A model generated the notes under the pieces. That model was not told the origin of the DNA. It was given only the letters and a program-made list of their open reading frames with translations, and ran no database searches. From positions 1,600,501-1,664,500 of the forward strand of contig NZ_AP027370.1 of NCBI RefSeq assembly GCF_030296055.1: 64,000 nt of DNA. Direction: 5' to 3'. This stretch comes from Hydrogenimonas cancrithermarum. Lineage in GTDB: Bacteria; Campylobacterota; Campylobacteria; Campylobacterales; Hydrogenimonadaceae. The position numbers and the translations under genes were made by a program. Shown here piece by piece: positions 1 to 64,000 of the stretch. The first letter of the stretch is position 1. Each line of letters opens with the position of its first letter.

Positions 1-1
1 T

Positions 2-1120
2 TACTCGTTATCTGCCTATACGGTGCTGCTTTTCAACACGCCGCCGTGGCACTTTTTCCTGCGGCAGTTCGTCGCGGGGATGGCGGGCATCGTGCTGATG
101 TGGCTTATTGCGCGGCAGAATCCGGAAAAGATCGCTACACCGCTGGGATTTACCCTGTTGATCGTCTCGATCTTAATGATGGTCGCTCTGCCGTTTCTGC
201 CCGAACAGTTCGCCAAAGAGGTCGGCGGTGCGAAACGGTGGTTGAGGCTGGGACCGCTCTCGCTGGCACCCGTCGAGTTTTTCAAAATCGGCTTCGTCTA
301 CTTTCTGGCATGGAGCTTTTCGCGTAAGGTGCTTCCCAAGCATGTGGCCCGTGCCAAAGAGGTGCGCTACACGCTCAAAGAGGAGCTGCTGATTGTACTG
401 CCGTACCTGATCGTCTTCGTGGCGATCATGTTTATCATCGCCATCTTTCAAAACGACCTGGGGCAGGTGATCGTGCTGGCGGCGACGCTGCTTTTTTTGA
501 TGATTTTCGCCGGCAGCAGCATTCGCTTTTTCGGGATGACGCTGCTGGTCGGTCTTCTCTTGATCGCCGGGTTCATTGTCACATCGCCCCACCGGATCGA
601 GCGCTTCAAAGGGTGGTGGTACATGCTGCAAAACGCGATCGCCGAGCTCTTCCCGCAGTGGGCGGCGGCAGTGCCGAAAGTGAACCTTGCCGAGGAACCC
701 TACCAGGTAAGCAACTCGCTTCATGCAATCCACCATGGCGGTCTCTTTGGTGTAGGGCTCGGTAACGGTGTGCTGAAGCTTGGCTTTTTGAGTGAGGTTC
801 ACACCGACTTCGTTCTGGCCGGCATGACCGAGGAGATCGGCGTAGTGGGGGTAGCAGCCGTTGTGACGCTGATGATGTTCGTCATCTTTCGGCTTCTAAA
901 AATCGCCGGACGCAGCGACAACGCCATCTACTATCTCTTTTGTGCGGGGCTTGCGATGATTATCGGCTTTTCGTTTTTGATGAATGCGCTCGGCATCAGC
1001 GGCGTCATCCCGCTCAAAGGGATCGCCGTGCCGTTTCTCAGTTACGGCGGATCGCAGATACTGGCACTCTCCATCGGGATGGGACTGGCGCTGTCGATGA
1101 GCAAAAAAGCGAAACTTTAA
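2..1120 (+). CDS. ftsW: FtsW/RodA-family septal peptidoglycan polymerase, 5' end cut by window
   Basis: SEDS-family integral membrane protein that polymerises peptidoglycan at the septum together with a class B PBP. The reading frame is open to the window edge, so the first few residues are missing. About 372 residues are visible, with many hydrophobic segments. The family signature near the C terminus is clear (IPLKGIAVPFLSYGGSQ, about 35 residues from the end). The visible N-terminal stretch SLSAYTV followed by HFFLRQ is typical of epsilonproteobacterial FtsW. A GTG at 23 could be read as a start, but the frame upstream codes for conserved family sequence, so the gene continues outside the window. 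RodA is the alternative; murG and dut downstream favour FtsW in a cell-wall cluster. Confidence 0.88.
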   Translation, partial: YSLSAYTVLLFNTPPWHFFLRQFVAGMAGIVLMWLIARQNPEKIATPLGFTLLIVSILMMVALPFLPEQFAKEVGGAKRWLRLGPLSLAPVEFFKIGFVYFLAWSFSRKVLPKHVARAKEVRYTLKEELLIVLPYLIVFVAIMFIIAIFQNDLGQVIVLAATLLFLMIFAGSSIRFFGMTLLVGLLLIAGFIVTSPHRIERFKGWWYMLQNAIAELFPQWAAAVPKVNLAEEPYQVSNSLHAIHHGGLFGVGLGNGVLKLGFLSEVHTDFVLAGMTEEIGVVGVAAVVTLMMFVIFRLLKIAGRSDNAIYYLFCAGLAMIIGFSFLMNALGISGVIPLKGIAVPFLSYGGSQILALSIGMGLALSMSKKAKL

Positions 1121-1148
1121 ACAGTGAAAAATTTGAGGAGTGTGTAAC

Positions 1149-1853
1149 GTGGATAAACTTTCGAAACTTGTCGAGATGTTCAGGCTGCAGCAGCGGCTTA
1201 ACGACGATACCAACGGCCCGAAGTGGCGCGAAGGCGTGACGAAACAGGGCAAGGTGATCAACTGGAAGCGATGCATCGTGATGGAGACGGCGGAGCTCGT
1301 CGACAGTTTCAGCTGGAAGCATTGGAAAAACATCGCCGGCGGTATCGACCTGGAAAACATCAAGATCGAGATGGTCGACATCTGGCACTTCGTCATGAGC
1401 TACATTTTACGCTTTCATACCCCCGAAGAGGCGGCGAAACTGGCGTTCTCTACGATGAAGGTGAGCCAAATAAAACTGCCGAAAGCGTGGAGTGAAGCGG
1501 ACAATGCGCGTCTGGAAGCGCTGCTGGAGCCATTCGAAAACCTGATGGCGATGGCACTCGTAAAAACCGACGACGAGGTCTACCAGGAAGAGCTGCTGGA
1601 GCAGTTCTGGGAGTGTGTCGACGCCGTGGGGATGAGTTTCGACGAACTCTACCGTCTCTACATCGGCAAAAACGCTCTCAACCAGTTCAGGCAACGGCAC
1701 GGCTACAAAGAGGGCACTTACGTCAAAGTCTGGAATGGCAAAGAGGACAACGTCGTCATGCAGGAGATCCTCGCCGCAAATCCCGACATCACTTACGACG
1801 CTCTTCTCGCCGCACTGGAGAAGGCGTACGAAAAAGTGAGAAGTGAGAAGTGA
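1149..1853 (+). CDS. dut: Dimeric dUTPase (MazG-like all-alpha NTP pyrophosphohydrolase)
   Basis: Hydrolyses dUTP to dUMP and pyrophosphate, keeping uracil out of DNA. The 234-residue product has the dimeric, all-alpha dUTPase motifs rather than those of the trimeric enzyme: ETAELVDSFSWKHWK around residues 43-57 and EMVDIWHF around 74-81, which supply the acidic Mg-binding side chains. This is the C. jejuni-type enzyme. GAGGAG at 1135-1140 lies eight bases before the GTG at 1149, so I prefer that start to the in-frame GTG at 1140. The last codons (VRSEK) are encoded by a GTGAGAA tandem repeat, and the stop overlaps the murG start by four bases. Confidence 0.88.
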   Translation: MDKLSKLVEMFRLQQRLNDDTNGPKWREGVTKQGKVINWKRCIVMETAELVDSFSWKHWKNIAGGIDLENIKIEMVDIWHFVMSYILRFHTPEEAAKLAFSTMKVSQIKLPKAWSEADNARLEALLEPFENLMAMALVKTDDEVYQEELLEQFWECVDAVGMSFDELYRLYIGKNALNQFRQRHGYKEGTYVKVWNGKEDNVVMQEILAANPDITYDALLAALEKAYEKVRSEK

Positions 1854-1863
1854 GAAGTGAGAA
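1836..1863 (+). repeat. Heptanucleotide tandem repeat, four perfect GTGAGAA units
   Basis: Four perfect head-to-tail units of GTGAGAA span the dut/murG junction. The third unit contains both the GTG start of murG (1850) and the TGA stop of dut (1851-1853). Because 7 is not a multiple of 3, the repeat reads as VRSEK at the end of one protein and MRSEK at the start of the next. The same motif recurs near 26.0 kb and 63.8 kb. Confidence 0.9.
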
Positions 1864-2890
1864 GCCGAAACCATCCAAAATTCTTTTGACCGGAGGAGGA
1901 ACCGGCGGGCATCTGGCCATTGTCCGGTCGGTCAAAGAGGAGCTGCTCAGGCGAGGCATTCGTCCTTGTTACATCGGCTCCGAGAGCGGGCAGGACAGGG
2001 CGTGGTTCGGTGAAGACGCAGATTTCGAAGCGAAACGCTTTCTCCCCACACGCGGCGTTGTGAACCAAAGAGGCTTCGGAAAGCTCGCTTCGATGGCACA
2101 GGTGTTCAAAGCGACGCTGCAGGCGCGCCGCTTCATAAAAGCGCACGGCATCGAAGCGGTATTGAGCGTCGGCGGTTTCTCCGCCGCTCCCGCATCGTTC
2201 GCTGCCATTCTTACCGGCACGCCGCTTTTTATCCACGAACAAAACGCCGTCAGCGGCCGCCTCAACCGCATTCTCGAACCCTTCGCCAAACGCTTCTTCT
2301 CCTCCTACGGCGACGACCGCATCGACTACCCCGTCGGCGAAATTTTCTTCCAAACCGCCCGTCTCCGAACGGAGGTCGAAACCGTCATCTTCCTCGGTGG
2401 CAGCCAGGGCGCCAAAGCGATCAACGATTTCGCCCTCGAACTCGCTCCCGAACTGCGAAGACGCGGCATCCGCATCGTCCACCAGACCGGAAACCTCGAC
2501 TACGAGCGCATCAAAGGTGCTTACGAAGCGCTCGGCATCGAAGCCGACGTTTTCGCTTTCGACAAAGAACTCTACAAGCGGATCGCCCAAGCCGACTTCG
2601 CCGTCAGCCGTGCCGGCGCCAGTACCCTCTGGGAACTTGCCGCGAACAGGATTCCAACCCTTTTCGTTCCCTACCCCTATGCCGCAGGCGACCACCAGTA
2701 TCACAATGCCCGTTATATCGTTGAACGAAACGCCGGATGGATTGTGAGACAGAATGCGTTGAAATCGGATCTTTTTTGGGATATAATCGACAAAGAAAAT
2801 ATCGCCCCGGTCAGTGAAAAACTCGCAACGATGATCGGCCCCGACGGTGCCCGGAAGATCGTGGAGAGCATGCTGGCGGAGGGAAGATGA
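1850..2890 (+). CDS. murG: UDP-GlcNAc:lipid I N-acetylglucosamine transferase MurG
   Basis: GT28 glycosyltransferase that adds GlcNAc to lipid I to form lipid II on the inner face of the membrane. The 346-residue product has the N-terminal glycine-rich loop LTGGGTGGH near residue 13 and the C-terminal donor-site loop FLGGSQGAKAIN near 185. SRAGASTLWEL and the acceptor-side HEQNAVSG are also present. The GTG start at 1850 overlaps the dUTPase stop (GTGA), suggesting translational coupling. The first five residues (MRSEK) come from the GTGAGAA repeat and are not family sequence. No other start fits before the glycine loop. Confidence 0.93.
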   Translation: MRSEKPKPSKILLTGGGTGGHLAIVRSVKEELLRRGIRPCYIGSESGQDRAWFGEDADFEAKRFLPTRGVVNQRGFGKLASMAQVFKATLQARRFIKAHGIEAVLSVGGFSAAPASFAAILTGTPLFIHEQNAVSGRLNRILEPFAKRFFSSYGDDRIDYPVGEIFFQTARLRTEVETVIFLGGSQGAKAINDFALELAPELRRRGIRIVHQTGNLDYERIKGAYEALGIEADVFAFDKELYKRIAQADFAVSRAGASTLWELAANRIPTLFVPYPYAAGDHQYHNARYIVERNAGWIVRQNALKSDLFWDIIDKENIAPVSEKLATMIGPDGARKIVESMLAEGR

Positions 2891-3000
2891 AAGGGTGTTT
2901 TGTACAGAAATTCGGTGATGGTTTGCTAAAAACGTGTGACTATCGGGATATTTTGGACGAAACGGTAGAAAAAGGTCGATGTTCTGTCGCTATGGTGTGA
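2887..3000 (+). CDS. Possible 37-residue ORF overlapping the murG stop
   Basis: A short frame begins with an ATG that overlaps the murG stop (ATGA) and follows a strong purine-rich stretch (GGAGGGAAG). It would encode MKGCFVQKFGDGLLKTC and about 20 further residues, with three cysteines. I recognise no family. It may be a real small protein, the remnant of a displaced gene, or chance. It sits at the edge of the AT-rich accessory patch. Confidence 0.25.
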   Translation: MKGCFVQKFGDGLLKTCDYRDILDETVEKGRCSVAMV

Positions 3001-3042
3001 GAATGGTACGGAAATATCGGATCAATAAAAAAGGACACTACG

Positions 3043-3408
3043 ATGATAGCATTTGATTATATTGAACCAAATTATAAATACATTGCAATTTTCACCAATT
3101 TAGATCAAGAAAACAATCAAGAAATCCACAAAAAAAACTTAAATAGAGATAGTAGAGAAGGATATAGTGGAAATTGGATTATTTCACAAAATAGAATTTT
3201 TCAAAAAGTTTTGCTATATGTTAGAGAAAATGGTCAAAATAAAATATATCTTGCAGATTATTTAGATAGAGAAATTATTGAAGCAAATAGATCAAGGATA
3301 TATTTTACAAATTTAAAACTTGTTGATACAACTAATTTGCATTGGGGAGCTTTTACTGAAAGTAACAACGCTCAAAGTCCTGTTAGATATATTGAAAAAA
3401 AGATATAA
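3043..3408 (+). CDS. AT-rich orphan protein of unknown function, probably acquired
   Basis: This 121-residue soluble protein has no signal peptide or membrane segment. Base composition is far more AT-rich than all neighbours, with A/T at most third positions (many AAA, AAT, ATA and TTA codons), which suggests recent transfer. A plausible SD (AAAGGAC) precedes the ATG. The central block pairs an NWIIS segment with IYLADY and NLKLVDTTNLHWGAF. It reads like one compact beta-rich domain of the PUA/ASCH or modification-dependent-nuclease reader sort, but that is only an impression. It stands alone directly upstream of the RAYT transposase element. Confidence 0.55.
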   Translation: MIAFDYIEPNYKYIAIFTNLDQENNQEIHKKNLNRDSREGYSGNWIISQNRIFQKVLLYVRENGQNKIYLADYLDREIIEANRSRIYFTNLKLVDTTNLHWGAFTESNNAQSPVRYIEKKI

Positions 3409-3453
3409 CAAATACTTGGCGAATGAAACTGTTATAAGTGTTATATGTTATAA

Positions 3454-3476
3454 GGGTCAGGTGATAACCGATAACT
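3454..3476 (+). repeat. Left arm of a perfect 23-bp inverted repeat bracketing the RAYT gene
   Basis: Begins GGGTCAGGTGATAACC and is the exact reverse complement of 4297-4319. It lies about 50 bases upstream of the transposase ATG. The same sequence with one change recurs at 5414-5436 in the broken second copy. GTTATAA-type direct repeats lie just outside it (3431-3453). Confidence 0.88.
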
Positions 3477-3527
3477 TCAGGATTTTTACGGTAAAATCAT
3501 AAAATCCCGATTTTCCAAAGGAACACC

Positions 3528-4298
3528 ATGCCCCGCAAGCCCCGTATCGAGATTCCAGGATTTTATCATCTTGTCAACCGCGGTGTCGAACAAAGAACGG
3601 TATTCGAAGAACCGCAGGATTATAAAAAGTTCGAAGCGCTGGTATGCGAGGCAGCGAAAACTCATGGTGTCACCCTGCACAACTATTGCCTCATGAGCAA
3701 CCATTACCATCTACTTGTGGAAATAGAAAAGTCTGTGCTCTCGAAATTCATGCGACAGATCAATGCGGGTTACGCCATCTACTTCAACAAAAAATACCAT
3801 CGTAGCGGTCACCTGTGGCAGGGGCGTTTCAGGTCGTGGTACGTAACTGACGAGGCCTATCTCTATGCGTTGATTCTCTATATCGAGCAGAACCCTCTCA
3901 GAGCCGGGCTTGTAGAACGTCCCGAACGCTACCCCTATGCGACGGCCCGGTATTTCACAGGAGAAGAGAAGCTGCCGGAATGTCTGAAAGAGGCCTGGTT
4001 GATCACGAACTTCGAAAAAAACGAAAAAGCGCTTCGTGAAATGCTTTCGGTGCGTGTCAGCAAAGAAACGTTGAGTGAACTCGAAAAAGCTTCTTCGCTC
4101 GTTGAGGCGTCAATTCAAAAGGAAGAACCCCCTTCCGAACTTCTGGAAAAAGTGAAAATCGCCCAGAAAAGAGAAGAGCGTAATGCAAAGATTGTGCAAG
4201 CCTACGAGGCGGGCCATTCGCAACATGCCATCGCCAAAGCTGTGGGAATTTCCCAGCCGGCGGTGTATGGCATTTTACGCCGGATGAGGGAAAAGTAG
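3528..4298 (+). CDS. REP-associated tyrosine transposase (RAYT, IS200/IS605-like HUH nuclease)
   Basis: Single-strand DNA nuclease of the Y1 transposase superfamily, of the domesticated REP-associated type. The 256-residue product carries the HUH metal site in SNHYHLL (H59 and H61) and a likely catalytic tyrosine at Y118 in LYIEQNPLRAGLV, both in the usual RAYT positions. Residues about 222-256 form a C-terminal helix-turn-helix (HAIAKAVGISQPAVYGILRRM), an addition seen in some RAYTs that may bind target DNA. The gene is bracketed by a perfect 23-bp inverted repeat, and its TAG stop lies inside the right arm. It looks intact. REP-like palindromes elsewhere in the window are candidate substrates, but this is inference. 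Confidence 0.9.
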   Translation: MPRKPRIEIPGFYHLVNRGVEQRTVFEEPQDYKKFEALVCEAAKTHGVTLHNYCLMSNHYHLLVEIEKSVLSKFMRQINAGYAIYFNKKYHRSGHLWQGRFRSWYVTDEAYLYALILYIEQNPLRAGLVERPERYPYATARYFTGEEKLPECLKEAWLITNFEKNEKALREMLSVRVSKETLSELEKASSLVEASIQKEEPPSELLEKVKIAQKREERNAKIVQAYEAGHSQHAIAKAVGISQPAVYGILRRMREK

Positions 4299-4319
4299 TT
4301 ATCGGTTATCACCTGACCC
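4297..4319 (+). repeat. Right arm of the 23-bp inverted repeat at the RAYT gene
   Basis: Exact reverse complement of 3454-3476. It overlaps the last two bases of the transposase stop codon, so the repeat pair delimits the element tightly. Short ACTTATACTTAC repeats follow. Confidence 0.88.
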
Positions 4320-4382
4320 CTCTATACTTATACTTACTTACACTATATCATCCTATCCTATCTGCTCCCTCTTCTTTTTGGA

Positions 4383-4388
4383 TATAAT
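4383..4388 (+). promoter_or_regulatory. Probable -10 box (TATAAT) for the YqjD-like operon
   Basis: A perfect TATAAT sits 29 bases before the ATG at 4417, just after the AT-rich flank of the RAYT element. No convincing -35 was seen, as is common in this phylum. Confidence 0.5.
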
Positions 4389-4416
4389 GTAAAAAATTCG
4401 CTTGAAGGAGCGCCCG

Positions 4417-4752
4417 ATGACACGGAAAGCGACGACGGCAAATCAGCCGGATGCAGAGGTCGAAGCACTGAAAAAAGAGATAGAGATACTTAAAAAAGAT
4501 CTTTTGAGGCTCACGGAAACACTCGGGAAAGTGGGGGAAGAGACGATCAAAAGTTCCGTCGAGGATGTGAAGGAGAAGATTTCCGCCCAGATTCCCGAAG
4601 AGCGGCTCGAACAGATCGAAGCTCTGAAAAGTCAGGGGGAAGAGGCGATCGAAGCGATCAGGCAGCAGCAGAAGGAGCACCCGGTCGGAACGCTTCTTCT
4701 GGCGGCCGGTATCGGGTTCCTTCTCGGAAAGGTTCTGGGCGGTAAAAGCTGA
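4417..4752 (+). CDS. DUF883 (ElaB/YqjD/YgaM-like) membrane-anchored coiled-coil protein
   Basis: Family members are tail-anchored proteins; E. coli YqjD and ElaB bind ribosomes in stationary phase. The product (111 residues) has a long charged coiled-coil region (about residues 15-85) and a C-terminal glycine-rich hydrophobic helix (GTLLLAAGIGFLLGKVLGG), which is the DUF883 signature. SD AAGGAG at 4405-4410 is seven bases before the ATG, so the upstream in-frame alternative at 4402 is rejected. It is first of three tightly packed genes resembling the proteobacterial yqjD-yqjE-yqjK set. GC-rich codon use marks it as native although both sides carry mobile DNA. Confidence 0.75.
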   Translation: MTRKATTANQPDAEVEALKKEIEILKKDLLRLTETLGKVGEETIKSSVEDVKEKISAQIPEERLEQIEALKSQGEEAIEAIRQQQKEHPVGTLLLAAGIGFLLGKVLGGKS

Positions 4753-5084
4753 TGAGCAAGGTGACGGTATCCGACTTCATCATCGCGCTGATGGACCTGC
4801 TCGAAGCCGAGAGCCGCGCGTTTCAGGAGTCGGCGGAACTCTTCATGCAGCGGCAGCGGGAGTCGCTTCGCGATACCCTCTATCGAAGCGGTTGGATGGT
4901 AGGATGGATCGCCGCCGCTTTCATCTCCCTGCTCGGCGCTCTCGCATTTCTGACATGGGGGTTCTACCGGCTTTTCGCCCTCTACGTCTCGGAGACCGCC
5001 GCCCCTTTTGTCGCCGGCGCGCTGCTGCTGCTCTTCGCCCTCCTATTCGCCCGTTTCGCCACGAATTCCAGGTTGCGTGAATGA
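4752..5084 (+). CDS. YqjE-like two-helix membrane protein (phage-holin superfamily III fold)
   Basis: Small inner-membrane protein of 110 residues, with an N-terminal amphipathic segment and two hydrophobic helices (about residues 45-70 and 78-100), like YqjE (Phage_holin_3_6). Its ATG overlaps the last base of the DUF883 gene and its stop overlaps the next start, so all three are probably co-translated. The exact role of YqjE is unknown; a link to envelope stress or stationary phase is inferred from the E. coli counterparts. Confidence 0.65.
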   Translation: MSKVTVSDFIIALMDLLEAESRAFQESAELFMQRQRESLRDTLYRSGWMVGWIAAAFISLLGALAFLTWGFYRLFALYVSETAAPFVAGALLLLFALLFARFATNSRLRE

Positions 5085-5374
5085 GCGAACTCGAAGAGGC
5101 GAGAAGGCGTTTCGACGCCATAGCGAAAGGGCGGTACGCTCCCAGAACGCTTTCGCTCGAAGAGGCCAAAGCCAGACTCCGTGAGACCGATCCGGGCATC
5201 GACGTTTCGGATCTTCTCGCTGCACTCGACGAAGGAGATCTGAAACGCGCCGGCACCTCCCTGGTCTGGCAGGTGATAGCGCCCGAAACGATCGCCTATT
5301 TCACCCCTTTGATCGTCGAACTCCTTCAGTCCGCGGTGGCCTCCCGCAGTGAAAAAGGCTCCGAAAAAGCGTGA
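5081..5374 (+). CDS. Small soluble protein, third gene of the YqjDE-like operon
   Basis: This 97-residue charged protein has no signal peptide and only a short hydrophobic patch near the C terminus (IAYFTPLIVELLQSAV). It occupies the place of yqjK in the enterobacterial cluster, but I cannot show homology. The start overlaps the YqjE-like stop by four bases (ATGA). Function unknown. Confidence 0.6.
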   Translation: MSELEEARRRFDAIAKGRYAPRTLSLEEAKARLRETDPGIDVSDLLAALDEGDLKRAGTSLVWQVIAPETIAYFTPLIVELLQSAVASRSEKGSEKA

Positions 5375-5397
5375 TTCTCCTCTATGCTTCATAACAG

Positions 5398-5547
5398 TTA
5401 TAAGAGTTATAAGGGTCAGGTGATAACCAATAACTTCAGAATTTTCACTGTAAAATCATAAAATCCCGACCTTCCAAAGAACACCATGCCCCGCAAGCCC
5501 CGTATCGAAATTCCAGGGTTTTACCATGTCATCAACCGCGGTGTCGA
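5398..5547 (+). mobile_element. Truncated second copy of the RAYT element (5' end only)
   Basis: About 150 bases closely match 3438-3590: the GTTATAA repeat, the 23-bp terminal repeat (5414-5436, one difference), the leader and the first codons of the transposase. Similarity ends abruptly after GTGTCGA at 5547, four bases before the AT-rich repeat that flanks the Fic gene. No right-hand half of the copy was found, so insertion of the Fic segment probably went with loss of the rest. Confidence 0.85.
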
Positions 5548-5554
5548 TAGATGA
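5486..5554 (+). pseudogene. RAYT transposase fragment, first about 20 codons
   Basis: Reads MPRKPRIEIPGFYHVINRGV, nearly identical to the start of the intact transposase at 3528. After two more codons it hits TGA at 5552-5554, where sequence unrelated to the transposase begins. It lacks the HUH motif and the tyrosine, so it is not functional. Confidence 0.85.
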
Positions 5555-5620
5555 AAAACGATTATACTGCTTGAAAAAAATAGTTACATTTATCGGATTT
5601 GTTGAAAAATGTTTATAAAA
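5551..5620. repeat. AT-rich repeat block downstream of fic, three TGAAAAA-type units
   Basis: Three related units start at 5551 (ATGAAAAACGATTATA), 5571 (TTGAAAAAAATAG) and 5602 (TTGAAAAATGTTTATA), spaced 20 and 31 bases. The block on the other side of fic (7130-7203) has the same three-unit layout in the same orientation, so the gene is flanked by an imperfect direct repeat of about 70 bases. Confidence 0.65.
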
Positions 5621-5623
5621 TAC

Positions 5624-7120
5624 CTAATCTTTATCAAATATCTCTGCGACTGTTCGCTGCATTTTCTCTATCTCTTGATCGGTAAACTTTTCAAAGTATC
5701 GGTCTCTTTTATTTTTGGAGAGCTTTCCGTGGTTTTGCATCGTGAAGCGGATAAAAAGATCGATCAGGCGATCTGGCATATCGACAATCTCCTTGAGCGC
5801 TTTTTTCGCTTTATCGTAACCTGATAGGAACAACAGTTCGTTTGGCAACTCTTCTTCTATTGTCTCTTTCACAAAGTGGTAAAGCGCTTCACTTTGAGAT
5901 GTCATATCCATATAGCGATACCAAAGTGCTGTATCTGAGAGAACTCGCATCATGCCTTCTTCATCGAGGGCATACTCAATAAGCGGTATAAGTTTGGATG
6001 AAAAGGCTTCCAAAGATCTATCGTAAGAGACGGCATCTTTAAGCATTACGGCAGATACAGGGAACATAATGCCACTTGGCGTAAAACCTCGGATAGCAAG
6101 AATGTTGTGAATCAAAAAACGGTGTATCCGTCCATTCCCGTCTTCGAAAGGGTGTAAAAAAACAAAACCGTATGCAATAATCGCAGCGTGGACAATAGGA
6201 TGGACTCCACCTTCTCCCATTCGATGATGACACTCGATCAGCCCTTCCATCAACCCTTCCAGATCTTGGGGTTTTGGTGAAATATAGTGGACTTTTTCTC
6301 TTCCAAATGAAACGGTTTCACCCACATAGTTTTGATTTTGACGATAATCTCTGTCTGCGAACCGTTTATCTACAATACGGTTTTGCAACTCGAGTAATCT
6401 CTCTTTTTGGCAAAAATCCTCTTTTTGAGCTTCTTGAAGCAAAGCCACAAATCTTTCGGTGCGTGTACTGTTTGGTTCTTCATGCTCTATAAAGAATGAA
6501 GATTTGGTCTCCTTGGTATAGAGATAGGCGAGCGCTCGTCTTAGAAGTTCAGGAGGGTAGTCGACAAGCAGATCCTCGCAGAGTTGTGCAAGATCTTCCT
6601 CTTCCATCCGCCGGAGTGTTTCCGTTTTTCTAACAATGGGGCAGAATGCTTTGGTTCCCAGTAGATTATTGCGGATCCTTTGTCGTCTGACAGATTCGCC
6701 TTTTGAGAGTGTATAGTATCGATCACTCTCAAGAAGATCGATATAGTTTCCCTGCTCCAGATCTTTCAGAGGGAGTTCTTCGCCGGTCAGAAACTCATAG
6801 AGAAACCAGATGCGCCTTGCATACTTTCCTGTTGGCTTGGACTCAAGGTATTCAAGCAGTTCCTTCGTATCGACAATGGAAAATATTTGTGAAAGTATGG
6901 CAAGGTTCACGCCATCGTATTTCAAGGCAAACTCCAGCTGTTCTCCTATGCCTGGGCCTGGTTGGTATCGTGCAGGGTATATCTCTTCGATACCGTTATC
7001 ATTGTCTTGCCGGTGATGCACTTGACGCTCTTTCCAAATATAGGAGCGGTGCCAATTTGGTATGACATCAAGACGATACTGTTTTATGATGGCTTCATAG
7101 CCGGCAGGGTTATACCTCAT
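5624..7120 (-). CDS. Fic-domain protein, putative AMP/NMP transferase
   Basis: Fic enzymes transfer AMP or a related group from a nucleotide to a protein hydroxyl. In this 498-residue protein the active-site motif HPFEDGNGRIHR is intact at residues 323-334. A likely inhibitory motif lies upstream of the core at S208-FFI-E212, followed by His instead of the usual Gly/Asn. The N-terminal 200 residues are helical and unrecognised, and the C terminus (from about 440) is basic and helical. The ATG at 7120 has a good SD (AAGGAA); the frame extends upstream only through repeat-encoded sequence. Its GC content is visibly lower than its neighbours and it is flanked by AT-rich direct repeats, suggesting a transferred cassette. 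No partner antitoxin gene is adjacent. Confidence 0.85.
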   Translation of the reverse strand: MRYNPAGYEAIIKQYRLDVIPNWHRSYIWKERQVHHRQDNDNGIEEIYPARYQPGPGIGEQLEFALKYDGVNLAILSQIFSIVDTKELLEYLESKPTGKYARRIWFLYEFLTGEELPLKDLEQGNYIDLLESDRYYTLSKGESVRRQRIRNNLLGTKAFCPIVRKTETLRRMEEEDLAQLCEDLLVDYPPELLRRALAYLYTKETKSSFFIEHEEPNSTRTERFVALLQEAQKEDFCQKERLLELQNRIVDKRFADRDYRQNQNYVGETVSFGREKVHYISPKPQDLEGLMEGLIECHHRMGEGGVHPIVHAAIIAYGFVFLHPFEDGNGRIHRFLIHNILAIRGFTPSGIMFPVSAVMLKDAVSYDRSLEAFSSKLIPLIEYALDEEGMMRVLSDTALWYRYMDMTSQSEALYHFVKETIEEELPNELLFLSGYDKAKKALKEIVDMPDRLIDLFIRFTMQNHGKLSKNKRDRYFEKFTDQEIEKMQRTVAEIFDKD

Positions 7121-7129
7121 GCCAATTCC

Positions 7130-7203
7130 TTGAAAAACGATTACAATTATTGAAAAATGATTATATATTGTAGCATATTTTGAAAAATGATTATTTAAAA
7201 AGG
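7130..7203. repeat. AT-rich repeat block upstream of fic, three TTGAAAAAYGATTAY units
   Basis: Units start at 7130, 7150 and 7180 (TTGAAAAACGATTAC, TTGAAAAATGATTAT, TTGAAAAATGATTAT), spaced 20 and 30 bases. The block fills the fic promoter region and could be an autoregulatory operator. Its partner on the far side of fic has the same layout, so it could equally be the boundary of a cassette. Confidence 0.7.
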
Positions 7204-7247
7204 ATTGTAGCGGAACAAAGAGGCCGGGGTTCGAGTCTAGAATTTTT

Positions 7248-7667
7248 CTACGACTTTCCTCTTCCGAACGCTTCGACGATCTGTTGAGGAATGCGCATCG
7301 GGCGCATTGTTTCACTGTCGACGAAGATCCACTCTGTTTCTCCTTCGCACACGATGCTGCCGTCACGCGCTTTCGTTATGCGGTAGCGGCGGACCGCCTT
7401 GATTTTTCCGATCTCTTCCAGCCATGTCTCCATGAGGAGGGTTTCGTTTTCGAATGCGGGATGTCTGTACTCGATGACGTGTGATTTCGCGACCCATGTT
7501 CCGCCCAGTTTTCGGCACTGTTCAAAGCCCCATCCAAGGCTTTCCGAATGGGCGGTGGCGGCTTCTATCATCCACTGCAGATAGGTGACGTTACCCACGT
7601 GGCCGTTGAAGTCGATCGCATCTTCTGCAACGGTGAATCGGTAGGTATAGCGCTTTCGTTCATCCAT
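7248..7667 (-). CDS. Hotdog-fold acyl-CoA thioesterase (4HBT/YbgC-like)
   Basis: Single-domain hotdog thioesterase of 139 residues, hydrolysing an acyl-CoA or acyl-ACP thioester in the cytoplasm; the substrate cannot be read from the sequence. The family's active-site segment is seen as DAIDFNGHVGNVTYLQWMIEA at about residues 16-36, where the Asp/Asn-Gly-His-x-x-N pattern matches 4-hydroxybenzoyl-CoA thioesterase relatives. The ATG at 7667 follows an AT-rich leader. The stop is about 130 bases from the fic start, where native composition resumes. Confidence 0.8.
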   Translation of the reverse strand: MDERKRYTYRFTVAEDAIDFNGHVGNVTYLQWMIEAATAHSESLGWGFEQCRKLGGTWVAKSHVIEYRHPAFENETLLMETWLEEIGKIKAVRRYRITKARDGSIVCEGETEWIFVDSETMRPMRIPQQIVEAFGRGKS

Positions 7668-7678
7668 CGTTTAATCGT

Positions 7679-8089
7679 TTATCTGTAATTGCACGCGGTT
7701 TTGTCGACGTCGAAACGAAACAGTTCTCTTGTCGTAGCGGCCGAAACGTAATGGTAGGCGATCGTGATGCCGCTTTCGAGAAAACGTCGAGACGTGTTGC
7801 AGACGCCGGCCGTGACGTTTTTTCGCATACGCTCTTTTCCCTCTTTGACGATCGCTTCGTCGTTTTTGGGGGCGGCATCGATCTCGAAGGTGTAGATCAG
7901 TTTTTCACCGTCGGCTTTTATGCCGATGAGCTGCGTATGTGGGTCCACGCGCTTGGGAAGCTCTTTGGACATCGCTTCGGCTGCGGCTTTGACGACGCTT
8001 TGATTTTGGAGTCTTATCTTCTCCGCCATCTCGTCGGCAAACGTGAATGTGCTTAAAAGCAGAAAAAGCGTCATTAAAATTCTTTTCAT
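7679..8089 (-). CDS. Small secreted protein with paired cysteines, unknown function
   Basis: This 136-residue protein has a clear Sec signal peptide (MKRILMTLFLLLSTFTFA) and a probable cleavage before DEMAEK. The mature part has a middle segment LPKRVDPHTQL, then VCNTSRRFLESGITIAYHY, and ends in a second cysteine (KTACNYR), probably a disulfide. This pattern resembles a small family of periplasmic proteins of unknown role. The gene ends 12 bases upstream of the thioesterase start and is probably co-transcribed with it. Confidence 0.7.
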   Translation of the reverse strand: MKRILMTLFLLLSTFTFADEMAEKIRLQNQSVVKAAAEAMSKELPKRVDPHTQLIGIKADGEKLIYTFEIDAAPKNDEAIVKEGKERMRKNVTAGVCNTSRRFLESGITIAYHYVSAATTRELFRFDVDKTACNYR

Positions 8090-8176
8090 ATCAACGGACC
8101 TTTTTGGAATTTTGGAGATTATATCATATCGGCTTTGGCGAAAAGAGGGTTATCGGTCCGATTTCTCCGGCTATTT

Positions 8177-8719
8177 TCAGTGCCGTTTTTTCGGAGGGAA
8201 ACTCTTCATCACCTCTTTGACCACTTCGCGGATATATTTCATGCGTTCATTCGGGGTTTTGAAGCTGTGAAGCCTGTCGGTGGCGACACCTCGCCAGAAG
8301 ATATTGTTGCCGTGCGGGTCGAGGGCATCGATGATGATCTTGGCCTCTTCGTAGGTGTACTCACGCTCGACAGGGACCATCACTATGGGGGTACGGTAGC
8401 CATAGTAGTAGGGGTAGAGGCCGACGGCCTGGTAATCGGTAACTACCTGTTTTCGCGTCGTGACGTCGAGATGGAAGACGATGTAGAAATCGGCATGGGC
8501 CTTGTCGGTTTCTACAAACCCTTTGGAGGCCATTTCGTCGGTGACCGCTTTGGCGATGCGCTCTTGTGTAAGCGTGATGGCTTCGTTTTTGGGATAGATG
8601 ACGGCGAAACGTTTCAGTTTCGAAAAGTCGTACCCGGGGTTGTAGTCGGTCTGGACATTCAGGCTGGAACATCCACCCAAGATCAGAAAAAGCGTTGCGA
8701 GAAGAAGGCGGAGCAGCAT
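8177..8719 (-). CDS. DUF4136-type lipoprotein (first of two paralogues)
   Basis: Envelope lipoprotein of 180 residues, with signal peptide and lipobox ILGGC near residue 18. DUF4136 features follow: YDFSKLKRFAVI after a short linker, a helix with AVTDEMASKGF, ADFYIVFHL, and a later DALDPHGNNIFWRG strand. The ATG at 8719 has AAGGGG upstream and is preferred. An in-frame GTG at 8725 would overlap the previous stop (GTGA), so the two genes are coupled either way. Role unknown; adjacent to a diverged paralogue. Confidence 0.78.
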   Translation of the reverse strand: MLLRLLLATLFLILGGCSSLNVQTDYNPGYDFSKLKRFAVIYPKNEAITLTQERIAKAVTDEMASKGFVETDKAHADFYIVFHLDVTTRKQVVTDYQAVGLYPYYYGYRTPIVMVPVEREYTYEEAKIIIDALDPHGNNIFWRGVATDRLHSFKTPNERMKYIREVVKEVMKSFPPKKRH

Positions 8720-8721
8720 GG

Positions 8722-9261
8722 TCACCCCTTGCGTGCGTTAGGGAAAGCGGCGAGCATTTCGCGGATGCGTGCTTTGAAAAACGCTGCACGCTTATGCGGA
8801 TCGTCGGCCGTTTCAAATCGTTTCGTATCGGAAGCGGACCAAAAAACCTTACGGGTGGCAGGATCGATCATATGCAGTTGAATCGTCGCTTCGTCATGCC
8901 TGGGTGTGACCGAGGTGCCGACCGAGGCCCCGATGTTTCTGCCGAAACTTCCAAAACCGAAGCCGAAACTGACGTTGGAGGGAACATCTTTTCGGATCGT
9001 GACGGCATACTCGACGACGAAATCGTTTTTCACACCGGTTGCCGCGGCGGTGTACCCTTTGGCGCGAAGCGTCTGGACGATCGCAGCCTCGATCCGTTCA
9101 CCATCCAGCGGGCTGATACCAGAAGCACCGTTTTGTTTGACGACAAACGTTTGCAGTCTCTGAATCGGATAGTCCGGATCGTAATCGGAGACGCCGTTTT
9201 TGCCCGCGCATCCGGCGAAGAAGAGTGTTACACTCATGAGAGCGAGAAGAATCTTTTTCAT
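8722..9261 (-). CDS. DUF4136-type lipoprotein (second paralogue)
   Basis: Lipoprotein of 179 residues. The true start is MKKILLAL at 9261, giving a signal peptide with lipobox FFAGC near residue 18. It shares the layout of the neighbour (DYDPDYPIQRLQTFVV, AAIVQTLRAKGY, FVVEYAV, DPATRKVFWSA) but adds a glycine/phenylalanine-rich loop (SFGFGFGSFGRN) in the middle. The longer frame upstream has no signal sequence and is rejected. Tandem DUF4136 lipoproteins probably arose by duplication. Confidence 0.78.
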   Translation of the reverse strand: MKKILLALMSVTLFFAGCAGKNGVSDYDPDYPIQRLQTFVVKQNGASGISPLDGERIEAAIVQTLRAKGYTAAATGVKNDFVVEYAVTIRKDVPSNVSFGFGFGSFGRNIGASVGTSVTPRHDEATIQLHMIDPATRKVFWSASDTKRFETADDPHKRAAFFKARIREMLAAFPNARKG

Positions 9262-9287
9262 ACCGACGATTATATCACAGGGGTTTT

Positions 9288-9569
9288 TTAAAAGGCACCG
9301 GGACGTCTCATACAGATCTCGACTTCCTTGTCCGAGAAGCATCGGCTGTAGCCTTCGTCCCACCCCTCTTTGTAGAGCGGGTCGTTTTCGTAACGGATCT
9401 CGTTTTTTTTCAACGTGGAAAAGGTGTAGCCGGCACGCTCTTCTCCGCTGACACAGCCTGCCTCATACCCTTCCTGAAACGGCACGGGCTTGGTTTTTAG
9501 CCACGTCTGTGTCGAGGCACACCCGACAAAGAGCATGATCGAAAGAGCCGAGAAGACGATTTTTTTCAT
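9288..9569 (-). CDS. Small lipoprotein, unknown function
   Basis: This 93-residue protein has signal peptide MKKIVFSALSIMLF and lipobox VGC. The mature region contains FQEGYEAGCVSGEE and WDEGYSRCFSDKEVEICMRR, that is, two EGYxxGC/EGYxRC-like half repeats plus a third cysteine. SD GGAGA precedes the ATG. It is first in the minus-strand lipoprotein run that shares a divergent region with alaS. Role unknown. Confidence 0.65.
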   Translation of the reverse strand: MKKIVFSALSIMLFVGCASTQTWLKTKPVPFQEGYEAGCVSGEERAGYTFSTLKKNEIRYENDPLYKEGWDEGYSRCFSDKEVEICMRRPGAF

Positions 9570-9645
9570 AAGATTCTCCAATATCTCGGTGGTTCAGAAC
9601 CGGCGGTCGCTTTCGAGTATTACCTATTTTTCATTAGAATTTGGA

Positions 9646-9651
9646 TAAAAT
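9646..9651 (+). promoter_or_regulatory. Probable -10 box (TAAAAT) for alaS
   Basis: GGATAAAAT lies 32 bases before the alaS ATG, in the divergent intergenic region after an AT-rich tract. This is typical spacing for a vegetative promoter in Campylobacterota. Confidence 0.45.
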
Positions 9652-9682
9652 CAGATCAATTTTCTTTCAAGGTAACGAAACG

Positions 9683-12247
9683 ATGGATATTCGACAAGCT
9701 TTTTTGGACTTTTTTGCCTCCAAAGGGCATAAGATTTACGAGAGTGCGCCGCTGGTTCCCGAGGATGCGACACTTCTTTTCACCAATGCAGGGATGGTTC
9801 CTTTCAAAAGCGTCTTTACCGGTGAAGTGCCCGCCCCAAATCCGCCGCGTGCGGCGAGCTGCCAGACCTGTATCCGTGCAGGCGGAAAACACAACGACCT
9901 CGAAAACGTCGGCCATACGGCGCGCCACCACACGTTCTTCGAGATGCTGGGAAACTTCAGTTTCGGCGACTACTTCAAAGAAGATGCCATCGCCTATGCC
10001 TGGGAGTTCGTCACCGAAGTACTCGAACTGCCTGTCGAGAAGCTCTGGGTGACGGTACACGAGAGCGACGACGAAGCGGAAGCCATCTGGGCCAAATATA
10101 TCGCCCGTGAGCGCATCCTTCGAATGGGGGACAAGGACAACTTCTGGCAGATGGGCGACACCGGGCCCTGTGGTCCGTGCAGCGAGATCTTTTTCGACCA
10201 GGGCGAGGAGCATTTCCACGGCCCCGAGGATTACATGGGGGGCGACGGTGACCGCTTTTTGGAGATATGGAACCTTGTCTTTATGCAGTACGAGCGTGAC
10301 AAAGAGGGCAACCTCACGCCGCTGCCCAAACCCTCCATCGACACCGGCATGGGGCTCGAGCGTGTTGTGGCGGTAAAAGAAGGGAAGCTCAGCAATTACG
10401 ACACCGAGCTTTTCATGCCGATCATCCGCGAAGTGGAAAAAATGGTGGGCAAGCCCTACGTCTACGCTGACGGGGCGAGCTATCGTGTCATCGCCGACCA
10501 CCTGCGCTCGACGACTTTTCTGCTTGCACAGGGCGTCAACTTCTCCAACGAGGGACGCGGCTATGTCCTTCGCCGCATCCTTCGCCGTGCGGTGCGTCAC
10601 GGCTATATGCTTGGGCTGCGCGAGCCGTTCATGTTCAAACTCGTCGACACTCTCGTCAAGATCATGGGGGACCACTACACGTACCTCAAAGATAAACAGG
10701 AGACCGTCAAGCAGCTGATGCAACTCGAAGAGGAGCGCTTCTTCGCTACGATCGCGGCGGGAATCGAACTCTTCGAAAAGGAGCTTGAAAAGACCAAAAA
10801 GCTCTTCAGCGGCGCCGTCGCCTTCAAACTCTACGATACCTACGGCTTCCCGCTCGATCTGACGCAGGATATGCTCAAAGACAAAGGGCTCGAGGTCGAT
10901 ATCGCGGAGTTCGAGCGTCTGATGCAGGAGCAGCGCGAACGTGCCAAAGCGGCCTGGAAGGGAAGCGGCGACGCAAAAGTGGAAGGGGACTTCAAAGCGC
11001 TGATCGAGGCGTTCGGAAAGAACACCTTCGTCGGCTACGACAACCTGACGGCGGAGAGCAAAGTGCTGGCGGTGCTGAACGACGGTTTCGCACGTGTCAA
11101 ATGCCTCGAGCCGGGACAAAAGGGCTGGGTAATGCTCGACATCACCCCTTTCTATGCCGAAAGCGGCGGGCAGACAGGCGATGCAGGGGCGTTGCGCACG
11201 ATGGAGGAGGGCGAGATGGTCGCCGAGGTTTTGGATACGAAGAAGTTTTTCGACCTGAACCTTTCCGAAATCAAAGCGGCGAGAAAGATCTGCGAAAACG
11301 ACCTTGTCGAAGCGGCCGTCGACACGACACGCCACGAGATCGCCAAGCATCACAGCGCGACCCACCTGCTCCATAGCGCGCTGCGCGAGATTCTGGGTGA
11401 GCATGTTTCGCAAGCGGGTTCGCTGGTCGAAGCCGACCGCCTGCGTTTCGATTTCAGCCACCCGAAGGCGCTGAGTGCCGAGGAGATCGCGGCGGTCGAG
11501 CAGTGGGTCAACGACAAAATCGAGCGCGGCATCGCGGGCGAGACCGAAGAGATGAGCATCGAAGATGCGAAAGCGAAGGGAGCGATGGCGCTCTTTGGCG
11601 AGAAGTACGGCGACAAGGTGCGCGTCGTGAGCTTCGGCGAAAGCAGCATCGAGCTTTGCGGCGGGACGCATGTGCACAACACGGCCGAGATCGGGATGTT
11701 CCTCATCACCAAAGAGAGCGGCGTGAGCGCCGGAATACGCCGCATCGAAGCGGTCTGCGGCCACGCGGCGTACGAACTGGTCAAGAGAATGCGCGGCACG
11801 CTGACGACGATCGAGCGGGAGCTCAAAGCCAAAGATCCTATGCAGGGCATCGAAAAGCTCAAATCACAGGTCAAACAGCTCAAGCAGGAACTTGTCGAGG
11901 CACAGAAGAGTAAAAAGAGCGAGATCAAAACCGAGACGATCGGCGACGTGACGGTCGTGGTCGACGAGGTCGAAGGTGGCGACATCAAGGCGATGATCGA
12001 CGATCTGAAAAACGCCCACGACAGAGTGGCCGTGATGCTTTTCCAGAAAAAGGGCGACAAAGTTCTGATCGCCGCAGGCCAGAAAAACACGGCCGTCAAA
12101 GCGGGTGCATGGGTCAAACAGATCGCCCCGGTTCTGGGCGGCGGTGGCGGCGGCCGCGACGATTTCGCGCAGGCGGGCGGAAAAGATCCGTCGAAGATCG
12201 GCGAGGCGAAAGAGAAGGCACTGGCCTATTTGCAAGAAAATCTGTAG
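9683..12247 (+). CDS. alaS: Alanyl-tRNA synthetase
   Basis: Charges tRNA-Ala in the cytoplasm and hydrolyses mischarged Ser/Gly-tRNA. The product is 854 residues, near the usual bacterial length. The class II catalytic core starts with [20 protein letters not shown]. The editing-site zinc ligands are present as [12 protein letters not shown] (around 555) and CGGTHVHNT (around 658). A C-terminal coiled coil and the C-Ala domain end in [15 protein letters not shown]. The ATG at 9683 matches the family start; an upstream TTG frame is rejected. As I remember it, alaS-maf-pbpA is also the order in C. jejuni. Confidence 0.97.
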
Positions 12248-12266
12248 AGGAAAGAGGGGGAAGCGG

Positions 12267-12758
12267 ATGAAAGAAGCGATTGTTACACTCTTTGCAGATT
12301 ACGCCTTTTTTATCGTTTTTCTACATGTGCTCAGCGCGTTTGTCTGGGTCGGTGGGATGATCGCGATCCGCGGGGCGGTCCATCCGAGCCTTCAGCATAT
12401 CGAGGATCCGAAAGTACGCATCGCGCGCACGCTCGAGATCACGCAGCGGCTTTTCATGATCGTGATGCCGTTTATTGCCGTGCTGATCGTCACGGGCGGC
12501 ATCATGGCGGTCGCTATGGGCTTCAAAGGGACATCGCTTTATGGCATGGTACATGTGAAAGAGGCGATCTGGACGATCATGACGATCAACTATACGCTGA
12601 TGTTCATGAAGCGCAACAAAGCCGAGCGGCTCTTCGTCTCGGGCGATATGGCGGGTGCGAAAGCGGTGATGGCGCCGATCCCGGACCTGATGCTTCCGCT
12701 CAATATCGCGCTGGGTATCATTGCGCTGGCGGTTGGCGTGATGCTTAGAGGGTTTTAA
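12267..12758 (+). CDS. Small integral membrane protein, CopD-like
   Basis: About four hydrophobic segments make up most of this 163-residue inner-membrane protein. The first carries FLHVLSAFVWVGGM, a pattern shared by CopD and related haem- or copper-linked membrane proteins, and further histidines occur (HPSLQHI, MVHVKE). A purine-rich SD precedes the ATG, and the gene sits 19 bases after alaS. Substrate and role are unknown. CopD relationship is an inference from the first helix only. Confidence 0.6.
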   Translation: MKEAIVTLFADYAFFIVFLHVLSAFVWVGGMIAIRGAVHPSLQHIEDPKVRIARTLEITQRLFMIVMPFIAVLIVTGGIMAVAMGFKGTSLYGMVHVKEAIWTIMTINYTLMFMKRNKAERLFVSGDMAGAKAVMAPIPDLMLPLNIALGIIALAVGVMLRGF

Positions 12759-12761
12759 GCC

Positions 12762-13310
12762 GTGATACTTCTTGGCTCCTCCTCCCAAACGCGTGCGAAG
12801 ATTCTCGAGAGCCGCGGCATCGCCTTCAAACAGGTGGGGTGTGACTTCGACGAGGAGGCGTTGGAGCAGACGGTGCCCAAAAACTTCGTCTACCATGCGG
12901 CAATGGGGAAGATGAAGGCATGCGAGAGCCGCTTCGGGCTCGAAACGCCGATTTTGTGTGCCGATACGGTCGTAACGGCACACGGCGAGATTTTGCGCAA
13001 GGCCAGGGATGAAGCCGATGCCCGCCGTATTTTGATGATGCAGAGTGGCAGCGACGTGAGCATCATCACCTGCATGGTCTACAAATCCGAAAAAAAGATG
13101 TTCATTGACCTCTCTGCCACTGTCTATACCTTCGCCCCGTTCGATGAAGCGGATCTGAATCGCTATATAGAAAGCGGCGAGTGGCGCGGCAAGGCGGGAG
13201 CGTGCATGGTCGAGGGGTTCTGCAAATCCTACATCCAAAGCGTGCGCGGCTACGAGTCGTGTGCGATGGGGCTGACCATAGAAAAACTGGAGCCGTGGCT
13301 CGATGTATGA
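12762..13310 (+). CDS. maf: Maf-family nucleoside triphosphate pyrophosphatase
   Basis: House-cleaning enzyme that hydrolyses non-canonical or pyrimidine nucleoside triphosphates to monophosphates; historically named for septum inhibition on overexpression. The 182-residue product has the Maf motif LLGSSSQTRAKIL at residues 3-15 and the catalytic ILCADTVV around 65-72, followed by an R-K-A-R-D-E-A-D-A segment. The GTG start at 12762 is four bases after the previous stop. The 3' end overlaps the next gene by eight bases. Confidence 0.9.
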   Translation: MILLGSSSQTRAKILESRGIAFKQVGCDFDEEALEQTVPKNFVYHAAMGKMKACESRFGLETPILCADTVVTAHGEILRKARDEADARRILMMQSGSDVSIITCMVYKSEKKMFIDLSATVYTFAPFDEADLNRYIESGEWRGKAGACMVEGFCKSYIQSVRGYESCAMGLTIEKLEPWLDV

Positions 13311-14400
13311 AAGAGAGTTGGCGGCACTGCGGCGCTCGGGACGGTTTAGAGAGCCGATCACGGCAGATCCCGAAGCGTGTGACATGGCCAGCAACGACTA
13401 CCTCGGCCTTGCCCACAAACGAAAACTTCTGAAACACGCCTGCAACAAGGTGGCGCATTACCCGTATCACGGACCGAAATCTTCCCTGTTCGTCGGTGGC
13501 TACCACCCGATTCACGCCGAGTTCGAGCGTGCACTTTGCGAAGCGAACGGGTTTGAAGCGGGTGTCGTGGCAGGCAGCGGGTTTCTGGCGAATCTCGGGC
13601 TCATCGAGGCGCTCGTGCGTCGCGGTGACGTGCTTTTTATCGATGAGAGTTACCATGCCAGCGGAATGGCGGCAACGAAGCTGGTGCAGGGGCAGGTCGT
13701 GACCTTTTCGCACAACGATTCGGACGATCTTGTCACAAAACTGGCCGAAACCGATGCGAAAAGAAGACGCATCATCGCCGTCGAGGGGATCTACTCGATG
13801 GAAGGCGACATGGTGAAGCGCGAATTTTTCGAGATCGCCGAATGGTTCGATGCACTGATGATCGTCGATGAGGCGCACAGCAGCGGCACCGTCGGGCCCA
13901 ATCTGCTGGGAGTCTTCGACTACTACGGCATAACACCGAAGGCGCACCACATCAAGATGGGAACACTCGGCAAAGCCTACGGCAGCTATGGCGCCTACAT
14001 CCTCGGCTCCGAAGAGGTGGTGAGTTTTCTGCACAACCGTGCCAAACCGCTCATCTATGCGACGGCGCCTTCGCTTTTCGACATTGCGCTGGCACATGAA
14101 GGTTTTGGATACATCGGTGCCAGGAAAGAGAAGCTGACGCACAAGATCGAAAAGCGTAAAGATATCGTCGAAGAGGCTCTTGGCTTCAGGCCTGAGGGGA
14201 TGATCGTACCGGTACCGATGCCGGATATAGAGACGGCGTTGCGCATCCGCGATGCATTGAGAGTGGAGGGGTATGAAGTGGGGGCGATCCGGCCGCCGAC
14301 GGTTCCCTCGCCGATTCTTCGTGTCATCCTGCGTACCTCCATCAAACCGAAGGCGTACCGCCGGTTGTTCGCCCATATTGAAGAGTTGATGCATGGGTGA
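13303..14400 (+). CDS. bioF: 8-amino-7-oxononanoate synthase-like PLP enzyme (AONS/KBL family)
   Basis: Alpha-oxoamine synthase that condenses an amino acid with an acyl-CoA or acyl-ACP; BioF makes the biotin precursor 8-amino-7-oxononanoate. The product is 365 residues. Family blocks are DMASNDYLGLA near residue 28, YSMEGDM, IVDEAHSSGTVG around 187-198 (PLP-binding Asp) and HIKMGTLGKAYGSYGAY around 220-236 with the Schiff-base lysine. Slightly shorter than typical BioF. The neighbours are not biotin genes, so another member of the family cannot be excluded. Confidence 0.82.
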   Translation: MYERELAALRRSGRFREPITADPEACDMASNDYLGLAHKRKLLKHACNKVAHYPYHGPKSSLFVGGYHPIHAEFERALCEANGFEAGVVAGSGFLANLGLIEALVRRGDVLFIDESYHASGMAATKLVQGQVVTFSHNDSDDLVTKLAETDAKRRRIIAVEGIYSMEGDMVKREFFEIAEWFDALMIVDEAHSSGTVGPNLLGVFDYYGITPKAHHIKMGTLGKAYGSYGAYILGSEEVVSFLHNRAKPLIYATAPSLFDIALAHEGFGYIGARKEKLTHKIEKRKDIVEEALGFRPEGMIVPVPMPDIETALRIRDALRVEGYEVGAIRPPTVPSPILRVILRTSIKPKAYRRLFAHIEELMHG

Positions 14401-15091
14401 GCTACGCTGCAGGTCGCTCAAGATCCTTCGGGACGACGAACTTTTTGTCGATATCTCGTTTGTGATCGACCGTTCACTGGCTCTCGTGGGTGAGAGCGGC
14501 AGCGGCAAGAGTCTGACACTCAAGGCGCTTTTGGGGATGCTGCCGAAAGGGTTCCGTGTGCAGATGGAATGCGAGAGCGATTTTGCGCTGATCCGCGGCA
14601 GGACACTGGGATACGTGCCCCAAAACCCCTTTACAGCCCTTTCCCCTCTCACGAAGATCGAAGATCAGTGGATCGTCGCAACCGAAAAGGCTGCGCATAT
14701 GATGGAGCAGGTGGGACTCGATGCCGAACTTTTGAAGCGTTTTCCGCCTGAGCTCTCCGGCGGGCAGCTGCAGCGGGTCGTCATTGCGATGGCACTGGCA
14801 TCGGCGCCGAAACTGCTGCTGCTGGATGAGCCGACGACCGCGCTCGATGCCGATCTGCGAACGGTGGTCGTAAAGCTGCTGCTCGAGCTTCAGAGGAGGC
14901 TGGAGTTCAAGATGCTCTTCGTTACCCACGATATCTCGACGGCGGCGAAACTATGCGATGAGATCACCGTCATCAGGAGTGGAAAAGTGATGGAGAGCGG
15001 AGCGATGGAGAGGGTTTTGAGCCATCCGGCCTCGGAATATACGAAAGCGCTGATCGAAGCCAATTTTGCGAATCGGGAGTTTAGAAAATAA
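14393..15091 (+). CDS. ABC transporter ATP-binding protein (oligopeptide/nickel DppD-like)
   Basis: Cytoplasmic ATPase subunit of 232 residues. It has Walker A GESGSGKS near residue 33, the signature LSGGQLQRV near 121, Walker B LLLLDEPTTALD and the switch histidine in LFVTHD. Sequence and length resemble the DppD/OppD class, but it lacks the C-terminal oligopeptide extension. No permease or binding-protein gene lies nearby, so partners must be elsewhere. The ATG overlaps bioF by eight bases, and its stop shares a base with the next ATG. Confidence 0.8.
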   Translation: MGELRCRSLKILRDDELFVDISFVIDRSLALVGESGSGKSLTLKALLGMLPKGFRVQMECESDFALIRGRTLGYVPQNPFTALSPLTKIEDQWIVATEKAAHMMEQVGLDAELLKRFPPELSGGQLQRVVIAMALASAPKLLLLDEPTTALDADLRTVVVKLLLELQRRLEFKMLFVTHDISTAAKLCDEITVIRSGKVMESGAMERVLSHPASEYTKALIEANFANREFRK

Positions 15092-17034
15092 TGAGATTTT
15101 TGTTGCGATGGATCGTCCGGCTGGGTTTTTTGGCAGGCATGCTGCTTTTTGGTTACCTGGTCTACCTCTATTTCGAAATCGGCCACGAAGTGGAGCCGCT
15201 GGTACATTACAATCCGCCGAAGACGACGCAGATATTCGACAGAAACGGAAAACTTCTGGCCAATGTTTTCGAAAAGGAGCACCGCCTCTATGTTCCCTAC
15301 GAGCAGATTCCCGGACGGGTGATCGAAGCGCTCGTGGCGATCGAGGATACGCTCTTTTTCGAGCATCACGGGGTCAATCCGGAAGCGATTTTTCGTGCGA
15401 TCATCAAAGATATCAAGGCGAGAAAGCTGGTCGAGGGCGCCTCGACGCTGACGCAGCAGCTGGTCAAATCGACGCTTTTGACGCGAGAAAAGAAGATCGA
15501 GCGCAAGATCAAGGAAGCGCTCCTTTCCATTCGGCTCGAGCAGGTACTTACCAAAGAGGAGATTCTCGAGCGTTATCTCAACGCCATCTTCTTCGGTCAC
15601 GGTTACTACGGGATCAAAACGGCGGCGCTTGGCTATTTTCACAAAGATCTGGACAAGCTGTCGCTCAAGGAGATCGCGGTGCTGGTCGGTATGCCGAAAG
15701 CGCCAAGCGCCTATGACCCGACCCGGCATTACGCCAATGCGATGGCACGTGCCAACCGCGTTTTGGAGCGGATGAAGACACTCGGCTGGATCGACGAAGC
15801 GACCTATATGCGCGAAATCAAGGCAGCGCCGAAGGTCTACGACGACACGCTGACGCAAAACAGGGCACCCTACATTGTCGATGCCGTCGTCAACAGGCTT
15901 CAGGCGAAGTACCCCGATATTCGACGGGGCGGCTACCGTATCGAGACGGCGGTCGACCTGGAGTATCAACAGATGGCCAGGGTGGCGCTGAAGTTCGGGT
16001 ACGACGCCTACTGGAAACGCCATGCCGACGACGGCAACATCTCCGATACCTTCAACGGGGCGATGGTGGTGCTCGACGGCCGAAGCGGCGATGTACTGGC
16101 GATGCTTGGCGGGGTGGACCATGCCAAAAGTCCCTTCAACCGTGCCATCTCGTCGAAGCGGCAGCCGGGTTCGGCATTCAAGCCTTTCATCTACGAGACG
16201 GCACTCAACCTGGGTTACAATCCCGAAAGCAAGATTCCGGATATCGCGCGGACCTACCGCTTCGAGGAGGGAGATACGGAAAAACTTTGGCAGCCGAAGA
16301 ATTATGAAAAAGATTACAAGGGGATGATCACGTTGCGCGAGGCGTTGGTCCACTCACGCAACCTCGCGACGATCAACCTCGTCAACGAAATCGGTATCAT
16401 GACGCTTCACAAGCGATTGGATGTCTTCGGCATCGAGAATCTGCCTTACAATCTCTCGATCGCCCTTGGAAACATCGCGCTTTCGCCGCTGCAGATGGCG
16501 CGCCTCTACTCGGTCTTCGCCGATATGGGTACCCTGCACGAGCCGCGTCTGATCGTCAATCTCTACGACAACCTCGGCAATCTTGTCGAGCATATCGAGC
16601 GTCGCAGCAAACAGGTCTACCCCAAACCGCAGGCCTATCTGATGGTCGATATGCTGCGTGACGTCGTACGGCGCGGTACAGGGCGAAACGCCAGAGTACG
16701 GGGCATGGATGTTGCGGGTAAGACGGGAACCACCAACAACAGTGTGGATACATGGTTTTGCTCTTTTACACCCGATATGGAAGCGATCGTCTGGTTCGGA
16801 AACGACGACAACACGCCGCTGGCGAAGCGTGAAACGGGTGGCCGTACCGCCGCCCCTGTCGTGAGGGTTTTCTACCAGGCGCTTGTAAAGAAGCATCCGG
16901 AGTTCAAGCGCAAGTTCGAAGAGCCCGAAGGGGTCTACCATGTGAAACGGGGCGGCAGAGACTTGATCTATACCGATATCTCCCCGCTGCCGGCGGAAGA
17001 TATGACCCCCGCAAACGAAGAGATTATATTTTAA
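15091..17034 (+). CDS. pbpA: Class A penicillin-binding protein 1A
   Basis: Bifunctional peptidoglycan glycosyltransferase/transpeptidase of 647 residues. A signal-anchor helix spans about residues 5-30. The GT51 domain shows VAIEDTLFFEHHGVN (catalytic Glu near residue 83) and GASTLTQQLVKS. The transpeptidase domain shows the active-site serine in GSAFKP near 360, HSRNLA and KTGTTNN near 547. It is probably coupled to the gene upstream (TAATG-type junction). As I recall, pbpA follows maf in C. jejuni. Confidence 0.94.
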   Translation: MRFLLRWIVRLGFLAGMLLFGYLVYLYFEIGHEVEPLVHYNPPKTTQIFDRNGKLLANVFEKEHRLYVPYEQIPGRVIEALVAIEDTLFFEHHGVNPEAIFRAIIKDIKARKLVEGASTLTQQLVKSTLLTREKKIERKIKEALLSIRLEQVLTKEEILERYLNAIFFGHGYYGIKTAALGYFHKDLDKLSLKEIAVLVGMPKAPSAYDPTRHYANAMARANRVLERMKTLGWIDEATYMREIKAAPKVYDDTLTQNRAPYIVDAVVNRLQAKYPDIRRGGYRIETAVDLEYQQMARVALKFGYDAYWKRHADDGNISDTFNGAMVVLDGRSGDVLAMLGGVDHAKSPFNRAISSKRQPGSAFKPFIYETALNLGYNPESKIPDIARTYRFEEGDTEKLWQPKNYEKDYKGMITLREALVHSRNLATINLVNEIGIMTLHKRLDVFGIENLPYNLSIALGNIALSPLQMARLYSVFADMGTLHEPRLIVNLYDNLGNLVEHIERRSKQVYPKPQAYLMVDMLRDVVRRGTGRNARVRGMDVAGKTGTTNNSVDTWFCSFTPDMEAIVWFGNDDNTPLAKRETGGRTAAPVVRVFYQALVKKHPEFKRKFEEPEGVYHVKRGGRDLIYTDISPLPAEDMTPANEEIIF

Positions 17035-17047
17035 CTGAGGATATGAC

Positions 17048-18430
17048 ATGACAACCAAAGAGCGATACAAAAAACTCAAACAGCATCTCAAAGAGGAGAA
17101 CCCGGTTCTTCTGGAAGTGATCAAAGAGTACGAAACCCTCGACAGGGTGGCCCACTCGCTGGGCTTTCTCTCTCCCGATGAAAGTTATACGGCCAATATC
17201 TCCTGGTGGCCGCTGATCTCGGTACTTGGGACCTTTTCTGCCGGTAAATCGACCTTCATCAACGAGTACCTCGGCCAAAAAGTTCAGCAGAGCGGAAACC
17301 AGGCGGTCGATGACAAATTTACCGTGATCTGCTACGGCAACAACGAGAAGGTGACGACACTGCCGGGCTTGGCGCTCGATGCCGACCCGCGCTTTCCTTT
17401 CTACAACATCAGCGAAGAGGTGGAGAAGGTGGCGAAGGGCGAAGGGAGTCGCGTCAACCTCTACCTGCAGCTCAAAACGGTCAAGTCCGATGCGATCAAG
17501 GGCGAGATTCTGATCGACTCGCCAGGTTTCGACGCGGACAGTCAGCGCGATTCGATCCTGCGCATCACGAGCCATATCATCGATATGTCCGATCTCGTGC
17601 TGATCTTCTTCGATGCGCGCCATCCCGAACCGGGCGCGATGCGCGACACACTGGAACATCTTGTCGGAAAGACGGTCGCCCACCGCGACGCCAACAAGAT
17701 TCTCTACATTCTCAACCAGATCGACACGACGGCAAGGGAGGACAATCTCGAAGATGTCATCGGCTCGTGGCAGCGGGCGTTGTCGCAAAAGGGGCTCATA
17801 TCGGGCAACTTCTTCGCGATCTACAGCGAAGAGGCGATGAATCCGATCGACGACGAAGCGGTGGCGGAGCGGCTGAAACGCAAACGTGACGAGGATCTCG
17901 CGCAGATCGTCGAGCGGATGGAGGGTGTGAAAGTCGAACGTGCCTACCGCATCTCCAAGGCGCTCGAGGATTTCGCCAAGGAGATTACGAACGAGAAGCT
18001 TCCGAAACTGCGTGAAGCACTCGGCCGCTGGGGGCGAAAGGTGATGCTGGCCGATCTCTTTGCGATCATCCTTCTGGCGGCAGGTTCCGGCGCGCTCTTC
18101 GCGACGGGAGTTCTTCCCTCCTCTGCCGCGGCAGTGGGGGGTGTGACGGCAGCCGCCGTTGTTCTCTTTTTGCTCCTGCACTTCAAAGTGCGAAGTTGGG
18201 CGGCACGCTCGGAGATAAAAAAATGGATGGAGAAAGAGCCTGCCATTGCAAAAGCGATCGAACACAATACCCGCTGGTACCGTCCGATGCTGCGCATCTG
18301 GGGCAAAGGGTGGAGCAGACGCGCGTCCGAAAAACTCGAGCAGGTCATGGATTACAGCCGTTCGGCGATCCGAAAACTCAACGACCAGTTCGTGAGTCCT
18401 GCCGGGGAAGATCGTAACGAAATAAAATAG
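17048..18430 (+). CDS. Dynamin-like GTPase with C-terminal membrane segments
   Basis: Dynamin-superfamily large GTPase of 460 residues, probably remodelling or tethering membrane. G1 is GTFSAGKST near residue 61, a G3-like DSPGFD near 158 and G4 NQID near 223. A charged helical stalk follows. Two adjacent hydrophobic helices at about 335-380 (LADLFAIILLAAGSGALFA, then AAVVLFLLL) would insert in the inner membrane, and the last 80 residues are basic. The layout is EHD/dynamin-like. It lies 14 bases after pbpA, so a role in envelope maintenance is plausible but inferred. Confidence 0.78.
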   Translation: MTTKERYKKLKQHLKEENPVLLEVIKEYETLDRVAHSLGFLSPDESYTANISWWPLISVLGTFSAGKSTFINEYLGQKVQQSGNQAVDDKFTVICYGNNEKVTTLPGLALDADPRFPFYNISEEVEKVAKGEGSRVNLYLQLKTVKSDAIKGEILIDSPGFDADSQRDSILRITSHIIDMSDLVLIFFDARHPEPGAMRDTLEHLVGKTVAHRDANKILYILNQIDTTAREDNLEDVIGSWQRALSQKGLISGNFFAIYSEEAMNPIDDEAVAERLKRKRDEDLAQIVERMEGVKVERAYRISKALEDFAKEITNEKLPKLREALGRWGRKVMLADLFAIILLAAGSGALFATGVLPSSAAAVGGVTAAAVVLFLLLHFKVRSWAARSEIKKWMEKEPAIAKAIEHNTRWYRPMLRIWGKGWSRRASEKLEQVMDYSRSAIRKLNDQFVSPAGEDRNEIK

Positions 18431-18450
18431 ACATGTAAAAAGTCATAAAA

Positions 18451-18481
18451 CTTGACATTGAAACTGTCAACATTGTAAAAT
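18451..18481 (+). promoter_or_regulatory. htpG promoter overlapping a HAIR-like inverted repeat
   Basis: TTGACA (18452-18457) and TAAAAT (18476-18481) are 18 bases apart, a good sigma-70 promoter. The -35 is embedded in CTTGACA-N7-TGTCAAC (18451-18471), with the same 7-7-7 geometry as the HspR operator HAIR (CTTGAGT-N7-ACTCAAG). HspR represses chaperone genes in this phylum, so HspR-type control is a reasonable inference. Confidence 0.6.
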
Positions 18482-18509
18482 TCTGAATAAAAAATCAAGG
18501 AGTTTTGCA

Positions 18510-20321
18510 ATGTCAAAACATGAATTCCAGACCGAAGTGAATCAGCTGCTGCACCTGATGATTCACTCGCTCTACTCCAACAAAGAGATCTTTCTGCGCG
18601 AGCTCATCTCCAACGCCAGCGACGCACTCGACAAGCTCGAGTATCTGAAGCTGACCGACGAGAACTACAAAGAGCTCGAGCAGCCATCCAAAATCGTCAT
18701 CTCGTTCGACAAGGATAAAAAGAGCCTGACCGTGAGCGATACGGGAATCGGCATGAACGAAGAGGAGATGGTCGAAAACCTGGGAACCATCGCCAAAAGC
18801 GGTACGAAACATTTCATCGAAAGCCTTACGGGTGACGCGAAAAAAGACAGCCATCTGATCGGTCAGTTCGGCGTCGGCTTCTACAGCTCCTTCATGGTGG
18901 CCAAAAAGGTCGAAGTACTGAGTAAAAAGCCGCTCGAAGAGAAGGCGTGGAAATGGGTCAGCGAAGGTGATGGCTCCTACGAGATCGAAGAGGCCCAAAA
19001 AGAGAACTATGGCACCGAGATTACCCTCTATCTGCGCGACGAAGCCGAAGAGTTCGCCAGCGAATGGCGCATCAAGAGCATCGTCGAGAAGTACAGCAAC
19101 CATATCCCTTTCCCGATCTATCTCGTCAACGAGAAGGGCGAAGAGGAACAGATCAACAAAGCTTCGGCTCTGTGGCGTCTGTCAAAGAGCGAACTGAGCG
19201 ACGAGGATTACAAAGAGTTCTACAAGCAGATCAGCCACGACAGTGAGGACCCGCTTCTGTGGATCCATACACGTGCCGAGGGAACGCTGGAGTACTATAC
19301 GCTCTTTTACATCCCGAAAAAAGCGCCGATCGATCTCTTCCGCGTCGATTATCAGCCGGGCGTGAAGCTCTATGTCAAGCGGGTTTTCATTACCGACGAA
19401 GAGCGCGAACTGCTGCCGACCTATCTGCGTTTCGTGCGCGGTATCATCGATGCCGAGGATCTGCCTCTCAATGTCAGCCGCGAGATTTTGCAGGAGAACG
19501 TCATCCTCTCCAAAATCAAGAAGGCGAGCGTCAAGAAGATTTTGGGCGAACTGAAAAAATTGCTCGAAAAAGACCGCGAAGCATACGAAGATTTCTTCAA
19601 AGAGATGGGCAAGGCGCTCAAAGAGGGGATTTACAGTGACTTCGAAAACAGAGAGAAGCTGCTCGATCTGATGCTCTTCAAGTCGAGCAAGCGTGAGGGC
19701 TACATCACGCTGAAAGAGTACAAAGAGGCGATGAAAGAGGGGCAGGAGAAGATCTACTATATCATGGGAGAGGATGAAAACCTGCTGCGCCACTCACCGC
19801 TGCTCGAGAAGTTCAAAGAAGAGGATATAGAAGTGCTCCTCTTCGACGATGAGGTCGATGCGATCGTCATGCCGGCCGTGGCCGAATACGACGGCACGCC
19901 GCTTGAAAATATCGCCAATGTCGAGGAAGAGGGTGAAGTGAGTGACGAAGTGAAAGAGAAATTCGCCTCGACCATCGCAGCGATGAAAGCGGAGCTTGGC
20001 GAAAGTGTCAAAGATATCCGACTGACCGGACGCCTCAAAGATTCGCCGGCATGTGTCGTCTTCGACAAGAACGATCCCGACGTGGCGATGCAGCAGATTC
20101 TGCGTCAGATGGGGCAGGAGGTACCGACACCCAAACCGATTCTCGAAATCAACCCCGACCATGAAATCTTCAAGAAATTGCTGGAAAAGAACGATGAAGC
20201 GGTGACGCGGGACATCGCCCATGTCGTGCTCGACGAAGCGAAGATGGCGGCAGGTATCGAAGTGGAGGATATCGCCGATTTCAATGCCCGCCTCAACCGC
20301 CTGATCGCCAAAGCGATCTAA
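18510..20321 (+). CDS. htpG: Chaperone HtpG (Hsp90)
   Basis: Cytosolic ATP-dependent Hsp90 chaperone, 603 residues. The N-terminal GHKL ATPase motifs are present: ELISNASDALDKL, DTGIGMNEEEM and GQFGVGFYSSFMV. The middle domain has LPLNVSREILQEN, and there is a short C-terminal dimerisation domain. SD AAGGAG lies seven bases before the ATG. A single-gene unit behind its own stress-type promoter; it converges with the histidine kinase gene, leaving no room for a separate spacer. Confidence 0.97.
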   Translation: MSKHEFQTEVNQLLHLMIHSLYSNKEIFLRELISNASDALDKLEYLKLTDENYKELEQPSKIVISFDKDKKSLTVSDTGIGMNEEEMVENLGTIAKSGTKHFIESLTGDAKKDSHLIGQFGVGFYSSFMVAKKVEVLSKKPLEEKAWKWVSEGDGSYEIEEAQKENYGTEITLYLRDEAEEFASEWRIKSIVEKYSNHIPFPIYLVNEKGEEEQINKASALWRLSKSELSDEDYKEFYKQISHDSEDPLLWIHTRAEGTLEYYTLFYIPKKAPIDLFRVDYQPGVKLYVKRVFITDEERELLPTYLRFVRGIIDAEDLPLNVSREILQENVILSKIKKASVKKILGELKKLLEKDREAYEDFFKEMGKALKEGIYSDFENREKLLDLMLFKSSKREGYITLKEYKEAMKEGQEKIYYIMGEDENLLRHSPLLEKFKEEDIEVLLFDDEVDAIVMPAVAEYDGTPLENIANVEEEGEVSDEVKEKFASTIAAMKAELGESVKDIRLTGRLKDSPACVVFDKNDPDVAMQQILRQMGQEVPTPKPILEINPDHEIFKKLLEKNDEAVTRDIAHVVLDEAKMAAGIEVEDIADFNARLNRLIAKAI

Positions 20322-21568
20322 CGTGCCGGCTTCAGGCCGGTAATGACAAAGTGGTGGCGTCCCTTTTCATAGCGGTGCGAAAGTTCAGCACCGTGGGCGT
20401 CGAGAATCGATTTGACGATATAGAGCCCCAGGCCGAAGCTCTCTTTCGAACCTGACGGCGACCCTTTGGCGAATGGTTCGATCATCCGCTCGAAACTTTG
20501 CGCCAGAGGCGCTCCTTTGTTGATCACTTCCAAAACATCTTTTCTGTAACAGAGGTCGACGCGTTTGTCGGTACCGTATTTAAAGGCGTTGTCTATCAGG
20601 TTTTTCAGAACGATCGTGATCAGGTCGCAGTCGGCGACGATCGAGCAGGGGTGACAGGAGAGTTTGATCCGCTCAGGTTCGACAAAAAGAAGCGTCGCGA
20701 CATTTTCGACGATGGTTTCGAGGTCACATTTTTGCATCTTCAGTTCGAGCGACTGGGATGTGATGAGTTCGATCTGTGCCATCTCCTGAATCAGCTCCTC
20801 CATACGGGAAAAGGCGCGGCGAAGTATTTCGGCCTCGACACCTTCTTCGATCAGTGCGACACTCAATTTCCCTTTCGTGATCGGTGTTTTGAGCTCGTGC
20901 ATGATGTTTCGCATAAAGAGCGTGCGGGCCTCTTTCATCGCTTTGATCTTTTTGACGGCGGCATCGAACTGGTTGGCGACATAGGCGATCTCGTCTTTTT
21001 TGTCGGAACGGGTCGAGATCGTCATATCCCCCTCGCCAAACCGTCGGATTTGCGTGGCGAGCGTCTTGAGCGGAATCAGGCTGCGCCGCATCGTCCAGTA
21101 GAGGAGGAGAACGACACCGATCATGCTGCCGAAAAAGAGTGCGATCCATTTGGGACGGTAGGCATCGATGGGTGTCGATATCATACGACTGTGTGTCGGC
21201 CCGATCAATTCGAAATAGAGGTGGTTGCCATCGCGATAAATCTTCAGACGGCCGTCGTGGATGCGCTCTTGCAGTGTTTCCGGAAAAGAAGCGGGAGGAT
21301 GCTGAAATATCGGTTTCAGTTTCGCTCTGATAGCGGAGGGGTCTTCGATGGGCCGATATCCTTTGGATCTGAACGACTCTTCGAGATTCTTGCCGTCATG
21401 AATGATGATCTTACGGATCTCGGATTCGCTGGTGACCACCTTTTTTTCGAGCAGGCGCAGCTCCTGCGTCTGGATTTCGCGCACCATCATCACGAAAAAG
21501 GCGATGAGTGTCGCGAGCGAAAAGAGAAAGATGAGGTTGAGTTTGAAAAAGATCGAGTGTCGGTTCAC
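20318..21568 (-). CDS. Sensor histidine kinase (ArsS-like)
   Basis: Membrane two-component sensor of 416 residues. TM1 is about 8-28 and TM2 about 141-160, enclosing a periplasmic domain of roughly 110 residues. A HAMP region follows (to about 210). The H-box is MHELKTPITKGKL with His224, the N-box NLIDNAFKYG near 317 and a G-box GLGLYIVKSIL. The signal is not deducible. The family resembles H. pylori ArsS (acid response), but that is from memory. The ATG overlaps the regulator stop by four bases. The 3' end overlaps htpG by four bases on the opposite strand. Confidence 0.88.
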   Translation of the reverse strand: MNRHSIFFKLNLIFLFSLATLIAFFVMMVREIQTQELRLLEKKVVTSESEIRKIIIHDGKNLEESFRSKGYRPIEDPSAIRAKLKPIFQHPPASFPETLQERIHDGRLKIYRDGNHLYFELIGPTHSRMISTPIDAYRPKWIALFFGSMIGVVLLLYWTMRRSLIPLKTLATQIRRFGEGDMTISTRSDKKDEIAYVANQFDAAVKKIKAMKEARTLFMRNIMHELKTPITKGKLSVALIEEGVEAEILRRAFSRMEELIQEMAQIELITSQSLELKMQKCDLETIVENVATLLFVEPERIKLSCHPCSIVADCDLITIVLKNLIDNAFKYGTDKRVDLCYRKDVLEVINKGAPLAQSFERMIEPFAKGSPSGSKESFGLGLYIVKSILDAHGAELSHRYEKGRHHFVITGLKPAR

Positions 21569-22230
21569 GGCGTAAATTTGTACCCTGCACCACGGATCGA
21601 ATGGATGTAGCGTGGCTGTTTCGGATTGTCACCGATCTTGTTTCTGACACGGCTGATGATGACGTCGATCGTTCTTTCACTGCTCTCCCATGAGATCGAT
21701 TCCGCATTGTTGGCCAGGTAGTCACGGCTGAGTACCGTACCGGCGTTGAGAAGAAGGAGGCGCAGAATCTCATACTCCGCCGTTGTCAAATCGAGGAGCT
21801 CGCCTTTGAATCTGATCTGCATCTTCCCTTCGTTGAGTTCGAAATCGCTCCCTTCGTTTCGAAGGGTGGGGCGGTAGCGGCGAAGGACCGTCTGGATACG
21901 TGCGACGAGCTCTCTGGGTTCGTAGGGTTTCGGAAGATAGTCGTCCGCACCGTATTCGAGGCCGATGATCTTGTCTGTCAGATCGCTTCTGGCGCTCGAA
22001 ATGATGATGGGGATGTCGTAATCTTTTCGGATCAGTTTGCAAAGCTCGAGACCGTCCATCTGTGGTAGCGTGAGATCGAGAATTATCAGGTCGTATTGGT
22101 CGAGCTGCAGTGCATTGAGTGCGGCTTTCGGTGTTTCGACACACTGAACGTTCATACCGTATTGTGCGAGAAATTTGGCCAAAAGCGAGCTGATATCGAT
22201 ATCGTCTTCGATCATTAAAATGTTTATCAT
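21565..22230 (-). CDS. OmpR/PhoB-family response regulator (ArsR-like)
   Basis: DNA-binding response regulator of 221 residues. The receiver domain has acidic E8/D9/D10, phosphoacceptor D52 in LDLTLPQMDG and the conserved lysine in LPKPYEP. The C-terminal winged helix covers about 130-221 (LTTAEYEILRLLL, then TIDVIISRVRNKIG, ending IRGAGYKFTP). It is co-transcribed with the kinase downstream. It is the likely regulator of the small secreted-peptide gene immediately upstream, but no operator could be defined. Confidence 0.92.
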   Translation of the reverse strand: MINILMIEDDIDISSLLAKFLAQYGMNVQCVETPKAALNALQLDQYDLIILDLTLPQMDGLELCKLIRKDYDIPIIISSARSDLTDKIIGLEYGADDYLPKPYEPRELVARIQTVLRRYRPTLRNEGSDFELNEGKMQIRFKGELLDLTTAEYEILRLLLLNAGTVLSRDYLANNAESISWESSERTIDVIISRVRNKIGDNPKQPRYIHSIRGAGYKFTP

Positions 22231-22279
22231 CTTCTTCAGCCTTTCGTAGAGTGCCCATTGGTCATTGGTATATTATACG

Positions 22280-22396
22280 CTATTTTGAAATGTGATGTTT
22301 TTGGGGCAGAGTGTTTTTATCGTACACGCTTTGCTGCATCGCCGATCCGATGGTCAGAAGCAGGGCACAGATAAGGGCAAAAAAACGTACCAGCAT
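22280..22396 (-). CDS. Small secreted peptide gene (38 residues) upstream of the two-component system
   Basis: The product starts MLVRFFALICALLLTIGSAM, a textbook Sec signal peptide, and continues with 18 polar residues (QQSVYDKNTLPQKHHISK). The ATG at 22396 has GGAG five bases upstream. The frame ends 50 bases before the response-regulator start, on the same strand. Secreted mini-proteins beside a sensor kinase are often signals or modulators of that kinase, but that is inference only. A TATAAT-like sequence after the stop could drive the regulator separately. Confidence 0.6.
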   Translation of the reverse strand: MLVRFFALICALLLTIGSAMQQSVYDKNTLPQKHHISK

Positions 22397-22488
22397 ATAG
22401 ACTCCGTAAAGGTTGAATGTCGTGAAAGTATACGTCATCGAAGTCAATCGGCTGTCAATATTTTGTAAACGGGAATGAACGAAAGGAG

Positions 22489-22510
22489 TCCGCGCCGAGA
22501 CCGGCGCGGA
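22489..22510 (-). terminator. Hairpin terminator after glnA
   Basis: A perfect 9-bp GC-rich stem (TCCGCGCCG / CGGCGCGGA) with a 4-base loop lies just past the glnA stop, followed on the minus strand by a short pyrimidine tract. Confidence 0.7.
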
Positions 22511-22516
22511 TAGAGA

Positions 22517-23947
22517 TTAGCAAGAGTAAGTTGTTTTGAATTCGAAGGCGGTCGGGCGGGATTCGTCAGGCCAGATCTGCGTTTCGAATTTGTAAGTTTT
22601 GTATGCGTCGATGAACGCATCGCTCATGACGGGCTTGAGGAAATCATTGTCTTTGATCATCGCTTCGACCGCTTCGCGCAGTGTGTGAGGCATCTGCTGA
22701 ATACCTTTTTCGCGGATCTCGTCGAGGCTCAGCTCGAAAAGGTCGATATCCATCGGGCCGACCGGCTCATATTTGTTTTTGATGCCGTCGATACCTGCAA
22801 GCAGCAGTGCCGTGAAGGCAAGGTACGGGCATGCGGAGCTGTCGGGGAAGCGTGTTTCGATACGCGTCGCTTTTTCGCCGGCACCATAAGGGATACGGAT
22901 AGAAGCGGAGCGGTTCTGGCTCGAATAGGTCAGGATAGAAGGTGCTTCGAAGCCCGGAATCAGACGCTTGTAGGAGTTGGTCGTCGCGTTGGTGAATGCC
23001 GCAACCGCCTGTGCATGTTTCAAGACGCCGCCCATGTAGTGACGTGCCGTTTCGCTAAGGTTGCCGTACTCGCCCTCTTTGTAGAAGAGGTTTTTGCCGT
23101 CTTTCCAGATGGACTGGTGAACGTGCATGCCGTTTCCGTTGTCGCCAAAGAGAGGTTTCGGCATGAATGTCGCGGTTTTTCCATTGAGGTGAGCGACCAT
23201 GCGGACGACGTACTTGTACTTCTGGACATTGTCGGCAGCTTCGACGAGGGTACCGAATTTGACACCGATCTCGCCTTGCGCCTGTGCCACTTCGTGGTGT
23301 CCGAGGACCACTTCGAGGCCAACCTCTTCGAGAACCTGCATCATCTCGGCGCGCAGATCGACCATGCTGTCGGTCGGGGCGACCGGGAAGTAACCGCCTT
23401 TGGTGCGTGGTCGGTGTCCGATGTTGCCGAAGTCGTCGTTGCGGCTTGGGTCGTTCCATTCACCCTCTTCACTGTCGACACGGTAGAATGACTCGTTGAT
23501 CTCGTCTTTGATCTGAACGTCGTCGAAGATGAAGAATTCGTTTTCTGGCCCGAAGAATGCGACATCGCCGATGCCGGACTCTTCGAGATACTTGAGTGCC
23601 TTTTTCGCGATCGAGCGCGGGCATTTTTCGTAGAGTTCGCCTTTGTAGATGTCGAAAACGTCACAGAATACGATGATCGTCGGATCCGCGGTAAACGGAT
23701 CGAGGAACGCCGTTTCGATATCCGGCTTGAGGATCATATCCGATTTGTTGATCGGCTGCCATGCTTCGATGGAGCTGCCGTCGAACGGAAGGCCATTGCT
23801 CAGCATATCTTTGTCGAGTGCGCTCAGAAGATAGGTCAGGTGGTGCCATGCCCCTTTGATGTCCGTAAAGCGCAGGTCAACGAATTTGACGTCGTTGTCC
23901 GCACAGAATCTGAAAAACTCATCGACATTGTTGACAAATTTGCCCAT
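22517..23947 (-). CDS. glnA: Glutamine synthetase type I without the adenylylation tyrosine
   Basis: Makes glutamine from glutamate, ammonia and ATP; 476 residues, forming a dodecamer in the family. Active-site segments include [47 protein letters not shown] and [13 protein letters not shown]. Where enteric enzymes have the NLYDLPPEE adenylylation loop, this one reads [12 protein letters not shown]: the modified Tyr is Phe. GlnE-type control should therefore be impossible, as reported for other epsilonproteobacterial enzymes. SD AAGGAG precedes the ATG. Single-gene unit with its own terminator. Confidence 0.96.
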
Positions 23948-24100
23948 TGTCTCTCCTTGGAAAATTTAAAATATCGGGTATTGTAACAAAAAAACTGTAA
24001 GAGACAAGTGAAAGAGTTGATTAAAAAATATGCAGTCGTAAAGGGAAATAGCGTTTTAAGTTGAAACTCTTCTTAAGGAGTTCTATTTTATCATTTATTC

Positions 24101-25177
24101 ATGTTCAATTATCAGAAATTATTTTTCTCGATCGGATGTATGTGGCTGTTGCTGGTGTCGGATGGCATGGCGGAAGGCAATACCTCGCAGCAAGAGGGAT
24201 ATATGGACGAGTTGCATAAAAGTTTTTCCGAGAAAGTGCTGGAGTGGTCGGACATGGTCGACGTCACGCTCTCCGAATGGCTCGGCGGCGAAGAGAATTC
24301 GACGGAGCCCGGGAGGGCGAAAAGCGAAGAGGAGAAGCTGCTGAAGGAGCGAACGTCGACCGACGCCTTCTTTCAGAGCGACAAGTATCTCGGCGAAACG
24401 GATGACACCTATTTGAGAGTGCGTTTCGATACGCAGTTTCAAAATCGCGAGGAGAACGAGTTCAATGTAAGGGTGAGCGCCCATCTTCCGCTTTCACGGA
24501 GTAAAAAACGCTTCAATCTCTTCGTGGAGGATGTCAACAAAGACAACGCGAAAAACGTTCTCGAAGATACCGACGAAAAAAATGCCGCCCCGCGTCTGGG
24601 GATCAACTATTTCGCCCCCGAAGCCTACGGTGTCAGGTCGAAATACTCTATCGGGTTGGTTGGCATTCACCCCTATGTTCGTGCACGCTACAACATCCTT
24701 TTCGAAACGGGAGAGTGGATCATCGAACCCGTTCAGAGTTTCGAATACTCCACGAAATATCAATTCGAGGAAGAGACCGATCTCTATTTCGATACCCAAC
24801 CGAACGATGTATCGCTGTTTCGTCTTCAGCTCTACCGGAAAACGGAGACCCGGACCGATGGGATGGATTACGCTTTCATATTCAGCTATTTCTATACAGG
24901 AAGCCGGGAGACCGGATGGAGAGTGTCGCAAACCTTCTGGGGCAATACCCAATACAGTTACAGTGTCGACGACGGTACCGAGCCTCCTGTCATGAGTGAG
25001 CCTTACGGCGGTATCAGCGACTATCGGACGGAATTGAGCTGGCGGCGGAACGTATGGCGCAAATGGTTTTTCTACGAACTCATGCCGAGTGTCAATTTTC
25101 ACAGGCGGCATGACTACCGTCCCAACTATGCATTCCGTTTCTACCTCGATTTCTATTTCGGCACCTACCGCTGGTAG
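24101..25177 (+). CDS. Predicted outer-membrane beta-barrel protein, unknown function
   Basis: The product has 358 residues and an N-terminal hydrophobic signal ending near DGMA. A charged helical segment follows (about 30-100, with the acidic SEEEKLLKERTS). The rest is alternating aromatic and polar strands (YLRVRFDTQF, FNLFVEDV, YVRARYNILF, YAFIFSYFYTGS), and the last residue is aromatic (FRFYLDFYFGTYRW), typical of outer-membrane barrels. The best SD (AAGGAG) is 20 bases before the ATG, longer than normal, so the exact start is uncertain. No named family recognised. Confidence 0.65.
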   Translation: MFNYQKLFFSIGCMWLLLVSDGMAEGNTSQQEGYMDELHKSFSEKVLEWSDMVDVTLSEWLGGEENSTEPGRAKSEEEKLLKERTSTDAFFQSDKYLGETDDTYLRVRFDTQFQNREENEFNVRVSAHLPLSRSKKRFNLFVEDVNKDNAKNVLEDTDEKNAAPRLGINYFAPEAYGVRSKYSIGLVGIHPYVRARYNILFETGEWIIEPVQSFEYSTKYQFEEETDLYFDTQPNDVSLFRLQLYRKTETRTDGMDYAFIFSYFYTGSRETGWRVSQTFWGNTQYSYSVDDGTEPPVMSEPYGGISDYRTELSWRRNVWRKWFFYELMPSVNFHRRHDYRPNYAFRFYLDFYFGTYRW

Positions 25178-25195
25178 AGGGGGTCCACCGGTTGA

Positions 25196-26017
25196 TTAAA
25201 ATAGGGAGAGTTCCCGGTCGCGTCCTTTGAAGTGTGCCGCTTTGGTATAGCCGACCGACTTGGCGAAAGCCCGAATCTCCTCCTTTTTGAATCCGACCTG
25301 TTCCGGTGCGTGCGCATCCGACCCGAAGGTGATCGGGATGTCGCGTTCATACGCCATTTCGAGAAGTTGGCGGCTGGGGTAGGGTTCGCCGATCGGTTTG
25401 CGGTAGCCGGCGGCATTGATCTCGATGACCATGTCGGCTTTTTTGATCGCATCCATGGCGTTTTCGGCGATGAGGCGTACATCGGTTTTCGGGACATATT
25501 TGAAGACTTTGATCAGATCGAGGTGGCCGACGATGTCGAACTTCGCCTCTTTCGCCATCGCTTCGACCAGGTCGAAATAGTCCTGCCAGATGCCGTCGAT
25601 GTCGGCACCTTCGTATTTTCCGATAAATTCAGGATTGTCGAACCCCCATTTGTCGATGAAGTGGACCGACCCGATGAGGTAGTCGACATCGGCATGCAAC
25701 ACCCGTGCATCCATATGGCCCGGCAGATAGTCGACTTCGTATCCCAGTCTGATGTCGATCTGTCCGGCATATTTTCGACGTGCCGTTTTGACATCCTCTT
25801 CATACGCCTGCATCTCTTCGAACCCCATACGGTAGCGCGGATCGAAATCCATCGGTGCGTGATCGGAAAAACCGAAGATATCGATTTTCTCGGCGATCGC
25901 TTTTTCGATATAGTCGTCGATCGACCCCTCCGCATGATTACAGCGTGTCGTATGGTTGTGCAGATCGACCGTCACTTGCGACTTGCGGCTTGCGATTTGC
26001 GGCTCCTCACTTCTCAC
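25196..26017 (-). CDS. hisJ: PHP-domain histidinol phosphatase
   Basis: Metal-dependent phosphatase of the PHP superfamily. It probably dephosphorylates histidinol phosphate, though PHP phosphoesterases vary in substrate. The product is 273 residues from the GTG at 26017. Metal ligands are visible in DLHNHTTRCNHAEG, GFSDHAP, LGYEVDYLP, IGSVHF, DIVGHLDLIK and GSDAHAPEQVG. The first 14 residues (MRSEEPQIASRKSQ) come from heptamer repeats; the family sequence begins at VTVDLHNHT, where a second GTG (25975) lacks an SD. The GTG at 26017 has GAGGAG six bases upstream and overlaps the previous stop (GTGA). Confidence 0.85.
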   Translation of the reverse strand: MRSEEPQIASRKSQVTVDLHNHTTRCNHAEGSIDDYIEKAIAEKIDIFGFSDHAPMDFDPRYRMGFEEMQAYEEDVKTARRKYAGQIDIRLGYEVDYLPGHMDARVLHADVDYLIGSVHFIDKWGFDNPEFIGKYEGADIDGIWQDYFDLVEAMAKEAKFDIVGHLDLIKVFKYVPKTDVRLIAENAMDAIKKADMVIEINAAGYRKPIGEPYPSRQLLEMAYERDIPITFGSDAHAPEQVGFKKEEIRAFAKSVGYTKAAHFKGRDRELSLF

Positions 26018-26029
26018 TTCCCACTCCTC
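25974..26029 (-). repeat. Eight tandem heptamers (GAGAAGT and CGCAAGT types) at the cvfB/hisJ junction
   Basis: On the minus strand the 56 bases divide exactly into GAGGAGT, GGGAAGT, GAGAAGT, GAGGAGC, CGCAAAT, CGCAAGC, CGCAAGT and CGCAAGT. The block holds an SD (GAGGAG, 26024-26029), the hisJ GTG start, the TGA stop of the upstream gene and 13 hisJ codons. The first three and a half heptamers match 63778-63803 closely. Confidence 0.9.
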
Positions 26030-26868
26030 GTTTTGAGAAACGTTCCGTTCTCTTTCACTTCGATTTTCCCCGTCTCGATCAGTTTCGTCAATGCCCGTTT
26101 GAAATTTTTCCGGCTCAGCCCCAGCAGCGCTTTGATCCGCTCCGGATCGCTCTTGTAGTTGAGCGGCATCATCCCTTTGTGATCGTTCAGGTAGGCCAAT
26201 ACCTTTTCGGCCGCCAGCGTATCGCTCTTTTTTCCGATTGGGCGGAGCAGGATGTCGATTTTGCCGTCATCACGAACGATCTTCACGTAACCTTTCGTCC
26301 TCTTGCCGATTTCGATCGGTTCGAAGACTTCGGAATGGAACACGAGACCGTCATACTTTCTGTCGACCACCACTTTGTAGCCGAGGTCGGTTTTGGCGTA
26401 GACGAAGAGTTCAACCTCCTGATTGCGTTTGAGATCTTTCGGAGAGCGTTCCAGCACTCTGTCGAACTTCTGCGTGCCGACCAGCCGATGTGTTCTCTCG
26501 TCATAGGCGACATAGATCAGGTGGCGCTCCCCTTTTCGCATCGGTTCGCGCTGAAACATTTTCGGTACGAAGAGGTCTTTGGGAAGCCCCCAGTCGACGA
26601 AAGCCCCGTGCTGTGTCGTATCGACCACTTCCATTTCGGCCAGTTCCCCGAGCATCGCTTTGGGGCGCTCCGTCGTCGCAACGATGCGGTCTTCGCTGTC
26701 GGTGTAGACGAAAACGTCGAGTTCGTCACCTACCTTCATCGATTCGGTGACGTAGGCCTTCGGCAGTAGTACCTCCTTCTCCTTTTCGGAGGCGAGCACG
26801 AGCCCGTGGTCCGTTTCGCGTGCCACTTTCAATCGGTTGATTTTTCCAAGTTCCAGATATTCATTCAT
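26014..26868 (-). CDS. CvfB/YitL-type S1-domain RNA-binding protein
   Basis: Three S1-like RNA-binding domains followed by a winged helix, the CvfB layout; in staphylococci CvfB affects virulence gene expression. The product is 284 residues from the ATG at 26868 (MNEYLELGKINRLKVARET). S1-type segments include LGELAEMEVVDTTQHGAFVDWGLPKDLFVP and RTKGYVKIVRDDGKIDILLRP, and the winged helix begins near LSRKNFKRALTKLIETG. Its last codons (TRSGK) run into the heptamer repeat. The longer upstream frame is antisense to the RND gene and rejected. Confidence 0.83.
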   Translation of the reverse strand: MNEYLELGKINRLKVARETDHGLVLASEKEKEVLLPKAYVTESMKVGDELDVFVYTDSEDRIVATTERPKAMLGELAEMEVVDTTQHGAFVDWGLPKDLFVPKMFQREPMRKGERHLIYVAYDERTHRLVGTQKFDRVLERSPKDLKRNQEVELFVYAKTDLGYKVVVDRKYDGLVFHSEVFEPIEIGKRTKGYVKIVRDDGKIDILLRPIGKKSDTLAAEKVLAYLNDHKGMMPLNYKSDPERIKALLGLSRKNFKRALTKLIETGKIEVKENGTFLKTRSGK

Positions 26869-26949
26869 AAGGTGATTATAGCGGATTTTCCGTGACATGG
26901 GCCGAGCTTTGCTAAAATGGGGCATCTCTTTTTCGGAGCGTAAGAGCGG

Positions 26950-29900
26950 ATGCGAATCATCGAATATTTTATCACCAACAAGCGACTTCATTATGTGCTG
27001 CTTCTGTTTATCCTGATCGCCGGCGTCACGGCCTACCGCGATATTCCCAAAGAGCTCTTTCCCGACGTGACACTCAATATGATCGACGTCGGCGGCGGGT
27101 ATCCCGGATCGAGTGCGAAGATTCTCGACAAGATGGCGGTACGCGATATCGAGGATGCGATCGAGGGGATCAGCGGGATCGAAACGACCGAGACGATCAT
27201 CGTTCCGGGACGTTTCGACATTATTTTGACGCTGAGTGACGATGCCGATCCGATCGATGTGCTGAGCAAGGTCAAGGATGCCATCGCCGCCAACCGCCAG
27301 TACCTGCCTGCCGATATGACCGAACCGGTGGCGACGCTTCTGACGCGCAAACGGGATCTTCTCTCGATTTCGCTTTCGTCCGAAACACTGACGCGTGACG
27401 CACTGATCGCCGCCGCCAAAGCGATCAAGAGCCGCATCATGCATAGGCCCGATATCGCGGAGGTGAAAATTTTCGGAGATTCGGACGAAGAGATCCTCGT
27501 GCGTATCGACACCGAAGCGGCAAGCGCGTACGGCATCAGCCAAAAGAGCTTGCTCAACGCCATATCCAACCTCTCCTACATCTATCCGGTTGGAAATATC
27601 GAAGAGCCCGGCAACTACGTCTTTCTCTCGACGGTGCATGGCAAGCATGGGGAAGAAGCGTGGCGGGAGGCGCGCTTGAAAGTCGACGGCAAGATGATCC
27701 GCCTGGGCGACGTGGCGCGGGTATCGCGCCACCTGGCGCAGACGGCGACGCTCTCTTCGTTCAATACGCGTGACAATGTGACGCTCAAAGTCTACAAGTC
27801 GGCCGAAGGGGATGCGATACGCCTCTCGAAAGAGCTGAGAGAACTGGTCGAAACACTCCGTAAGGAGTATCCCGATCTGATTCTCGATATCTACCACGAC
27901 AGTTCGATCCCGATCAAAAAACGGCTCGATGTCATCATCTCCAATATCATGTTCGGGCTCGTTCTCATTTTCGTCACGATGGCGCTGCTGATCAATCTGC
28001 GCATTGCCGCGATCGTGACACTTGGAATCCCCTTTTCCTTCGCGATCGGCCTGCTCTTTCTCTACAATCTGGGCTACACGATCAACATCGTCTCTTTGCT
28101 CGGTGCGCTTATCGTCATCGGGATCGTCGTGGACGACGCGGTGGTCGTGGCGGAAAATATCCAGCGCTATATCGACGAAGGGATGGATCGTCGCAGCGCC
28201 GTGCTGCGCGGTGTCAAAGAGATGGTGTTGCCGGTAACGCTGGCGACGGTGACGACCATCGTCGCCTTTTTGCCGCTCTTTCTGCTTTCGGGAGAGATTT
28301 CCCATTTCATCATTCTCATTCCGATCGTCGTCGTCATGGTGCTGCTCGGTTCACTGATCGAGAGCTTCTTTTTTCTGCCACTTCATGCCGAAGAGTTTCT
28401 GAAAAAAGGGCGCAATATGGTCGACTGGCGTCCTCTGCAGCGGAAGTATGAACGAGCGCTCATCTTCATCGTCCGCCACAAAAAGAGCTTTCTCTCACTC
28501 TTTTTGATCGGCATTCCCGTTCTGACGGTGGTGATGGTGAAACAGCTCCATTTTCAGTTCTTTCCGACATTCGACAGCCGCTATATCTATGTCACAGGGA
28601 GGCTCGATATCAATACACCGATCGAAACGACCCACCGCGTCGCCAAAGCGATCGAAAAGGCGCTCCTGGCGCATAAAGAGGAACTCGGTCTCAAGTCGGT
28701 TTCGGCCGTGGCCGGATCGCGTACGACGATGGGCGGTGAGAACGAGAAAGACAACGGATCGTTCTACATCACGATGGAGCTTTACGATCTCAAACCGCGT
28801 GACTGGATCAACCGTTATCTCAATCCTCTGCTCAATTTTTCGTTCGATTTCAACGACCCCGATCAGCGAAGAGAGATCGCCACCTATGCGCTGGCACATA
28901 AGATCGAAGCGATCATCGCCCCGTTCAGAAAAAAATATCCACTCCAAGAGTTGGGGGTACGGCAGCGTCATATCGGTGTGATTCGCAACGATATCAAGAT
29001 CAACTTTACAGGAAACGACGATACGAAGGTGGTCGCCGCGATCGAAAGAGTGAAAGAGGCATTGGGCGCTCTCGACGGCGTGACGGGCGTGAGCGACAAT
29101 CTGCAATACGGCAAAACGGAGTATCGTCTGAAAATCAACGACTACGGCGAAAAGCTCGGGCTCAGCGAAGGAGAGGTGGCACGTCTGCTTTCGGGCTATT
29201 TTCTGCAACGGCGTCAGGCATTGACGTTCGGCGAGGAGGGGATTGTGGAGATCCGAACCGAAGAGATCGGAAAGGACGATCTCGCCCGTCTCGAAAATTT
29301 CGACTATCCGCTCGCCGATGGCCGTTACGTGAAGCTGACCGAGATCGCCGATTTCGTCAAGTCGCGCGACTTCATGCAGATCAAGAAGCGTGACGGTGAG
29401 ATCGTCAAAACGGTCTTCGCTACGATCGACAAGCGCAGAACCACGGCGAACGATGTCCTTGAACGCGTCGATCCGCTGCTGAAAAGCATCGAAAAAGAGG
29501 GCGTGAAGATCCGTCTGATGGGAGAGAAAGAGAAAAATACCCAGCTGGCGAAGGAGATGAAAAAGGCGGTGGTCGTGGCACTCTTTCTGATACTTATCGC
29601 TCTGCTGCTGATCTTTTCGAAGATCAAATATGCACTGATGGTGATGTCGGTGATTCCCTTTTCGATCATGGGCGCGCTTGCCGGCCATTTGATGCTGGGC
29701 ATCAATCTCACGATGCCTTCGATCATCGGGATTCTAGGGCTCGCGGGAGTCGTCGTCAACGATGGAATCATCATGCTCGATTTCCTGCATGGCACCCATG
29801 AGACGAAAAGCTTTTTCGAGCGTGCGGTATTGCGTCTTCGGCCCATCCTCATTACCTCGATCACGACGTTTCTCGGGCTTTTCACGCTGATCTTCTTCGC

Positions 29901-30033
29901 GACGGGCCAGGCGGTGATTCTGCAGCCGATCGCCGTTTCGATCGGTTTTGGGCTCCTCTGGGGGACCGTCCTCAATCTTTTCTATCTCCCTACGCTTTAT
30001 GCGGTCGTCAACGGCATTGAAAAAGGGCCGTAA
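26950..30033 (+). CDS. RND-superfamily efflux transporter, orphan
   Basis: Inner-membrane RND pump of 1027 residues with the standard 12-helix layout: TM1 at about 12-30, then a large periplasmic domain, TM2-6, a second periplasmic domain and TM8-12. The proton-relay aspartates are present in TM4 (IVIGIVVDDAVVVAEN). In TM10 the AcrB lysine region reads VVVNDGIIMLDF, so the Lys is replaced, as in other RND subgroups. No membrane-fusion protein or TolC-like gene is next to it, so it must borrow partners or act differently. Divergent from the CvfB-like gene. Confidence 0.88.
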   Translation: MRIIEYFITNKRLHYVLLLFILIAGVTAYRDIPKELFPDVTLNMIDVGGGYPGSSAKILDKMAVRDIEDAIEGISGIETTETIIVPGRFDIILTLSDDADPIDVLSKVKDAIAANRQYLPADMTEPVATLLTRKRDLLSISLSSETLTRDALIAAAKAIKSRIMHRPDIAEVKIFGDSDEEILVRIDTEAASAYGISQKSLLNAISNLSYIYPVGNIEEPGNYVFLSTVHGKHGEEAWREARLKVDGKMIRLGDVARVSRHLAQTATLSSFNTRDNVTLKVYKSAEGDAIRLSKELRELVETLRKEYPDLILDIYHDSSIPIKKRLDVIISNIMFGLVLIFVTMALLINLRIAAIVTLGIPFSFAIGLLFLYNLGYTINIVSLLGALIVIGIVVDDAVVVAENIQRYIDEGMDRRSAVLRGVKEMVLPVTLATVTTIVAFLPLFLLSGEISHFIILIPIVVVMVLLGSLIESFFFLPLHAEEFLKKGRNMVDWRPLQRKYERALIFIVRHKKSFLSLFLIGIPVLTVVMVKQLHFQFFPTFDSRYIYVTGRLDINTPIETTHRVAKAIEKALLAHKEELGLKSVSAVAGSRTTMGGENEKDNGSFYITMELYDLKPRDWINRYLNPLLNFSFDFNDPDQRREIATYALAHKIEAIIAPFRKKYPLQELGVRQRHIGVIRNDIKINFTGNDDTKVVAAIERVKEALGALDGVTGVSDNLQYGKTEYRLKINDYGEKLGLSEGEVARLLSGYFLQRRQALTFGEEGIVEIRTEEIGKDDLARLENFDYPLADGRYVKLTEIADFVKSRDFMQIKKRDGEIVKTVFATIDKRRTTANDVLERVDPLLKSIEKEGVKIRLMGEKEKNTQLAKEMKKAVVVALFLILIALLLIFSKIKYALMVMSVIPFSIMGALAGHLMLGINLTMPSIIGILGLAGVVVNDGIIMLDFLHGTHETKSFFERAVLRLRPILITSITTFLGLFTLIFFATGQAVILQPIAVSIGFGLLWGTVLNLFYLPTLYAVVNGIEKGP

Positions 30034-30039
30034 TTTTCC

Positions 30040-30045
30040 TATAAT
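30040..30045 (+). promoter_or_regulatory. Probable -10 box (TATAAT) before cheZ
   Basis: A perfect TATAAT occurs 52 bases upstream of the cheZ ATG, just after the RND gene stop. It would start the long co-directional run from cheZ onward. Confidence 0.45.
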
Positions 30046-30096
30046 GAACAAAGCAATATAATTTATGCGATTCATACAAAACCGAAGGGTAGCAGC

Positions 30097-30777
30097 ATGA
30101 CACAAGAAGAGCTCGATGCACTGATGGCCGGAGACCTCGACCTGGAGTCGGACGAACCGGTCGAGGGGAGCGAAATGACCGATGAAACCGTCGATGTGGC
30201 CGAAGCCTCCGAAGAGAGTGTGGAGGAAGAGGAGGTGATCACCCCTCCGCCGGCGACCAAAGAGCACCGTGTCGTCAGCCAGCTCGACGATGTCACGCGC
30301 GATTCCGAGGAGAAGGCGAGCGAAATCTTCGATGCGCTCGATATCGTTATGAACGATATCGAAGGGGCACTTTCGGCACTCGAACGGATGCAGGCGATCG
30401 CCAACGATTTCGAAAATCTGTTCGGAACGCTTCGTGAAAAATTTCCCCATATCCAGCGCTTCAAAAAAGCCTCCGACGAGGCGGACGAGCTGCAGAAACT
30501 CGCCGATGAGGCAGTCGCCATGCTTCAGAGTGCCAACGACCAGATTCTGGGAGCGATGGATACGATGCAGTACCAGGATATCCATCGTCAGAAGATCGAG
30601 CGTGTCATCAATATCATGCGGGCACTCAGCAAATATATGAGCGCACTTTTCGAAGGCAATGTGGAAGATGAAAAACGGGTCAAGTCGGCCCGTCATATCG
30701 AAGGGGACAGCCATGTCGAAGAGGTGATCTCCAACGACGATATCGAAGCGCTGATCGCGCAATTCGGAGGCAAATAG
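30097..30777 (+). CDS. cheZ: CheZ-type chemotaxis phosphatase (Campylobacter/Helicobacter type)
   Basis: Dephosphorylates CheY-P to reset flagellar switching. The product is 226 residues: an acidic low-complexity N terminus, then long helices with the CheZ catalytic segment MQYQDIHRQKIERVINIM (about residues 153-170). Both ends carry short acidic-hydrophobic peptides: MTQEELDALMAG at the start, like the CheY-binding peptide of FliM, and SNDDIEALIAQFGGK at the end, where CheZ normally binds CheY. It matches the position and type of C. jejuni Cj0700 as I recall it. Confidence 0.85.
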   Translation: MTQEELDALMAGDLDLESDEPVEGSEMTDETVDVAEASEESVEEEEVITPPPATKEHRVVSQLDDVTRDSEEKASEIFDALDIVMNDIEGALSALERMQAIANDFENLFGTLREKFPHIQRFKKASDEADELQKLADEAVAMLQSANDQILGAMDTMQYQDIHRQKIERVINIMRALSKYMSALFEGNVEDEKRVKSARHIEGDSHVEEVISNDDIEALIAQFGGK

Positions 30778-30781
30778 TTTC

Positions 30782-32044
30782 ATGGTCGAACTTCTTTCGC
30801 CTGCGGGCAATCTCGAAAAACTGAAAATCGCGTTCACCTACGGTGCGGATGCCGTCTACGCCGGAGTGAGCCACTTTTCGCTGCGTATCCGCAGCGGCAA
30901 AGAGTTTACCTACGAAACGTTTCAGGAGGGGATCGACTACGCCCACGCGCTCGGCAAAAAAGTCTATGTGACGATCAACGGATTTCCTTTCAACTCCCAG
31001 CTCGAGCTCTATCGAAGCCATATGGAGAAGATGGCGGCGATGGGGCCCGACGCGTTTATCATCGCGACGCCGGGACTCGTGAAGATGGCCAAGGAGGTGG
31101 CGCCCGACATCCCGATCCACCTCTCCACTCAGGCGAACGTCATGAATGTGCTCGATGCGCAGTTTTACTACGACCAAGGTGTCAGCCGCATCATCGCCGC
31201 GCGCGAGATCAGCCTCAGGGATCTCGAAGCGATCAAAAAGACGATTCCCGACCTCGAACTCGAAGTCTTCGTTCACGGTTCGATGTGTTTCGCCTACAGC
31301 GGCCGCTGCCTCATCAGCTCTTTGCAGAGCGGTCGGGTTCCCAACCGGGGCAGCTGTGCCAACGACTGCCGTTTCCCTTATGTCCTCTATGCCGAGAACC
31401 CCGAGACGGGTGTCGCTTTCCGGCTCGAAGAGGAGGAGGGTATCGGTACCTACATCATGAACGCCAAAGATATGAACCTGGCCAGCCATGTCGACGAGAT
31501 TCTCTCTTCCGGCGTCGTCGATTCGCTCAAGATCGAGGGACGTACGAAGAGCCCCTACTACGTTGCCGTGACGGCACACGCCTACCGGCAGGCGATCGAC
31601 GACTTTTACGCCGGGAGATTTGAAGCCGAAAAGTACCAAAAAGAGCTCCGTACGACCAAACACCGGGGGTTTACCGACGCCTATTTGATCCATCGGCCGT
31701 TTGAACGGGAAGGGACGCAGAGCCTGGAAAGTTCGATCAGCGAGGGGACGCATCAGGTCCAGGCACTGGTCGATGAACACGGGTTGGCTTTTTTGGCCAA
31801 GGACAAAGTGTGCGAAGGGGATGAGATGGAGATCCTTTCACCCGAGCCCCTCGAGGAGCGTGTCGGCAACGAGCGGGGCGAGATTTTTCAAAAGGAAGAC
31901 GGAAGTTGGTGGCTGAAGATGAAAAGGCTCGAAACACCCAAAGGCAAAACATATGCGTGCATTCACAGTGGCAACGAAAACCCGATTCTTCTACCCGCAC
32001 CCCTGCCGCCCTTTACCTTTTTGAGAAAGCCTCTCGATGGATGA
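30782..32044 (+). CDS. Peptidase U32-family protein (TrhP/YegQ-like tRNA hydroxylation)
   Basis: Family U32 proteins of the TrhP type are needed for 5-hydroxyuridine formation at tRNA position 34; some relatives are annotated as collagenases. The product is 420 residues. Visible blocks are ELLSPAGNLEKLK at the N terminus, HLSTQANVMN, EVFVHGSMCFAYSGRC, GSCANDCRFPY (clustered cysteines, probable Fe-S ligands) and LKIEGRTKSPYYVA. The gene starts four bases after cheZ and overlaps the next gene by eight bases. Confidence 0.85.
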   Translation: MVELLSPAGNLEKLKIAFTYGADAVYAGVSHFSLRIRSGKEFTYETFQEGIDYAHALGKKVYVTINGFPFNSQLELYRSHMEKMAAMGPDAFIIATPGLVKMAKEVAPDIPIHLSTQANVMNVLDAQFYYDQGVSRIIAAREISLRDLEAIKKTIPDLELEVFVHGSMCFAYSGRCLISSLQSGRVPNRGSCANDCRFPYVLYAENPETGVAFRLEEEEGIGTYIMNAKDMNLASHVDEILSSGVVDSLKIEGRTKSPYYVAVTAHAYRQAIDDFYAGRFEAEKYQKELRTTKHRGFTDAYLIHRPFEREGTQSLESSISEGTHQVQALVDEHGLAFLAKDKVCEGDEMEILSPEPLEERVGNERGEIFQKEDGSWWLKMKRLETPKGKTYACIHSGNENPILLPAPLPPFTFLRKPLDG

Positions 32045-32339
32045 GCGGCTGACGGTCAAACGCCTTTTGCGTATCTGGTGGGCATGGCAGTGGCGCACCG
32101 TCGTGGCGACTTTCATCGGCTCGCTGGTGTTCATCACCGTTTTCGCCTTTGTCGCCGGCTTTCTGGGCATGTCGAAACAGAATATCGCCATGATCGGCAA
32201 TCTCATCTATATGGGAATCGGCATCTTCGCCTCCATCTATTTTCTCGGGTTTGTATTGAAGAAAGATTTCGGCGACTTCAAACTCTCCATCGTCGAAAGG
32301 GTCTATTGCGAAGAGAAGGAAGAGGACGCGAAAAGTTGA
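32037..32339 (+). CDS. Small two-helix membrane protein, unknown
   Basis: Product of 100 residues, with a basic N terminus and two hydrophobic helices (about 20-45 and 50-72), then a charged tail (VERVYCEEKEEDAKS). It overlaps the U32 gene by eight bases, indicating translational coupling. No family recognised; it could be an accessory of its upstream neighbour only by position. Confidence 0.6.
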   Translation: MDERLTVKRLLRIWWAWQWRTVVATFIGSLVFITVFAFVAGFLGMSKQNIAMIGNLIYMGIGIFASIYFLGFVLKKDFGDFKLSIVERVYCEEKEEDAKS

Positions 32340-32380
32340 AAACCGAAAGCTTCTAGCCAAGTTCTCGGTTTTCAACTTTT
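32331..32380. terminator. Perfect 16-bp inverted repeat before purE
   Basis: AAAAGTTGAAAACCGA (32331-32346) pairs exactly with TCGGTTTTCAACTTTT (32365-32380) around an 18-base loop. The A-tract and T-tract ends make it a bidirectional terminator shape. It overlaps the stop codon of the membrane-protein gene and ends 18 bases before purE, so it could also attenuate purE. Confidence 0.7.
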
Positions 32381-32398
32381 ATCTAAAAAAGGAAAGAT

Positions 32399-32902
32399 AT
32401 GCGATTTGTATCGATCATCATCGGAAGCAAGAGTGACTACGAGGTTATGAAAGAGTGCGGCAAGACATTGGAGAAGTTCGGGGTTCCGTATGAACTGATC
32501 ATCTCCTCGGCGCATCGAAGTCCCGAACGGACCAAAACCTACATCAAAGATGCCGAAGAGCGAGGGGCAGTCGTCTTTATCGCTGCGGCAGGCATGGCGG
32601 CGCACCTCGCAGGGGCCGTTGCGGCGACGACCATCAAGCCGGTGATCGGTGTCCCGATGAGTTCGTCCGACCTTCGCGGCGAGGATGCGTTGCTCAGTAC
32701 CGTCATGATGCCGGCAGGCATGCCTGTCGCGACATTGGCGATCGGAAAAGCGGGTGCCATCAACAGCGCCTACCTCGCGATGCAGATTTTGGCGATCGAC
32801 GATGACGAACTGAAGGTAAAGTTGACCGAAGACCGGCTGGCGAAAGCGAAAAAGGTCGAAACCGATTCGGCTGAGATCGAGGTGTTGATCTCGAAACAAT
32901 GA
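32399..32902 (+). CDS. purE: N5-carboxyaminoimidazole ribonucleotide mutase
   Basis: Converts N5-CAIR to CAIR in purine synthesis. The product is 167 residues, normal for class I PurE. It shows the substrate-binding loops IIGSKSDYEVM near residue 7, SAHRSPERT near 41 and GMAAHLAGAVAATTIKPVIGVPM near 68. An SD (GGAAAG) lies before the ATG. purK is not adjacent. Placed after a strong inverted repeat and before a REP-like palindrome. Confidence 0.94.
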   Translation: MRFVSIIIGSKSDYEVMKECGKTLEKFGVPYELIISSAHRSPERTKTYIKDAEERGAVVFIAAAGMAAHLAGAVAATTIKPVIGVPMSSSDLRGEDALLSTVMMPAGMPVATLAIGKAGAINSAYLAMQILAIDDDELKVKLTEDRLAKAKKVETDSAEIEVLISKQ

Positions 32903-32981
32903 GCCGGTTGGGCCGTGGACGGCCCGGCTGCCGAAGCAAACCCGGTGTTAACGCAGCTTTCCGGGCTCTGCCCGGAAAGCG
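32903..32981. repeat. REP-like palindromic element A (purE 3' flank)
   Basis: Starts one base after the purE stop. It contains a perfect 7-bp hairpin (GGGCCGT GG ACGGCCC), a 32-base block (32926-32957) that matches 60175-60206 at 29 of 32 positions, and a perfect 10-bp hairpin (CTTTCCGGGC TCT GCCCGGAAAG). The last hairpin may also act as the purE terminator. Confidence 0.72.
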
Positions 32982-32993
32982 TAAGGAATTGAA

Positions 32994-33473
32994 ATGAAAA
33001 CATGGTTGAGTATCAGAGCCTATGCAAAGCTGGTTGGGAAAGATTTCGACGAGGTGCTCGCACTTGTCGACAGCGGCGAGATAGTCTCGAAAGAGGAGGA
33101 TGGAGAGATTTTCATCGAAGCCGACTCTCAGCGGCATCTTCCCAGTGCCTCGGCCGGCGGTGAAGTGCTGAAGGTCGACCTGGAAACCGGAGACGGCATC
33201 CAGTTCGTCGAAAAGACGATCGGTACGATTTTGACGATGCACGAGAAGGTCGTCGATGCGAAAGATGAGACGCTTCAAGCGCTCAAAAACGAAAACCAGT
33301 TTCTCAAAGATGCGCTGATGTCGATGCAGGAGCTTTACGACGAGGACAGAAAGACGATCGAAACCCTCAGCAACGAGCTCAACGCCACACGCGAAGAGCT
33401 CGAGTTCATGAAAAGAAAATACAAGTTGATGTGGGGCAAAGTGGTCGAAAAACATGCCGGAGCGGAAAAATGA
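32994..33473 (+). CDS. DUF3972 coiled-coil protein, Campylobacterota-specific
   Basis: Soluble protein of 159 residues. The N terminus looks like a small DNA-reader domain (WLSIRAYAKLVGKDFDEVLALVDSGEIVSKEEDG, MerR/excisionase-like), and a long coiled coil follows (about 75-155: EKTIGTILTMHEKVVDAKDETLQALKNEN and MQELYDEDRKTIETLSNEL). I recall this arrangement as DUF3972, found only in this phylum. Its stop overlaps the next start by four bases. Function unknown. Confidence 0.7.
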   Translation: MKTWLSIRAYAKLVGKDFDEVLALVDSGEIVSKEEDGEIFIEADSQRHLPSASAGGEVLKVDLETGDGIQFVEKTIGTILTMHEKVVDAKDETLQALKNENQFLKDALMSMQELYDEDRKTIETLSNELNATREELEFMKRKYKLMWGKVVEKHAGAEK

Positions 33474-34339
33474 ATATGACACCCGAATGCGTTGCCTGTA
33501 TCTTCTCACAGGCGCTTCGTGTCTGCGAGACGCTCCATGTCGACAAAGAGACGACGAAAAAGGTGCTCGACACTATCGGATGCATGGTGCCGCAGTGGCG
33601 CTTCGACGAAACACCGCCACAGGTGGCGGCGCGAGTCTATCCGAAGATCGCCGAAATTTTGCAGACCGACGACATTTACCGCGATTTCAAGCGTGAAGCG
33701 ACGGAGCATGCCAAAGCCTTTCTGCCCTATATCGAAGCGATGATCGACAAAAGTGTCGACCCGTTTCATGCGGCCTTGAAAGCGGCGGTGGCGGGCAACG
33801 TGATCGATCTGGCCGCGACCGAGCAGTTCGATCTGGAAGAGGAGGTGGCGAAGGTGTTCGAGACACCGTTCGCCATCGACGACAGCGGCGAGCTTCGCAC
33901 GATGCTCGAATCGGCACGAAGGGTGCTGGTCGTTGGCGACAATGCGGGCGAACACCTTTTCGACAAAGTGCTGATGCAGCGGCTCAAAACGCTTTTTCCG
34001 AAACTTTGGATCGGATACGCGGTACGCGGGGTGCCGATCATCAACGATGTGACGATAAAAGAGGCGGAAGAGGCGAAAATCGACGAAGTGGCGGAGATTG
34101 TCGACAGCGGTGTCGATACGCCGGGACTCGACCTTTCGCGTGCAAGCGGCGTCATGCGTGCGGCATACGAGAACGCCGATGTCGTCATCGCCAAAGGGAT
34201 GGGCAACTACGAATCGCTTAGCGATACGCTGACACGTCCGACCTTCTTTTTACTGAAAGTCAAATGCAACGTCGTCGCATCTTCGCTCGGACGCGACGTC
34301 GGCGACATTATCTGCTACAAAGGGGAGTGCCATGTTTGA
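33470..34339 (+). CDS. DUF89/ARMT1-like metal-dependent phosphatase
   Basis: Family of damage-control phosphatases acting on phosphometabolites. The product is 289 residues. It has an N-terminal CxxC (PECVACIFSQAL, about residues 5-16), the metal-binding GDNAGEHLFDKVLM and the late AKGMGNYESL, all hallmark segments. The ATG at 33470 overlaps the previous stop (ATGA), and a second ATG two codons on (33476) is also possible. The native substrate is not deducible. Confidence 0.8.
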   Translation: MNMTPECVACIFSQALRVCETLHVDKETTKKVLDTIGCMVPQWRFDETPPQVAARVYPKIAEILQTDDIYRDFKREATEHAKAFLPYIEAMIDKSVDPFHAALKAAVAGNVIDLAATEQFDLEEEVAKVFETPFAIDDSGELRTMLESARRVLVVGDNAGEHLFDKVLMQRLKTLFPKLWIGYAVRGVPIINDVTIKEAEEAKIDEVAEIVDSGVDTPGLDLSRASGVMRAAYENADVVIAKGMGNYESLSDTLTRPTFFLLKVKCNVVASSLGRDVGDIICYKGECHV

Positions 34340-34829
34340 CAAGCTGATCGACGAAAAACTGCTGCCGTTTATCTTTACACAGCCGAAGCATCCGATGCGT
34401 TTCAACGAATTGATGCGGGCCAACAAACTCTTTGTCGACAATATGCCGCTGGAAGGGCAGATACCAGGCGTCAAGCTGCGGCTGGGGCGCGCCTACCTCT
34501 TCATGATCGTCGTCTGGAATCTCGTTCTCATTCCACTGGCGCTCATCTTTCACAAGATTCTGGCCAAGATCGACTGCCACGTCGCGATCATTCTAGCCGT
34601 CGTCTTTACGCTACTCTTTTTCGGCATTCTTTCCATTTTCAAACAGTGGGCAGCCGAGAAGATGGCCGAGAAAATGATCAGGCAGGCGTGGAAAATCCAC
34701 TTCCCCTATTACGATTACGAGACCTACCACGCCAAAGTGGCGAAATTCTACGACGATGCGGTCGAGCGTGGTGTGACGGGCGCGAATCTTGAGATGTATA
34801 TCATGAACGCCCTGTCGCTGGAAAAGTGA
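34332..34829 (+). CDS. Two-helix membrane protein, unknown
   Basis: Product of 165 residues with two hydrophobic helices (about 53-74 and 84-102) flanked by cytoplasmic-looking charged regions. The tail is rich in Tyr/Lys/Glu (FPYYDYETYHAKVAKFYDD). It overlaps the DUF89 gene by eight bases, so it is part of the same transcript. No family recognised. Confidence 0.6.
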   Translation: MFDKLIDEKLLPFIFTQPKHPMRFNELMRANKLFVDNMPLEGQIPGVKLRLGRAYLFMIVVWNLVLIPLALIFHKILAKIDCHVAIILAVVFTLLFFGILSIFKQWAAEKMAEKMIRQAWKIHFPYYDYETYHAKVAKFYDDAVERGVTGANLEMYIMNALSLEK

Positions 34830-34861
34830 TATAATTCGCAGAAAATTTTACGATAAGGAGG
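34830..34861 (+). promoter_or_regulatory. Promoter -10 (TATAAT) and strong SD for the glutaredoxin/glyQ unit
   Basis: TATAAT at 34830-34835 follows the previous stop directly, and AAGGAGG (34855-34861) is six bases before the ATG. This suggests an internal promoter for the glutaredoxin-glyQ-nif3 genes. Confidence 0.5.
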
Positions 34862-34867
34862 GTTGAA

Positions 34868-35125
34868 ATGGCCGAAACGAAACCCAAACGACAAAAACAG
34901 GTGGTTCTTTTTACATCACCCGGATGCATCTGGTGTACCCGTGCCAAAACCTTCTTCAAACGCAACAACATCAAATTCAAAACGATCGACATCAGTACCA
35001 ACAAGCAGGCGGCCAAAGATTGCGAACGCCACGGCTGTCGCGGGGTGCCGGTGGTTCTCGTCGGGAGTCAGTGGATCTGTGGATTCGACGAACCGAAAAT
35101 CAAAAAAGCATTGGACCTTAGATGA
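34868..35125 (+). CDS. Glutaredoxin-like protein
   Basis: Small thiol-disulfide oxidoreductase of the thioredoxin fold, 85 residues. The active site is [11 protein letters not shown] (CxxC near residues 19-22), the cis-proline loop [11 protein letters not shown] is near 55, and C-terminal [11 protein letters not shown] follows. Whether it uses glutathione or another thiol is unknown; many Campylobacterota lack glutathione. Its stop overlaps the glyQ start. Confidence 0.85.
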
Positions 35126-36012
35126 TCACATTTACCGACCTTCTTCTCAAACTTCAGACTTTCTGGGCGCAGCAGGGCTGCAACATCGTTCAGCCATACG
35201 ATATTCCGGCGGGTGCCGGGACGTTTCATCCGGCGACGCTTCTACGAAGCCTCGATTCCAGGCCGTGGGCTGCGGCCTATGTGGCACCCAGCCGCCGTCC
35301 GACCGACGGGCGTTACGGAGAGAACCCGAACCGTCTGGGGGCCTATTACCAGTTTCAGGTTCTGATCAAACCGAGCCCCGACGATATCCAGGATCTCTAC
35401 CTCAAAAGCCTCGAGTACCTGGGGCTCGATCTGAGCCGGCACGACATCCGTTTCGTCGAAGACAACTGGGAGTCTCCGACGCTGGGCGCGTGGGGGCTTG
35501 GCTGGGAAGTTTGGCTCGACGGCATGGAGGTGACGCAGTTCACCTATTTCCAGCAGGTCGGCGGCATCACCTGCGACCCGGTGGCGGCCGAGATCACCTA
35601 CGGAACGGAGCGGCTGGCGATGTACCTGCAGGGGGTCGAGTCGGTCTTCGACATCGTCTGGAACGAGAAGGACGGGAAGGTGACGACCTACGCCGACGTC
35701 CACAAAGAGAGCGAGTACGAATTCAGCAAATACAATTTCGAAGTGGCCGATGTCGAGATGCTCTTCCGCCACTTCGACGACGCGGCCGCCGAGTGCCGCC
35801 GCTGCCTCGACGCCGGCCTGCCGCTGCCGGCGTACGATCAGTGCATGATCGCATCGCACATCTTCAACACCCTCGATGCCCGAAAGGCGATCTCGGTGAC
35901 CGAGCGCGCCAACTACATCCTCAAAATCCGTGATCTCGCCAAAGGGTGTGCGGAGCTCTACAAAGCGCAGGAGCAGGAGCGCGAAGCGCGCATCGGGGGC
36001 AACCCGAAGTGA
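35122..36012 (+). CDS. glyQ: Glycyl-tRNA synthetase alpha subunit
   Basis: Catalytic alpha chain of the tetrameric (alpha2-beta2) GlyRS. The product is 296 residues with [26 protein letters not shown] near the N terminus, [27 protein letters not shown], and the GGI-type [23 protein letters not shown]. Highly conserved throughout. The beta-subunit gene glyS is not in the window. The ATG overlaps the glutaredoxin stop by four bases and the stop overlaps the nif3-like start (GTGA). Confidence 0.97.
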
Positions 36013-36731
36013 CGGTCGGCGAAGTCTACGGACGGCTCGATGAACTGAGTCCTTTCGAGCTGCAGGAGAAGTGGGACAACAGCGGGCTTCTGCTCGGTGA
36101 CGAATCCCAACGTATCGAGAAGGTCGTTCTAAGTGTCGATATCGATGCCGGGATGATCGAAGCGGCGGAAGAGAACACCCTTTTCGTTCTTCACCATCCG
36201 CTTATCTTTTCGGGGCTCAAACGCCTGCTCTGGAGCGAATACCCGGCCAATCTTCTGCGCGAAATGATCCGCAAAAACCATGCGATGATCGCCATGCATA
36301 CCAATTTCGACCAGACCCATCTCAACCGATACGTTTTCGAAAAGGTGCTGGGTTTTCAGGGTGCGGAGTGCGAAGGCTTTGTCTGTCGTGCCGAGGGCAA
36401 ATGGGAGGCCGGCCGGCTGTTGAAAGAGGTCAAAACGCGGCTTGGGCTCGAGACGCTTCGGATCGTCGGAAAAAAAGAGACGATCCGAAGCGTCTCCATG
36501 ACGACGGGATCGGGTGCGAGCCTGATGGATTCGGTCGAAGCCGATCTCTTTTTGACCGGCGACATCAAGTTTCACGATGCGATGAAAGCCCTTTCGAAAG
36601 GGCTGATGATGGCCGACATCGGCCACTTCGAGAGCGAGAAGTATTTCGCCGAAGCGTTGGGCGCACATTTGAAAAATTTGCCGATTCCGGTTATAATTGC
36701 ACAATCAATCAACCCCTTTGGCTATATTTGA
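36009..36731 (+). CDS. Nif3-like dinuclear metal protein (DUF34)
   Basis: Conserved metal-binding protein often mis-called GTP cyclohydrolase I type 2. The product is 240 residues from the GTG overlapping the glyQ stop. Family blocks are [14 protein letters not shown] near 20, the metal ligands in [12 protein letters not shown] near 62, [13 protein letters not shown] near 97 and [12 protein letters not shown] near 211. True function is unresolved. The neighbouring glyQ and zinc-ribbon genes are the usual context in C. jejuni as I recall it. Confidence 0.85.
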
Positions 36732-36751
36732 TATACGCTATCGAAAGCAAA

Positions 36752-36781
36752 GCAGAGGGCCCGCGCGTAGCTGAACCACGC
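36752..36781 (-). repeat. REP-like palindromic element C (upstream of the FlgZ-like gene)
   Basis: On the minus strand this 30-base block matches 60151-60180 at 25 positions. Two of the differences are the paired bases of the stem, GCGT..ACGC here against GCGC..GCGC there, so the hairpin is conserved through compensatory change. A second perfect 7-bp palindrome (TTTGTTT G AAACAAA) follows at 36782-36796. Confidence 0.68.
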
Positions 36782-36815
36782 TTTGTTTGAAACAAACATC
36801 AATGTAAGGAAATCC

Positions 36816-37544
36816 ATGAACAAGCATCTAGAAGAGCTTATAGAACTTTCGAAAATCGACAAAGCGATCGATGCGTTCGAACCGAGAATCCAAGAGGCAC
36901 GTGCCAAACTGGCGGAGGTCGAAGAGCAAGAAAGCGCGGTCGAACGTGAGATTCTTCAGCTCGAAGAAGATATCAAAGATGCCGAACTCAAAAAGGCGAA
37001 AAACGACCTGCACATTCAGGAGCTGATCGACAAACTCGAGGCGAACAAGAAAAAGGGCGCCGAGGCGAAGACCGAAAAAGAGATCAAAGCGCTGCAGCTT
37101 GAAGAGGAGATCGCGAAAGAGCAGCTCGATTTCGCCAACGAAGAGATCGAACGTCTCGAAAACCTGATCGAAACACGCAAAGCGGAGATCGAGACGAAAA
37201 AAGCGGAACTCGAAGCGATTATGGAGAAAAGTGCGCTCCTCAAAGAAGAGATCGAGAAAGAGTTGGCCGAAATCGAGAAAGAGAAGCAGGAACTCTTCAA
37301 AAAGAAGCAGGAACTGGTCTCCAAAATGAGCCAGAAGATTCTCGCTTTTTACGACAAGATCCGACGCTGGGCGAAAAATACGGCGGTCGTTCCAGTCCGG
37401 AAACAGGCATGCATGGGATGTTTCATGAAGATCAACGACAAGACTTACGCCGAAGTGATCAAAGGCGAAGAGATTACGAACTGCCCACACTGTGGACGCA
37501 TTCTCTACCTTGAAACAGAAAAAGAAGAAGCGAACGCTGAATAA
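36816..37544 (+). CDS. FlgZ/HP0958-like coiled-coil zinc-ribbon protein
   Basis: In H. pylori the homologue HP0958 binds and stabilises sigma-54 (RpoN) and flagellin mRNA, and so controls flagellar assembly. The product is 242 residues: a long antiparallel coiled coil (about 5-175) and a C4 zinc ribbon with CMGC near 200 and CPHC near 224. AAGGAAATCC precedes the ATG at 36816; the longer frame is rejected. The 3' end overlaps the waaA frame. Confidence 0.82.
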   Translation: MNKHLEELIELSKIDKAIDAFEPRIQEARAKLAEVEEQESAVEREILQLEEDIKDAELKKAKNDLHIQELIDKLEANKKKGAEAKTEKEIKALQLEEEIAKEQLDFANEEIERLENLIETRKAEIETKKAELEAIMEKSALLKEEIEKELAEIEKEKQELFKKKQELVSKMSQKILAFYDKIRRWAKNTAVVPVRKQACMGCFMKINDKTYAEVIKGEEITNCPHCGRILYLETEKEEANAE

Positions 37545-38709
37545 TTCCGTTTTTACCGCCCTCTACACACTTTCCGTGTGGGGGCTTTATCTCCTTTTTT
37601 TACCCATCATCCTCCTTTTTTCATTCAAAAAAAAGTATCGCCGTTCGATTCCAGCCCGCTTTTTTCTATGGCACAACCCGCCGCTCCCGGAAGGCCGCAT
37701 CTGGTTTCATGCCTGCAGTTTCGGAGAGACGCGTGCGCTGAAGCCGCTCATCGAAGCGCTGGATGCGGATGAAGTGGCTTTGACGACGACGACGCAGACC
37801 GGTTTCGAGGAGGCGAAAAAGGTGGCTGAAACGGTGCGCTATCTTCCCTTCGAACCGCTTTTGTGGCTATGGGTGCGTCCACAGAAGGTATTGGTCGTGA
37901 TGGAAGCCGAACTGTGGTACCTGCTTTTTTATCTCGCCAAACGAAGCGGTGCCAAGACGATGCTGATCAATGCACGCATTTCCGATCGAAGTTATCGAAG
38001 CTACCTTCGATTCGCATGGTTTTACAGAAAAATTTTCGCGAACATCGATGAAGTCTACGCCCAGAGCGAAACCGATAAAAGGCGGCTGCTGGAGCTGGGG
38101 GCCAAAGATGTGAAGGTCACGGGAAACATCAAGTTGGCACAACCGGCGAAAGCGACCAGACGTTACGCAAAGCCGGAGGGGATCGTCGTCACGGCGGCGA
38201 GTACGCACGAGGGTGAGGAAGAGGGCATCCTCGACGCGTTCGTCGCATGGAAAAAGAGGCATCCGGACGCGAAGCTGTTGCTGGTTCCCCGTCATCCGGA
38301 GCGGTTCGGTAAAGTGGCTGCAGTGGCGGAGTCGGCGGCACGCGAAGCGGGCCTCTCTTTTTCCAGATGGAGCGAAGAGGCCGCCCTGGATGCCGATATC
38401 GTTCTCATCGACGCGATGGGTGAACTGGTCAATTTTTACGCCATCAGTGACATCGTCGTTCTCGGGGGTGCGTTCGTTCCCGTGGGCGGCCACAATCCGG
38501 CCGAGGTGATTCCTTTCGGATGCCGGCTCGTCAGCGGCCGGGAGATCTTCAATCAAAAGGCGATGTTCTCGGCTGTCGAAGGAGCGATTTTTTGCGATCT
38601 CGAAACGCTTGAAACGGCACTCGACCGGGCGCTGGAGGGTGAGCCTCTTCGTCTCGAAACGGCCGTTTCGCTCGAACCGCTTTTCGAAGGGATGGCCAAT
38701 GTGGTATGA
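37492..38709 (+). CDS. waaA: 3-deoxy-D-manno-octulosonic acid transferase (Kdo transferase)
   Basis: Adds Kdo to lipid A at the cytoplasmic face of the inner membrane (GT30). An N-terminal anchor helix (SVWGLYLLFLPIILLFSF) is followed by WFHACSFGETRALKPL (catalytic Glu). Later segments are EAELWYLL, the donor-binding TAASTHEGEEE and GGAFVPVGGHNPAEVIPFG. The start is uncertain: GTG 37492 overlaps the preceding gene by 53 bases, while TTG 37510 overlaps it by 35; neither has a clear SD. The protein is therefore 399-405 residues. Confidence 0.92.
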   Translation: MDAFSTLKQKKKKRTLNNSVFTALYTLSVWGLYLLFLPIILLFSFKKKYRRSIPARFFLWHNPPLPEGRIWFHACSFGETRALKPLIEALDADEVALTTTTQTGFEEAKKVAETVRYLPFEPLLWLWVRPQKVLVVMEAELWYLLFYLAKRSGAKTMLINARISDRSYRSYLRFAWFYRKIFANIDEVYAQSETDKRRLLELGAKDVKVTGNIKLAQPAKATRRYAKPEGIVVTAASTHEGEEEGILDAFVAWKKRHPDAKLLLVPRHPERFGKVAAVAESAAREAGLSFSRWSEEAALDADIVLIDAMGELVNFYAISDIVVLGGAFVPVGGHNPAEVIPFGCRLVSGREIFNQKAMFSAVEGAIFCDLETLETALDRALEGEPLRLETAVSLEPLFEGMANVV

Positions 38710-38992
38710 TGAAAGAGACGAGACGGTCGATCTTTATATCGATGCCCGGCCTGCCAGCAGCCGAAACGAAGTGGCCGGAATTTTCGATGATACACTCAAA
38801 ATAAAGATCAAGGCCCCTGCGGTCGAAGGAGCGGCGAACAAAGAGTTGGTGAAGTTCCTTTCCAAACGCTTCAAGATTCCGAAAAGCTCCATTCACTTCG
38901 TTTCGGGCGAGAGATCCAAACGCAAGCGGATCCGCCTTCCGAAAACGGAGAGTGTCGTGCGATTCATCGAAGAGGTCGAGGCCGAAAATTGA
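38699..38992 (+). CDS. DUF167 (YggU-like) protein
   Basis: Small conserved protein of 97 residues with the DUF167 core: VDLYIDARPASSRNEVAGI near the start, LKIKIKAPAVEGAANKELVKFL in the middle and SIHFVSGERSKRKRIRL near the end. Function unknown. The ATG at 38699 overlaps the waaA 3' end by 11 bases. Confidence 0.85.
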   Translation: MWYDERDETVDLYIDARPASSRNEVAGIFDDTLKIKIKAPAVEGAANKELVKFLSKRFKIPKSSIHFVSGERSKRKRIRLPKTESVVRFIEEVEAEN

Positions 38993-39010
38993 AACAGGAT
39001 AGAAAATATT

Positions 39011-39757
39011 ATGGAAAAAGAAAAAGCGTATAAACTGCTGGCGGTTCAAATGGGGCTTTCGAATTCGAAAGCCAAAGAGCTGATCGATCGCGGGGTCGTC
39101 TATGTGGGCAACAAAAAGGTCGCGATCGCCAGAGGGGAACTCCCGGTCGATACGAAGTTTAGAGTGCTGAAGCTTCACAGTGTCGACGTGATTTACGAAA
39201 ACAACGAGGTTCTGGCTCTCAACAAACCCGCCTTCCTCACAAGCGACGAAGCGGCCAAGGAGTTTCAGGGCGCCAGGCTTCTGCACCGGCTCGACCGCGA
39301 AACGAGCGGCGTGCTGCTGCTCGCAAAAACGAAGGAGTTCGAGAAGAAAGCGCTCGAAGCGTTCAAGGCACGTGCGGTGTACAAAGTCTACAGCTGTTGG
39401 GTCGAGGGCATCGTCAGCGAACCGATGACGATCGACAAACCGCTCAAGACGATCAAACAGAACGGTCATGCCTACAGCAAGGTGGACCGCAAAGGAAAAG
39501 ATGCCGTGACCCATATCGAGCCGATCATGATCTCCGGAAAACGGACGAAACTGCGCGTCATTATCGAAACGGGGAGGACCCATCAGATCCGTGTGCATCT
39601 CAAAAGCATCGGCCATCCGATCATCGGAGACCGTCAGTACGGCGTGACTTCGGCCCAGACCAACCGGATGCTGCTGCATGCGCTCGAGCTCAAACTGCTC
39701 GGATACGATTTCAAAGCGAAAGAGCCCAAAGGGTTCGATGTTCTCGCGGGCGGATAG
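39011..39757 (+). CDS. RluA-family pseudouridine synthase (RluC/RluD-like)
   Basis: Isomerises uridine to pseudouridine in rRNA (target unknown). The product is 248 residues. An N-terminal S4-like RNA-binding segment (KLLAVQMGLSNSKAKELIDRGVV) is followed by the catalytic LLHRLDRETSGVLLLAKT (Asp near residue 98) and the RTHQIRVHL block near 193. Product is short for RluD. In the C. jejuni order this is the gene before ffh. Confidence 0.9.
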   Translation: MEKEKAYKLLAVQMGLSNSKAKELIDRGVVYVGNKKVAIARGELPVDTKFRVLKLHSVDVIYENNEVLALNKPAFLTSDEAAKEFQGARLLHRLDRETSGVLLLAKTKEFEKKALEAFKARAVYKVYSCWVEGIVSEPMTIDKPLKTIKQNGHAYSKVDRKGKDAVTHIEPIMISGKRTKLRVIIETGRTHQIRVHLKSIGHPIIGDRQYGVTSAQTNRMLLHALELKLLGYDFKAKEPKGFDVLAGG

Positions 39758-39805
39758 AGGCAGAGGCTTTTCTTATATTTAATTAAAATTAAAGTCTTTA
39801 TAAGG

Positions 39806-39811
39806 TAAAAT
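39806..39811 (+). promoter_or_regulatory. Probable -10 box (TAAAAT) before ffh
   Basis: AAGGTAAAATTCCGC follows a strongly AT-rich tract (39774-39800), 44 bases before the ffh start. The periodic A/T tract in place of a -35 is typical of Campylobacterota promoters. Confidence 0.45.
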
Positions 39812-39854
39812 TCCGCACTTTTAGTAGACCCAGTAGAGCGAGGTAGGAGCAGCC

Positions 39855-41201
39855 GTGTTTGAACATTTAAGCAACAGTTTTCAGAACGCCATCAGCAAGA
39901 TACGTTTCAAGGATGATGAAAAGGCCCTGAAGCGTGCACTCGATGAACTGAAAAAATCGCTGCTCAAAGCGGACGTACATCACAAAGTCGTCAAAGAGCT
40001 GCTAAGCGTCGTCGAGCGTGAAACGAAACGCAAAGGCATCGGGAAAGAGAACTTTCTGGGAGCGCTCAAAGAAGAACTGACCGATATCCTGACGGCACCG
40101 GGAAAGCAGGGGTTCGTCTACAGCCCGACACCTCCGACGGTGGTCATGATGGCCGGCCTGCAGGGGTCCGGCAAGACGACGACTTCGGGGAAACTGGCCT
40201 ACTACCTCAAGCTTCGCAAGAAGAAGGTTCTTCTGGCGGCAGCCGACCTTCAGCGGCTGGCCGCGGTCGAGCAGCTTCGCCAGATCGCGAACCAGATCGA
40301 AGTCGACGTCTTTGCGGACGAATCGATCAAAGATCCGGTCGAGGTTGCCAAAAAGGCACTCGAGAAAGCGAAAGAGGGCAACTACGACGTCCTCATCGTC
40401 GACACCGCCGGCCGTCTGGCGATCGACGAAGCGCTGATGGACGAGATAAAGCGCGTCAAAGAGGTGCTTCATCCGGACGAGATCTTCTATGTCGCCGACT
40501 CGCTGACGGGCCAGGATGCCGTTCGAAGTGCCGCGGCGTTCAACAAAGAGCTCGGCCTCACCGGTGTCATTTTGAGCAAATACGATGGCGACAGCAAGGG
40601 TGGTGTCGCGCTCGGTATCGCCAAGCAGGTAGGCGTTCCGCTGCGCTTTATCGGTTCGGGCGAGAAGATGCCGGATCTGGAGGTCTTCATCCCGGACCGT
40701 ATCGTCGGCCGGCTGATGGGAGCGGGCGACATCGAGTCTCTCGCCGAGAAGGCATCGGCCGTCATCGACGAAAAAGAGGCGAAGCGGGTCGCGAAAAAGA
40801 TCAAAAAAGGGCAGTTCAACTTCAACGACTTTCTCGAGCAGCTCGAGCAGATGAAGAAACTCGGAAGCCTGAAATCTCTGATCGGAATGATTCCGGGCAT
40901 GGGGAAAATGGCGGGTGCCATCAAAGATCTGGATTTGGAAAACTCCGGTGAGATCAAAAAGATCAAAGCGCTTATCAGCTCGATGACGCCAAAAGAGCGG
41001 GAAAATCCGGATCTGCTCAACAACAGCCGCAAACGCCGTATCGCACAGGGTGCGGGTTTGAGCCAGATGGAGGTCAACAAAGTCCTCAAACAGTTCAAGA
41101 ACGCCGCGAAGATGGCGAAGAAGTTTTCCGGCAAAAAAGGGATGCAGGATCTGCAGAACATGATGAGCCAGATGCAGGGCGGCGGCGGGTTCCCCCGCTG
41201 A
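39855..41201 (+). CDS. ffh: Signal recognition particle GTPase Ffh
   Basis: SRP54 homologue that targets nascent membrane proteins to FtsY and SecYEG. The product is 448 residues from a GTG start. The N domain, G1 GLQGSGKTTT near 99, DTAGRLAID, the targeting SKYDGDSKGGVAL and a methionine-rich M domain (GMIPGMGKMAGAIKD to MSQMQGGGGF) are all present. It is followed by a large hairpin before rpsP. The order ffh-rpsP-khpA-rimM-trmD-rplS is the standard ribosome-assembly operon. Confidence 0.97.
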   Translation: MFEHLSNSFQNAISKIRFKDDEKALKRALDELKKSLLKADVHHKVVKELLSVVERETKRKGIGKENFLGALKEELTDILTAPGKQGFVYSPTPPTVVMMAGLQGSGKTTTSGKLAYYLKLRKKKVLLAAADLQRLAAVEQLRQIANQIEVDVFADESIKDPVEVAKKALEKAKEGNYDVLIVDTAGRLAIDEALMDEIKRVKEVLHPDEIFYVADSLTGQDAVRSAAAFNKELGLTGVILSKYDGDSKGGVALGIAKQVGVPLRFIGSGEKMPDLEVFIPDRIVGRLMGAGDIESLAEKASAVIDEKEAKRVAKKIKKGQFNFNDFLEQLEQMKKLGSLKSLIGMIPGMGKMAGAIKDLDLENSGEIKKIKALISSMTPKERENPDLLNNSRKRRIAQGAGLSQMEVNKVLKQFKNAAKMAKKFSGKKGMQDLQNMMSQMQGGGGFPR

Positions 41202-41219
41202 CACGCTCGTTTCCTGCGG

Positions 41220-41262
41220 GGCATTGACCTAAACGATCCCGTCAATCGCTTAGGTCAATGCC
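41220..41262. terminator. Long hairpin between ffh and rpsP (terminator or mRNA-processing stem)
   Basis: A perfect 13-bp stem (GGCATTGACCTAA / TTAGGTCAATGCC) continues, after one A-C mismatch, with a 4-bp inner stem (CGAT/ATCG). It lacks a downstream U-tract, so it may be an attenuator or RNase III-type processing site rather than a simple terminator. Confidence 0.7.
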
Positions 41263-41306
41263 TCTTAAGGTAGCATGAAAAAAAGACACAAACTCAAGGA
41301 GAAAAA

Positions 41307-41534
41307 ATGACTACAATCAGACTGACACGCATGGGACGCAAGAAACGCCCATTTTACCGAATCGTTGTAACGGATAGCCGAAAACGACGAGACAGCGGCT
41401 GGATCGAGTCGATCGGATACTACAACCCCATGACGGAGCCCGCGACGGTCAAGATCGACGAAGAGCGCTACAACTACTGGATCAGCGTCGGTGCTCAGCC
41501 GAGCGAGCGCGTCAAAAAACTCGCCGGAAAGTAA
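41307..41534 (+). CDS. rpsP: 30S ribosomal protein S16
   Basis: Small-subunit protein of 75 residues, normal for S16, with the family start [20 protein letters not shown] and the block [20 protein letters not shown] is six bases before the ATG. First gene after the hairpin in the rimM-trmD-rplS operon. Confidence 0.97.
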
Positions 41535-41538
41535 GCGA

Positions 41539-41793
41539 ATGATCGAAACCTTTGTGCGTGATTTCGCGAAACTTGTCGTATCGCACCCGGAAGATGTCGT
41601 CGTCGAGCGTCGTAACCTTGGTGAAAACTTCGACGAGATCGTCATCTACACGCACAAAGAGGATGCCGGAAAGCTGATCGGCAAAGAGGGGCGTATGATC
41701 AATGCGCTCAAAACGGTGATCAGCGGCTGTAAAGCCAAGGACGGCGTCAACTACCGGGTCAATGTGCGAACGACCGAGGAGCGGGAGGGGTGA
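41539..41793 (+). CDS. khpA: KH-domain RNA-binding protein KhpA
   Basis: Single KH domain of 84 residues, with the nucleic-acid loop IGKEGRMINAL near residue 48. In other bacteria KhpA binds many transcripts with KhpB. The ATG lies four bases after rpsP, and the stop overlaps the rimM start (GTGA). Confidence 0.9.
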   Translation: MIETFVRDFAKLVVSHPEDVVVERRNLGENFDEIVIYTHKEDAGKLIGKEGRMINALKTVISGCKAKDGVNYRVNVRTTEEREG

Positions 41794-42320
41794 ACGCTTC
41801 GGAGAAGCTTCCGGTTGCACGTATCGGCAAGGCGGTCGGGCTTCGCGGCGATCTGCGGCTCAATCTGCTCACCGATTTCCCCGAACAGTTCAAGAAAGGT
41901 GCCACCTTCATGAGCGACAGGGGAGATTTGACGATCAGCGCCTTCAATGCGGATCGTGGAATCGTACGATTTGAAGGCATCGACAATGTCGACGACGCCA
42001 GACGGCTCACCAATGCCTACCTCTACACGACGAAAGAGGCGGGAGAAGCGGCCTGCAGGCTGGATGAAGGAGAGTACTTCTGGTATCAGATCATCGGACT
42101 CGATGTGGAAGATGCGGGAGAGCTTCTCGGAAAAGTGGAAGAGATAGAGCGTCTGGCCGGGACCGATTATCTCGTTGTCGGGACAGCTCCCTCTCTGGTC
42201 GAGCAGGGGGCTGCCAAAAGTTTCCTGATTCCCTATATCGGCCGGTATGTCGACCGAGTCGATCTCGAAAAGGGAAAGGTCGTGACGTCAGGGGCCAAAG
42301 CGATACTGGACGCGAGTTGA
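41790..42320 (+). CDS. rimM: Ribosome maturation factor RimM
   Basis: 16S processing factor that binds ribosomal protein S19 during 30S assembly. The product is 176 residues from GTG. The N-terminal RimM domain begins VARIGKAVGLRGDLRL, and the C-terminal PRC barrel holds EGEYFWYQIIGLDVED and LIPYIGRYVDRVDLEKG. Overlaps khpA by four bases and trmD by one. Confidence 0.93.
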   Translation: MNASEKLPVARIGKAVGLRGDLRLNLLTDFPEQFKKGATFMSDRGDLTISAFNADRGIVRFEGIDNVDDARRLTNAYLYTTKEAGEAACRLDEGEYFWYQIIGLDVEDAGELLGKVEEIERLAGTDYLVVGTAPSLVEQGAAKSFLIPYIGRYVDRVDLEKGKVVTSGAKAILDAS

Positions 42321-43036
42321 TGCGTTTTACGTTCGTGACGCTTTTCCGTTCGCTTATGGAGGGGTACTTCGAAGACTCCATCCTGAAGCGTGCGATCGCG
42401 AAAGGGCTGCTGGAGGTCGACTACCTCAATCCGCGCGACTTTACCGAAGACAGGCATCGCAAAGTCGACGACACGATGGCCGGTGGCGGCGCGGGAATGG
42501 TGATGATGGCGCAGCCGCTTTGCGATGCACTCTCGTCTCTCAAAGCCGAGTCGCCGGAGGTGCATGTCGTCTTTGTGTCGCCGGTAGGGAAACCTTTCCG
42601 CCAAAGCGACGCGAAGCGGCTTGCCAGGCAGAAACGGCATGTCGCATTCGTCAGCGGCCGCTATGAGGGGATCGACGAGCGGGTCATCGAACTTTTTGCC
42701 GACGAACTCTTTTCGATCGGCGATTATGTTCTGACAGGCGGCGAGCTTCCTTCGCTCGTGATGGCCGATGCGATCAGCCGGATCGTACCGGGGGTGCTCG
42801 GCAATGCCGATTCGCTCGAGGCGGAGAGTTTCGAATCGCTTCTGCTCGAGGCACCGTCGTTCACACGACCTAAAAGTTTCCATAATTTAAGCATTCCTTC
42901 AGAATTATTAAAGGGAAATCATAGTAAAATTAACGCCCTGAAAAAAATGCTGGCGTTATCCAAAACAAAATATTTTCGCCCGGAACGATATTTGAAATTT
43001 ACCCAAAGGGACAGTGATGAAAAATCGATATATTGA
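42320..43036 (+). CDS. trmD: tRNA (guanine-N1)-methyltransferase TrmD
   Basis: Methylates G37 of tRNAs using S-adenosylmethionine. The product is 238 residues. It shows the trefoil-knot SPOUT features [42 protein letters not shown] and the substrate loop [16 protein letters not shown] overlaps the rimM stop by one base. The last 50 codons turn AT-rich, and the 3' end overlaps rplS by 20 bases, an unusual overlap for this pair. Confidence 0.95.
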
Positions 43037-43376
43037 GTCTTTCGAACAAGCTCAGATGGCAAGCAAGAACATCCCGGCCTTCCGTGCCGGCGATACGGTC
43101 CGCGTCGCGGTCAACATTAAAGAGGGTGAAAAGACCCGTGTCCAGAACTTCGAAGGTGTTTGTATCTCCATTCGTGGGGAAGGAACGGGCAAAACCTTTA
43201 TCGTCCGAAAAATCGGTGCGAACAATGTAGGTGTCGAGCGTATCTTCCCGCTCTACTCTGACAGCATCGAAAGCATCGAAGTACTTCGCCGCGGCCGTGT
43301 ACGCCGTGCGAAACTCTACTATCTTCGCAACCTCCGCGGAAAAGCGGCTCGTATCAAAGAGCTTCGCCGCAAATAA
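43017..43376 (+). CDS. rplS: 50S ribosomal protein L19
   Basis: Large-subunit protein of 119 residues ([18 protein letters not shown]), with the L19 blocks [26 protein letters not shown] and [19 protein letters not shown]. The ATG at 43017 follows AAGGG. It overlaps trmD by 20 bases and ends the operon at a clear terminator. Confidence 0.96.
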
Positions 43377-43379
43377 CAT

Positions 43380-43410
43380 AAAAGCCCCCTCTCCCTTTGG
43401 GGCTTTTCTC
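43380..43410 (+). terminator. Rho-independent terminator after rplS
   Basis: Perfect 9-bp stem AAAAGCCCC / GGGGCTTTT around a 10-base pyrimidine-rich loop, with the T-run at the end of the stem followed by CTCTC. It closes the ffh-rpsP-rplS operon. Confidence 0.88.
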
Positions 43411-43458
43411 TCACTTTTCGCTACAATACCTTTGAAATAAATACGATAAGGTATCGAC

Positions 43459-44013
43459 ATGAAACGACTACTCGCAATATTCCTGTTTATAAATACACTC
43501 GTTTTTGCCCAGCAATCCGGCACCGATGCCGAAACGCAGAAGCACCCTTTGGTCAAACTACAGACGAATATGGGTGATATCGTGCTCGAAATCCGTTCCG
43601 ACTGGGCGCCGCTCGCCAGCGAAAACTTTCTGCAGCATGTGAAGGAGGGGTATTACGACGGGGTACCGTTTCACAGGATCATCCGAGGGTTCATGATCCA
43701 AGGCGGCGACCCGACGGGCACCGGCCGCGGGGGTGATTCGATCTGGCACAAGCCCTTCAGAGACGAATTCGCTCCCAATGTCGTCTTCGACCGTCCCGGG
43801 ATCCTTGCGATGGCGAACGCCGGACCCAATACGAACCGAAGCCAGTTTTTCATCACGGTCGGACGTGCCCCGTGGCTCAATGGCCACTATACGATCTTCG
43901 GAGTCGTCAAGGAGGGAATGGAGACGGTTTACAACATCTCGAAAGTTTCGACGGACCGCAGAGACAGGCCGAGAAAGCCTGTCAAGATCATCAAGGCTAC
44001 ACCCATCCGTTAG
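43459..44013 (+). CDS. Exported cyclophilin-type peptidyl-prolyl isomerase
   Basis: Periplasmic PPIase of 184 residues. The signal peptide is MKRLLAIFLFINTLVFA. The cyclophilin core follows: VKLQTNMGDIVLEI, the active-site FHRIIRGFMIQGGDPTGTG, the NRSQFFITV block and a WLNGHYTIFGVV strand. It helps fold exported proteins. A TACAAT -10-like sequence lies before it, after the rplS terminator. Confidence 0.92.
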   Translation: MKRLLAIFLFINTLVFAQQSGTDAETQKHPLVKLQTNMGDIVLEIRSDWAPLASENFLQHVKEGYYDGVPFHRIIRGFMIQGGDPTGTGRGGDSIWHKPFRDEFAPNVVFDRPGILAMANAGPNTNRSQFFITVGRAPWLNGHYTIFGVVKEGMETVYNISKVSTDRRDRPRKPVKIIKATPIR

Positions 44014-44135
44014 GGTCGTAGCGATTCACTGTCAAAAACGGTACGCTTTTTCAAAAAACTACATATAACACATATCATCAATAAAAATAAAAATTTGTCG
44101 ATCTTTCTCTAAACGTATCGAAAAAGGCATGCCGT

Positions 44136-45275
44136 ATGATTACCAGATTTTACCGTTTCGAGAAAGAGTGGAACGAGCCGTTCGACACTTCACTCGATTC
44201 GGAAACGACATTCTTGCTCATGTTCGGCGAGATGGGACGCGATGAACGTCTGAACAGGGCGATTGAAGAGGTTTGCCTTGCCTTTCCCAAAGCGCTCAAA
44301 GGCGGTTGCAGCGGAGCGGGAGAGATTTTCGGTGAGCAGCTTTTCGAAAATACGCTGGTCGTTGCGGTGGTACGGCTCGAAAAGAGCCGGGTAAGAAAAG
44401 TGGATATACCGATCGCATCGGCCGAAGAGTCGAAAGCGGTGGGTAGAAAAGTTGTGGAGTCGCTGCTCGACGATTCCCTCAAAAGCATCTTTGTTCTGAG
44501 CGAAGGTTTGACGATCAACGGTTCGGAATTGAGTGTTGGCATCAACGAAGTTCTTCCAAAGGGTGTCAACGTGACGGGTGGGCTTGCCGGTGACGACGAC
44601 CGTTTCGAAAAGACCTATCTGCTTGGCCAGGATTGCAGGGTGGCTTCGGAAGTGGTCACTGCGTTCGGTTTTTATGGAGAGTGTTTCAGGAGTGCTACGG
44701 GATACAGAGGCGGATGGGACAGGTTCGGAGTCGAACGGATGATCACGTCGTCCAAAAAAAATATCCTCTATACCCTCAACGAAGAGCCCGCACTGGATGT
44801 CTACAGACGCTATCTTGGAAAGTACGCGCAAGGGCTTCCGGCCAGCGGGCTTCTGTTTCCTCTGGCGGTCCGCGCTTCGAAAGAGAGCGATGAAACGAAA
44901 GTCCGCACCATTCTCGCCATAGACGAAAAGGAGCGGTCGATCACCTTTGCGGGAGATATTCCGGAAGGGGGGTATGCCACCTTCATGAAAGCCAATTTCG
45001 ACCGTCTGATCGATGGTGCCTACGAAGCGGCGAGCATGATGACCGAAGGGGTCCACATTGATGGCAGCGCACTCAGTATCGCCATCAGCTGTGTCGGCAG
45101 GAAACTGGTTTTGAAAGAGCGCACGGAAGAGGAGTTGGAGGCGATATGCGATGTCCTGCCAGAGGGCACCGGACAGATCGGATTTTACTCCTACGGTGAA
45201 ATTTCGCTGATGAGCACCGGCACGTGCGACCTGTTCAATCAGACCATGACACTTACACTCATGTGGGAAGAGTAG
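44136..45275 (+). CDS. FIST-domain sensory protein
   Basis: FIST N and FIST C domains (together most of the 379 residues) are predicted small-ligand sensors found with signalling proteins. Recognisable features are GGCSGAGEIFGEQ and LSEGLTINGSEL in the N domain, GGLAGDDDRF, and in the C domain GLPASGLLFPLAVRA and late FYSYGEISLM. No signal peptide or membrane helix. Its stop is directly followed by the ATG of a PAS-GGDEF-EAL gene, so it probably feeds that cyclic-di-GMP enzyme. Confidence 0.85.
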   Translation: MITRFYRFEKEWNEPFDTSLDSETTFLLMFGEMGRDERLNRAIEEVCLAFPKALKGGCSGAGEIFGEQLFENTLVVAVVRLEKSRVRKVDIPIASAEESKAVGRKVVESLLDDSLKSIFVLSEGLTINGSELSVGINEVLPKGVNVTGGLAGDDDRFEKTYLLGQDCRVASEVVTAFGFYGECFRSATGYRGGWDRFGVERMITSSKKNILYTLNEEPALDVYRRYLGKYAQGLPASGLLFPLAVRASKESDETKVRTILAIDEKERSITFAGDIPEGGYATFMKANFDRLIDGAYEAASMMTEGVHIDGSALSIAISCVGRKLVLKERTEEELEAICDVLPEGTGQIGFYSYGEISLMSTGTCDLFNQTMTLTLMWEE

Positions 45276-47501
45276 ATGCATCGTCTGCTGCAGCGGCTTC
45301 TGAAAAAGTGTGGAGTCGACGAGAATACCGCACCCGGATACGACGCCTGGCGCACGTTTCTCGAAAAGGTCGACGCCATCTTCGTCTACAACGACGAGGA
45401 GCGGTATCTGCTCGAACGCTCCCTCGAAATCTCTTCGGAGGAGATGCAGCAGTTTCTGGAGGCATCCAGGGAGAATTATCAGCAAAGAATCAGCGCCTTG
45501 ATCAACGTCATTCCGGATTTGATCTTCTATGTGGACGAGGACGGGAAATATCTGGATGTTTTTTCGCAGGGAAAAGACGACCTTCTCTATTTGCCGAGAG
45601 AGCAGATTATCGGAAGGCGGATAGACGAGATATTCCCTTCGGCGTATGCCAGAGATTTCTATGAAACGACCCGGGAAGCGATCGAGAGCAACACGCTGCA
45701 AATTCTCAACTATTCGATGAAGACCAAAGGGGAAAGGCGCTTTTTCGAAGCACGTGTCATGCCGACCAACATCAAGGAGAATGGCAAACGGACGACGATC
45801 GCGATCGTCAGAGATATGACGGCGGAGAAGAAGTCGATAGAGTATCTCAATGTGATCAAAAAGATTTTCGAAGATGCGACGGAGGGGATATTCATCGCCT
45901 CTTTGGATGGAAGCTACTTCGAAGTGAACGAGGCATTCTGTACGATGCTCGGCATACCGTGTGAAAAGCTGGAGAGGATCGACCTGCAGGGGCTCGCCCG
46001 TTTTTTTACCGCGCAGACGTTCGAAACGATTTCAAAGTCGCTCGAAACGGAGGGGTGTTTTCACGGGGAAGTGGTGGTTTTGCGGGAGGATGCCTCCAAC
46101 CTGTTGGCATGGCTGACCGTCGATACGGTCTATAACGAACAGCATGTGGCGAACTATCATGTCGCGATGTTGACCGACATCTCCGAACTTCAAAAATCGA
46201 GAGAAAAATTGCGCTATACCGCCACACACGATGCACTGACGAAACTTCCGAACCGGATGCTTCTGTTTGAAAAACTCGATGAGGCGCTCTCGCGTGCCAG
46301 ACGAACCGGACGCTCGGGGGCACTCTTTTTCATCGATTTGGACAACTTCAAAGAGATCAACGATACGATGGGCCACAGTGCCGGCGATATGGTCTTGATC
46401 GAATGTGCGAACCGAATTCGCTCTCTCCTGAGAGATTCGGACATCTTCGGAAGGCTTGGCGGTGACGAATTTCTGCTGATCGTCGAAAATTTCAAATGTG
46501 TCGACGGTTCGATTCGTGTGGCGGAGAAGGTGATCGGAGCGCTGAACCGCCCTTTTAGAGTGGGCGACGTGGAGTACGACCTGGGGTCGAGTATCGGAAT
46601 CGTCATTTTCCCGGATGACAGCGATGAGAGGGAAGAGCTTGTGCAGTATGCCGACATGGCGATGTATCGGGCGAAAGAACAGGGAAAGAACCGTTTTCAT
46701 TTCTACTCCAGGGCCCTGGACAACGATGTAAAGCGCCACTATAGGATTGAAAGAGCGTTGAAGGAGGCTCTGGCGGATGAACGTTTTTTTCTGCTCTTCC
46801 AGCCACAGATCGCGCTGCGGGATGGAGATGTCACCGGTGTCGAAGCGCTGCTTCGCATCGACGAACGGGTCATGGGGCGTATGTCGCCGGCCGAGTTCAT
46901 TCCGGTTGCGGAAGAGAGCGACCTTATCTTGAAAATAGGAAAGTGGGTCTTTGAAGCGTGCTGCAGGCAGATCGCAGCGTGGCGAAAAAGGGAGGGGATC
47001 CATGATCTGACGGTTGCCGTCAATCTTTCGAGACGGCAGTTGATGGATGAAGGATGGGCCCATTTCGTGGCTGAAACGCTGCAAACCTACGAGATAGATC
47101 CCGGTAGAATCGAATTCGAAATCACCGAAACCACTTTTGTGCACATCAGGAAGAGAGGATATGAAACGATCAAGAGATTGCAGGCTCTCGGATGTAGATT
47201 TTCGATCGACGATTTCGGTACCGGCTACTCTTCGCTGGCGAACCTGAAACAGTTTACCGTCGACAAACTCAAAATCGACAAATCTTTTATCGACGAGATC
47301 GTCGAGAACGATTCCGACCGAGCGATCGTGAGAGCGTCCGTCGCACTGGCGCATGCCCTCGGACTCTCCGTAATCGCCGAAGGTGTGGAGAGTGAGAAAC
47401 AGAAAAGAATTCTGGCACAGATGGGCTGCGACGAGATACAGGGGTACCTTTTCAGCCGGCCGGTGAAGCCGGAGGAGATTCCTCCCCTTCTATCCAGGTA
47501 G
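45276..47501 (+). CDS. PAS-PAS-GGDEF-EAL cyclic-di-GMP enzyme
   Basis: Cytoplasmic 741-residue signalling protein: a helical N terminus (1-75), PAS domain 1 (about 78-180), PAS domain 2 (about 190-310), GGDEF (about 320-480) and EAL (about 490-741). The cyclase site GGDEF is intact. The EAL site keeps VEALLR, ITETTF, DDFGTGYSS, KIDKSFI, AEGVES and QGYLFSRPV, so both activities look possible. It is immediately downstream of and almost certainly regulated by the FIST protein. Confidence 0.92.
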   Translation: MHRLLQRLLKKCGVDENTAPGYDAWRTFLEKVDAIFVYNDEERYLLERSLEISSEEMQQFLEASRENYQQRISALINVIPDLIFYVDEDGKYLDVFSQGKDDLLYLPREQIIGRRIDEIFPSAYARDFYETTREAIESNTLQILNYSMKTKGERRFFEARVMPTNIKENGKRTTIAIVRDMTAEKKSIEYLNVIKKIFEDATEGIFIASLDGSYFEVNEAFCTMLGIPCEKLERIDLQGLARFFTAQTFETISKSLETEGCFHGEVVVLREDASNLLAWLTVDTVYNEQHVANYHVAMLTDISELQKSREKLRYTATHDALTKLPNRMLLFEKLDEALSRARRTGRSGALFFIDLDNFKEINDTMGHSAGDMVLIECANRIRSLLRDSDIFGRLGGDEFLLIVENFKCVDGSIRVAEKVIGALNRPFRVGDVEYDLGSSIGIVIFPDDSDEREELVQYADMAMYRAKEQGKNRFHFYSRALDNDVKRHYRIERALKEALADERFFLLFQPQIALRDGDVTGVEALLRIDERVMGRMSPAEFIPVAEESDLILKIGKWVFEACCRQIAAWRKREGIHDLTVAVNLSRRQLMDEGWAHFVAETLQTYEIDPGRIEFEITETTFVHIRKRGYETIKRLQALGCRFSIDDFGTGYSSLANLKQFTVDKLKIDKSFIDEIVENDSDRAIVRASVALAHALGLSVIAEGVESEKQKRILAQMGCDEIQGYLFSRPVKPEEIPPLLSR

Positions 47502-47512
47502 CGGCGATCGAT

Positions 47513-48577
47513 TCAAGACTTTTCACGCTCCGATCCCTCTTCGGGGCGGGACGCTTCTTCATTGTTCTCTTTTGTATAACCGAGGATAATCGGTTCGTTC
47601 GGCGCCGCTTCACCCTTCAGCGGCCTCTCTTCGATCAGGTTTTCGACGAGTTCGTGCAGCGCTTCGACGGCATGGAGCAGCTGCTCGGCGGCTCTGTTTT
47701 CCGTCGTCAGTATCGCGATGTTCAGAAGCGGTATCATGGCGGTGACCGCTTCGGATGCCCGCTCTATCAATCTTTTCGAAGCCGGTTTGAAGGCTTCGAA
47801 ATCGTTTCCTTCCGTCAATAGGATGCGCTGGATCGATGCATTGAACTCGTTGACGAAGGCATCGCAGATTTCGAGATCTTGCCGATATTTCCGAAGGGCT
47901 TCCGCAACTTCCTCCATCGTCTCCGCGGTCTCGCGCATCGCATGGCCGTAAGCCTCCGCCTCGCTCTCCAGCGATTCGGCGATGTCGAGGTTGTGCCGGG
48001 CGGTTTTCGAGAGCGTGATGGACCATGTTATGAGCGCGGCCGTGATCGCCGCCACTGCAAGGCCGGCCGCACCCCAGAGAGGATTGGCTATCTCCGGATC
48101 GAACGCACCGCCTCCGATCCATGCGAGAATCCTTTCGATCGCGTTGGGATCGCTGAACGTATCGAGTGTGAGAGGAAGGGCGGTACCGAGTGCACCGATG
48201 AGAAGTGCGGCGGCAACGGTAACCAGCGCAGCGAAGAGTGCGGCGAAGAAGGCTCCTCCTTTTTTTTGTCTGAGTTGCACGATTTGGGGAGGTTCCGCTT
48301 CGCTTTGCCGAAGAAGCGGTTCGGCCTGTTCGATGAAGAGCGTTTCGCTGACGGGTGTGATTTCGAGCGGGGGTTCGTTGTGCAGCTCTTTGGCGAGTTT
48401 TTGAAAGCGTGTAAGGCTCTTTTTGCTAAGCCGCTCTTTGACGCTGTCGCTTTTGGATATCTCCTCGACCAATCGATCTTTCGCCTCTTTTATCTGTTTC
48501 GAGGCGCTTTCGATCGCCGATCTGGCGCGTTCGATCAGTTCGCTGGCCCTGGATTGGTTGTGCATCGTGGAAAACAT
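47513..48577 (-). CDS. Two-helix coiled-coil membrane protein, unknown
   Basis: Product of 354 residues. The N-terminal charged coiled coil (about 8-70) is followed by a transmembrane helix at about 108-140 (AALFAALVTVAAALLIGALG) and a second at about 168-190, enclosing a short Pro/Asp-rich periplasmic loop. A long C-terminal helical region (about 195-330) carries the acidic tail EEASRPEEGSEREKS. A methyl-accepting-like or envelope-structuring role can be imagined, but no signalling motif is present. Convergent with the GGDEF-EAL gene. Confidence 0.6.
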   Translation of the reverse strand: MFSTMHNQSRASELIERARSAIESASKQIKEAKDRLVEEISKSDSVKERLSKKSLTRFQKLAKELHNEPPLEITPVSETLFIEQAEPLLRQSEAEPPQIVQLRQKKGGAFFAALFAALVTVAAALLIGALGTALPLTLDTFSDPNAIERILAWIGGGAFDPEIANPLWGAAGLAVAAITAALITWSITLSKTARHNLDIAESLESEAEAYGHAMRETAETMEEVAEALRKYRQDLEICDAFVNEFNASIQRILLTEGNDFEAFKPASKRLIERASEAVTAMIPLLNIAILTTENRAAEQLLHAVEALHELVENLIEERPLKGEAAPNEPIILGYTKENNEEASRPEEGSEREKS

Positions 48578-48793
48578 GGTCTCGCTCCTTTGTCACGTTT
48601 TTCCCAATTATGCCAAAAGAGTGTGTAAAGTCTATTGATTACGATTCGTTTGCAGTGTATAAGGCGAAATGAATTTACGTATAAATATAAAAAATATTAA
48701 TGAAAAATCCTGCCTGAAAGCTGATTTTTAGGGATACTTTAAGGGTTGGATGGGAAAAATATCAAGACAATTTTTAGGAAAGGGGATTTGATC

Positions 48794-48886
48794 ATGACAC
48801 CGATGGAAATGATTGCGTCTGTCTATGCCGTAGCGGCTGCCGCCCTCGTGCCGACCTGGACCATTTTCCAGTTTAAAAAGCACTGA
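48794..48886 (+). CDS. Single-helix small membrane protein, 30 residues
   Basis: MTPMEMIASVYAVAAAALVP plus ten more residues (TWTIFQFKKH): an almost continuous hydrophobic helix with a basic end. A strong SD (AAAGGGG) lies eight bases before the ATG, in an otherwise gene-free gap of about 310 bases between opposite-strand genes. Its host-like composition against AT-rich flanks suggests selection. Function unknown; mini-subunits of membrane complexes are of this size, but no partner is adjacent. Confidence 0.55.
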   Translation: MTPMEMIASVYAVAAAALVPTWTIFQFKKH

Positions 48887-48893
48887 GCGAACG

Positions 48894-49352
48894 TCAATAT
48901 TTCTGTTTCATCGCCGCTTGCGCTTCGCGCTCGGCGGTCTTCTTTTTAAGTGTTTCTCTCTTGTCGTGCAGCTTTTTCCCTTTCGCCAGAGCGATCTGTA
49001 GTTTCGCTTTGTTACGTTCGTTGAAGTAGAGCATTAGCGGTACGATCGCCAACCCCTCCTGTTTCATCTTTCCCAGCCATTTGTCGATCTGTTTGCGGTG
49101 CAAGAGCAGTTTTCTCGGACGTTTTTCGTCAGGCTTGTAGTGGGGGTTGGTACTTTCGAGAAACGAAATGTGCATACCGAAGACCCACGCTTCTCCTTTG
49201 ACGATGCGAACATAGCTGTCTTTGAGATTGACACGCCCCATCCGGATCGATTTGACCTCGCTGCCGAGCAGTTCGATACCCGCTTCGAGCTTTTCGATGA
49301 TTTCATAATCGTGAAAGGCTTTTTTGTTCTTGGCGACGATTTTTATCGGCAT
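48894..49352 (-). CDS. smpB: SsrA-binding protein SmpB
   Basis: Partner of tmRNA in ribosome rescue. The product is 152 residues with [41 protein letters not shown] and the basic C terminus [20 protein letters not shown]. The tmRNA gene was not seen in the window. First in the smpB-ispE-csrA-truB-uvrD region. Confidence 0.96.
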
Positions 49353-49408
49353 CTATCTCTTTCCCAAAAGTTTTGAGGCTATTATACATGAATGGTGTTT
49401 ATATTCAT

Positions 49409-50167
49409 TTATGAAGAGAAGAAGGTACTTCCGCTGCCGCTGAAGAAGCGGTGCGGCGCCTGATAAGACTTCAATGACGGATAGAGTAAAAGCGCCGCTT
49501 TGTAGAGGTCGTTCGCTTCGACTGGATCGAGGCTTTTCAGCAATTCACCGCTTTCGATCGACATCCACTCTTTGGCCGCGTCTTTGTCGATATCTTTTGC
49601 AAAATTCTCTCTGAAGGTTCTGTAAACCAGGCCCGTATCACAGTGAATCGGTGGCGTGAAGAGCTTCAGTTTCGGCAGCTCCTCTTCAAAGGGTACGATG
49701 ATCTCGCCGATCCCCTCCACATTGGCGCTTGGGTAGCCATAGACGAAAAACGGTACGTCTGCACCGATCTTCTCTCCGATGGCGGCGAGCTGCGTTTTGG
49801 AGAGTTTCAAACCGCATAGTTCGTTGCAAAGATTCAAAAAAGCCGCCGCATCCGAACTGCCGCCGCCAAGGCCCGCACCCTGGGGAATTCGTTTTTCGAG
49901 GGTGACACGGTGCCGTTCGAAAAACTTTTCGATGGAGGGTGCAGTCTCTTTGAGCAGTCTGTAGGCTTTGGCCACGGTGTTCTCTTTGGGAAGCGGGACC
50001 GAAGATTCGAGTTCGAAATTTTTGTCCGGACGCTCTTTTTCTGTGAACGAAAGGGTGTCGTACAGCGAATCGACCCGGACGAACCGGGAACGCAGCTCGT
50101 GATAGTTGCCGCGCAGGCCCGTAATTTTGAGAAAGATGTTGACTTTGGCGGGGGCTTGGATCGTCAT
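49409..50167 (-). CDS. ispE: 4-diphosphocytidyl-2-C-methyl-D-erythritol kinase
   Basis: GHMP kinase of the MEP isoprenoid pathway, 252 residues. Visible are APAKVNIFLKITGLRGNYHEL at the N terminus, the ATP loop PQGAGLGGGSSDAAAFL near 95 and the C-terminal GSGSTFF. ATG overlaps the csrA stop by four bases on the minus strand. Confidence 0.95.
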   Translation of the reverse strand: MTIQAPAKVNIFLKITGLRGNYHELRSRFVRVDSLYDTLSFTEKERPDKNFELESSVPLPKENTVAKAYRLLKETAPSIEKFFERHRVTLEKRIPQGAGLGGGSSDAAAFLNLCNELCGLKLSKTQLAAIGEKIGADVPFFVYGYPSANVEGIGEIIVPFEEELPKLKLFTPPIHCDTGLVYRTFRENFAKDIDKDAAKEWMSIESGELLKSLDPVEANDLYKAALLLYPSLKSYQAPHRFFSGSGSTFFSS

Positions 50168-50397
50168 GATTTGGAGAGTTTCTCCCTGAGTTTCGCAAGC
50201 AGTTCGACGGGGGCCTTTTGGGTCGCTTTGAGGTTCTCCTCACTGACTGCCCGTACCAGCTCTTCACGTAAAATCGTGACGTTGTCGGGGGCTTCGATGC
50301 CGATGCGGACGCTGTTTTTGTCGGTGGCGATGATCTTGATGACGATATTGTCGCCGATGCGGATCGCTTCATCTTTTTTTCGGGTCAGTACGAGCAT
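50164..50397 (-). CDS. csrA: Carbon storage regulator CsrA
   Basis: RNA-binding translational regulator of 77 residues, with MLVLTRKKDEAIRIGDNIVI and the binding strand RIGIEAPDNVTILREEL. In Campylobacterota CsrA controls flagellin translation together with FliW. Located between truB and ispE with small overlaps on both sides. Confidence 0.96.
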   Translation of the reverse strand: MLVLTRKKDEAIRIGDNIVIKIIATDKNSVRIGIEAPDNVTILREELVRAVSEENLKATQKAPVELLAKLREKLSKS

Positions 50398-51224
50398 AGT
50401 TTTACCTTGTTGAGCAGATAGGCGACCCGGTCGCCTTCATCGATCTCGAGGATCGAGAAGTAGTCGTCGAACACGACGGTATAGGTGCCCGGTCTCTGGA
50501 TCTCGAAACGCTCCTTTTGGAGCTTCTTTCCCAGAAGAAGGTCCCGGGGATCACCGAGATAGCGGTTTCGAGGGGGCTGAAGATATTCGAGTGGATCGAG
50601 CGGTTTTTCGTGGTCGTATACAAATTTCCCTTCGCGTTTTCGTTCCAGATAGCTCAATGCCCCGGCACATCCCAGCTTTTCGGCGATCGCCTCGCCGAGA
50701 GAGCGGATATAGGTCCCTTCGCTGACCGTCGCTTCGAAGGTGACGAAAGGGTGGCGGTAGTGGAGCATCGAGATGGCATGGATCCTGGAGCGGCAGGTCG
50801 CGAGTTCGACGGACTCTCCGGCGCGCGCCAGGTCGTAGGCGCGTCTTCCGTCGATTCGTTTCGCACTGTATTTTGGGGGAATGTATTCGAAGGTGCCCTC
50901 GAACGCCTTTACCGCATTTTCGACGCGCTTCTCCTCCATCGGGGCGATGGGGTCGATACGTTCGATATGTTCGATGTCGAGGGTATCGCTGACGGCACCG
51001 AGCCAGAGAACCGCCCGGTAGGTTTTGGGCGATTTTTGAAGAAAGCGGAAGAGTTTCGTATACTGCCCGAAAGCGATGATCAGAACACCGCAGGCGAAAG
51101 GGTCGAGTGTTCCGGAGAAACCGGCTTTTTTGACACCATAGCGCCGTTTGATCCGTGACAAAAAGGTGTTGGAACCGACGAACATCGGCTTTTTCGCCAC
51201 GAAGAGCCGGTTGGGGCACGTCAT
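50385..51224 (-). CDS. truB: tRNA pseudouridine-55 synthase TruB
   Basis: Makes pseudouridine 55 in the T-arm of all elongator tRNAs. The product is 279 residues. The catalytic Asp41 lies in GFSGTLDPFACGVLIIAFG, and YRAVLWLGAVSDTLD and SEGTYIRSLGEAIAEKLG follow. The N terminus is of the epsilonproteobacterial type (RLFVAKKPMFVGSNTFLSR) rather than the usual GLLLVDKPxGxTS. It lies four bases downstream of the helicase gene and overlaps csrA by 13 bases. Confidence 0.94.
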   Translation of the reverse strand: MTCPNRLFVAKKPMFVGSNTFLSRIKRRYGVKKAGFSGTLDPFACGVLIIAFGQYTKLFRFLQKSPKTYRAVLWLGAVSDTLDIEHIERIDPIAPMEEKRVENAVKAFEGTFEYIPPKYSAKRIDGRRAYDLARAGESVELATCRSRIHAISMLHYRHPFVTFEATVSEGTYIRSLGEAIAEKLGCAGALSYLERKREGKFVYDHEKPLDPLEYLQPPRNRYLGDPRDLLLGKKLQKERFEIQRPGTYTVVFDDYFSILEIDEGDRVAYLLNKVKLCSY

Positions 51225-51228
51225 CGTC

Positions 51229-53274
51229 TCACACCTTCTCGACGAACGAGGAGAGGATGTCCCGGCGGTTGCCCCCGAAGTTGATCTTCAGCTTGTAGTC
51301 GCGCCCGGCACGCGAGACTTCGAGTACCCGTCCGATGCCGAAAAGTTTGTGTTTGACCAGGTCCCCTTTTTTGTAGCCGGTGCTCTTCTCGATCGAAAGT
51401 GCCCCCTGCAACAGCCCCGCCTCGGTCAGAAAACGGCTCTTCTCCAACTGTTTCCTGCGCCCTTTGTGGAAGCGGCTCTGTACGGTGGAGAGTGTGAGTG
51501 TCTCTTTCGCCCGTGTCATCGCCACATAGCCCAGGCGCCGCTCCTCCTCCATGTCGCACCCGTCGCCCAGCAGCGGAAAGAACTCCTCCTCCATCCCGAT
51601 GACGAAGAGGTGCGTGAACTCCAGTCCCTTGGAGGCGTGGACGCTCATGATCGAGATCTGTTCCCCTTTGATCTGGTCCTGGTCGCTCTGAAGGGATATT
51701 TCGTTCAGGAAGCCATCGAGACTCATATCGGGATTTTTCTTGATCATATCGCGGAAGAGGCCGTAGAACTCGTCGAGGTTCAGCACCCGTTCCATGCCGT
51801 CCGGAAGCGAAGCGTAGTGGGCTTTGAGCCCGATGGCGCTGTCGAACATCTCCATGAACTCCATCGTCGAACGCTCGAGTGTCTCCTGCAGAATCTCGAG
51901 ATCGTTGATGAAGCGGTTGATCGAGGCGTACGCCTTTTTGCTCAGCAGCTTGGAGAGCTCCGTTTTCGGTGTTTCGCTCAGGAACTGGTAGAGCGAAAGA
52001 TGTTTTTCGTAGGCCGCCTTTTCGATCTTGTCGATCGTCGCTTTTCCGATGCCGCGTTTGGGACGGTTGATGACCCGTTTGAAACTGAAGTCGTCGTGGC
52101 TGTTGGCGATGATACGCAGATAGCTGATAGCGTCTTTGATCTCCGCCCTTTCGTAGAAGCGCACGCCGCCGACGAGCTGATAGGCGATGCCGGCACGGTT
52201 GAGCCCCTCTTCGAGCGAGCGTGAGAGGGCGTTGATGCGATAGAGTACGGCGATCTCGCCCGCCGCGACACCGCTGTCGATCAGCTGTTTGATGGCACGG
52301 GCGATCTTGTCGGACTCTTCGTTTTCGTCGCTGCTTTGGAAAATCTCGACCGGTTTTCCCTTCCCTTTGGTGCTGATAAGCGTCTTTCCGAGCCGGCTGC
52401 GGTTGTGTTGAATCAGAAGGTTGGCCGCTTTGAGGATCTCTTCAGTGGAGCGGTAGTTGTGCTCGAGTTTGACGACCTTCGTATCGTCGAACATGTTGGG
52501 AAACTCGAGAATGTTTTTGATGTTGGCGCCCCGCCATCCGTAGATGCTCTGGTCGTCGTCTCCGACGACGCAGAGGTTGGTGTGGCTGTCGCAGAGCTTT
52601 TTGAGCAGCTGCAGCTGCAGTTCGTTGGTATCCTGGTACTCGTCGACCATGATGTAACGGTAGCGGTCGCTGACGCTTTTTCTGAGATCTTCGTCCATCT
52701 CCAGCAGTTCGTGGGTCAGCATCAGAAGGTCGTCGAAATCGACCAGATTGTTTTCGACCAGGTACTCCTGGTAGGTCTGGTAGATGGCGGCGATCTTTTT
52801 GTACTGGGGCTGTTCGGCCTGTGCGATCGCCTGGGCGGGATGGATGAGCGAATTTTTGTAACGGGAGATTTCACTCGCGACGAGTGCGGTCGGAAGCTCT
52901 TTGTCGATCTGTTTGATGATCCGTTTTTTGTCGTCGGTATCGATCACGACGAAATCGTTTTTCCGTCCCAGTTTTTCGATGTGGAACTTCAAAAAGAGGA
53001 GCCCGAATTTGTGAAACGTGCATAGAAGCGGCGGATAGACGGGGTTGTCGATCATCGAAAGCGCGCGTTCGCGCATTTCGGACGCCGCTTTGTTGGTGAA
53101 GGTGAGTGTCAGTGTATTGGCAGGGTCGATACCGAGCGAGAGGAGATAGGCAAGACGTGTCGTGATGGTTTTGGTCTTCCCGCTTCCGGCACCGGCCAAA
53201 ATGAGTATCGGCCCGTCGATATGGCAGGCGGCCTCACGCTGTTCGGGGTTGAGTTGGTCGAGTATTTTGTCCAT
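51229..53274 (-). CDS. uvrD: UvrD/Rep/PcrA-family DNA helicase
   Basis: Superfamily 1A 3'-5' DNA helicase in repair and replication restart. The product is 681 residues. It shows the Q-motif LNPEQREAA, Walker A AGAGSGKTKT near 27, VDEYQDTNELQ, GDDDQSIYGWRGA and the late VHASKGLEF and VAMTRAKETL. ATG at 53274; the longer upstream frame is rejected. Divergent from the LysR gene across a 236-base AT-rich region. Confidence 0.95.
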   Translation of the reverse strand: MDKILDQLNPEQREAACHIDGPILILAGAGSGKTKTITTRLAYLLSLGIDPANTLTLTFTNKAASEMRERALSMIDNPVYPPLLCTFHKFGLLFLKFHIEKLGRKNDFVVIDTDDKKRIIKQIDKELPTALVASEISRYKNSLIHPAQAIAQAEQPQYKKIAAIYQTYQEYLVENNLVDFDDLLMLTHELLEMDEDLRKSVSDRYRYIMVDEYQDTNELQLQLLKKLCDSHTNLCVVGDDDQSIYGWRGANIKNILEFPNMFDDTKVVKLEHNYRSTEEILKAANLLIQHNRSRLGKTLISTKGKGKPVEIFQSSDENEESDKIARAIKQLIDSGVAAGEIAVLYRINALSRSLEEGLNRAGIAYQLVGGVRFYERAEIKDAISYLRIIANSHDDFSFKRVINRPKRGIGKATIDKIEKAAYEKHLSLYQFLSETPKTELSKLLSKKAYASINRFINDLEILQETLERSTMEFMEMFDSAIGLKAHYASLPDGMERVLNLDEFYGLFRDMIKKNPDMSLDGFLNEISLQSDQDQIKGEQISIMSVHASKGLEFTHLFVIGMEEEFFPLLGDGCDMEEERRLGYVAMTRAKETLTLSTVQSRFHKGRRKQLEKSRFLTEAGLLQGALSIEKSTGYKKGDLVKHKLFGIGRVLEVSRAGRDYKLKINFGGNRRDILSSFVEKV

Positions 53275-53510
53275 AATCCGTTTCTGTTGCTTATAAATTG
53301 TATTTAGTATATCAAAAAAAAGTTGAAGAGACGCTCTATCGTGGCATCTTGGTTTTTCCGGAACCGATTTTTTCGTTAAATGAGAGATGGAACTTAACCG
53401 GGAATGTTTGGGCACTTAAAGAAGAATAAAATGATTACAAATAACAAAAAATTATTGCATTTATAAATATAATCTGGTAGAATAACAAATAAAAATCTTA
53501 AGGATTTGTT

Positions 53511-54416
53511 ATGCTGAAAGATTTCGCAAAACTGGAAACTTTTTTGACGGTTGTTCGCGAACGCAGCTTTTCGAAAGCGTCTGCAAAGCTCGGAATTTCG
53601 CAGCCGGCGGTAACCCAGCAGATCAAGTTTATCGAAAAATATCTCGACTGCAAAATCATCGAACGTAAAAAGAATGGCGTCATTCTGACGAAAGAGGGAG
53701 AAGATCTCTACCGTATCGCCCTGCGCCTCGAAAAGTGCATCAACAATGCCGAGCGCGATCTCATCAAAATCATCAACAAAGAGATCACCTTCAGAATCGG
53801 TGCATCGTTCACGATCGGAAACTTCATTATCCCCGGAAAATGTCTCAACAACATCAAAAACGTCATCCACAACGACGTGCAGATCAAAGTCGAAGTGTCG
53901 GAACAGGTCATCGACGACATCCTCACCAAACAGATCGATCTTGGCCTCATCGAATCGCCGATCTTCAAAGACGACGTCATCTATCGGGAGTGGCTCGAAG
54001 ACGAACTGGTGATTTTCAGCAATCAGCCGCTGCCCAAAACGCTCAAGCCCGAGGATCTGAACAACTACCGATGGATCTGCCGCGACGAAGCTTCGCATAC
54101 GAGACGTATGGTGAAAGAGGTGTTCGAAGAGATCGGAACCGAATGCAAAAATCTCGACGTGCTCTATGAAGTGGACAGTTCGGCCACGCTGAAAGCCGCC
54201 ATCTTGAAAGCGGAAACGAACGAGGGCGAGCCTCCGGTCGTCTCGTTCATCTCCCATGTCGCAATCGCGGACGAAGTGGAGAATGGCCAGCTCTACGAAT
54301 CGAGGATACGCGGTTACCGCATCAAAAGAAAACTCTACATCGCCTACTCGAAAGACCGCAAACACGATGCTTTCATCGAAAACGTCGTGAACTTTCTCCA
54401 GCAAAACAAATGCTAG
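53511..54416 (+). CDS. LysR-family transcriptional regulator
   Basis: Product of 301 residues: an N-terminal winged helix (KLETFLTVVRERSFSKASAKLGISQPAVTQQIKFIEKYL, 7-45), then a two-lobed effector domain. The inducer is unknown. The gene sits behind an AT-rich divergent region containing TTATGC/TAACAAA repeats that would suit autoregulation. Divergent from uvrD, which is not an obvious target. Confidence 0.92.
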   Translation: MLKDFAKLETFLTVVRERSFSKASAKLGISQPAVTQQIKFIEKYLDCKIIERKKNGVILTKEGEDLYRIALRLEKCINNAERDLIKIINKEITFRIGASFTIGNFIIPGKCLNNIKNVIHNDVQIKVEVSEQVIDDILTKQIDLGLIESPIFKDDVIYREWLEDELVIFSNQPLPKTLKPEDLNNYRWICRDEASHTRRMVKEVFEEIGTECKNLDVLYEVDSSATLKAAILKAETNEGEPPVVSFISHVAIADEVENGQLYESRIRGYRIKRKLYIAYSKDRKHDAFIENVVNFLQQNKC

Positions 54417-54418
54417 CG

Positions 54419-54500
54419 GGAGGCCGAAGAAGCGAAGCCCCTTCGGCTTCGCTTTGCGATGCCTGCGGCATGAAGCTCTTCCGCCATGGCGGGTTCACGC
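54419..54500. repeat. Cluster of short palindromes after the LysR gene
   Basis: A perfect 10-bp stem (AAGCGAAGCC / GGCTTCGCTT, 54430-54454) is followed by a 5-bp stem (ATGCC TGC GGCAT, 54459-54471) and the palindrome CCGCCATGGCGG. It lies between convergent genes and could terminate both, or be another REP-like cluster. Confidence 0.6.
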
Positions 54501-54531
54501 AACGCTAGGCCGTACGCAAACCTTTACCCTT

Positions 54532-54984
54532 TCACTTCTTTAGAAATTTTCTGTTTTCCGGATTGCTGAGAAAACTTTCGAGCGAACTTTTGACACCGGA
54601 CGTCTCTTTTGTCGTTTCGAGATCGGCCATCGGCTGTGCCATATTGATCAGGATCGGCGTCTCTTCGACGAGCAGCTGCAAGACGGCAAGAATCGGCATG
54701 CTGACGACGCTTCCGAAATTCTGCGGCCCGAAACCGGCTTCGAAGAAAAGTGTCCGCTCCTCCACTTCGAAACTTTCGAAGGTGTAGCCTGCGATCATAA
54801 AAAGTGTCACCTCCTGAAGCATACCCGCGAGCTCTTCGGGCAGAGGCGGATCGAAGGTGACGTGTTCGAGATTGCAAAGCAGCCCGAAAGGCTGGTCGCT
54901 TTCGAGAAGATAGAGCAGCATATCTTTGATATGCGCTTCCATGATCTCCTGAAATTCTCTCTCTTTGATCATATCGATAAGCAT
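54532..54984 (-). CDS. Hypothetical protein, epsilonproteobacterial type
   Basis: Product of 150 residues from the ATG at 54984 (MLIDMIKEREFQEIMEAHI), which has AGAAG upstream; the longer frame is not supported. Acidic, no signal peptide, alternating helices and short strands (LEHVTFDPPLPEELAGM, ILAVLQLLVEETPILINMAQ). No family recognised. Confidence 0.6.
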   Translation of the reverse strand: MLIDMIKEREFQEIMEAHIKDMLLYLLESDQPFGLLCNLEHVTFDPPLPEELAGMLQEVTLFMIAGYTFESFEVEERTLFFEAGFGPQNFGSVVSMPILAVLQLLVEETPILINMAQPMADLETTKETSGVKSSLESFLSNPENRKFLKK

Positions 54985-54997
54985 AAAACTTCTTTTT

Positions 54998-55570
54998 TTA
55001 GGTAATTGTACCATGTTTGACGGGTTCGAATCCGATCATCGCGTTCAAAAGCGCGAACGTTTCGAAATTTCCGAGCTCGTCGACGCGGATGTCCCGGGGT
55101 ATCAGAAAACCGCTTCGCACGAGCCGTTCCCTTGTCGTACCGCGAAGCAAAGGCGATTTGGGAGTGATCCATTTTTTGCCGTCGTAAAAGGCGATATTGG
55201 CGACGCTCGTATCGGTGATCAGCCCGTTTCGTACGATCAGAACGTCATCGGCGCCACCCCGTCGGGCGAAGAGGTCGTCGAGCGCTTCCCTGTCACTGTA
55301 TTTGTGGGCGTAGTCGATGGAGGATTCGATCAGTTTGAGGTGCCTCACTTCTCTGGGGTGGTAGGGTGCGTAGCTGATGTCGATGAGCTCGTCCGCATAG
55401 ACGATGCGGCATTTGATCTGTCCCGATCCGGAGGGTGGATGGATGAGACTGCCAAGATCGATAGGGGTGTAGTCCTCGAACAGAGCGCTTTGGCTTCTGT
55501 CGAGACGTGCCTGGTGGAGCGAAAGGTGTTGGATGGAGCCGTTTACGATCGAGATGGTTTCTAACAGCAT
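54998..55570 (-). CDS. pabC: Class IV aminotransferase-fold enzyme, probably aminodeoxychorismate lyase
   Basis: PLP-dependent fold-type IV enzyme; PabC releases p-aminobenzoate from aminodeoxychorismate for folate. At 190 residues it is short for the family (about 270). It keeps the candidate PLP lysine (YAHKYSDR) and the cofactor-binding block LITDTSVANIAFYDGKKWITP, then PLLRGTTRERLV. The N-terminal small domain is reduced. Activity is likely but not certain; a D-amino-acid or branched-chain aminotransferase fragment is the alternative. Confidence 0.7.
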   Translation of the reverse strand: MLLETISIVNGSIQHLSLHQARLDRSQSALFEDYTPIDLGSLIHPPSGSGQIKCRIVYADELIDISYAPYHPREVRHLKLIESSIDYAHKYSDREALDDLFARRGGADDVLIVRNGLITDTSVANIAFYDGKKWITPKSPLLRGTTRERLVRSGFLIPRDIRVDELGNFETFALLNAMIGFEPVKHGTIT

Positions 55571-55585
55571 GGTGATCCTTTTTGG

Positions 55586-56026
55586 TTAAGCGGTTTTACC
55601 GAATCCTTTTTCGAATTTTCGCAAAAGGGTATAGAGCTTGCATCCGACGCAGTAGCTGAATGCGGCTTCCAAAAACGCACAGAGCGCCATGACGGCGATG
55701 AGTGCCTTTGCGCCTTCGACGAGGCCCGCCATATGCAAGAGCAGTGCACCGAGGCTCATCGCTATACCGATCTTCGCGGCGAACTTTTTCGGGGCCGCAT
55801 CGACGACCTGCGCTTTGCCCAGAAAGCGTGCGAAGATTCCCGAAAGCCTGGCGATCAGGCTGAAACGCCTTGAAAAGGCGCGCGCGAAGAAGTCGAGCAG
55901 CAGAAAAAGAAGCCACAGCGGCGACGGGGCCGCCATGTATGAAAGGGCGGCCATACAGGTAATGGCGCCTGCGATGCGTGCCTGTTTCTCGTTGATCCGT
56001 TCGGCGGAGATGGGGCAGCTTGGCAT
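55586..56026 (-). CDS. DUF4395 membrane protein
   Basis: Integral membrane protein of 146 residues with about four hydrophobic segments. It fits the DUF4395 pattern: N-terminal CPIS..RINEKQARI, ending with FSYCVGCKLY, with conserved cysteines. Some relatives occur beside thioredoxin or rhodanese-like genes. Adjacent to cysK here (next base after its stop), so a sulfur-related role is plausible but unproven. Confidence 0.7.
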   Translation of the reverse strand: MPSCPISAERINEKQARIAGAITCMAALSYMAAPSPLWLLFLLLDFFARAFSRRFSLIARLSGIFARFLGKAQVVDAAPKKFAAKIGIAMSLGALLLHMAGLVEGAKALIAVMALCAFLEAAFSYCVGCKLYTLLRKFEKGFGKTA

Positions 56027-56956
56027 CTATTCGCCATCCTCGAAGAGTTCGGTGCTGAGGTAGCGTTCACCCGTATCGCAGAGGATCGTGACGACCGTTT
56101 TTCCGCGGTTTTCCGGACGCGATGCCACTTTCATCGCGGCATAGACGTTGGCACCTGAAGAGATGCCGACCAAAAGCCCCTCCTCTTTGGCGATGCGCCG
56201 GCTGGTTTTGAACGCATCGTCGTTTCCGACTTCGATCACCGATTCATAGACTTCGGTGTCGAGAATCTTCGGTACGAATCCGGCGCCGATGCCCTGGATC
56301 TTGTGCGGCCCGGGTTTTCCCCCGGCAAGGATGGGGGAGTCTTCGGGCTCGACGGCATAGACTTTGATTTCTGGAACCTTCTCCTTCAGTACCTCGCCCG
56401 TTCCGGTGATCGTCCCGCCGGTTCCGACGGCCGCGACGAAGATGTCGATTGCCCCATCGGTGTCGCGCAAAATCTCCAATGCCGTCGTTTTGCGATGAAT
56501 GTCGGGATTGTCGGGGTTTTCGAACTGTTGCAGGATGATGGAGTTGTCGATCTCCTTGCAGAGTCGTTCCGCCATCTTTATCGCCCCTGTCATCCCCTCT
56601 TCAGCCGGTGTCAGCTTCAATTCGGCCCCCAACGCTTTGAGAAGCTTTCTTCTCTCCAGACTCATCGATTCCGGCATCGTGAGGATCAGTTTGATCCCCT
56701 TTGCCGCACAGATGCTCGCCAGAGCGATGCCGGTGTTGCCGCTCGTCGGTTCGATGATCGTGCTCGTTTCGTCGATGATGCCGCGTTTCAGTGCCTGTTC
56801 GACCATATTTTTGCCGATGCGGTCTTTGACCGATCCGCCGGGGTTCATGAATTCACACTTCCCAAGGATCGTGCATCCGGTTTCGCGGCTTGCGAAATGC
56901 AGCTTGACAAGCGGGGTGTTTCCGATCAGTTCGGATACGTCGTTGGCGATATTCAT
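56027..56956 (-). CDS. cysK: Cysteine synthase (O-acetylserine sulfhydrylase)
   Basis: PLP-dependent synthesis of cysteine from O-acetylserine and sulfide, 309 residues. PLP lysine in NPGGSVKDR near residue 44, the substrate loop [12 protein letters not shown] near 69, [14 protein letters not shown] near 176 and [11 protein letters not shown] near 264. CysM-type substrate use cannot be excluded. The ATG at 56956 follows an AGGAG-like SD. Confidence 0.93.
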
Positions 56957-57035
56957 TGCTCTGCTCCTGGCTCAATATTCTTCCGATGTTAGCATAAGAG
57001 AAATAAATAGAAGATTATGCGTCCGGCCAAGGGTG

Positions 57036-58268
57036 TCAGTCGGGTTCGACGATACCGGTAATCGGCCCGTTGGTGGCGTGAAAAATCGTCGTGCCGTGGC
57101 GGTCGGCCTGTAGTTGGAGAAGCAGCCGCTGGAGTGTCGGTTCGATCGAAGGGATGAACCATGCGTTGTTGCTGATGGCGACCATGTATTTGGGATTTCC
57201 CTCGAAAAGCCGGTCGCAGGTCGCCTCGTAGCAGATGGCGTTGCGCCAGGTGTGGCCGAGCATCTCGAAATCACTCGGTTTTTCGGCAGTCGTATAGTCG
57301 CTCGCCCCTTCGAAGAATAGGTCGTTGATCCAGTGCCCGAGCCATTTGGGAAGCGGAACCGCTTCGCCAAATGGAACGAGGACCACTTTGTGCATGATGC
57401 GTAGATCGCCGTATTGGAAAAGGTAGGTGGAGTTGTAGGATTTCCCCTTCTGGGCGTAGAGGGCACCGGTGACGATCGTAATGTCGTGGCTGAGTTCCAT
57501 CAGGGTCTGCATCAGTTCGATGTCGTGGTTCAAAAAGAGAGGAAAAGCGCTTTCGGGCAGGATGACGGCCCCCTTTTTTTCAGCGATCGCGTTTCGGATC
57601 GCCTGGAGGTTGAGCTCGACGATCGGCCGACGGTAGCGCGGGTCCCACTTTTTGGCCTGGTCGATATTCGTTTGGACCAGTTGGATCCGCTGTTCCAGCT
57701 GATGACGATGCGTGGTGGACGATGGATGATGAATGGCGAAGAGAAACAGTGCCGGCACGGCGTAACGGGCTTTGTGTTTCATCGGAATGAAGAGGGCGAG
57801 GGTAGCGAGAACGATCCAGAGCTGCCAGAGGTGGTCGCCGAGGATGGAGCCGGTGAACATCAGGGCGGGGCGGAACCAGTCGAAACCGAAAGGGTGCAGA
57901 TACTCGACGAGGCCGAAGGCGGCAGCACGCGGCACGATGTGCCCAAGCGCCGCGATGAGCCGGAAAATGAAACCGTAGCAAAGGGCGATGCCCAGAACGA
58001 CGAAGGGAATCATCCAGCTCAGGTCGTAGTAGCGGAAGCTCAGTCCGATCCAGTGGAACCAGAGCGTGGCGGTAAAAAATCCGCTCCAAAACATCGCGCG
58101 CGGCGGAAGCGTCAGCCAGAACCAGAGCGCGCCGATGCCGAGAAAGGCCTGAAACCACGGCAGATGCAGGCCGAAATGGTGCAAATAGATGAAGGCGGAG
58201 GCACAAAGTGCGGAAAGAAAGCCTAAACTAATCACAGGAGTGCTAAAATAGTGCTTCAAATTTTTCAT
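57036..58268 (-). CDS. lnt: Apolipoprotein N-acyltransferase
   Basis: Inner-membrane enzyme that adds the third acyl chain to lipoproteins. The product is 410 residues, with at least six N-terminal helices and then a periplasmic nitrilase domain. The Glu-Lys-Cys triad is visible in LPESAFP, MHKVVLVPFGE and ICYEAT. Between the last helix and the nitrilase domain is AIHHPSSTTHRHQ, encoded by heptamer repeats. ATG 58268 is used; it has no good SD and lies 16 bases from the divergent yajC ATG. Shorter than E. coli Lnt. Confidence 0.92.
   Translation of the reverse strand: MKNLKHYFSTPVISLGFLSALCASAFIYLHHFGLHLPWFQAFLGIGALWFWLTLPPRAMFWSGFFTATLWFHWIGLSFRYYDLSWMIPFVVLGIALCYGFIFRLIAALGHIVPRAAAFGLVEYLHPFGFDWFRPALMFTGSILGDHLWQLWIVLATLALFIPMKHKARYAVPALFLFAIHHPSSTTHRHQLEQRIQLVQTNIDQAKKWDPRYRRPIVELNLQAIRNAIAEKKGAVILPESAFPLFLNHDIELMQTLMELSHDITIVTGALYAQKGKSYNSTYLFQYGDLRIMHKVVLVPFGEAVPLPKWLGHWINDLFFEGASDYTTAEKPSDFEMLGHTWRNAICYEATCDRLFEGNPKYMVAISNNAWFIPSIEPTLQRLLLQLQADRHGTTIFHATNGPITGIVEPD
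57701..57735. repeat. Five degenerate heptamers (ATGGATG family) inside lnt
   Basis: Reads as GATGACG, ATGCGTG, GTGGACG, ATGGATG, ATGAATG on the plus strand. It is in frame with Lnt and encodes HHPSSTTHRH. The family is the same as the repeat in the lptE signal peptide and the short run at 61263-61276. Confidence 0.75.
58244..58249 (+). promoter_or_regulatory. Probable yajC -10 box (TAAAAT) inside the lnt start region
   Basis: GCTAAAATAGTG lies 36 bases before the yajC ATG. With only 16 bases between the divergent yajC and lnt starts, the yajCDF promoter must overlap the beginning of the lnt coding sequence. Confidence 0.45.
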
Positions 58269-58284
58269 GGCAAAAGGATAGTGT

Positions 58285-58569
58285 ATGAATGGTGCTGAAC
58301 AGGGCAATATGCTGGCTTCATTGTTTCCGCTTCTCGTATTGTTCGCGATCTTCTATTTCCTGGTGATCCGTCCGCAGCAAAAGCAGGCGAAAAAGCACAA
58401 AGAGATGGTGGCATCGCTCAAAAAAGGTGACAAAGTCGTTACCACAGGCGGCTTGATGGCCGAAGTGGTCAAACCCGAAGAGGATTTTATCAAAGTCAAG
58501 CTTAACGACGATACGATCGTCAAACTCGTTCCCGATGCCGTAGCGAGAAAGATCGAGGATGAAGCTTAA
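58285..58569 (+). CDS. yajC: Sec translocase accessory protein YajC
   Basis: Single-pass membrane subunit of SecDF-YajC, 94 residues. N-terminal helix [25 protein letters not shown], then a small cytoplasmic domain ([17 protein letters not shown]). Divergent from lnt and overlapping secD by 11 bases. Confidence 0.95.
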
Positions 58570-60133
58570 TTACCGCGTCCTCGTTTTCATCGCCGCGGCG
58601 ATCTTCGGCCTGGCGCTCTCTGCGCCTTCTCTTCTGAATCTTCAAAAAGGTCCAAAAATCACGCTCGGCCTCGACCTGCAAGGCGGCCTGCATATGCTTC
58701 TGGGTGTCGATACCGACGAAGCGATCGAGTCGAAAATCAAATCGCTCGCCTCCTCTGTCAAGTATGCGGCCGAAGACGAAGATCTGATCATCGACGAGTT
58801 CAAAGTGCGTGACGGCAAGATCGGCTTCGAACTGCTCGACAAAGACGATATGCCGAAAATGGACGAGATTCTGAAGAAGATCGAAGGGATCGCCGTTCAG
58901 AAAGATGGCCTGAAGTATACGGTTTCGTTGACGCCACAGGAGATCGAATCGGTCAAGAAGTATGCGATCACCCAGGCCGTCGACACGATCCGAAACCGTC
59001 TCGACCAGTTCGGCCTGGCGGAGCCGACGGTCGCCAAGCAGGGCGAAGACAAGATCCTGGTCGAAGTACCCGGTATCAAGACGCCCGAGCAGGAGCAGCG
59101 CATCCGCGAGCTGATCGCCAAAGCGGCGCACCTGCAGCTGATGGCGATCGACGAGGAGCGTGCGGCGAACGTCGACCGCATGACACCGGCCGAGGCGGCG
59201 CAGTACGGCGATGTCATTTTAAAAGATGCCCAGAACCCGAACCGCAAATATCTGGTCAAAGAGATCCCGATTCTGGACGGTTCGATGCTGACCGACGCGC
59301 GCGTGGCGTTCGACAAGAACAATCAGCCGGTCATCAACTTCTCGCTCAACTCGCAGGGGGCGCAGATTTTCGGAGACTTCACCGGCAAAAACGTCGGCAA
59401 GCGGCTGGCGGTCGTGCTGGACAACCGCGTCTACAGCGCGCCGGTCATCCGTGAGCGTATTGGCGGCGGCAGCGGGCAGATAAGCGGCGGCTTCAGCGTC
59501 AAAGAGGCGCACGACGTGGCGATCGCGCTGCGATCGGGTGCACTGCTGGCCCCCGTCTTCATGGAAGAGAAGCGCAGTGTCGGGCCGAGTCTCGGAGCCG
59601 ACAGCATCAAAGCGTCGATGGTCGCTTTGATCACCGGTTTCATCGCCGTCGTCGTCTTTATGATTCTCTACTACGGCATCGCCGGGGCCGTGGCCGATGT
59701 GGCGCTTATCGTCAACCTCTTTTTGATTTTGGCGATCATGGCGCTCTTCGGCGCGACGCTCACGTTGCCGGGTATGGCAGGTATCGTCCTGACCGTCGGT
59801 ATGGCGGTCGATGCCAATGTCATCATCAACGAGCGGATACGCGAGCTTCTATATGAAGGCAAAAGCGTCGCCAAGGCGATCGAGCAGGGGTATGCCAACG
59901 CTTTCAGCGCGATTCTGGACGCCAACATCACCACGCTGATCGCGGCGGTGGTGCTCTACGCGTACGGTACCGGCCCGATCAAAGGGTTCGCGATCACGAT
60001 GAGCATCGGTATTCTGGCATCGATGCTGACGGCGATTCTGGGAACCCACGGTATCTGGCAGATGCTGGAATCAAAAATCGACAAGAACAGGCTGAATCGC
60101 TGGTTCGGCATCAAACTCGAAGGGGGTAGGTAG
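58559..60133 (+). CDS. secD: Protein-export membrane protein SecD
   Basis: Proton-driven subunit that assists protein release on the periplasmic side. The product is 524 residues. TM1, the conserved [16 protein letters not shown], a large P1 domain and the C-terminal TM2-6 with [17 protein letters not shown] (the conserved Asp in TM4) are all present. ATG overlaps yajC by 11 bases. It is separated from secF by a 119-base REP-like element, unusual for this pair. Confidence 0.96.
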
Positions 60134-60150
60134 ATGAAAAAGGTTAATGA

Positions 60151-60245
60151 GCGCGGTTTAGCTGCGCGTGGGCCCGCTGCCGAAGCGAACCCAGTGTTAA
60201 CGCAGCCCGAGGGGCTTGGCCGCTCGGGCGTATTCCCCGGAGGGG
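60151..60245. repeat. REP-like palindromic element B between secD and secF
   Basis: The most complete copy. Bases 60151-60180 match element C, and 60175-60206 match element A. A further stem (GCCCGAG / CTCGGGC, about 60205-60228) and a 5-bp stem (TCCCC GGA GGGGA) run up to the secF SD. It fills nearly all of the secD-secF gap. Confidence 0.75.
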
Positions 60246-60252
60246 AGAGCTG

Positions 60253-61224
60253 ATGGAACTGTTTCGCTATAAAAAACCGATTCCTCTGATGTCCAAATCG
60301 AAGATATTTTTTGCCCTCTCTTTGATTGCCGTGTTGGCATCGTATGTGCTGATCTTCACCAAGGGGTTCAATTACGGTATCGACTTCGCCGGCGGTACGC
60401 TGGTACAGGTGAAATACGAAGGCAAAGCGCCGATCGACAAGGTACGCGAGGCGATCAAATCCTCCAAAACCTTCGAGGGCGCATCGGTCAACTACTTCGG
60501 CAGCGACGACGAAATCGTCATCAAGGTGCGTACGAGTTCCAAAAAACTTGGGACCGATATCGGTGACGAGGCGCGCAAACTGCTGGAAGGAACGGGCAAG
60601 TTCGAGATCCGCCGGGTCGACATGGTCGGGCCGAAGGTGGGTAACGAGCTGCGTGAAAAAGGGATCATGGCGCTCGTACTGGCGATCGCCGGTATTTTGC
60701 TTTATGTCAGCTTCCGTTTCGAGTGGCGCTTCGCGATCGCTTCGGTGCTGGCGCTCGTGCACGATATCTCGATCGCCATGGGGGCCATCGTCCTTTTCAA
60801 TGTCGAAGTCAATCTCGACATTCTGGCCGCACTGCTGACGATTCTTGGCTACTCGCTGAACGACACGATCATCGTCTTCGACCGTATCCGCGAGGGCCTG
60901 ACGACCGTGAAGAGTTCGAAACTGGCCGATGTCATCGACGAGTCGGTCACGCGAACGTTGTCGCGTACGACACTGACGTCGCTGACCACCTTCTTCGTGG
61001 TTCTGACGCTCTTTTTGATGGGCGGCGAGATCATCCACGGTTTCAGCTTCACGCTGCTGGTGGGCATCATCGTCGGTACCTACAGCTCCATCTTCATCGC
61101 ATCGCCGCTGCTGATGATGATGGGCTTCGATGTGGAGAACTACCGCAAAAAGCTGGCGGAGAAGAAGAAACGCGAGCAGGAGAAAGCGAAGATGCGCGCG
61201 ATGTACGAGCAAGGAACCGTCTGA
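60253..61224 (+). CDS. secF: Protein-export membrane protein SecF
   Basis: Partner of SecD, 323 residues, with KGFNYGIDFAGGTLVQVKY in the first periplasmic region and the TM4 block GYSLNDTIIVFDRIREGL. The C-terminal tail is basic (KLAEKKKREQEKAKMR). GGAGGGGAGAG serves as SD and is itself part of element B. Confidence 0.95.
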   Translation: MELFRYKKPIPLMSKSKIFFALSLIAVLASYVLIFTKGFNYGIDFAGGTLVQVKYEGKAPIDKVREAIKSSKTFEGASVNYFGSDDEIVIKVRTSSKKLGTDIGDEARKLLEGTGKFEIRRVDMVGPKVGNELREKGIMALVLAIAGILLYVSFRFEWRFAIASVLALVHDISIAMGAIVLFNVEVNLDILAALLTILGYSLNDTIIVFDRIREGLTTVKSSKLADVIDESVTRTLSRTTLTSLTTFFVVLTLFLMGGEIIHGFSFTLLVGIIVGTYSSIFIASPLLMMMGFDVENYRKKLAEKKKREQEKAKMRAMYEQGTV

Positions 61225-61251
61225 CGCACTGCAGCCCTGGGCTGCATGCGT
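61224..61251. terminator. Long hairpin directly after secF
   Basis: TGCAGCCC T GGGCTGCA forms a perfect 8-bp stem, extended by ACGCA/TGCGT across a one-base bulge. It starts at the last base of the secF stop. Terminator or REP-like; no long T-tract follows. Confidence 0.6.
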
Positions 61252-61262
61252 GACGCAAGAGG

Positions 61263-61276
61263 ATGGATGATGGATG
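61263..61276. repeat. Two ATGGATG heptamers between secF and leuS
   Basis: Two perfect ATGGATG units follow the secF hairpin, in the 101-base secF-leuS gap. Same family as the repeats in lnt and lptE. Confidence 0.7.
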
Positions 61277-61325
61277 CAGCCGATGGGCTTTATCCATTTT
61301 TTATCCCATCACATGAGAGTTTTGA

Positions 61326-63770
61326 ATGAAATACAATCCTTCCGAGATTGAGAAGAAGTGGCAGCGGTTCTGGGACGAAAACGAGAGCTTCGAACCCAGT
61401 GAAGAGAAGAGCTTGCCGAAAAAATATGTGTTGAGTATGTTCCCGTATCCGAGCGGGCGTATCCATATGGGGCATGTACGAAATTACGCCATCGGGGATG
61501 CGGTGGCGCGCTACTGGCGCAAGAAGGGGCACAACGTGCTCCATCCGATCGGGTGGGACGCCTTCGGTATGCCCGCCGAAAACGCGGCGATCAAGAACAA
61601 GGTACACCCGAAAAAGTGGACCTACGAAAACATCGACTACATGCGCAAGGAGCTCGCGGCGCTGGGGCTCTCCTTCTCGAAAGAGCGGGAGTTCGCCACC
61701 TGCGATCCGCTCTATACCAAATATGAACAGGCGTTCTTCATCGATATGTGGGAGAAGGGGCTGGTCTACCGCAAGAAGGGGTATCTGAACTGGTGCCCGC
61801 ACGACCGGACGGTACTCGCCAACGAGCAGGTGATCGACGGTTGCTGCTGGCGCTGCGATACGCCGATCGTCCAGAAAGAGATGTACCAGTACTACATCAA
61901 AATCACCGACTACGCCGACGAGCTGCTCGAAGATCTGAAGAAACTGGAAGCCGGCTGGCCGAGCCAGGTGATCGCGATGCAGCGCAACTGGATCGGCAAG
62001 AGCACAGGCCTGGAGTTTTCTTTCGAACTCGACGAAGAGAGCAAAGAGAAGACGGGAATCGGGAGCTTCGAAGTCTTCACGACGCGCCCCGATACGATCT
62101 GCGGCGTCAGTTACGCCGCCGTGGCACCCGAGCACCCGCTCGCCAAAGCGCTGATGGAAAGAGGGTTGCTGGACGACGAGATCGCAGCGAAAATCGAGGC
62201 GATGCGGCGTATGCCGGTGCGGGAGCGCAACATGGCCGAAAAAGAGGGGGTGCCGCTGGGCATCTACGCACGTCACCCGATCACGGGCGAGAAGGTGCCG
62301 GTCTGGGTCGCCAACTTCGTTCTGATGGAGTACGGCAGCGGTGCGGTGATGGCGGTGCCGGCACACGATACGCGCGATTACGATTTCGCGAAAAAGTATG
62401 GCCTGCCGATCAAGCCGGTCGTCTATCCGAAAGAGGGTGAACTGCCCGAAAACGAAGCCTACACCGAAGATGGGGTGTTGAAAGGATGCGGCGAGTTCGA
62501 CGGCCTCTACGGCCAGGCGGCACGCGACGCGATCATCGCGTGGTTCGAGGAGAAAGGGATCGGCAAGAAGGTCGTCAATTTCCGCCTCAAGGACTGGGGT
62601 GTCAGCCGCCAGCGCTACTGGGGTGCGCCGATTCCGATGATCCACTGCGAAAAGTGTGGCGTCGTGCCGGAAGCCAAAGAGAATCTGCCGGTGACACTGC
62701 CCGACGATGTCGAGATAACCGGCGAAGGGAACCCGCTCGATCACCATCCGGCCTGGAAATTCACGAAATGTCCGAAATGCGGAGGCGATGCGACCCGAGA
62801 GACCGACACGCTCGACACCTTCGTGCAGTCGAGTTGGTACTTTCTGCGCTACACGACACCGCGCCGCCTCTGGGAAGAGGTCGCGTTCACGAAAGAAGAT
62901 ACCGACTACTGGATGCCGGTCGACCAGTATATCGGCGGTATCGAGCATGCGATTTTGCACCTGCTCTATGCCCGCTTCTTCACCAAAGTGTTGCGCGATC
63001 TTGGCTACGTCGACGTCGACGAGCCGTTCAAACGCCTTTTGACCCAGGGCATGGTGCTCAAAGACGGTGCGAAGATGAGCAAGTCCAAAGGCAATGTCGT
63101 CGACCCCGATGCGCTGATCGAGAAGTACGGTGCCGATACGGCGAGGCTCTTCATCCTCTTCGCCGCACCGCCGACGCAGGAACTGGAGTGGAACGACAGT
63201 GCCGTCGAGGGAGCGCACCGCTTCCTGCGCAAGCTCTACGACCGCGCGCAGAAGACCGAGCCGTGCGAATCACTGCCCGAAATCGACCACAAGTCGCTGG
63301 AGAAGAGTGAAAAAGAGGCGCGCAAAAAGGTCTACGAAGCGCTGAAGAAGGGTGAAGAGGTCTACGGTGAACGCTTCACCTTCAATACCCTGATCGCCAG
63401 CTGCATGGAGGCGATCAACGCCCTCGACAAACAGCAAAACCCGCAGATTTGGCAGGAGGGTATGTGGATTCTTCTCAACCTTCTGGAACCGATCGTTCCG
63501 CATATCGCCTGGGAACTCGGCGAGCGGCTCTTCAAACGCGCTAACTTCGTGCCTCTCGCAGTGAAGGAGGAGGTTTTCGAAGTCGACGCGATACCGATGG
63601 CCGTTTCGATCAATGGCAAACCCCGTGCCCAGATCGAAGTGGCACCGGACGCGAGCAAAGAGGAGATCCTCGAAGTCGCCCGGGCGGCCGTACCCAAATG
63701 GCTCGAGGGCAAAACGGTCGTCAAAGAGATCGTCGTGCCCAGGAAGCTGGTCAACTTGGTCGTGAAATAG
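61326..63770 (+). CDS. leuS: Leucyl-tRNA synthetase
   Basis: Class I aminoacyl-tRNA synthetase, 814 residues, charging tRNA-Leu. HIGH-type motif [16 protein letters not shown] near residue 40, the CP1 editing domain ([20 protein letters not shown] near 255) and KMSKSKGN near 583. Follows secF as I recall from C. jejuni, with the lptE-like gene next. Confidence 0.97.
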
Positions 63771-63805
63771 CTTGCGTGAGGAGTGGGAAGTGAGAAGTGA
63801 GAAGT
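63771..63805 (+). repeat. GAGAAGT-type heptamers between leuS and lptE
   Basis: Five heptamers: CTTGCGT, GAGGAGT, GGGAAGT, GAGAAGT, GAGAAGT. Bases 63778-63801 are identical to the block before hisJ (minus strand, 26029-26006). They supply the SD (GAGGAG, 63778-63783) and the GTG start at 63790. Confidence 0.9.
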
Positions 63806-64000
63806 TGAGAAAGGGTCGGCGCCGGACATGGACGCTTCTCCTTCTTTCATCCATCATCCATCATCCGTCATCCATCATCGCGCTCTCCGCGACAGCGCTT
63901 GCCGGTTGCGGCTACAAACCGATGACGGCCTATACCAAAAAGGTATTCACCGACAAGATCTTCACCGAGGTCGAAGTCTATCTTCGCGACCCCGAAAACG
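63790..64000 (+). CDS. lptE: LptE-like LPS-assembly lipoprotein, 3' end beyond window
   Basis: Outer-membrane lipoprotein that plugs LptD in LPS export. 70 residues are visible and the frame is open at the window end. The signal peptide is unusual: basic MRSEKLRKGRRRT (first part from GAGAAGT repeats), then TLLLLSSIIHHPSSIIALSA, in which SSIIHHPSSII is encoded by ATCATCC heptamers. The lipobox is ALAGC, followed by GYKPMTAY typical of LptE. GTG 63790 has GAGGAG six bases upstream; TTG 63805 is the only other in-frame candidate. The position after leuS matches the C. jejuni lipoprotein gene as I recall. Confidence 0.75.
   Translation, partial: MRSEKLRKGRRRTWTLLLLSSIIHHPSSIIALSATALAGCGYKPMTAYTKKVFTDKIFTEVEVYLRDPEN
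63846..63880 (+). repeat. Five ATCATCC-type heptamers inside the lptE signal peptide
   Basis: TTCATCC, ATCATCC, ATCATCC, GTCATCC, ATCATCG, in frame with lptE and encoding the middle of its hydrophobic core (SSIIHHPSSII). On the other strand this is the GGATGAT family seen at 57701-57735 and 61263-61276. Confidence 0.88.

Follow-up and report, generated by a model that had tools for sequence, protein, structure and literature searches.

Heptanucleotide Arrays and a Peptide Common to Lnt and LptE in Hydrogenimonas cancrithermarum: Shared Sites with Different Units Across Species

Lnt, LptE, and the Arrays of the Locus

The window, meaning the whole stretch of 64,000 nucleotides analysed here, lies in a 2.31-Mb contig of the 2.38-Mb genome of Hydrogenimonas cancrithermarum. 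It carries the genes for apolipoprotein N-acyltransferase (Lnt) and the lipoprotein LptE, each of which contains tandem units of 7 bp (Table 1). Lnt matches the solved Lnt structures 5n6m, 5n6h, and 5vrg in phmmer searches (E 2.7e-12 to 8e-9); its identification rests on these structures, a Pfam search of the protein having returned no match. Residues E232, K287, and C339, which we take to be the Lnt triad, are invariant in 26 Lnts. In an AlphaFold model (26 sequences, mean pLDDT 87.7), residues 173-177 fall within a coil spanning 172-182 (block pLDDT 65), which is placed between helix 159-171 and a helix/strand at 183-190, ahead of the nitrilase domain. The phmmer alignment to solved Lnt begins at residue 179, in agreement with this placement. 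An earlier note on this DNA had put the array between the last N-terminal helix and the nitrilase domain, and the model places it there.

The start of LptE lies at or after position 63772 (+), and two arrays of opposite composition occupy its 5′ end. Should translation begin at the first TTG, the G-rich arm is read in the LptE frame (REEWEVRSEKL); the peptide EEWEVRSE recurs in a PHP-domain protein of the window. The C-rich arm is translated as LLLLSSIIHHPSSIIALSATALAGC / SSIIHHPSSIIA, directly before the lipobox ALAGC.

Table 1. Coordinates of arrays and associated features, and the units found at five coding sites. Positions are those of the window unless prefixed by a locus (L); G numbers denote genomes of relatives.
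Feature	Position	Strand	Remarks
Perfect AAGTGAG array	1827..1872	+	4.4 copies
Heptamer arrays, N-terminus of PHP-domain protein	25971..26030	-	EEWEVRSEEPQIASRKSQV
Lnt ORF (apolipoprotein N-acyltransferase)	57036..58307	-	start codon uncertain; analysed as 57036-58247
Degenerate CATCCAT heptamer array, Lnt linker	57701..57735	-	period-7 matches; coil in model
HHPSS codons in Lnt	57717-57731	-	residues 173-177
Two ATGGATG units	61262..61276	+	secF-leuS spacer
LptE lipoprotein ORF	63772..64000, past window end to about 64359	+	Pfam PF04390, E 1.7e-6; lipobox ALAGC
LptE G-rich arm, GTGAGAA-type array	63773..63810	+	immediately 3′ of leuS stop
LptE C-rich arm, (TCATCCA)4.7	63838..63883	+	encodes part of signal peptide
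HHPSS codons in LptE	63859-63873	+	inside C-rich arm
RmlB with two heptamer-encoded insertions	L194:17418-18560		LNTQHSAPSTQHSTLK and NNSKVKSQKSKVKSYKE
G007 element examples	L202:11190-11500; L207:19430-19730; L173:14020-14300		
Lnt linker units			own CATCCAT; G009 ATTCAAC; G003 CATCGGC (21/21); G007 CCAATGA
LptE units			own TCATCCA; G003 CTCTTCA; G007 ACTTCTC; G008 and G016 GTTCACT; G009 ATTCAAC
Mfd loop units			own AAAATCC; G007 GGGAATC; G016 AAATCGG-like
DnaX linker units			own and G004 TGGAGAA-like; G007 GTGAACA
MurI N-terminus units			own ATTCTCC; G017 CATCCAT

Encoding of the Shared Peptide

The peptide HHPSS is encoded in both Lnt and LptE by CATCCAT-type heptamers in identical coding orientation. 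On the Lnt coding strand the array reads as the successive heptamers CATTCAT, CATCCAT, CGTCCAC, and CACGCAT, with 15/21 matches at period 7, and the translation of the ORF around it is LFAIHHPSSTTHRHQLEQ / AIHHPSSTTHRHQ; the (TCATCCA)n array of LptE reaches 19/21. Coordinates and periodicity thus confirm that the common peptide comes from heptamers of one kind. LptE had been described as carrying a complementary-strand version of the repeat, which is correct for the genome strand only: relative to the two genes the orientation is equal, and both proteins therefore carry one peptide.

Considered alone, the Lnt array is modestly improbable, and it becomes convincing once viewed beside the arrays of relatives. 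When the peptide is recoded synonymously, 0.64% of the recoded sequences equal its periodicity (P about 0.006). Of 3162 segments, each 90 bp long, 0.98% score 15/21 at period 7, compared with at most 0.06% at periods 5, 8, 10, 11, and 13. Sequences within two mismatches of ATGGATGATGGATG occur 7 times in the window vs. 0.59 expected. A genome scan for DNA encoding HHPSS (with TCN serines) gave 14 matches at 8 places, and a reversed control pattern gave 1.

A second, independent case argues that such peptides stem from a common heptamer and not from protein homology, as had been proposed: in G009, Lnt (SIQYSTFN) and LptE (FNIQHSTFN) are both encoded by ATTCAAC arrays. HHPSS itself appears again in MurI of G017, from a CATCCAT array. 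One might instead suppose that HHPSS is selected for a function as a His/Pro/Ser motif, for example in metal binding, with the DNA periodicity a by-product, and an H-x-P motif does occur at the linker point in 10/14 Lnts of the genus. Against this, synonymous recoding seldom attains the periodicity, LptE relatives carry unrelated peptides at the site, the signal peptide is removed, and the motif is missing from the Lnts of other families (alignment of 30 sequences). Selection of the peptide is therefore hardly credible; in all likelihood HHPSS does no harm and serves no further purpose.

The Lnt Linker Across the Genus

Lnt is present in 54/60 relatives searched and in 14/18 genomes of the genus, the present one included; Hydrogenimonas MAGs are the relatives with a name, and their Lnt is 68% identical. 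Within the genus the linker varies in length in the alignment, and its DNA shows period 7 in 4/14 genomes, with four units. Taken singly, these arrays are weak in the present genome (15/21), G009, and G007. The earlier note attributed the shared peptide to repeat insertion rather than homology. The second half of this claim stands, but a clean insertion in Lnt does not: the H-x-P motif is found in 7/10 of the array-less Lnts of the genus, so that relatives with no array share the initial half of the peptide. The segment is to this extent retained in genomes without the repeat, and, with a linker of variable length, simple insertion was discarded as a general account of Lnt. The unit of G003, CATCGGC, occurs nowhere else in the G003 genome, as if sequence already present at the site had been amplified.

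The LptE Signal Peptide

LptE homologues were found in 16/18 genomes of the genus, and 6/16 carry a signal-peptide array (at least 16/21), with five different units. In G003, G008, G009, and G016 an in-frame ATG upstream places the array within the translated signal peptide; in G007 and the present genome, translation of the array requires a GTG or TTG start. A tree of SecD, SecF, and LeuS has a split with 0.983 support, and every LptE or Lnt array belongs to a species on the same side of it, the LptE arrays amounting to 6/8 on that side and 0/6 on the other; the tree has no outgroup, leaves out the array-less G013 and G014, and resolves the branching order on the array-bearing side poorly, with a support of 0.2 near the present genome and G009. 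Judged from these sequences, a single origin followed by repeated unit replacement fits best, and the arrays may have arisen in this way.

Repeat-number phase variation is known in other systems, and the position of the LptE array between the candidate starts and the mature protein raises the prospect of a contingency locus, in which the number of heptamers would, by shifting the frame, switch or tune LptE and with it the assembly of the outer membrane. There is indeed an out-of-frame ORF from an ATG at about 63828, which would enter the frame on loss of one unit. Such switching, whether through the array as a whole or through this ATG, seems very improbable. The array is imperfect, which would reduce slippage, and is absent from 10/16 genomes; LptE and Lnt are normally essential; and the other genes affected (DnaX, Mfd, MurI) are housekeeping genes and not surface antigens.

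Further Arrays and Sites Shared Across Species

Beyond Lnt and LptE, arrays in the H. cancrithermarum genome encode parts of RmlB (two), MurI, Mfd, DnaX, a molybdopterin oxidoreductase, and the PHP-domain protein. Both RmlB arrays coincide with insertions relative to solved RmlB, and the MurI array is N-terminal, before the onset of homology at residue 18. G007 and G017 provide further examples of relatives with their own unit at such a place (Table 1): in the orthologues of Mfd, DnaX, and MurI the site is shared and the unit is mostly different, G004 DnaX being the exception, with the unit of the present genome. In intergenic DNA, G002 has a longer CATCCAT-type array in apparently the same secF-leuS spacer, the orthology of which is suggested by gene positions. 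With 55 distinct units among 98 arrays, a single universal heptamer is ruled out.

In a control over 30 genes, relatives carried an array in 11/43 comparisons at windows with an own array, vs. 16/1050 at indel windows without one and 2/5133 in gap-free windows; since the windows overlap, these counts are not independent, the 16 include two rows that are runs of N, and the 2/5133 count one leuS place twice. The same three classes gave 0/43, 2/1050, and 0/5133 at period 8. The earlier note overlooked the second LptE array, the sharing of sites between species with differing units, and these further proteins.

Several side observations concern the surroundings of arrays. For two further genes, at L250:9402-10895 and L250:12614-13648, orthologues in 3-4 relatives have arrays at one site with differing units, the own sequence being below threshold. 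The region 3′ of lptE (C1:1664000-1701000) is denser in arrays than the rest of the sample. A AAACCCTTGACAA-like stretch, which contains TTGACA and is related to the core of the G007 element described below, adjoins heptamer arrays at L179:15082-15255 and L186:14077 of the present genome and at L128:10048 of Nitratifractor; it is possibly a promoter or the core of a diverged element. An Rfam search over five array loci (100 kb) found no known RNA family.

Period 7, Abundance, and Constraint

Seven is the only over-represented repeat period, both here and in the other Campylobacterota sampled. In 231 kb of DNA from the genus there are 14 period-7 arrays (at least 18/21) vs. 2 for periods 4-6 and 8-13 combined, and in 932 kb from other Campylobacterota there are 40 vs. 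at most 4 for any single period among 4-6 and 8-13; period 14 scores as well because it is a multiple of 7. Both 7-bp tandem units and genome-wide dispersal are found, which places the arrays among heptanucleotide tandem repeats (STRR/SSR).

At a threshold of at least 16/21, the density in Hydrogenimonas is roughly 55-95 arrays per Mb. Among 83 arrays at this threshold (1.10 Mb, four genomes), 33 are coding, 10 mixed, and 40 intergenic; these counts, like those for the orientation of intergenic arrays below, are approximate because genes were called with a home-made program, and the 33/83 include the two LptE arrays twice from overlapping loci (31/81 otherwise). A count at 18/21, likewise approximate, gave 6 coding and 4 intergenic arrays of 13. 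Coding arrays extend to at most 60 bp and 15% are perfect, whereas intergenic arrays reach 160 bp and 40% are perfect (P = 0.009). Since 7 bp shifts the reading frame, expansion of an array inside a gene would be costly.

Unit Turnover and the G007 Element

Some units are dispersed in the genomes that use them. CCAATGA, the Lnt unit of G007, has 125 matches in that genome and 21 each in G003 and G008; ATTCAAC is dispersed in the present genome, G003, G009, and G013; and TCATCCA is present in 8/18 genomes. GTTCACT occurs in 5/18, in G008 only at lptE, and not in G016 at the same stringency. A genome-specific pool as the sole source of units is ruled out for G003 Lnt by its unique unit.

G007 also contains a dispersed element with a core of about 80 bp (24 hits, 23 of them strong) and, in most copies, heptamer arms on one or both sides. 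Its order is a terminator-like hairpin, (TTGGTCA/TTGGGCA)n, the core with CCCTTGACAA, and (TTCTCAC, TGCTCAC, or TACCCAC)n. Right arms of at least three units (13 arrays) are 100% uniform within and 30% identical between arrays, forming three classes. This indicates that arrays are homogenised as wholes. Arm class showed no link with core similarity (permutation P = 0.20), and its inheritance together with the core is thus unsupported.

The dispersal of CCAATGA and the many copies of the G007 core with its heptamer arms could suggest that mobile heptamer-bearing elements entered identical permissive sites of several species independently. This account is improbable: at E 0.01 the core has no match in the other 17 of 18 genomes of the genus and is missing from lnt and lptE in the sequences read, the Lnt arrays add no defined length, and the unit of G003 Lnt has no second location in its genome.

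With one genome compared per species, the arrays are specific to period 7, lie in coding sequence, share sites between species while differing in unit, and are homogeneous within. The reading we prefer, with a probability of about 0.8, is that the shared peptide is a translated heptamer array tolerated at unconstrained sites, where the site persists and the unit turns over. Arrays would arise by slippage or amplification, and those in genes would be tolerated only where the protein is unconstrained, as in a signal peptide, linker, surface loop, or N-terminus. From one species to the next the site would then be kept and every unit of the array exchanged for another heptamer, each species translating its own heptamer there, and two genes of one genome with the same heptamer would encode the same peptide. 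Replication slippage or unequal exchange may homogenise the arrays, and some units may be acquired by exchange with arrays dispersed elsewhere in that genome; supply from such a pool does not hold for the G003 Lnt unit.

Orientation of Neighbouring Arrays

Arrays tend to have neighbours within 150 bp: Hydrogenimonas has 18 cases vs. 1.1 expected, and other families have 11 vs. 0.6. Where two neighbours lie on opposite strands, the order is G-rich then C-rich in 23/23 pairs from two data sets, the LptE pair included, and the reverse order is never seen; the 23 include three copies of the G007 element, and two contigs account for eight. The units on the two sides are usually different. In Hydrogenimonas, intergenic arrays obey this rule with respect to the genes on either side (39/47, P = 5e-6); in other families it is less clear, the count of 17/24 not being significant (P = 0.06; left-C 6 vs. 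left-G 5).

This fixed order is a sharp clue to how arrays form. One unlikely possibility is that arrays are footprints of directional end extension, wherein both 3′ ends of a break would be given C-poor heptamers and then joined. The G-rich strands of all 23 pairs run 3′ toward the spacer, and such a process would resemble head-to-head telomere fusion. An RVT_1 reverse transcriptase is present only in G004 and G007 and was found in none of the other 16/18 genomes of the genus, including the present one. A telomerase-like reverse transcriptase is therefore rejected as the common source, and the end-extending enzyme would be an ordinary polymerase or something unknown. If end extension were true, repaired breaks would be the source of protein segments like the LptE signal peptide.

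Relation to Known Repeats

Rickettsia palindromic elements are long palindromes inserted in frame into unrelated proteins at permissive sites. They are alike in that repeat DNA is translated as extra segments of unrelated proteins, but the Lnt and LptE arrays consist of tandem 7-mers and contain no palindrome of such length. The G007 element is similar to MITE/REP-type elements in its repeated core of about 80 bp, its hairpins, and its 23 strong copies, and differs in its arms: these consist of heptamer arrays, and their unit changes without regard to the core.

The heptanucleotide SSRs or STRRs of Calothrix, Xanthomonas (GGGAATC), and Beggiatoaceae (TAACTGA) are likewise 7-bp tandem repeats, dispersed, variable in number, and mainly intergenic, with length and sequence that differ between species. 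In Xanthomonas, the G-rich strand of GGGAATC repeats is reported to be the sense strand close to stop codons and the antisense strand where repeats lie upstream of ORFs (PMC4692102), an orientation that matches the Hydrogenimonas arrays. The same paper gives 7-11% of Xanthomonas heptamer repeats as at least partly overlapping ORFs (PMC4692102), whereas about 40% of the Hydrogenimonas arrays sampled (33/83) lie in predicted genes. Also unlike the known heptanucleotide repeats are the number of distinct units (55/98) and the coding sites common to species with different units. The main Lnt and LptE units have at most GG, short of the run of at least three G per unit expected of a G-quadruplex heptamer, and a Xanthomonas-type G4 is ruled out for them; G007 Mfd does carry GGGAATC.

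A search of the openly accessible literature found no report on Hydrogenimonas tandem repeats, on heptanucleotide repeats that encode protein or signal peptides, or on heptamers in Epsilonproteobacteria. The kind of repeat is known; for this group, the search found no published account of its coding use at shared sites, the turnover of units across whole arrays, or the strict orientation of pairs.

Implications

Translated arrays provide a route for core proteins to gain peptide segments without homology, in which the site persists and the sequence is replaced species by species. Signal peptides and linkers are then, in part, what DNA repair or replication has made. Motif searches and the inference of homology are misled when one peptide occurs in Lnt, LptE, and the MurI of a relative. 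Finally, these genomes are a compact natural system in which to study why bacteria favour repeats of 7 bp over those of 6 or 8.

Follow-up and report, generated by a model that had tools for sequence, protein, structure and literature searches.

The window, i.e., the whole 64,000-nucleotide stretch of Hydrogenimonas cancrithermarum DNA that we analyzed, contains a structured repeat, element B, between the genes secD and secF. The stretch at 60151-60245 is predicted to fold into a row of hairpins, and the features of the locus are as follows.

58559-60133: secD, ending 5' of element B
60150..60232, + strand: element B, intact core (H1, H2, mini-hairpin, GYAG, H3); R1 model 100.2 bits, E=1.3e-21
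60151..60167, + strand: hairpin 1 of B, GCGCGG TTTAG CTGCGC (alignment A2, columns 2-19)
60175..60187, + strand: hairpin 2 of B, CGCT GCCGA AGCG; 97.6% of cells paired
60194..60201, + strand: mini-hairpin of B, GT GTTA AC; 100% of cells paired
60202..60205, + strand: GCAG tetranucleotide, foot of hairpin 3 in B
60206..60228, + strand: hairpin 3 of B, with a CTTTG-like loop; letters highly variable across copies
60233..60247, + strand: optional 3' hairpin 4, TTCCCC gga GGGGAG (from sequence and fold)
60253: start of secF, 3' of element B

The aligned copies have the order hairpin 1, linker GGGCCC, hairpin 2, a 2-bp mini-hairpin with a GTYA loop, GYAG, hairpin 3 and CGTA. A sequence-only reading of the window had described a palindrome family at this place; the family is real, but its unit is larger than the palindrome then noted, comprising ~83 nt and four hairpins in the extended and aligned copies, often with a variable 3' hairpin after them. 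In alignment A2, 92% of the hairpin 1 cells are paired across copies. The stem of hairpin 2 is found in other copies as CTCC/GGAG, CCCT/AGGG and CTCT/AGAG, with changes on both sides, and the mini-hairpin is found as GC..GC and GA..TC, with 9 double changes at one pair. Both-side changes occur across copies at 9 of the 10 pairs of hairpin 3, the foot of which reads GTAG in most copies and GCAG in B, A and others. Hairpin 4 of B overlaps the Shine-Dalgarno region of secF; different palindromes occupy this position in other copies.

Three further copies are present in the window:

32902..32983, + strand: element A, second intact copy; R1 76.0 bits, E=4.3e-16
36700..36782, - strand: element C, degenerate copy; R1 21.5 bits, E=0.0013
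54420..54516, - strand: fourth, decayed copy; R1 21.2 bits, E=0.0015

Elements A, B and C lie where they had been placed by the sequence-only reading, all three between ORFs, whereas the fourth copy had been missed. The match of B to C (opposite strand) at 25 of 30 bases, and the paired change from GCGC..GCGC to GCGT..ACGC in the B/C stem, can be read directly from the sequence, and the likeness of A and B holds as a close match over the middle part. Good alignment of element C is limited to its first ~31 nt (36752-36782, the 5' part); given this partial match and the weak score, C is a degenerate copy and not a third full member.

The compensatory stem changes proposed earlier proved to be a strong covariation signal. 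The stem cells pair at 91.9% in 21 copies that come almost entirely from the same genus, compared to 74.5% with shuffled partners and 36-47% with a slid partner column, and 78 cells are double-changed versus 24.7 in shuffles. Since the structure was drawn from these 21 copies, the count was repeated on an independent set of 37 copies from other genera, aligned using MAFFT without the model. The paired fraction was 92.3% (27-52% in the slid controls), and there were 207 double changes versus 62.7 in shuffles. The stems of the model matches contain 364 G.T and 55 A.C combinations, a count that should be read with the reservation that model scoring leans somewhat toward the allowed G.U. If a cruciform or the other strand were the folding form, no difference or the reverse difference is expected; conversely, a large excess of G.T over A.C is indicative of folding on the + strand. 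Judging by these substitution patterns, the fold is under selection on the + strand.

A blastn search of the window's own genome with B returned 13 places, namely the 100% self-match and 12 further ones (best non-self E=3e-18; eight non-self places at E below 0.001); among them, three tandem copies lie at contig position 2275966-2276222. The covariance-model search that the sequence-only reading had recommended yielded 19 matches at E<=0.1 in this genome, and the total for this Hydrogenimonas-like genome is about 15-19 copies, rather than only the three from which the family had been proposed. All 12 same-genus genomes have at least one model match, two of them only one weak match; beyond the genus, the model search gave 12 matches in one additional family and a single match in a further one. 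Among 200 genomes drawn evenly from the phylum, 20 are element-positive, across three families. Counted in full, one Sulfurospirillum genome has 56 copies, three others have 25-33 each, and a closed genome from a different genus (G204) has 20. In a pattern scan over about 85,000 species genomes, the titled records among the matches listed belong to Hydrogenimonas, Sulfuricurvum, Sulfurospirillum, Sulfurimonas, Sulfurovum and further relatives within Campylobacterota; two MAGs with vague titles, also among the matches listed, have 3' hairpins that are genus-typical for this group. The pattern and model searches both show a repeat family common to several genera of Campylobacterota, in line with its earlier assignment to the phylum.

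Several arrangements of copies were also observed. An array at L098:3263-4037 consists of full and partial copies with nine model matches and alternating unit lengths. Head-to-head inverted pairs of elements are found at L195, L196, L142, L157 and L169, several of them beside rRNA or tRNA genes, and at four places in genome G176. A single copy (L177) lies on a contig of a viral collection (IMG/VR), possibly host DNA.

The window has no Rfam match, and the matches around B are at chance level, up to E=10; a riboswitch, a ribozyme or another Rfam family was rejected because nothing scored above a curated threshold. No tRNA or tmRNA remnant is present in the window. An integron attC site also seems unlikely: the core GTTAACG/GTTAGCG is unlike the right box GTTRRRY, and a paired left box was not seen. 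Plasmid carriage gave no match, and phage carriage gave one viral contig only. Searches of the freely available literature on Campylobacterota repeats returned no description of the element; GTAG and CGTC repeats have been reported in Sulfurovum NBC37-1 (PMC3733652). The element is a small mobile structured repeat of Campylobacterota, a real and previously uncatalogued family.

The positions of the copies relative to genes are not uniform. Between co-directional genes, 58 loci are in sense and 24 in antisense orientation (p=2e-4; arrays were collapsed and the ORF calls are crude), and the median distance from the end of the core to the ORF start that follows is ~26 nt. Several genera have an element at the secD-secF, rpmJ and grpE-dnaK junctions. 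Other copies are placed in antisense, convergently or divergently, or as inverted pairs beside rRNA genes, and further copies lie beside tmRNA, tRNA, 16S and 23S genes. Three species of the genus to which the window belongs (L007, L095, L051) carry the element within a class A RNase P RNA: it interrupts the P12 arm, and the rest of the molecule still scores well against the model; these copies show six paired double changes and none broken. For all orthologous sets, there are 92 paired double changes versus 8 broken. It should be noted that, at orthologous sites, gene conversion among the copies might look like compensatory change. No common function was found among the downstream genes, and clustering of the ORFs beside about 200 copies, in a search for a transposase or reverse transcriptase, produced housekeeping families only. 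These placements, together with the covariation, suggest that the fold is likely to have a role at the RNA level.

Hairpins lie on either side of the core in Sulfurospirillum, and their outer ends are terminal inverted repeats, AGASTTCTTGCAAAACTC; the matching IS ends are AGACATCTTGCAAAACTC (genome G073). A search of five genomes for the end pattern found 20-38 places in four and 6 in the fifth, compared to 0-2 for the reversed control, and eight end pairs in one Sulfurospirillum genome are about 900 bp apart. These pairs bound the eight copies of a ~916-bp IS5-family element (L249-L256). The transposase of this IS is encoded in two frames, split at an A-run, and has HTH_Tnp_4 and DDE_Tnp_4 domains (NCBIfam IS5); its eight copies have 3-bp target duplications of the form ANT. 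To examine duplications at the small element, we used 26 full-length Sulfurospirillum elements, which contain the core and both ends and range from 121 to 145 bp (136 bp in most). Identical 3-bp flanks were found in 16 of the 26, compared to 18% after permutation, and identical 4-bp flanks in none of the 26. By its ends and flanks, the element is a 136-bp MITE of an IS5-type element, in Sulfurospirillum only. Since both the ends and the duplication length match those of the autonomous IS, an IS5-type DDE transposase is likely to move the Sulfurospirillum copies. Such a transposase acts on double-stranded DNA and does not explain a conserved core fold, so the reason for the fold is one that we infer. 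A further pair of inverted repeats, AGACTTCTTGCATAACCC, with a spacing of about 146 bp, was seen in genome G124 (C8:5783-5946 and C22:32210-32374) and is possibly a second MITE family.

Terminal inverted repeats and 3-bp duplications are both lacking in the Hydrogenimonas copies. Two loci in the window's own genome have the element between direct repeats, of 20 bp and of 26 bp or longer; both loci are empty in genome G009, where the repeat (the target) is single-copy, and the orthologous loci are also empty in several further species. Further direct repeats of up to 51 bp were found in Hydrogenimonas; such long repeats occur at only a few percent of copies. Some presumed long duplications had to be reassigned, as the direct repeats at L069 turned out to be the terminal inverted repeats that the MITE form carries, and the L132 and L044 repeats to be tandem spacer; thus, the raw count overstates the clean long duplications. 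The long direct repeats could also stem from a tandem duplication on which selection at overlapping genes then acted.

Taking these results together, we consider it probable that element B is one copy of a non-autonomous mobile family of Campylobacterota, moved in trans, with a structured core and an RNA fold that is tolerated in operons. The core, which contains no gene, would depend on a transposase supplied in trans, in Sulfurospirillum probably the IS5-type DDE enzyme, to which the matching ends point. After insertion, the element would usually be transcribed together with its neighbors, as its positions suggest, and a stable, self-contained RNA fold would make insertions into operons and into RNase P RNA tolerable. 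Across the copies, the stems of the core vary by paired changes, and its loops and linkers are retained. Some copies may later have become mRNA processing or translation elements.

A second interpretation is that the element is primarily a functional cis-acting RNA, such as a leader or processing element, that has spread by duplication and horizontal gene transfer, with transposon carriage being secondary. This would account for the sense bias, the short median distance to the next ORF start, the + strand fold, the occupation of the secD-secF, rpmJ and grpE-dnaK sites in several genera and the structure kept at orthologous sites. However, it is unlikely in view of downstream genes that share no function, the antisense, convergent and divergent placements, the inverted pairs next to rRNA genes, the insertion into RNase P RNA, arrays in which as many as nine copies lie in tandem, and the same locus being empty in many close relatives. 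A combined scheme, in which a phylum-restricted mobile RNA domain has one structured core recognized by some factor as folded RNA or as a single strand, serves host operons once inserted and is moved in genus-specific ways (the IS5-type MITE form in Sulfurospirillum; a long-duplication, possibly RNA-templated form in Hydrogenimonas), appears to us quite unlikely.

The sequence-only reading had favored a RAYT-REP system, on account of a RAYT gene in the same window. The relevant features are:

3454..3475, + strand: left 22-bp inverted repeat of the RAYT (sequence, pattern); unrelated to B
3528..4298, + strand: RAYT-like gene (Y1_Tnp + HTH), 256 aa; PF01797 E=2e-16
4298..4319, - strand: right 22-bp inverted repeat of the RAYT (sequence, pattern)

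The gene is indeed present (E=6e-22 against NF047646, just below the cut-off), but its membership in the element system is not supported, as it has its own, unrelated inverted repeats. It is bounded by the perfect 22-bp inverted repeat GGGTCAGGTGATAACCGATAAC; the repeat GGGTCAGGTGATAACC forms an inverted pair around it, and the first 16 bases of its inverted repeat have a third copy downstream, at 5413-5428. The gene and its repeats resemble a TIR-type tyrosine transposase unit, of the TIR-flanked kind that has been described (PMC3733652), and not a REPtron. The second RAYT of the genome, at L016 (1320-1410 and 1465-2130), has a different inverted repeat, GTAGCCTGTCCCC, in front. Among the listed RAYT and element positions, no RAYT is flanked by cognate element repeats, and the listed RAYTs of element-bearing genomes are kilobases away from the elements listed.

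That the resident RAYT moves the hairpins, as REPs, in the form of single-stranded DNA is very unlikely, although three observations agree with it: the GTAG-like foot of hairpin 3 in most copies, similar to the GTAG REPs described in PMC3733652; the conservation of structure rather than sequence, on one strand; and the higher frequency of RAYT genes in element-positive genomes (11 of 20, versus 19 of the 180 others). This association tracks genera that carry both, and B and A have GCAG, whereas the REP transposases studied require or strongly prefer a GTAG foot (PMC8266576). The Y1 transposase is present in the window's own genome, but eight of the nine element-bearing genomes that gave no RAYT match lack it, including the closed G204 with its 20 copies. 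Given the separate repeats, the lack of adjacency and the Y1-free genomes that bear the element, the RAYT link was set aside; an ancestral involvement of RAYT may have existed. Least probable of all is a retro-mobile, SINE-like element, the + strand RNA of which would be copied into DNA at staggered nicks with long target duplications, since the RNA-like covariation and the long Hydrogenimonas duplications without terminal inverted repeats that favor it are set against the lack of a reverse transcriptase family recurring near the elements, the DDE-type ends and 3-bp duplications in Sulfurospirillum, and the rarity of long direct repeats.

As a rule, a small repeat is confined to one species or genus and is conserved at the sequence level. 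In the present case, a single core fold has been maintained despite numerous paired changes in several families of one phylum; it occupies identical operon junctions in different genera and has become part of RNase P RNA. Hundreds of natural variants make it possible to ask whether the RNA fold is what keeps a mobile repeat in place, and the covariance model lets annotators label sequences that are now unlabelled.

The non-autonomous, structured family proposed here can be compared with four known systems. Like REP, REPIN and BIME sequences with RAYT, the element is palindromic and extragenic, with paired stem changes and, in most copies, a GTAG-like foot of hairpin 3; unlike them, it measures about 83-136 bp rather than 20-40, its copies are mostly single or in direct tandem, no RAYT flanked by the element was found, and it is abundant in Y1-free genomes. 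Rickettsia palindromic elements and similar repeats enter genes. The Campylobacterota element shares with them a hairpin repeat tolerated inside a functional gene (here, RNase P RNA), and differs in sequence, hosts and frequency. The likeness to IS5-type MITEs (136 bp, terminal inverted repeats, a 3-bp duplication and a matching autonomous IS) is confined to Sulfurospirillum, whereas the Hydrogenimonas copies and many others are without these ends and this duplication. The BOX elements of Streptococcus (PMC3049150) differ in that their module architecture is unrelated to that of the Campylobacterota core, which is found in several families of one phylum with strong paired stem changes, with ends that vary by genus and long target duplications in Hydrogenimonas. 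Nevertheless, when compared by architecture only, BOX appears to be the most similar of the known systems: both are small, modular and intergenic, with predicted RNA stem-loops, a module amplified in tandem, and ends like those of a resident IS in an element without its own transposase (PMC3049150).
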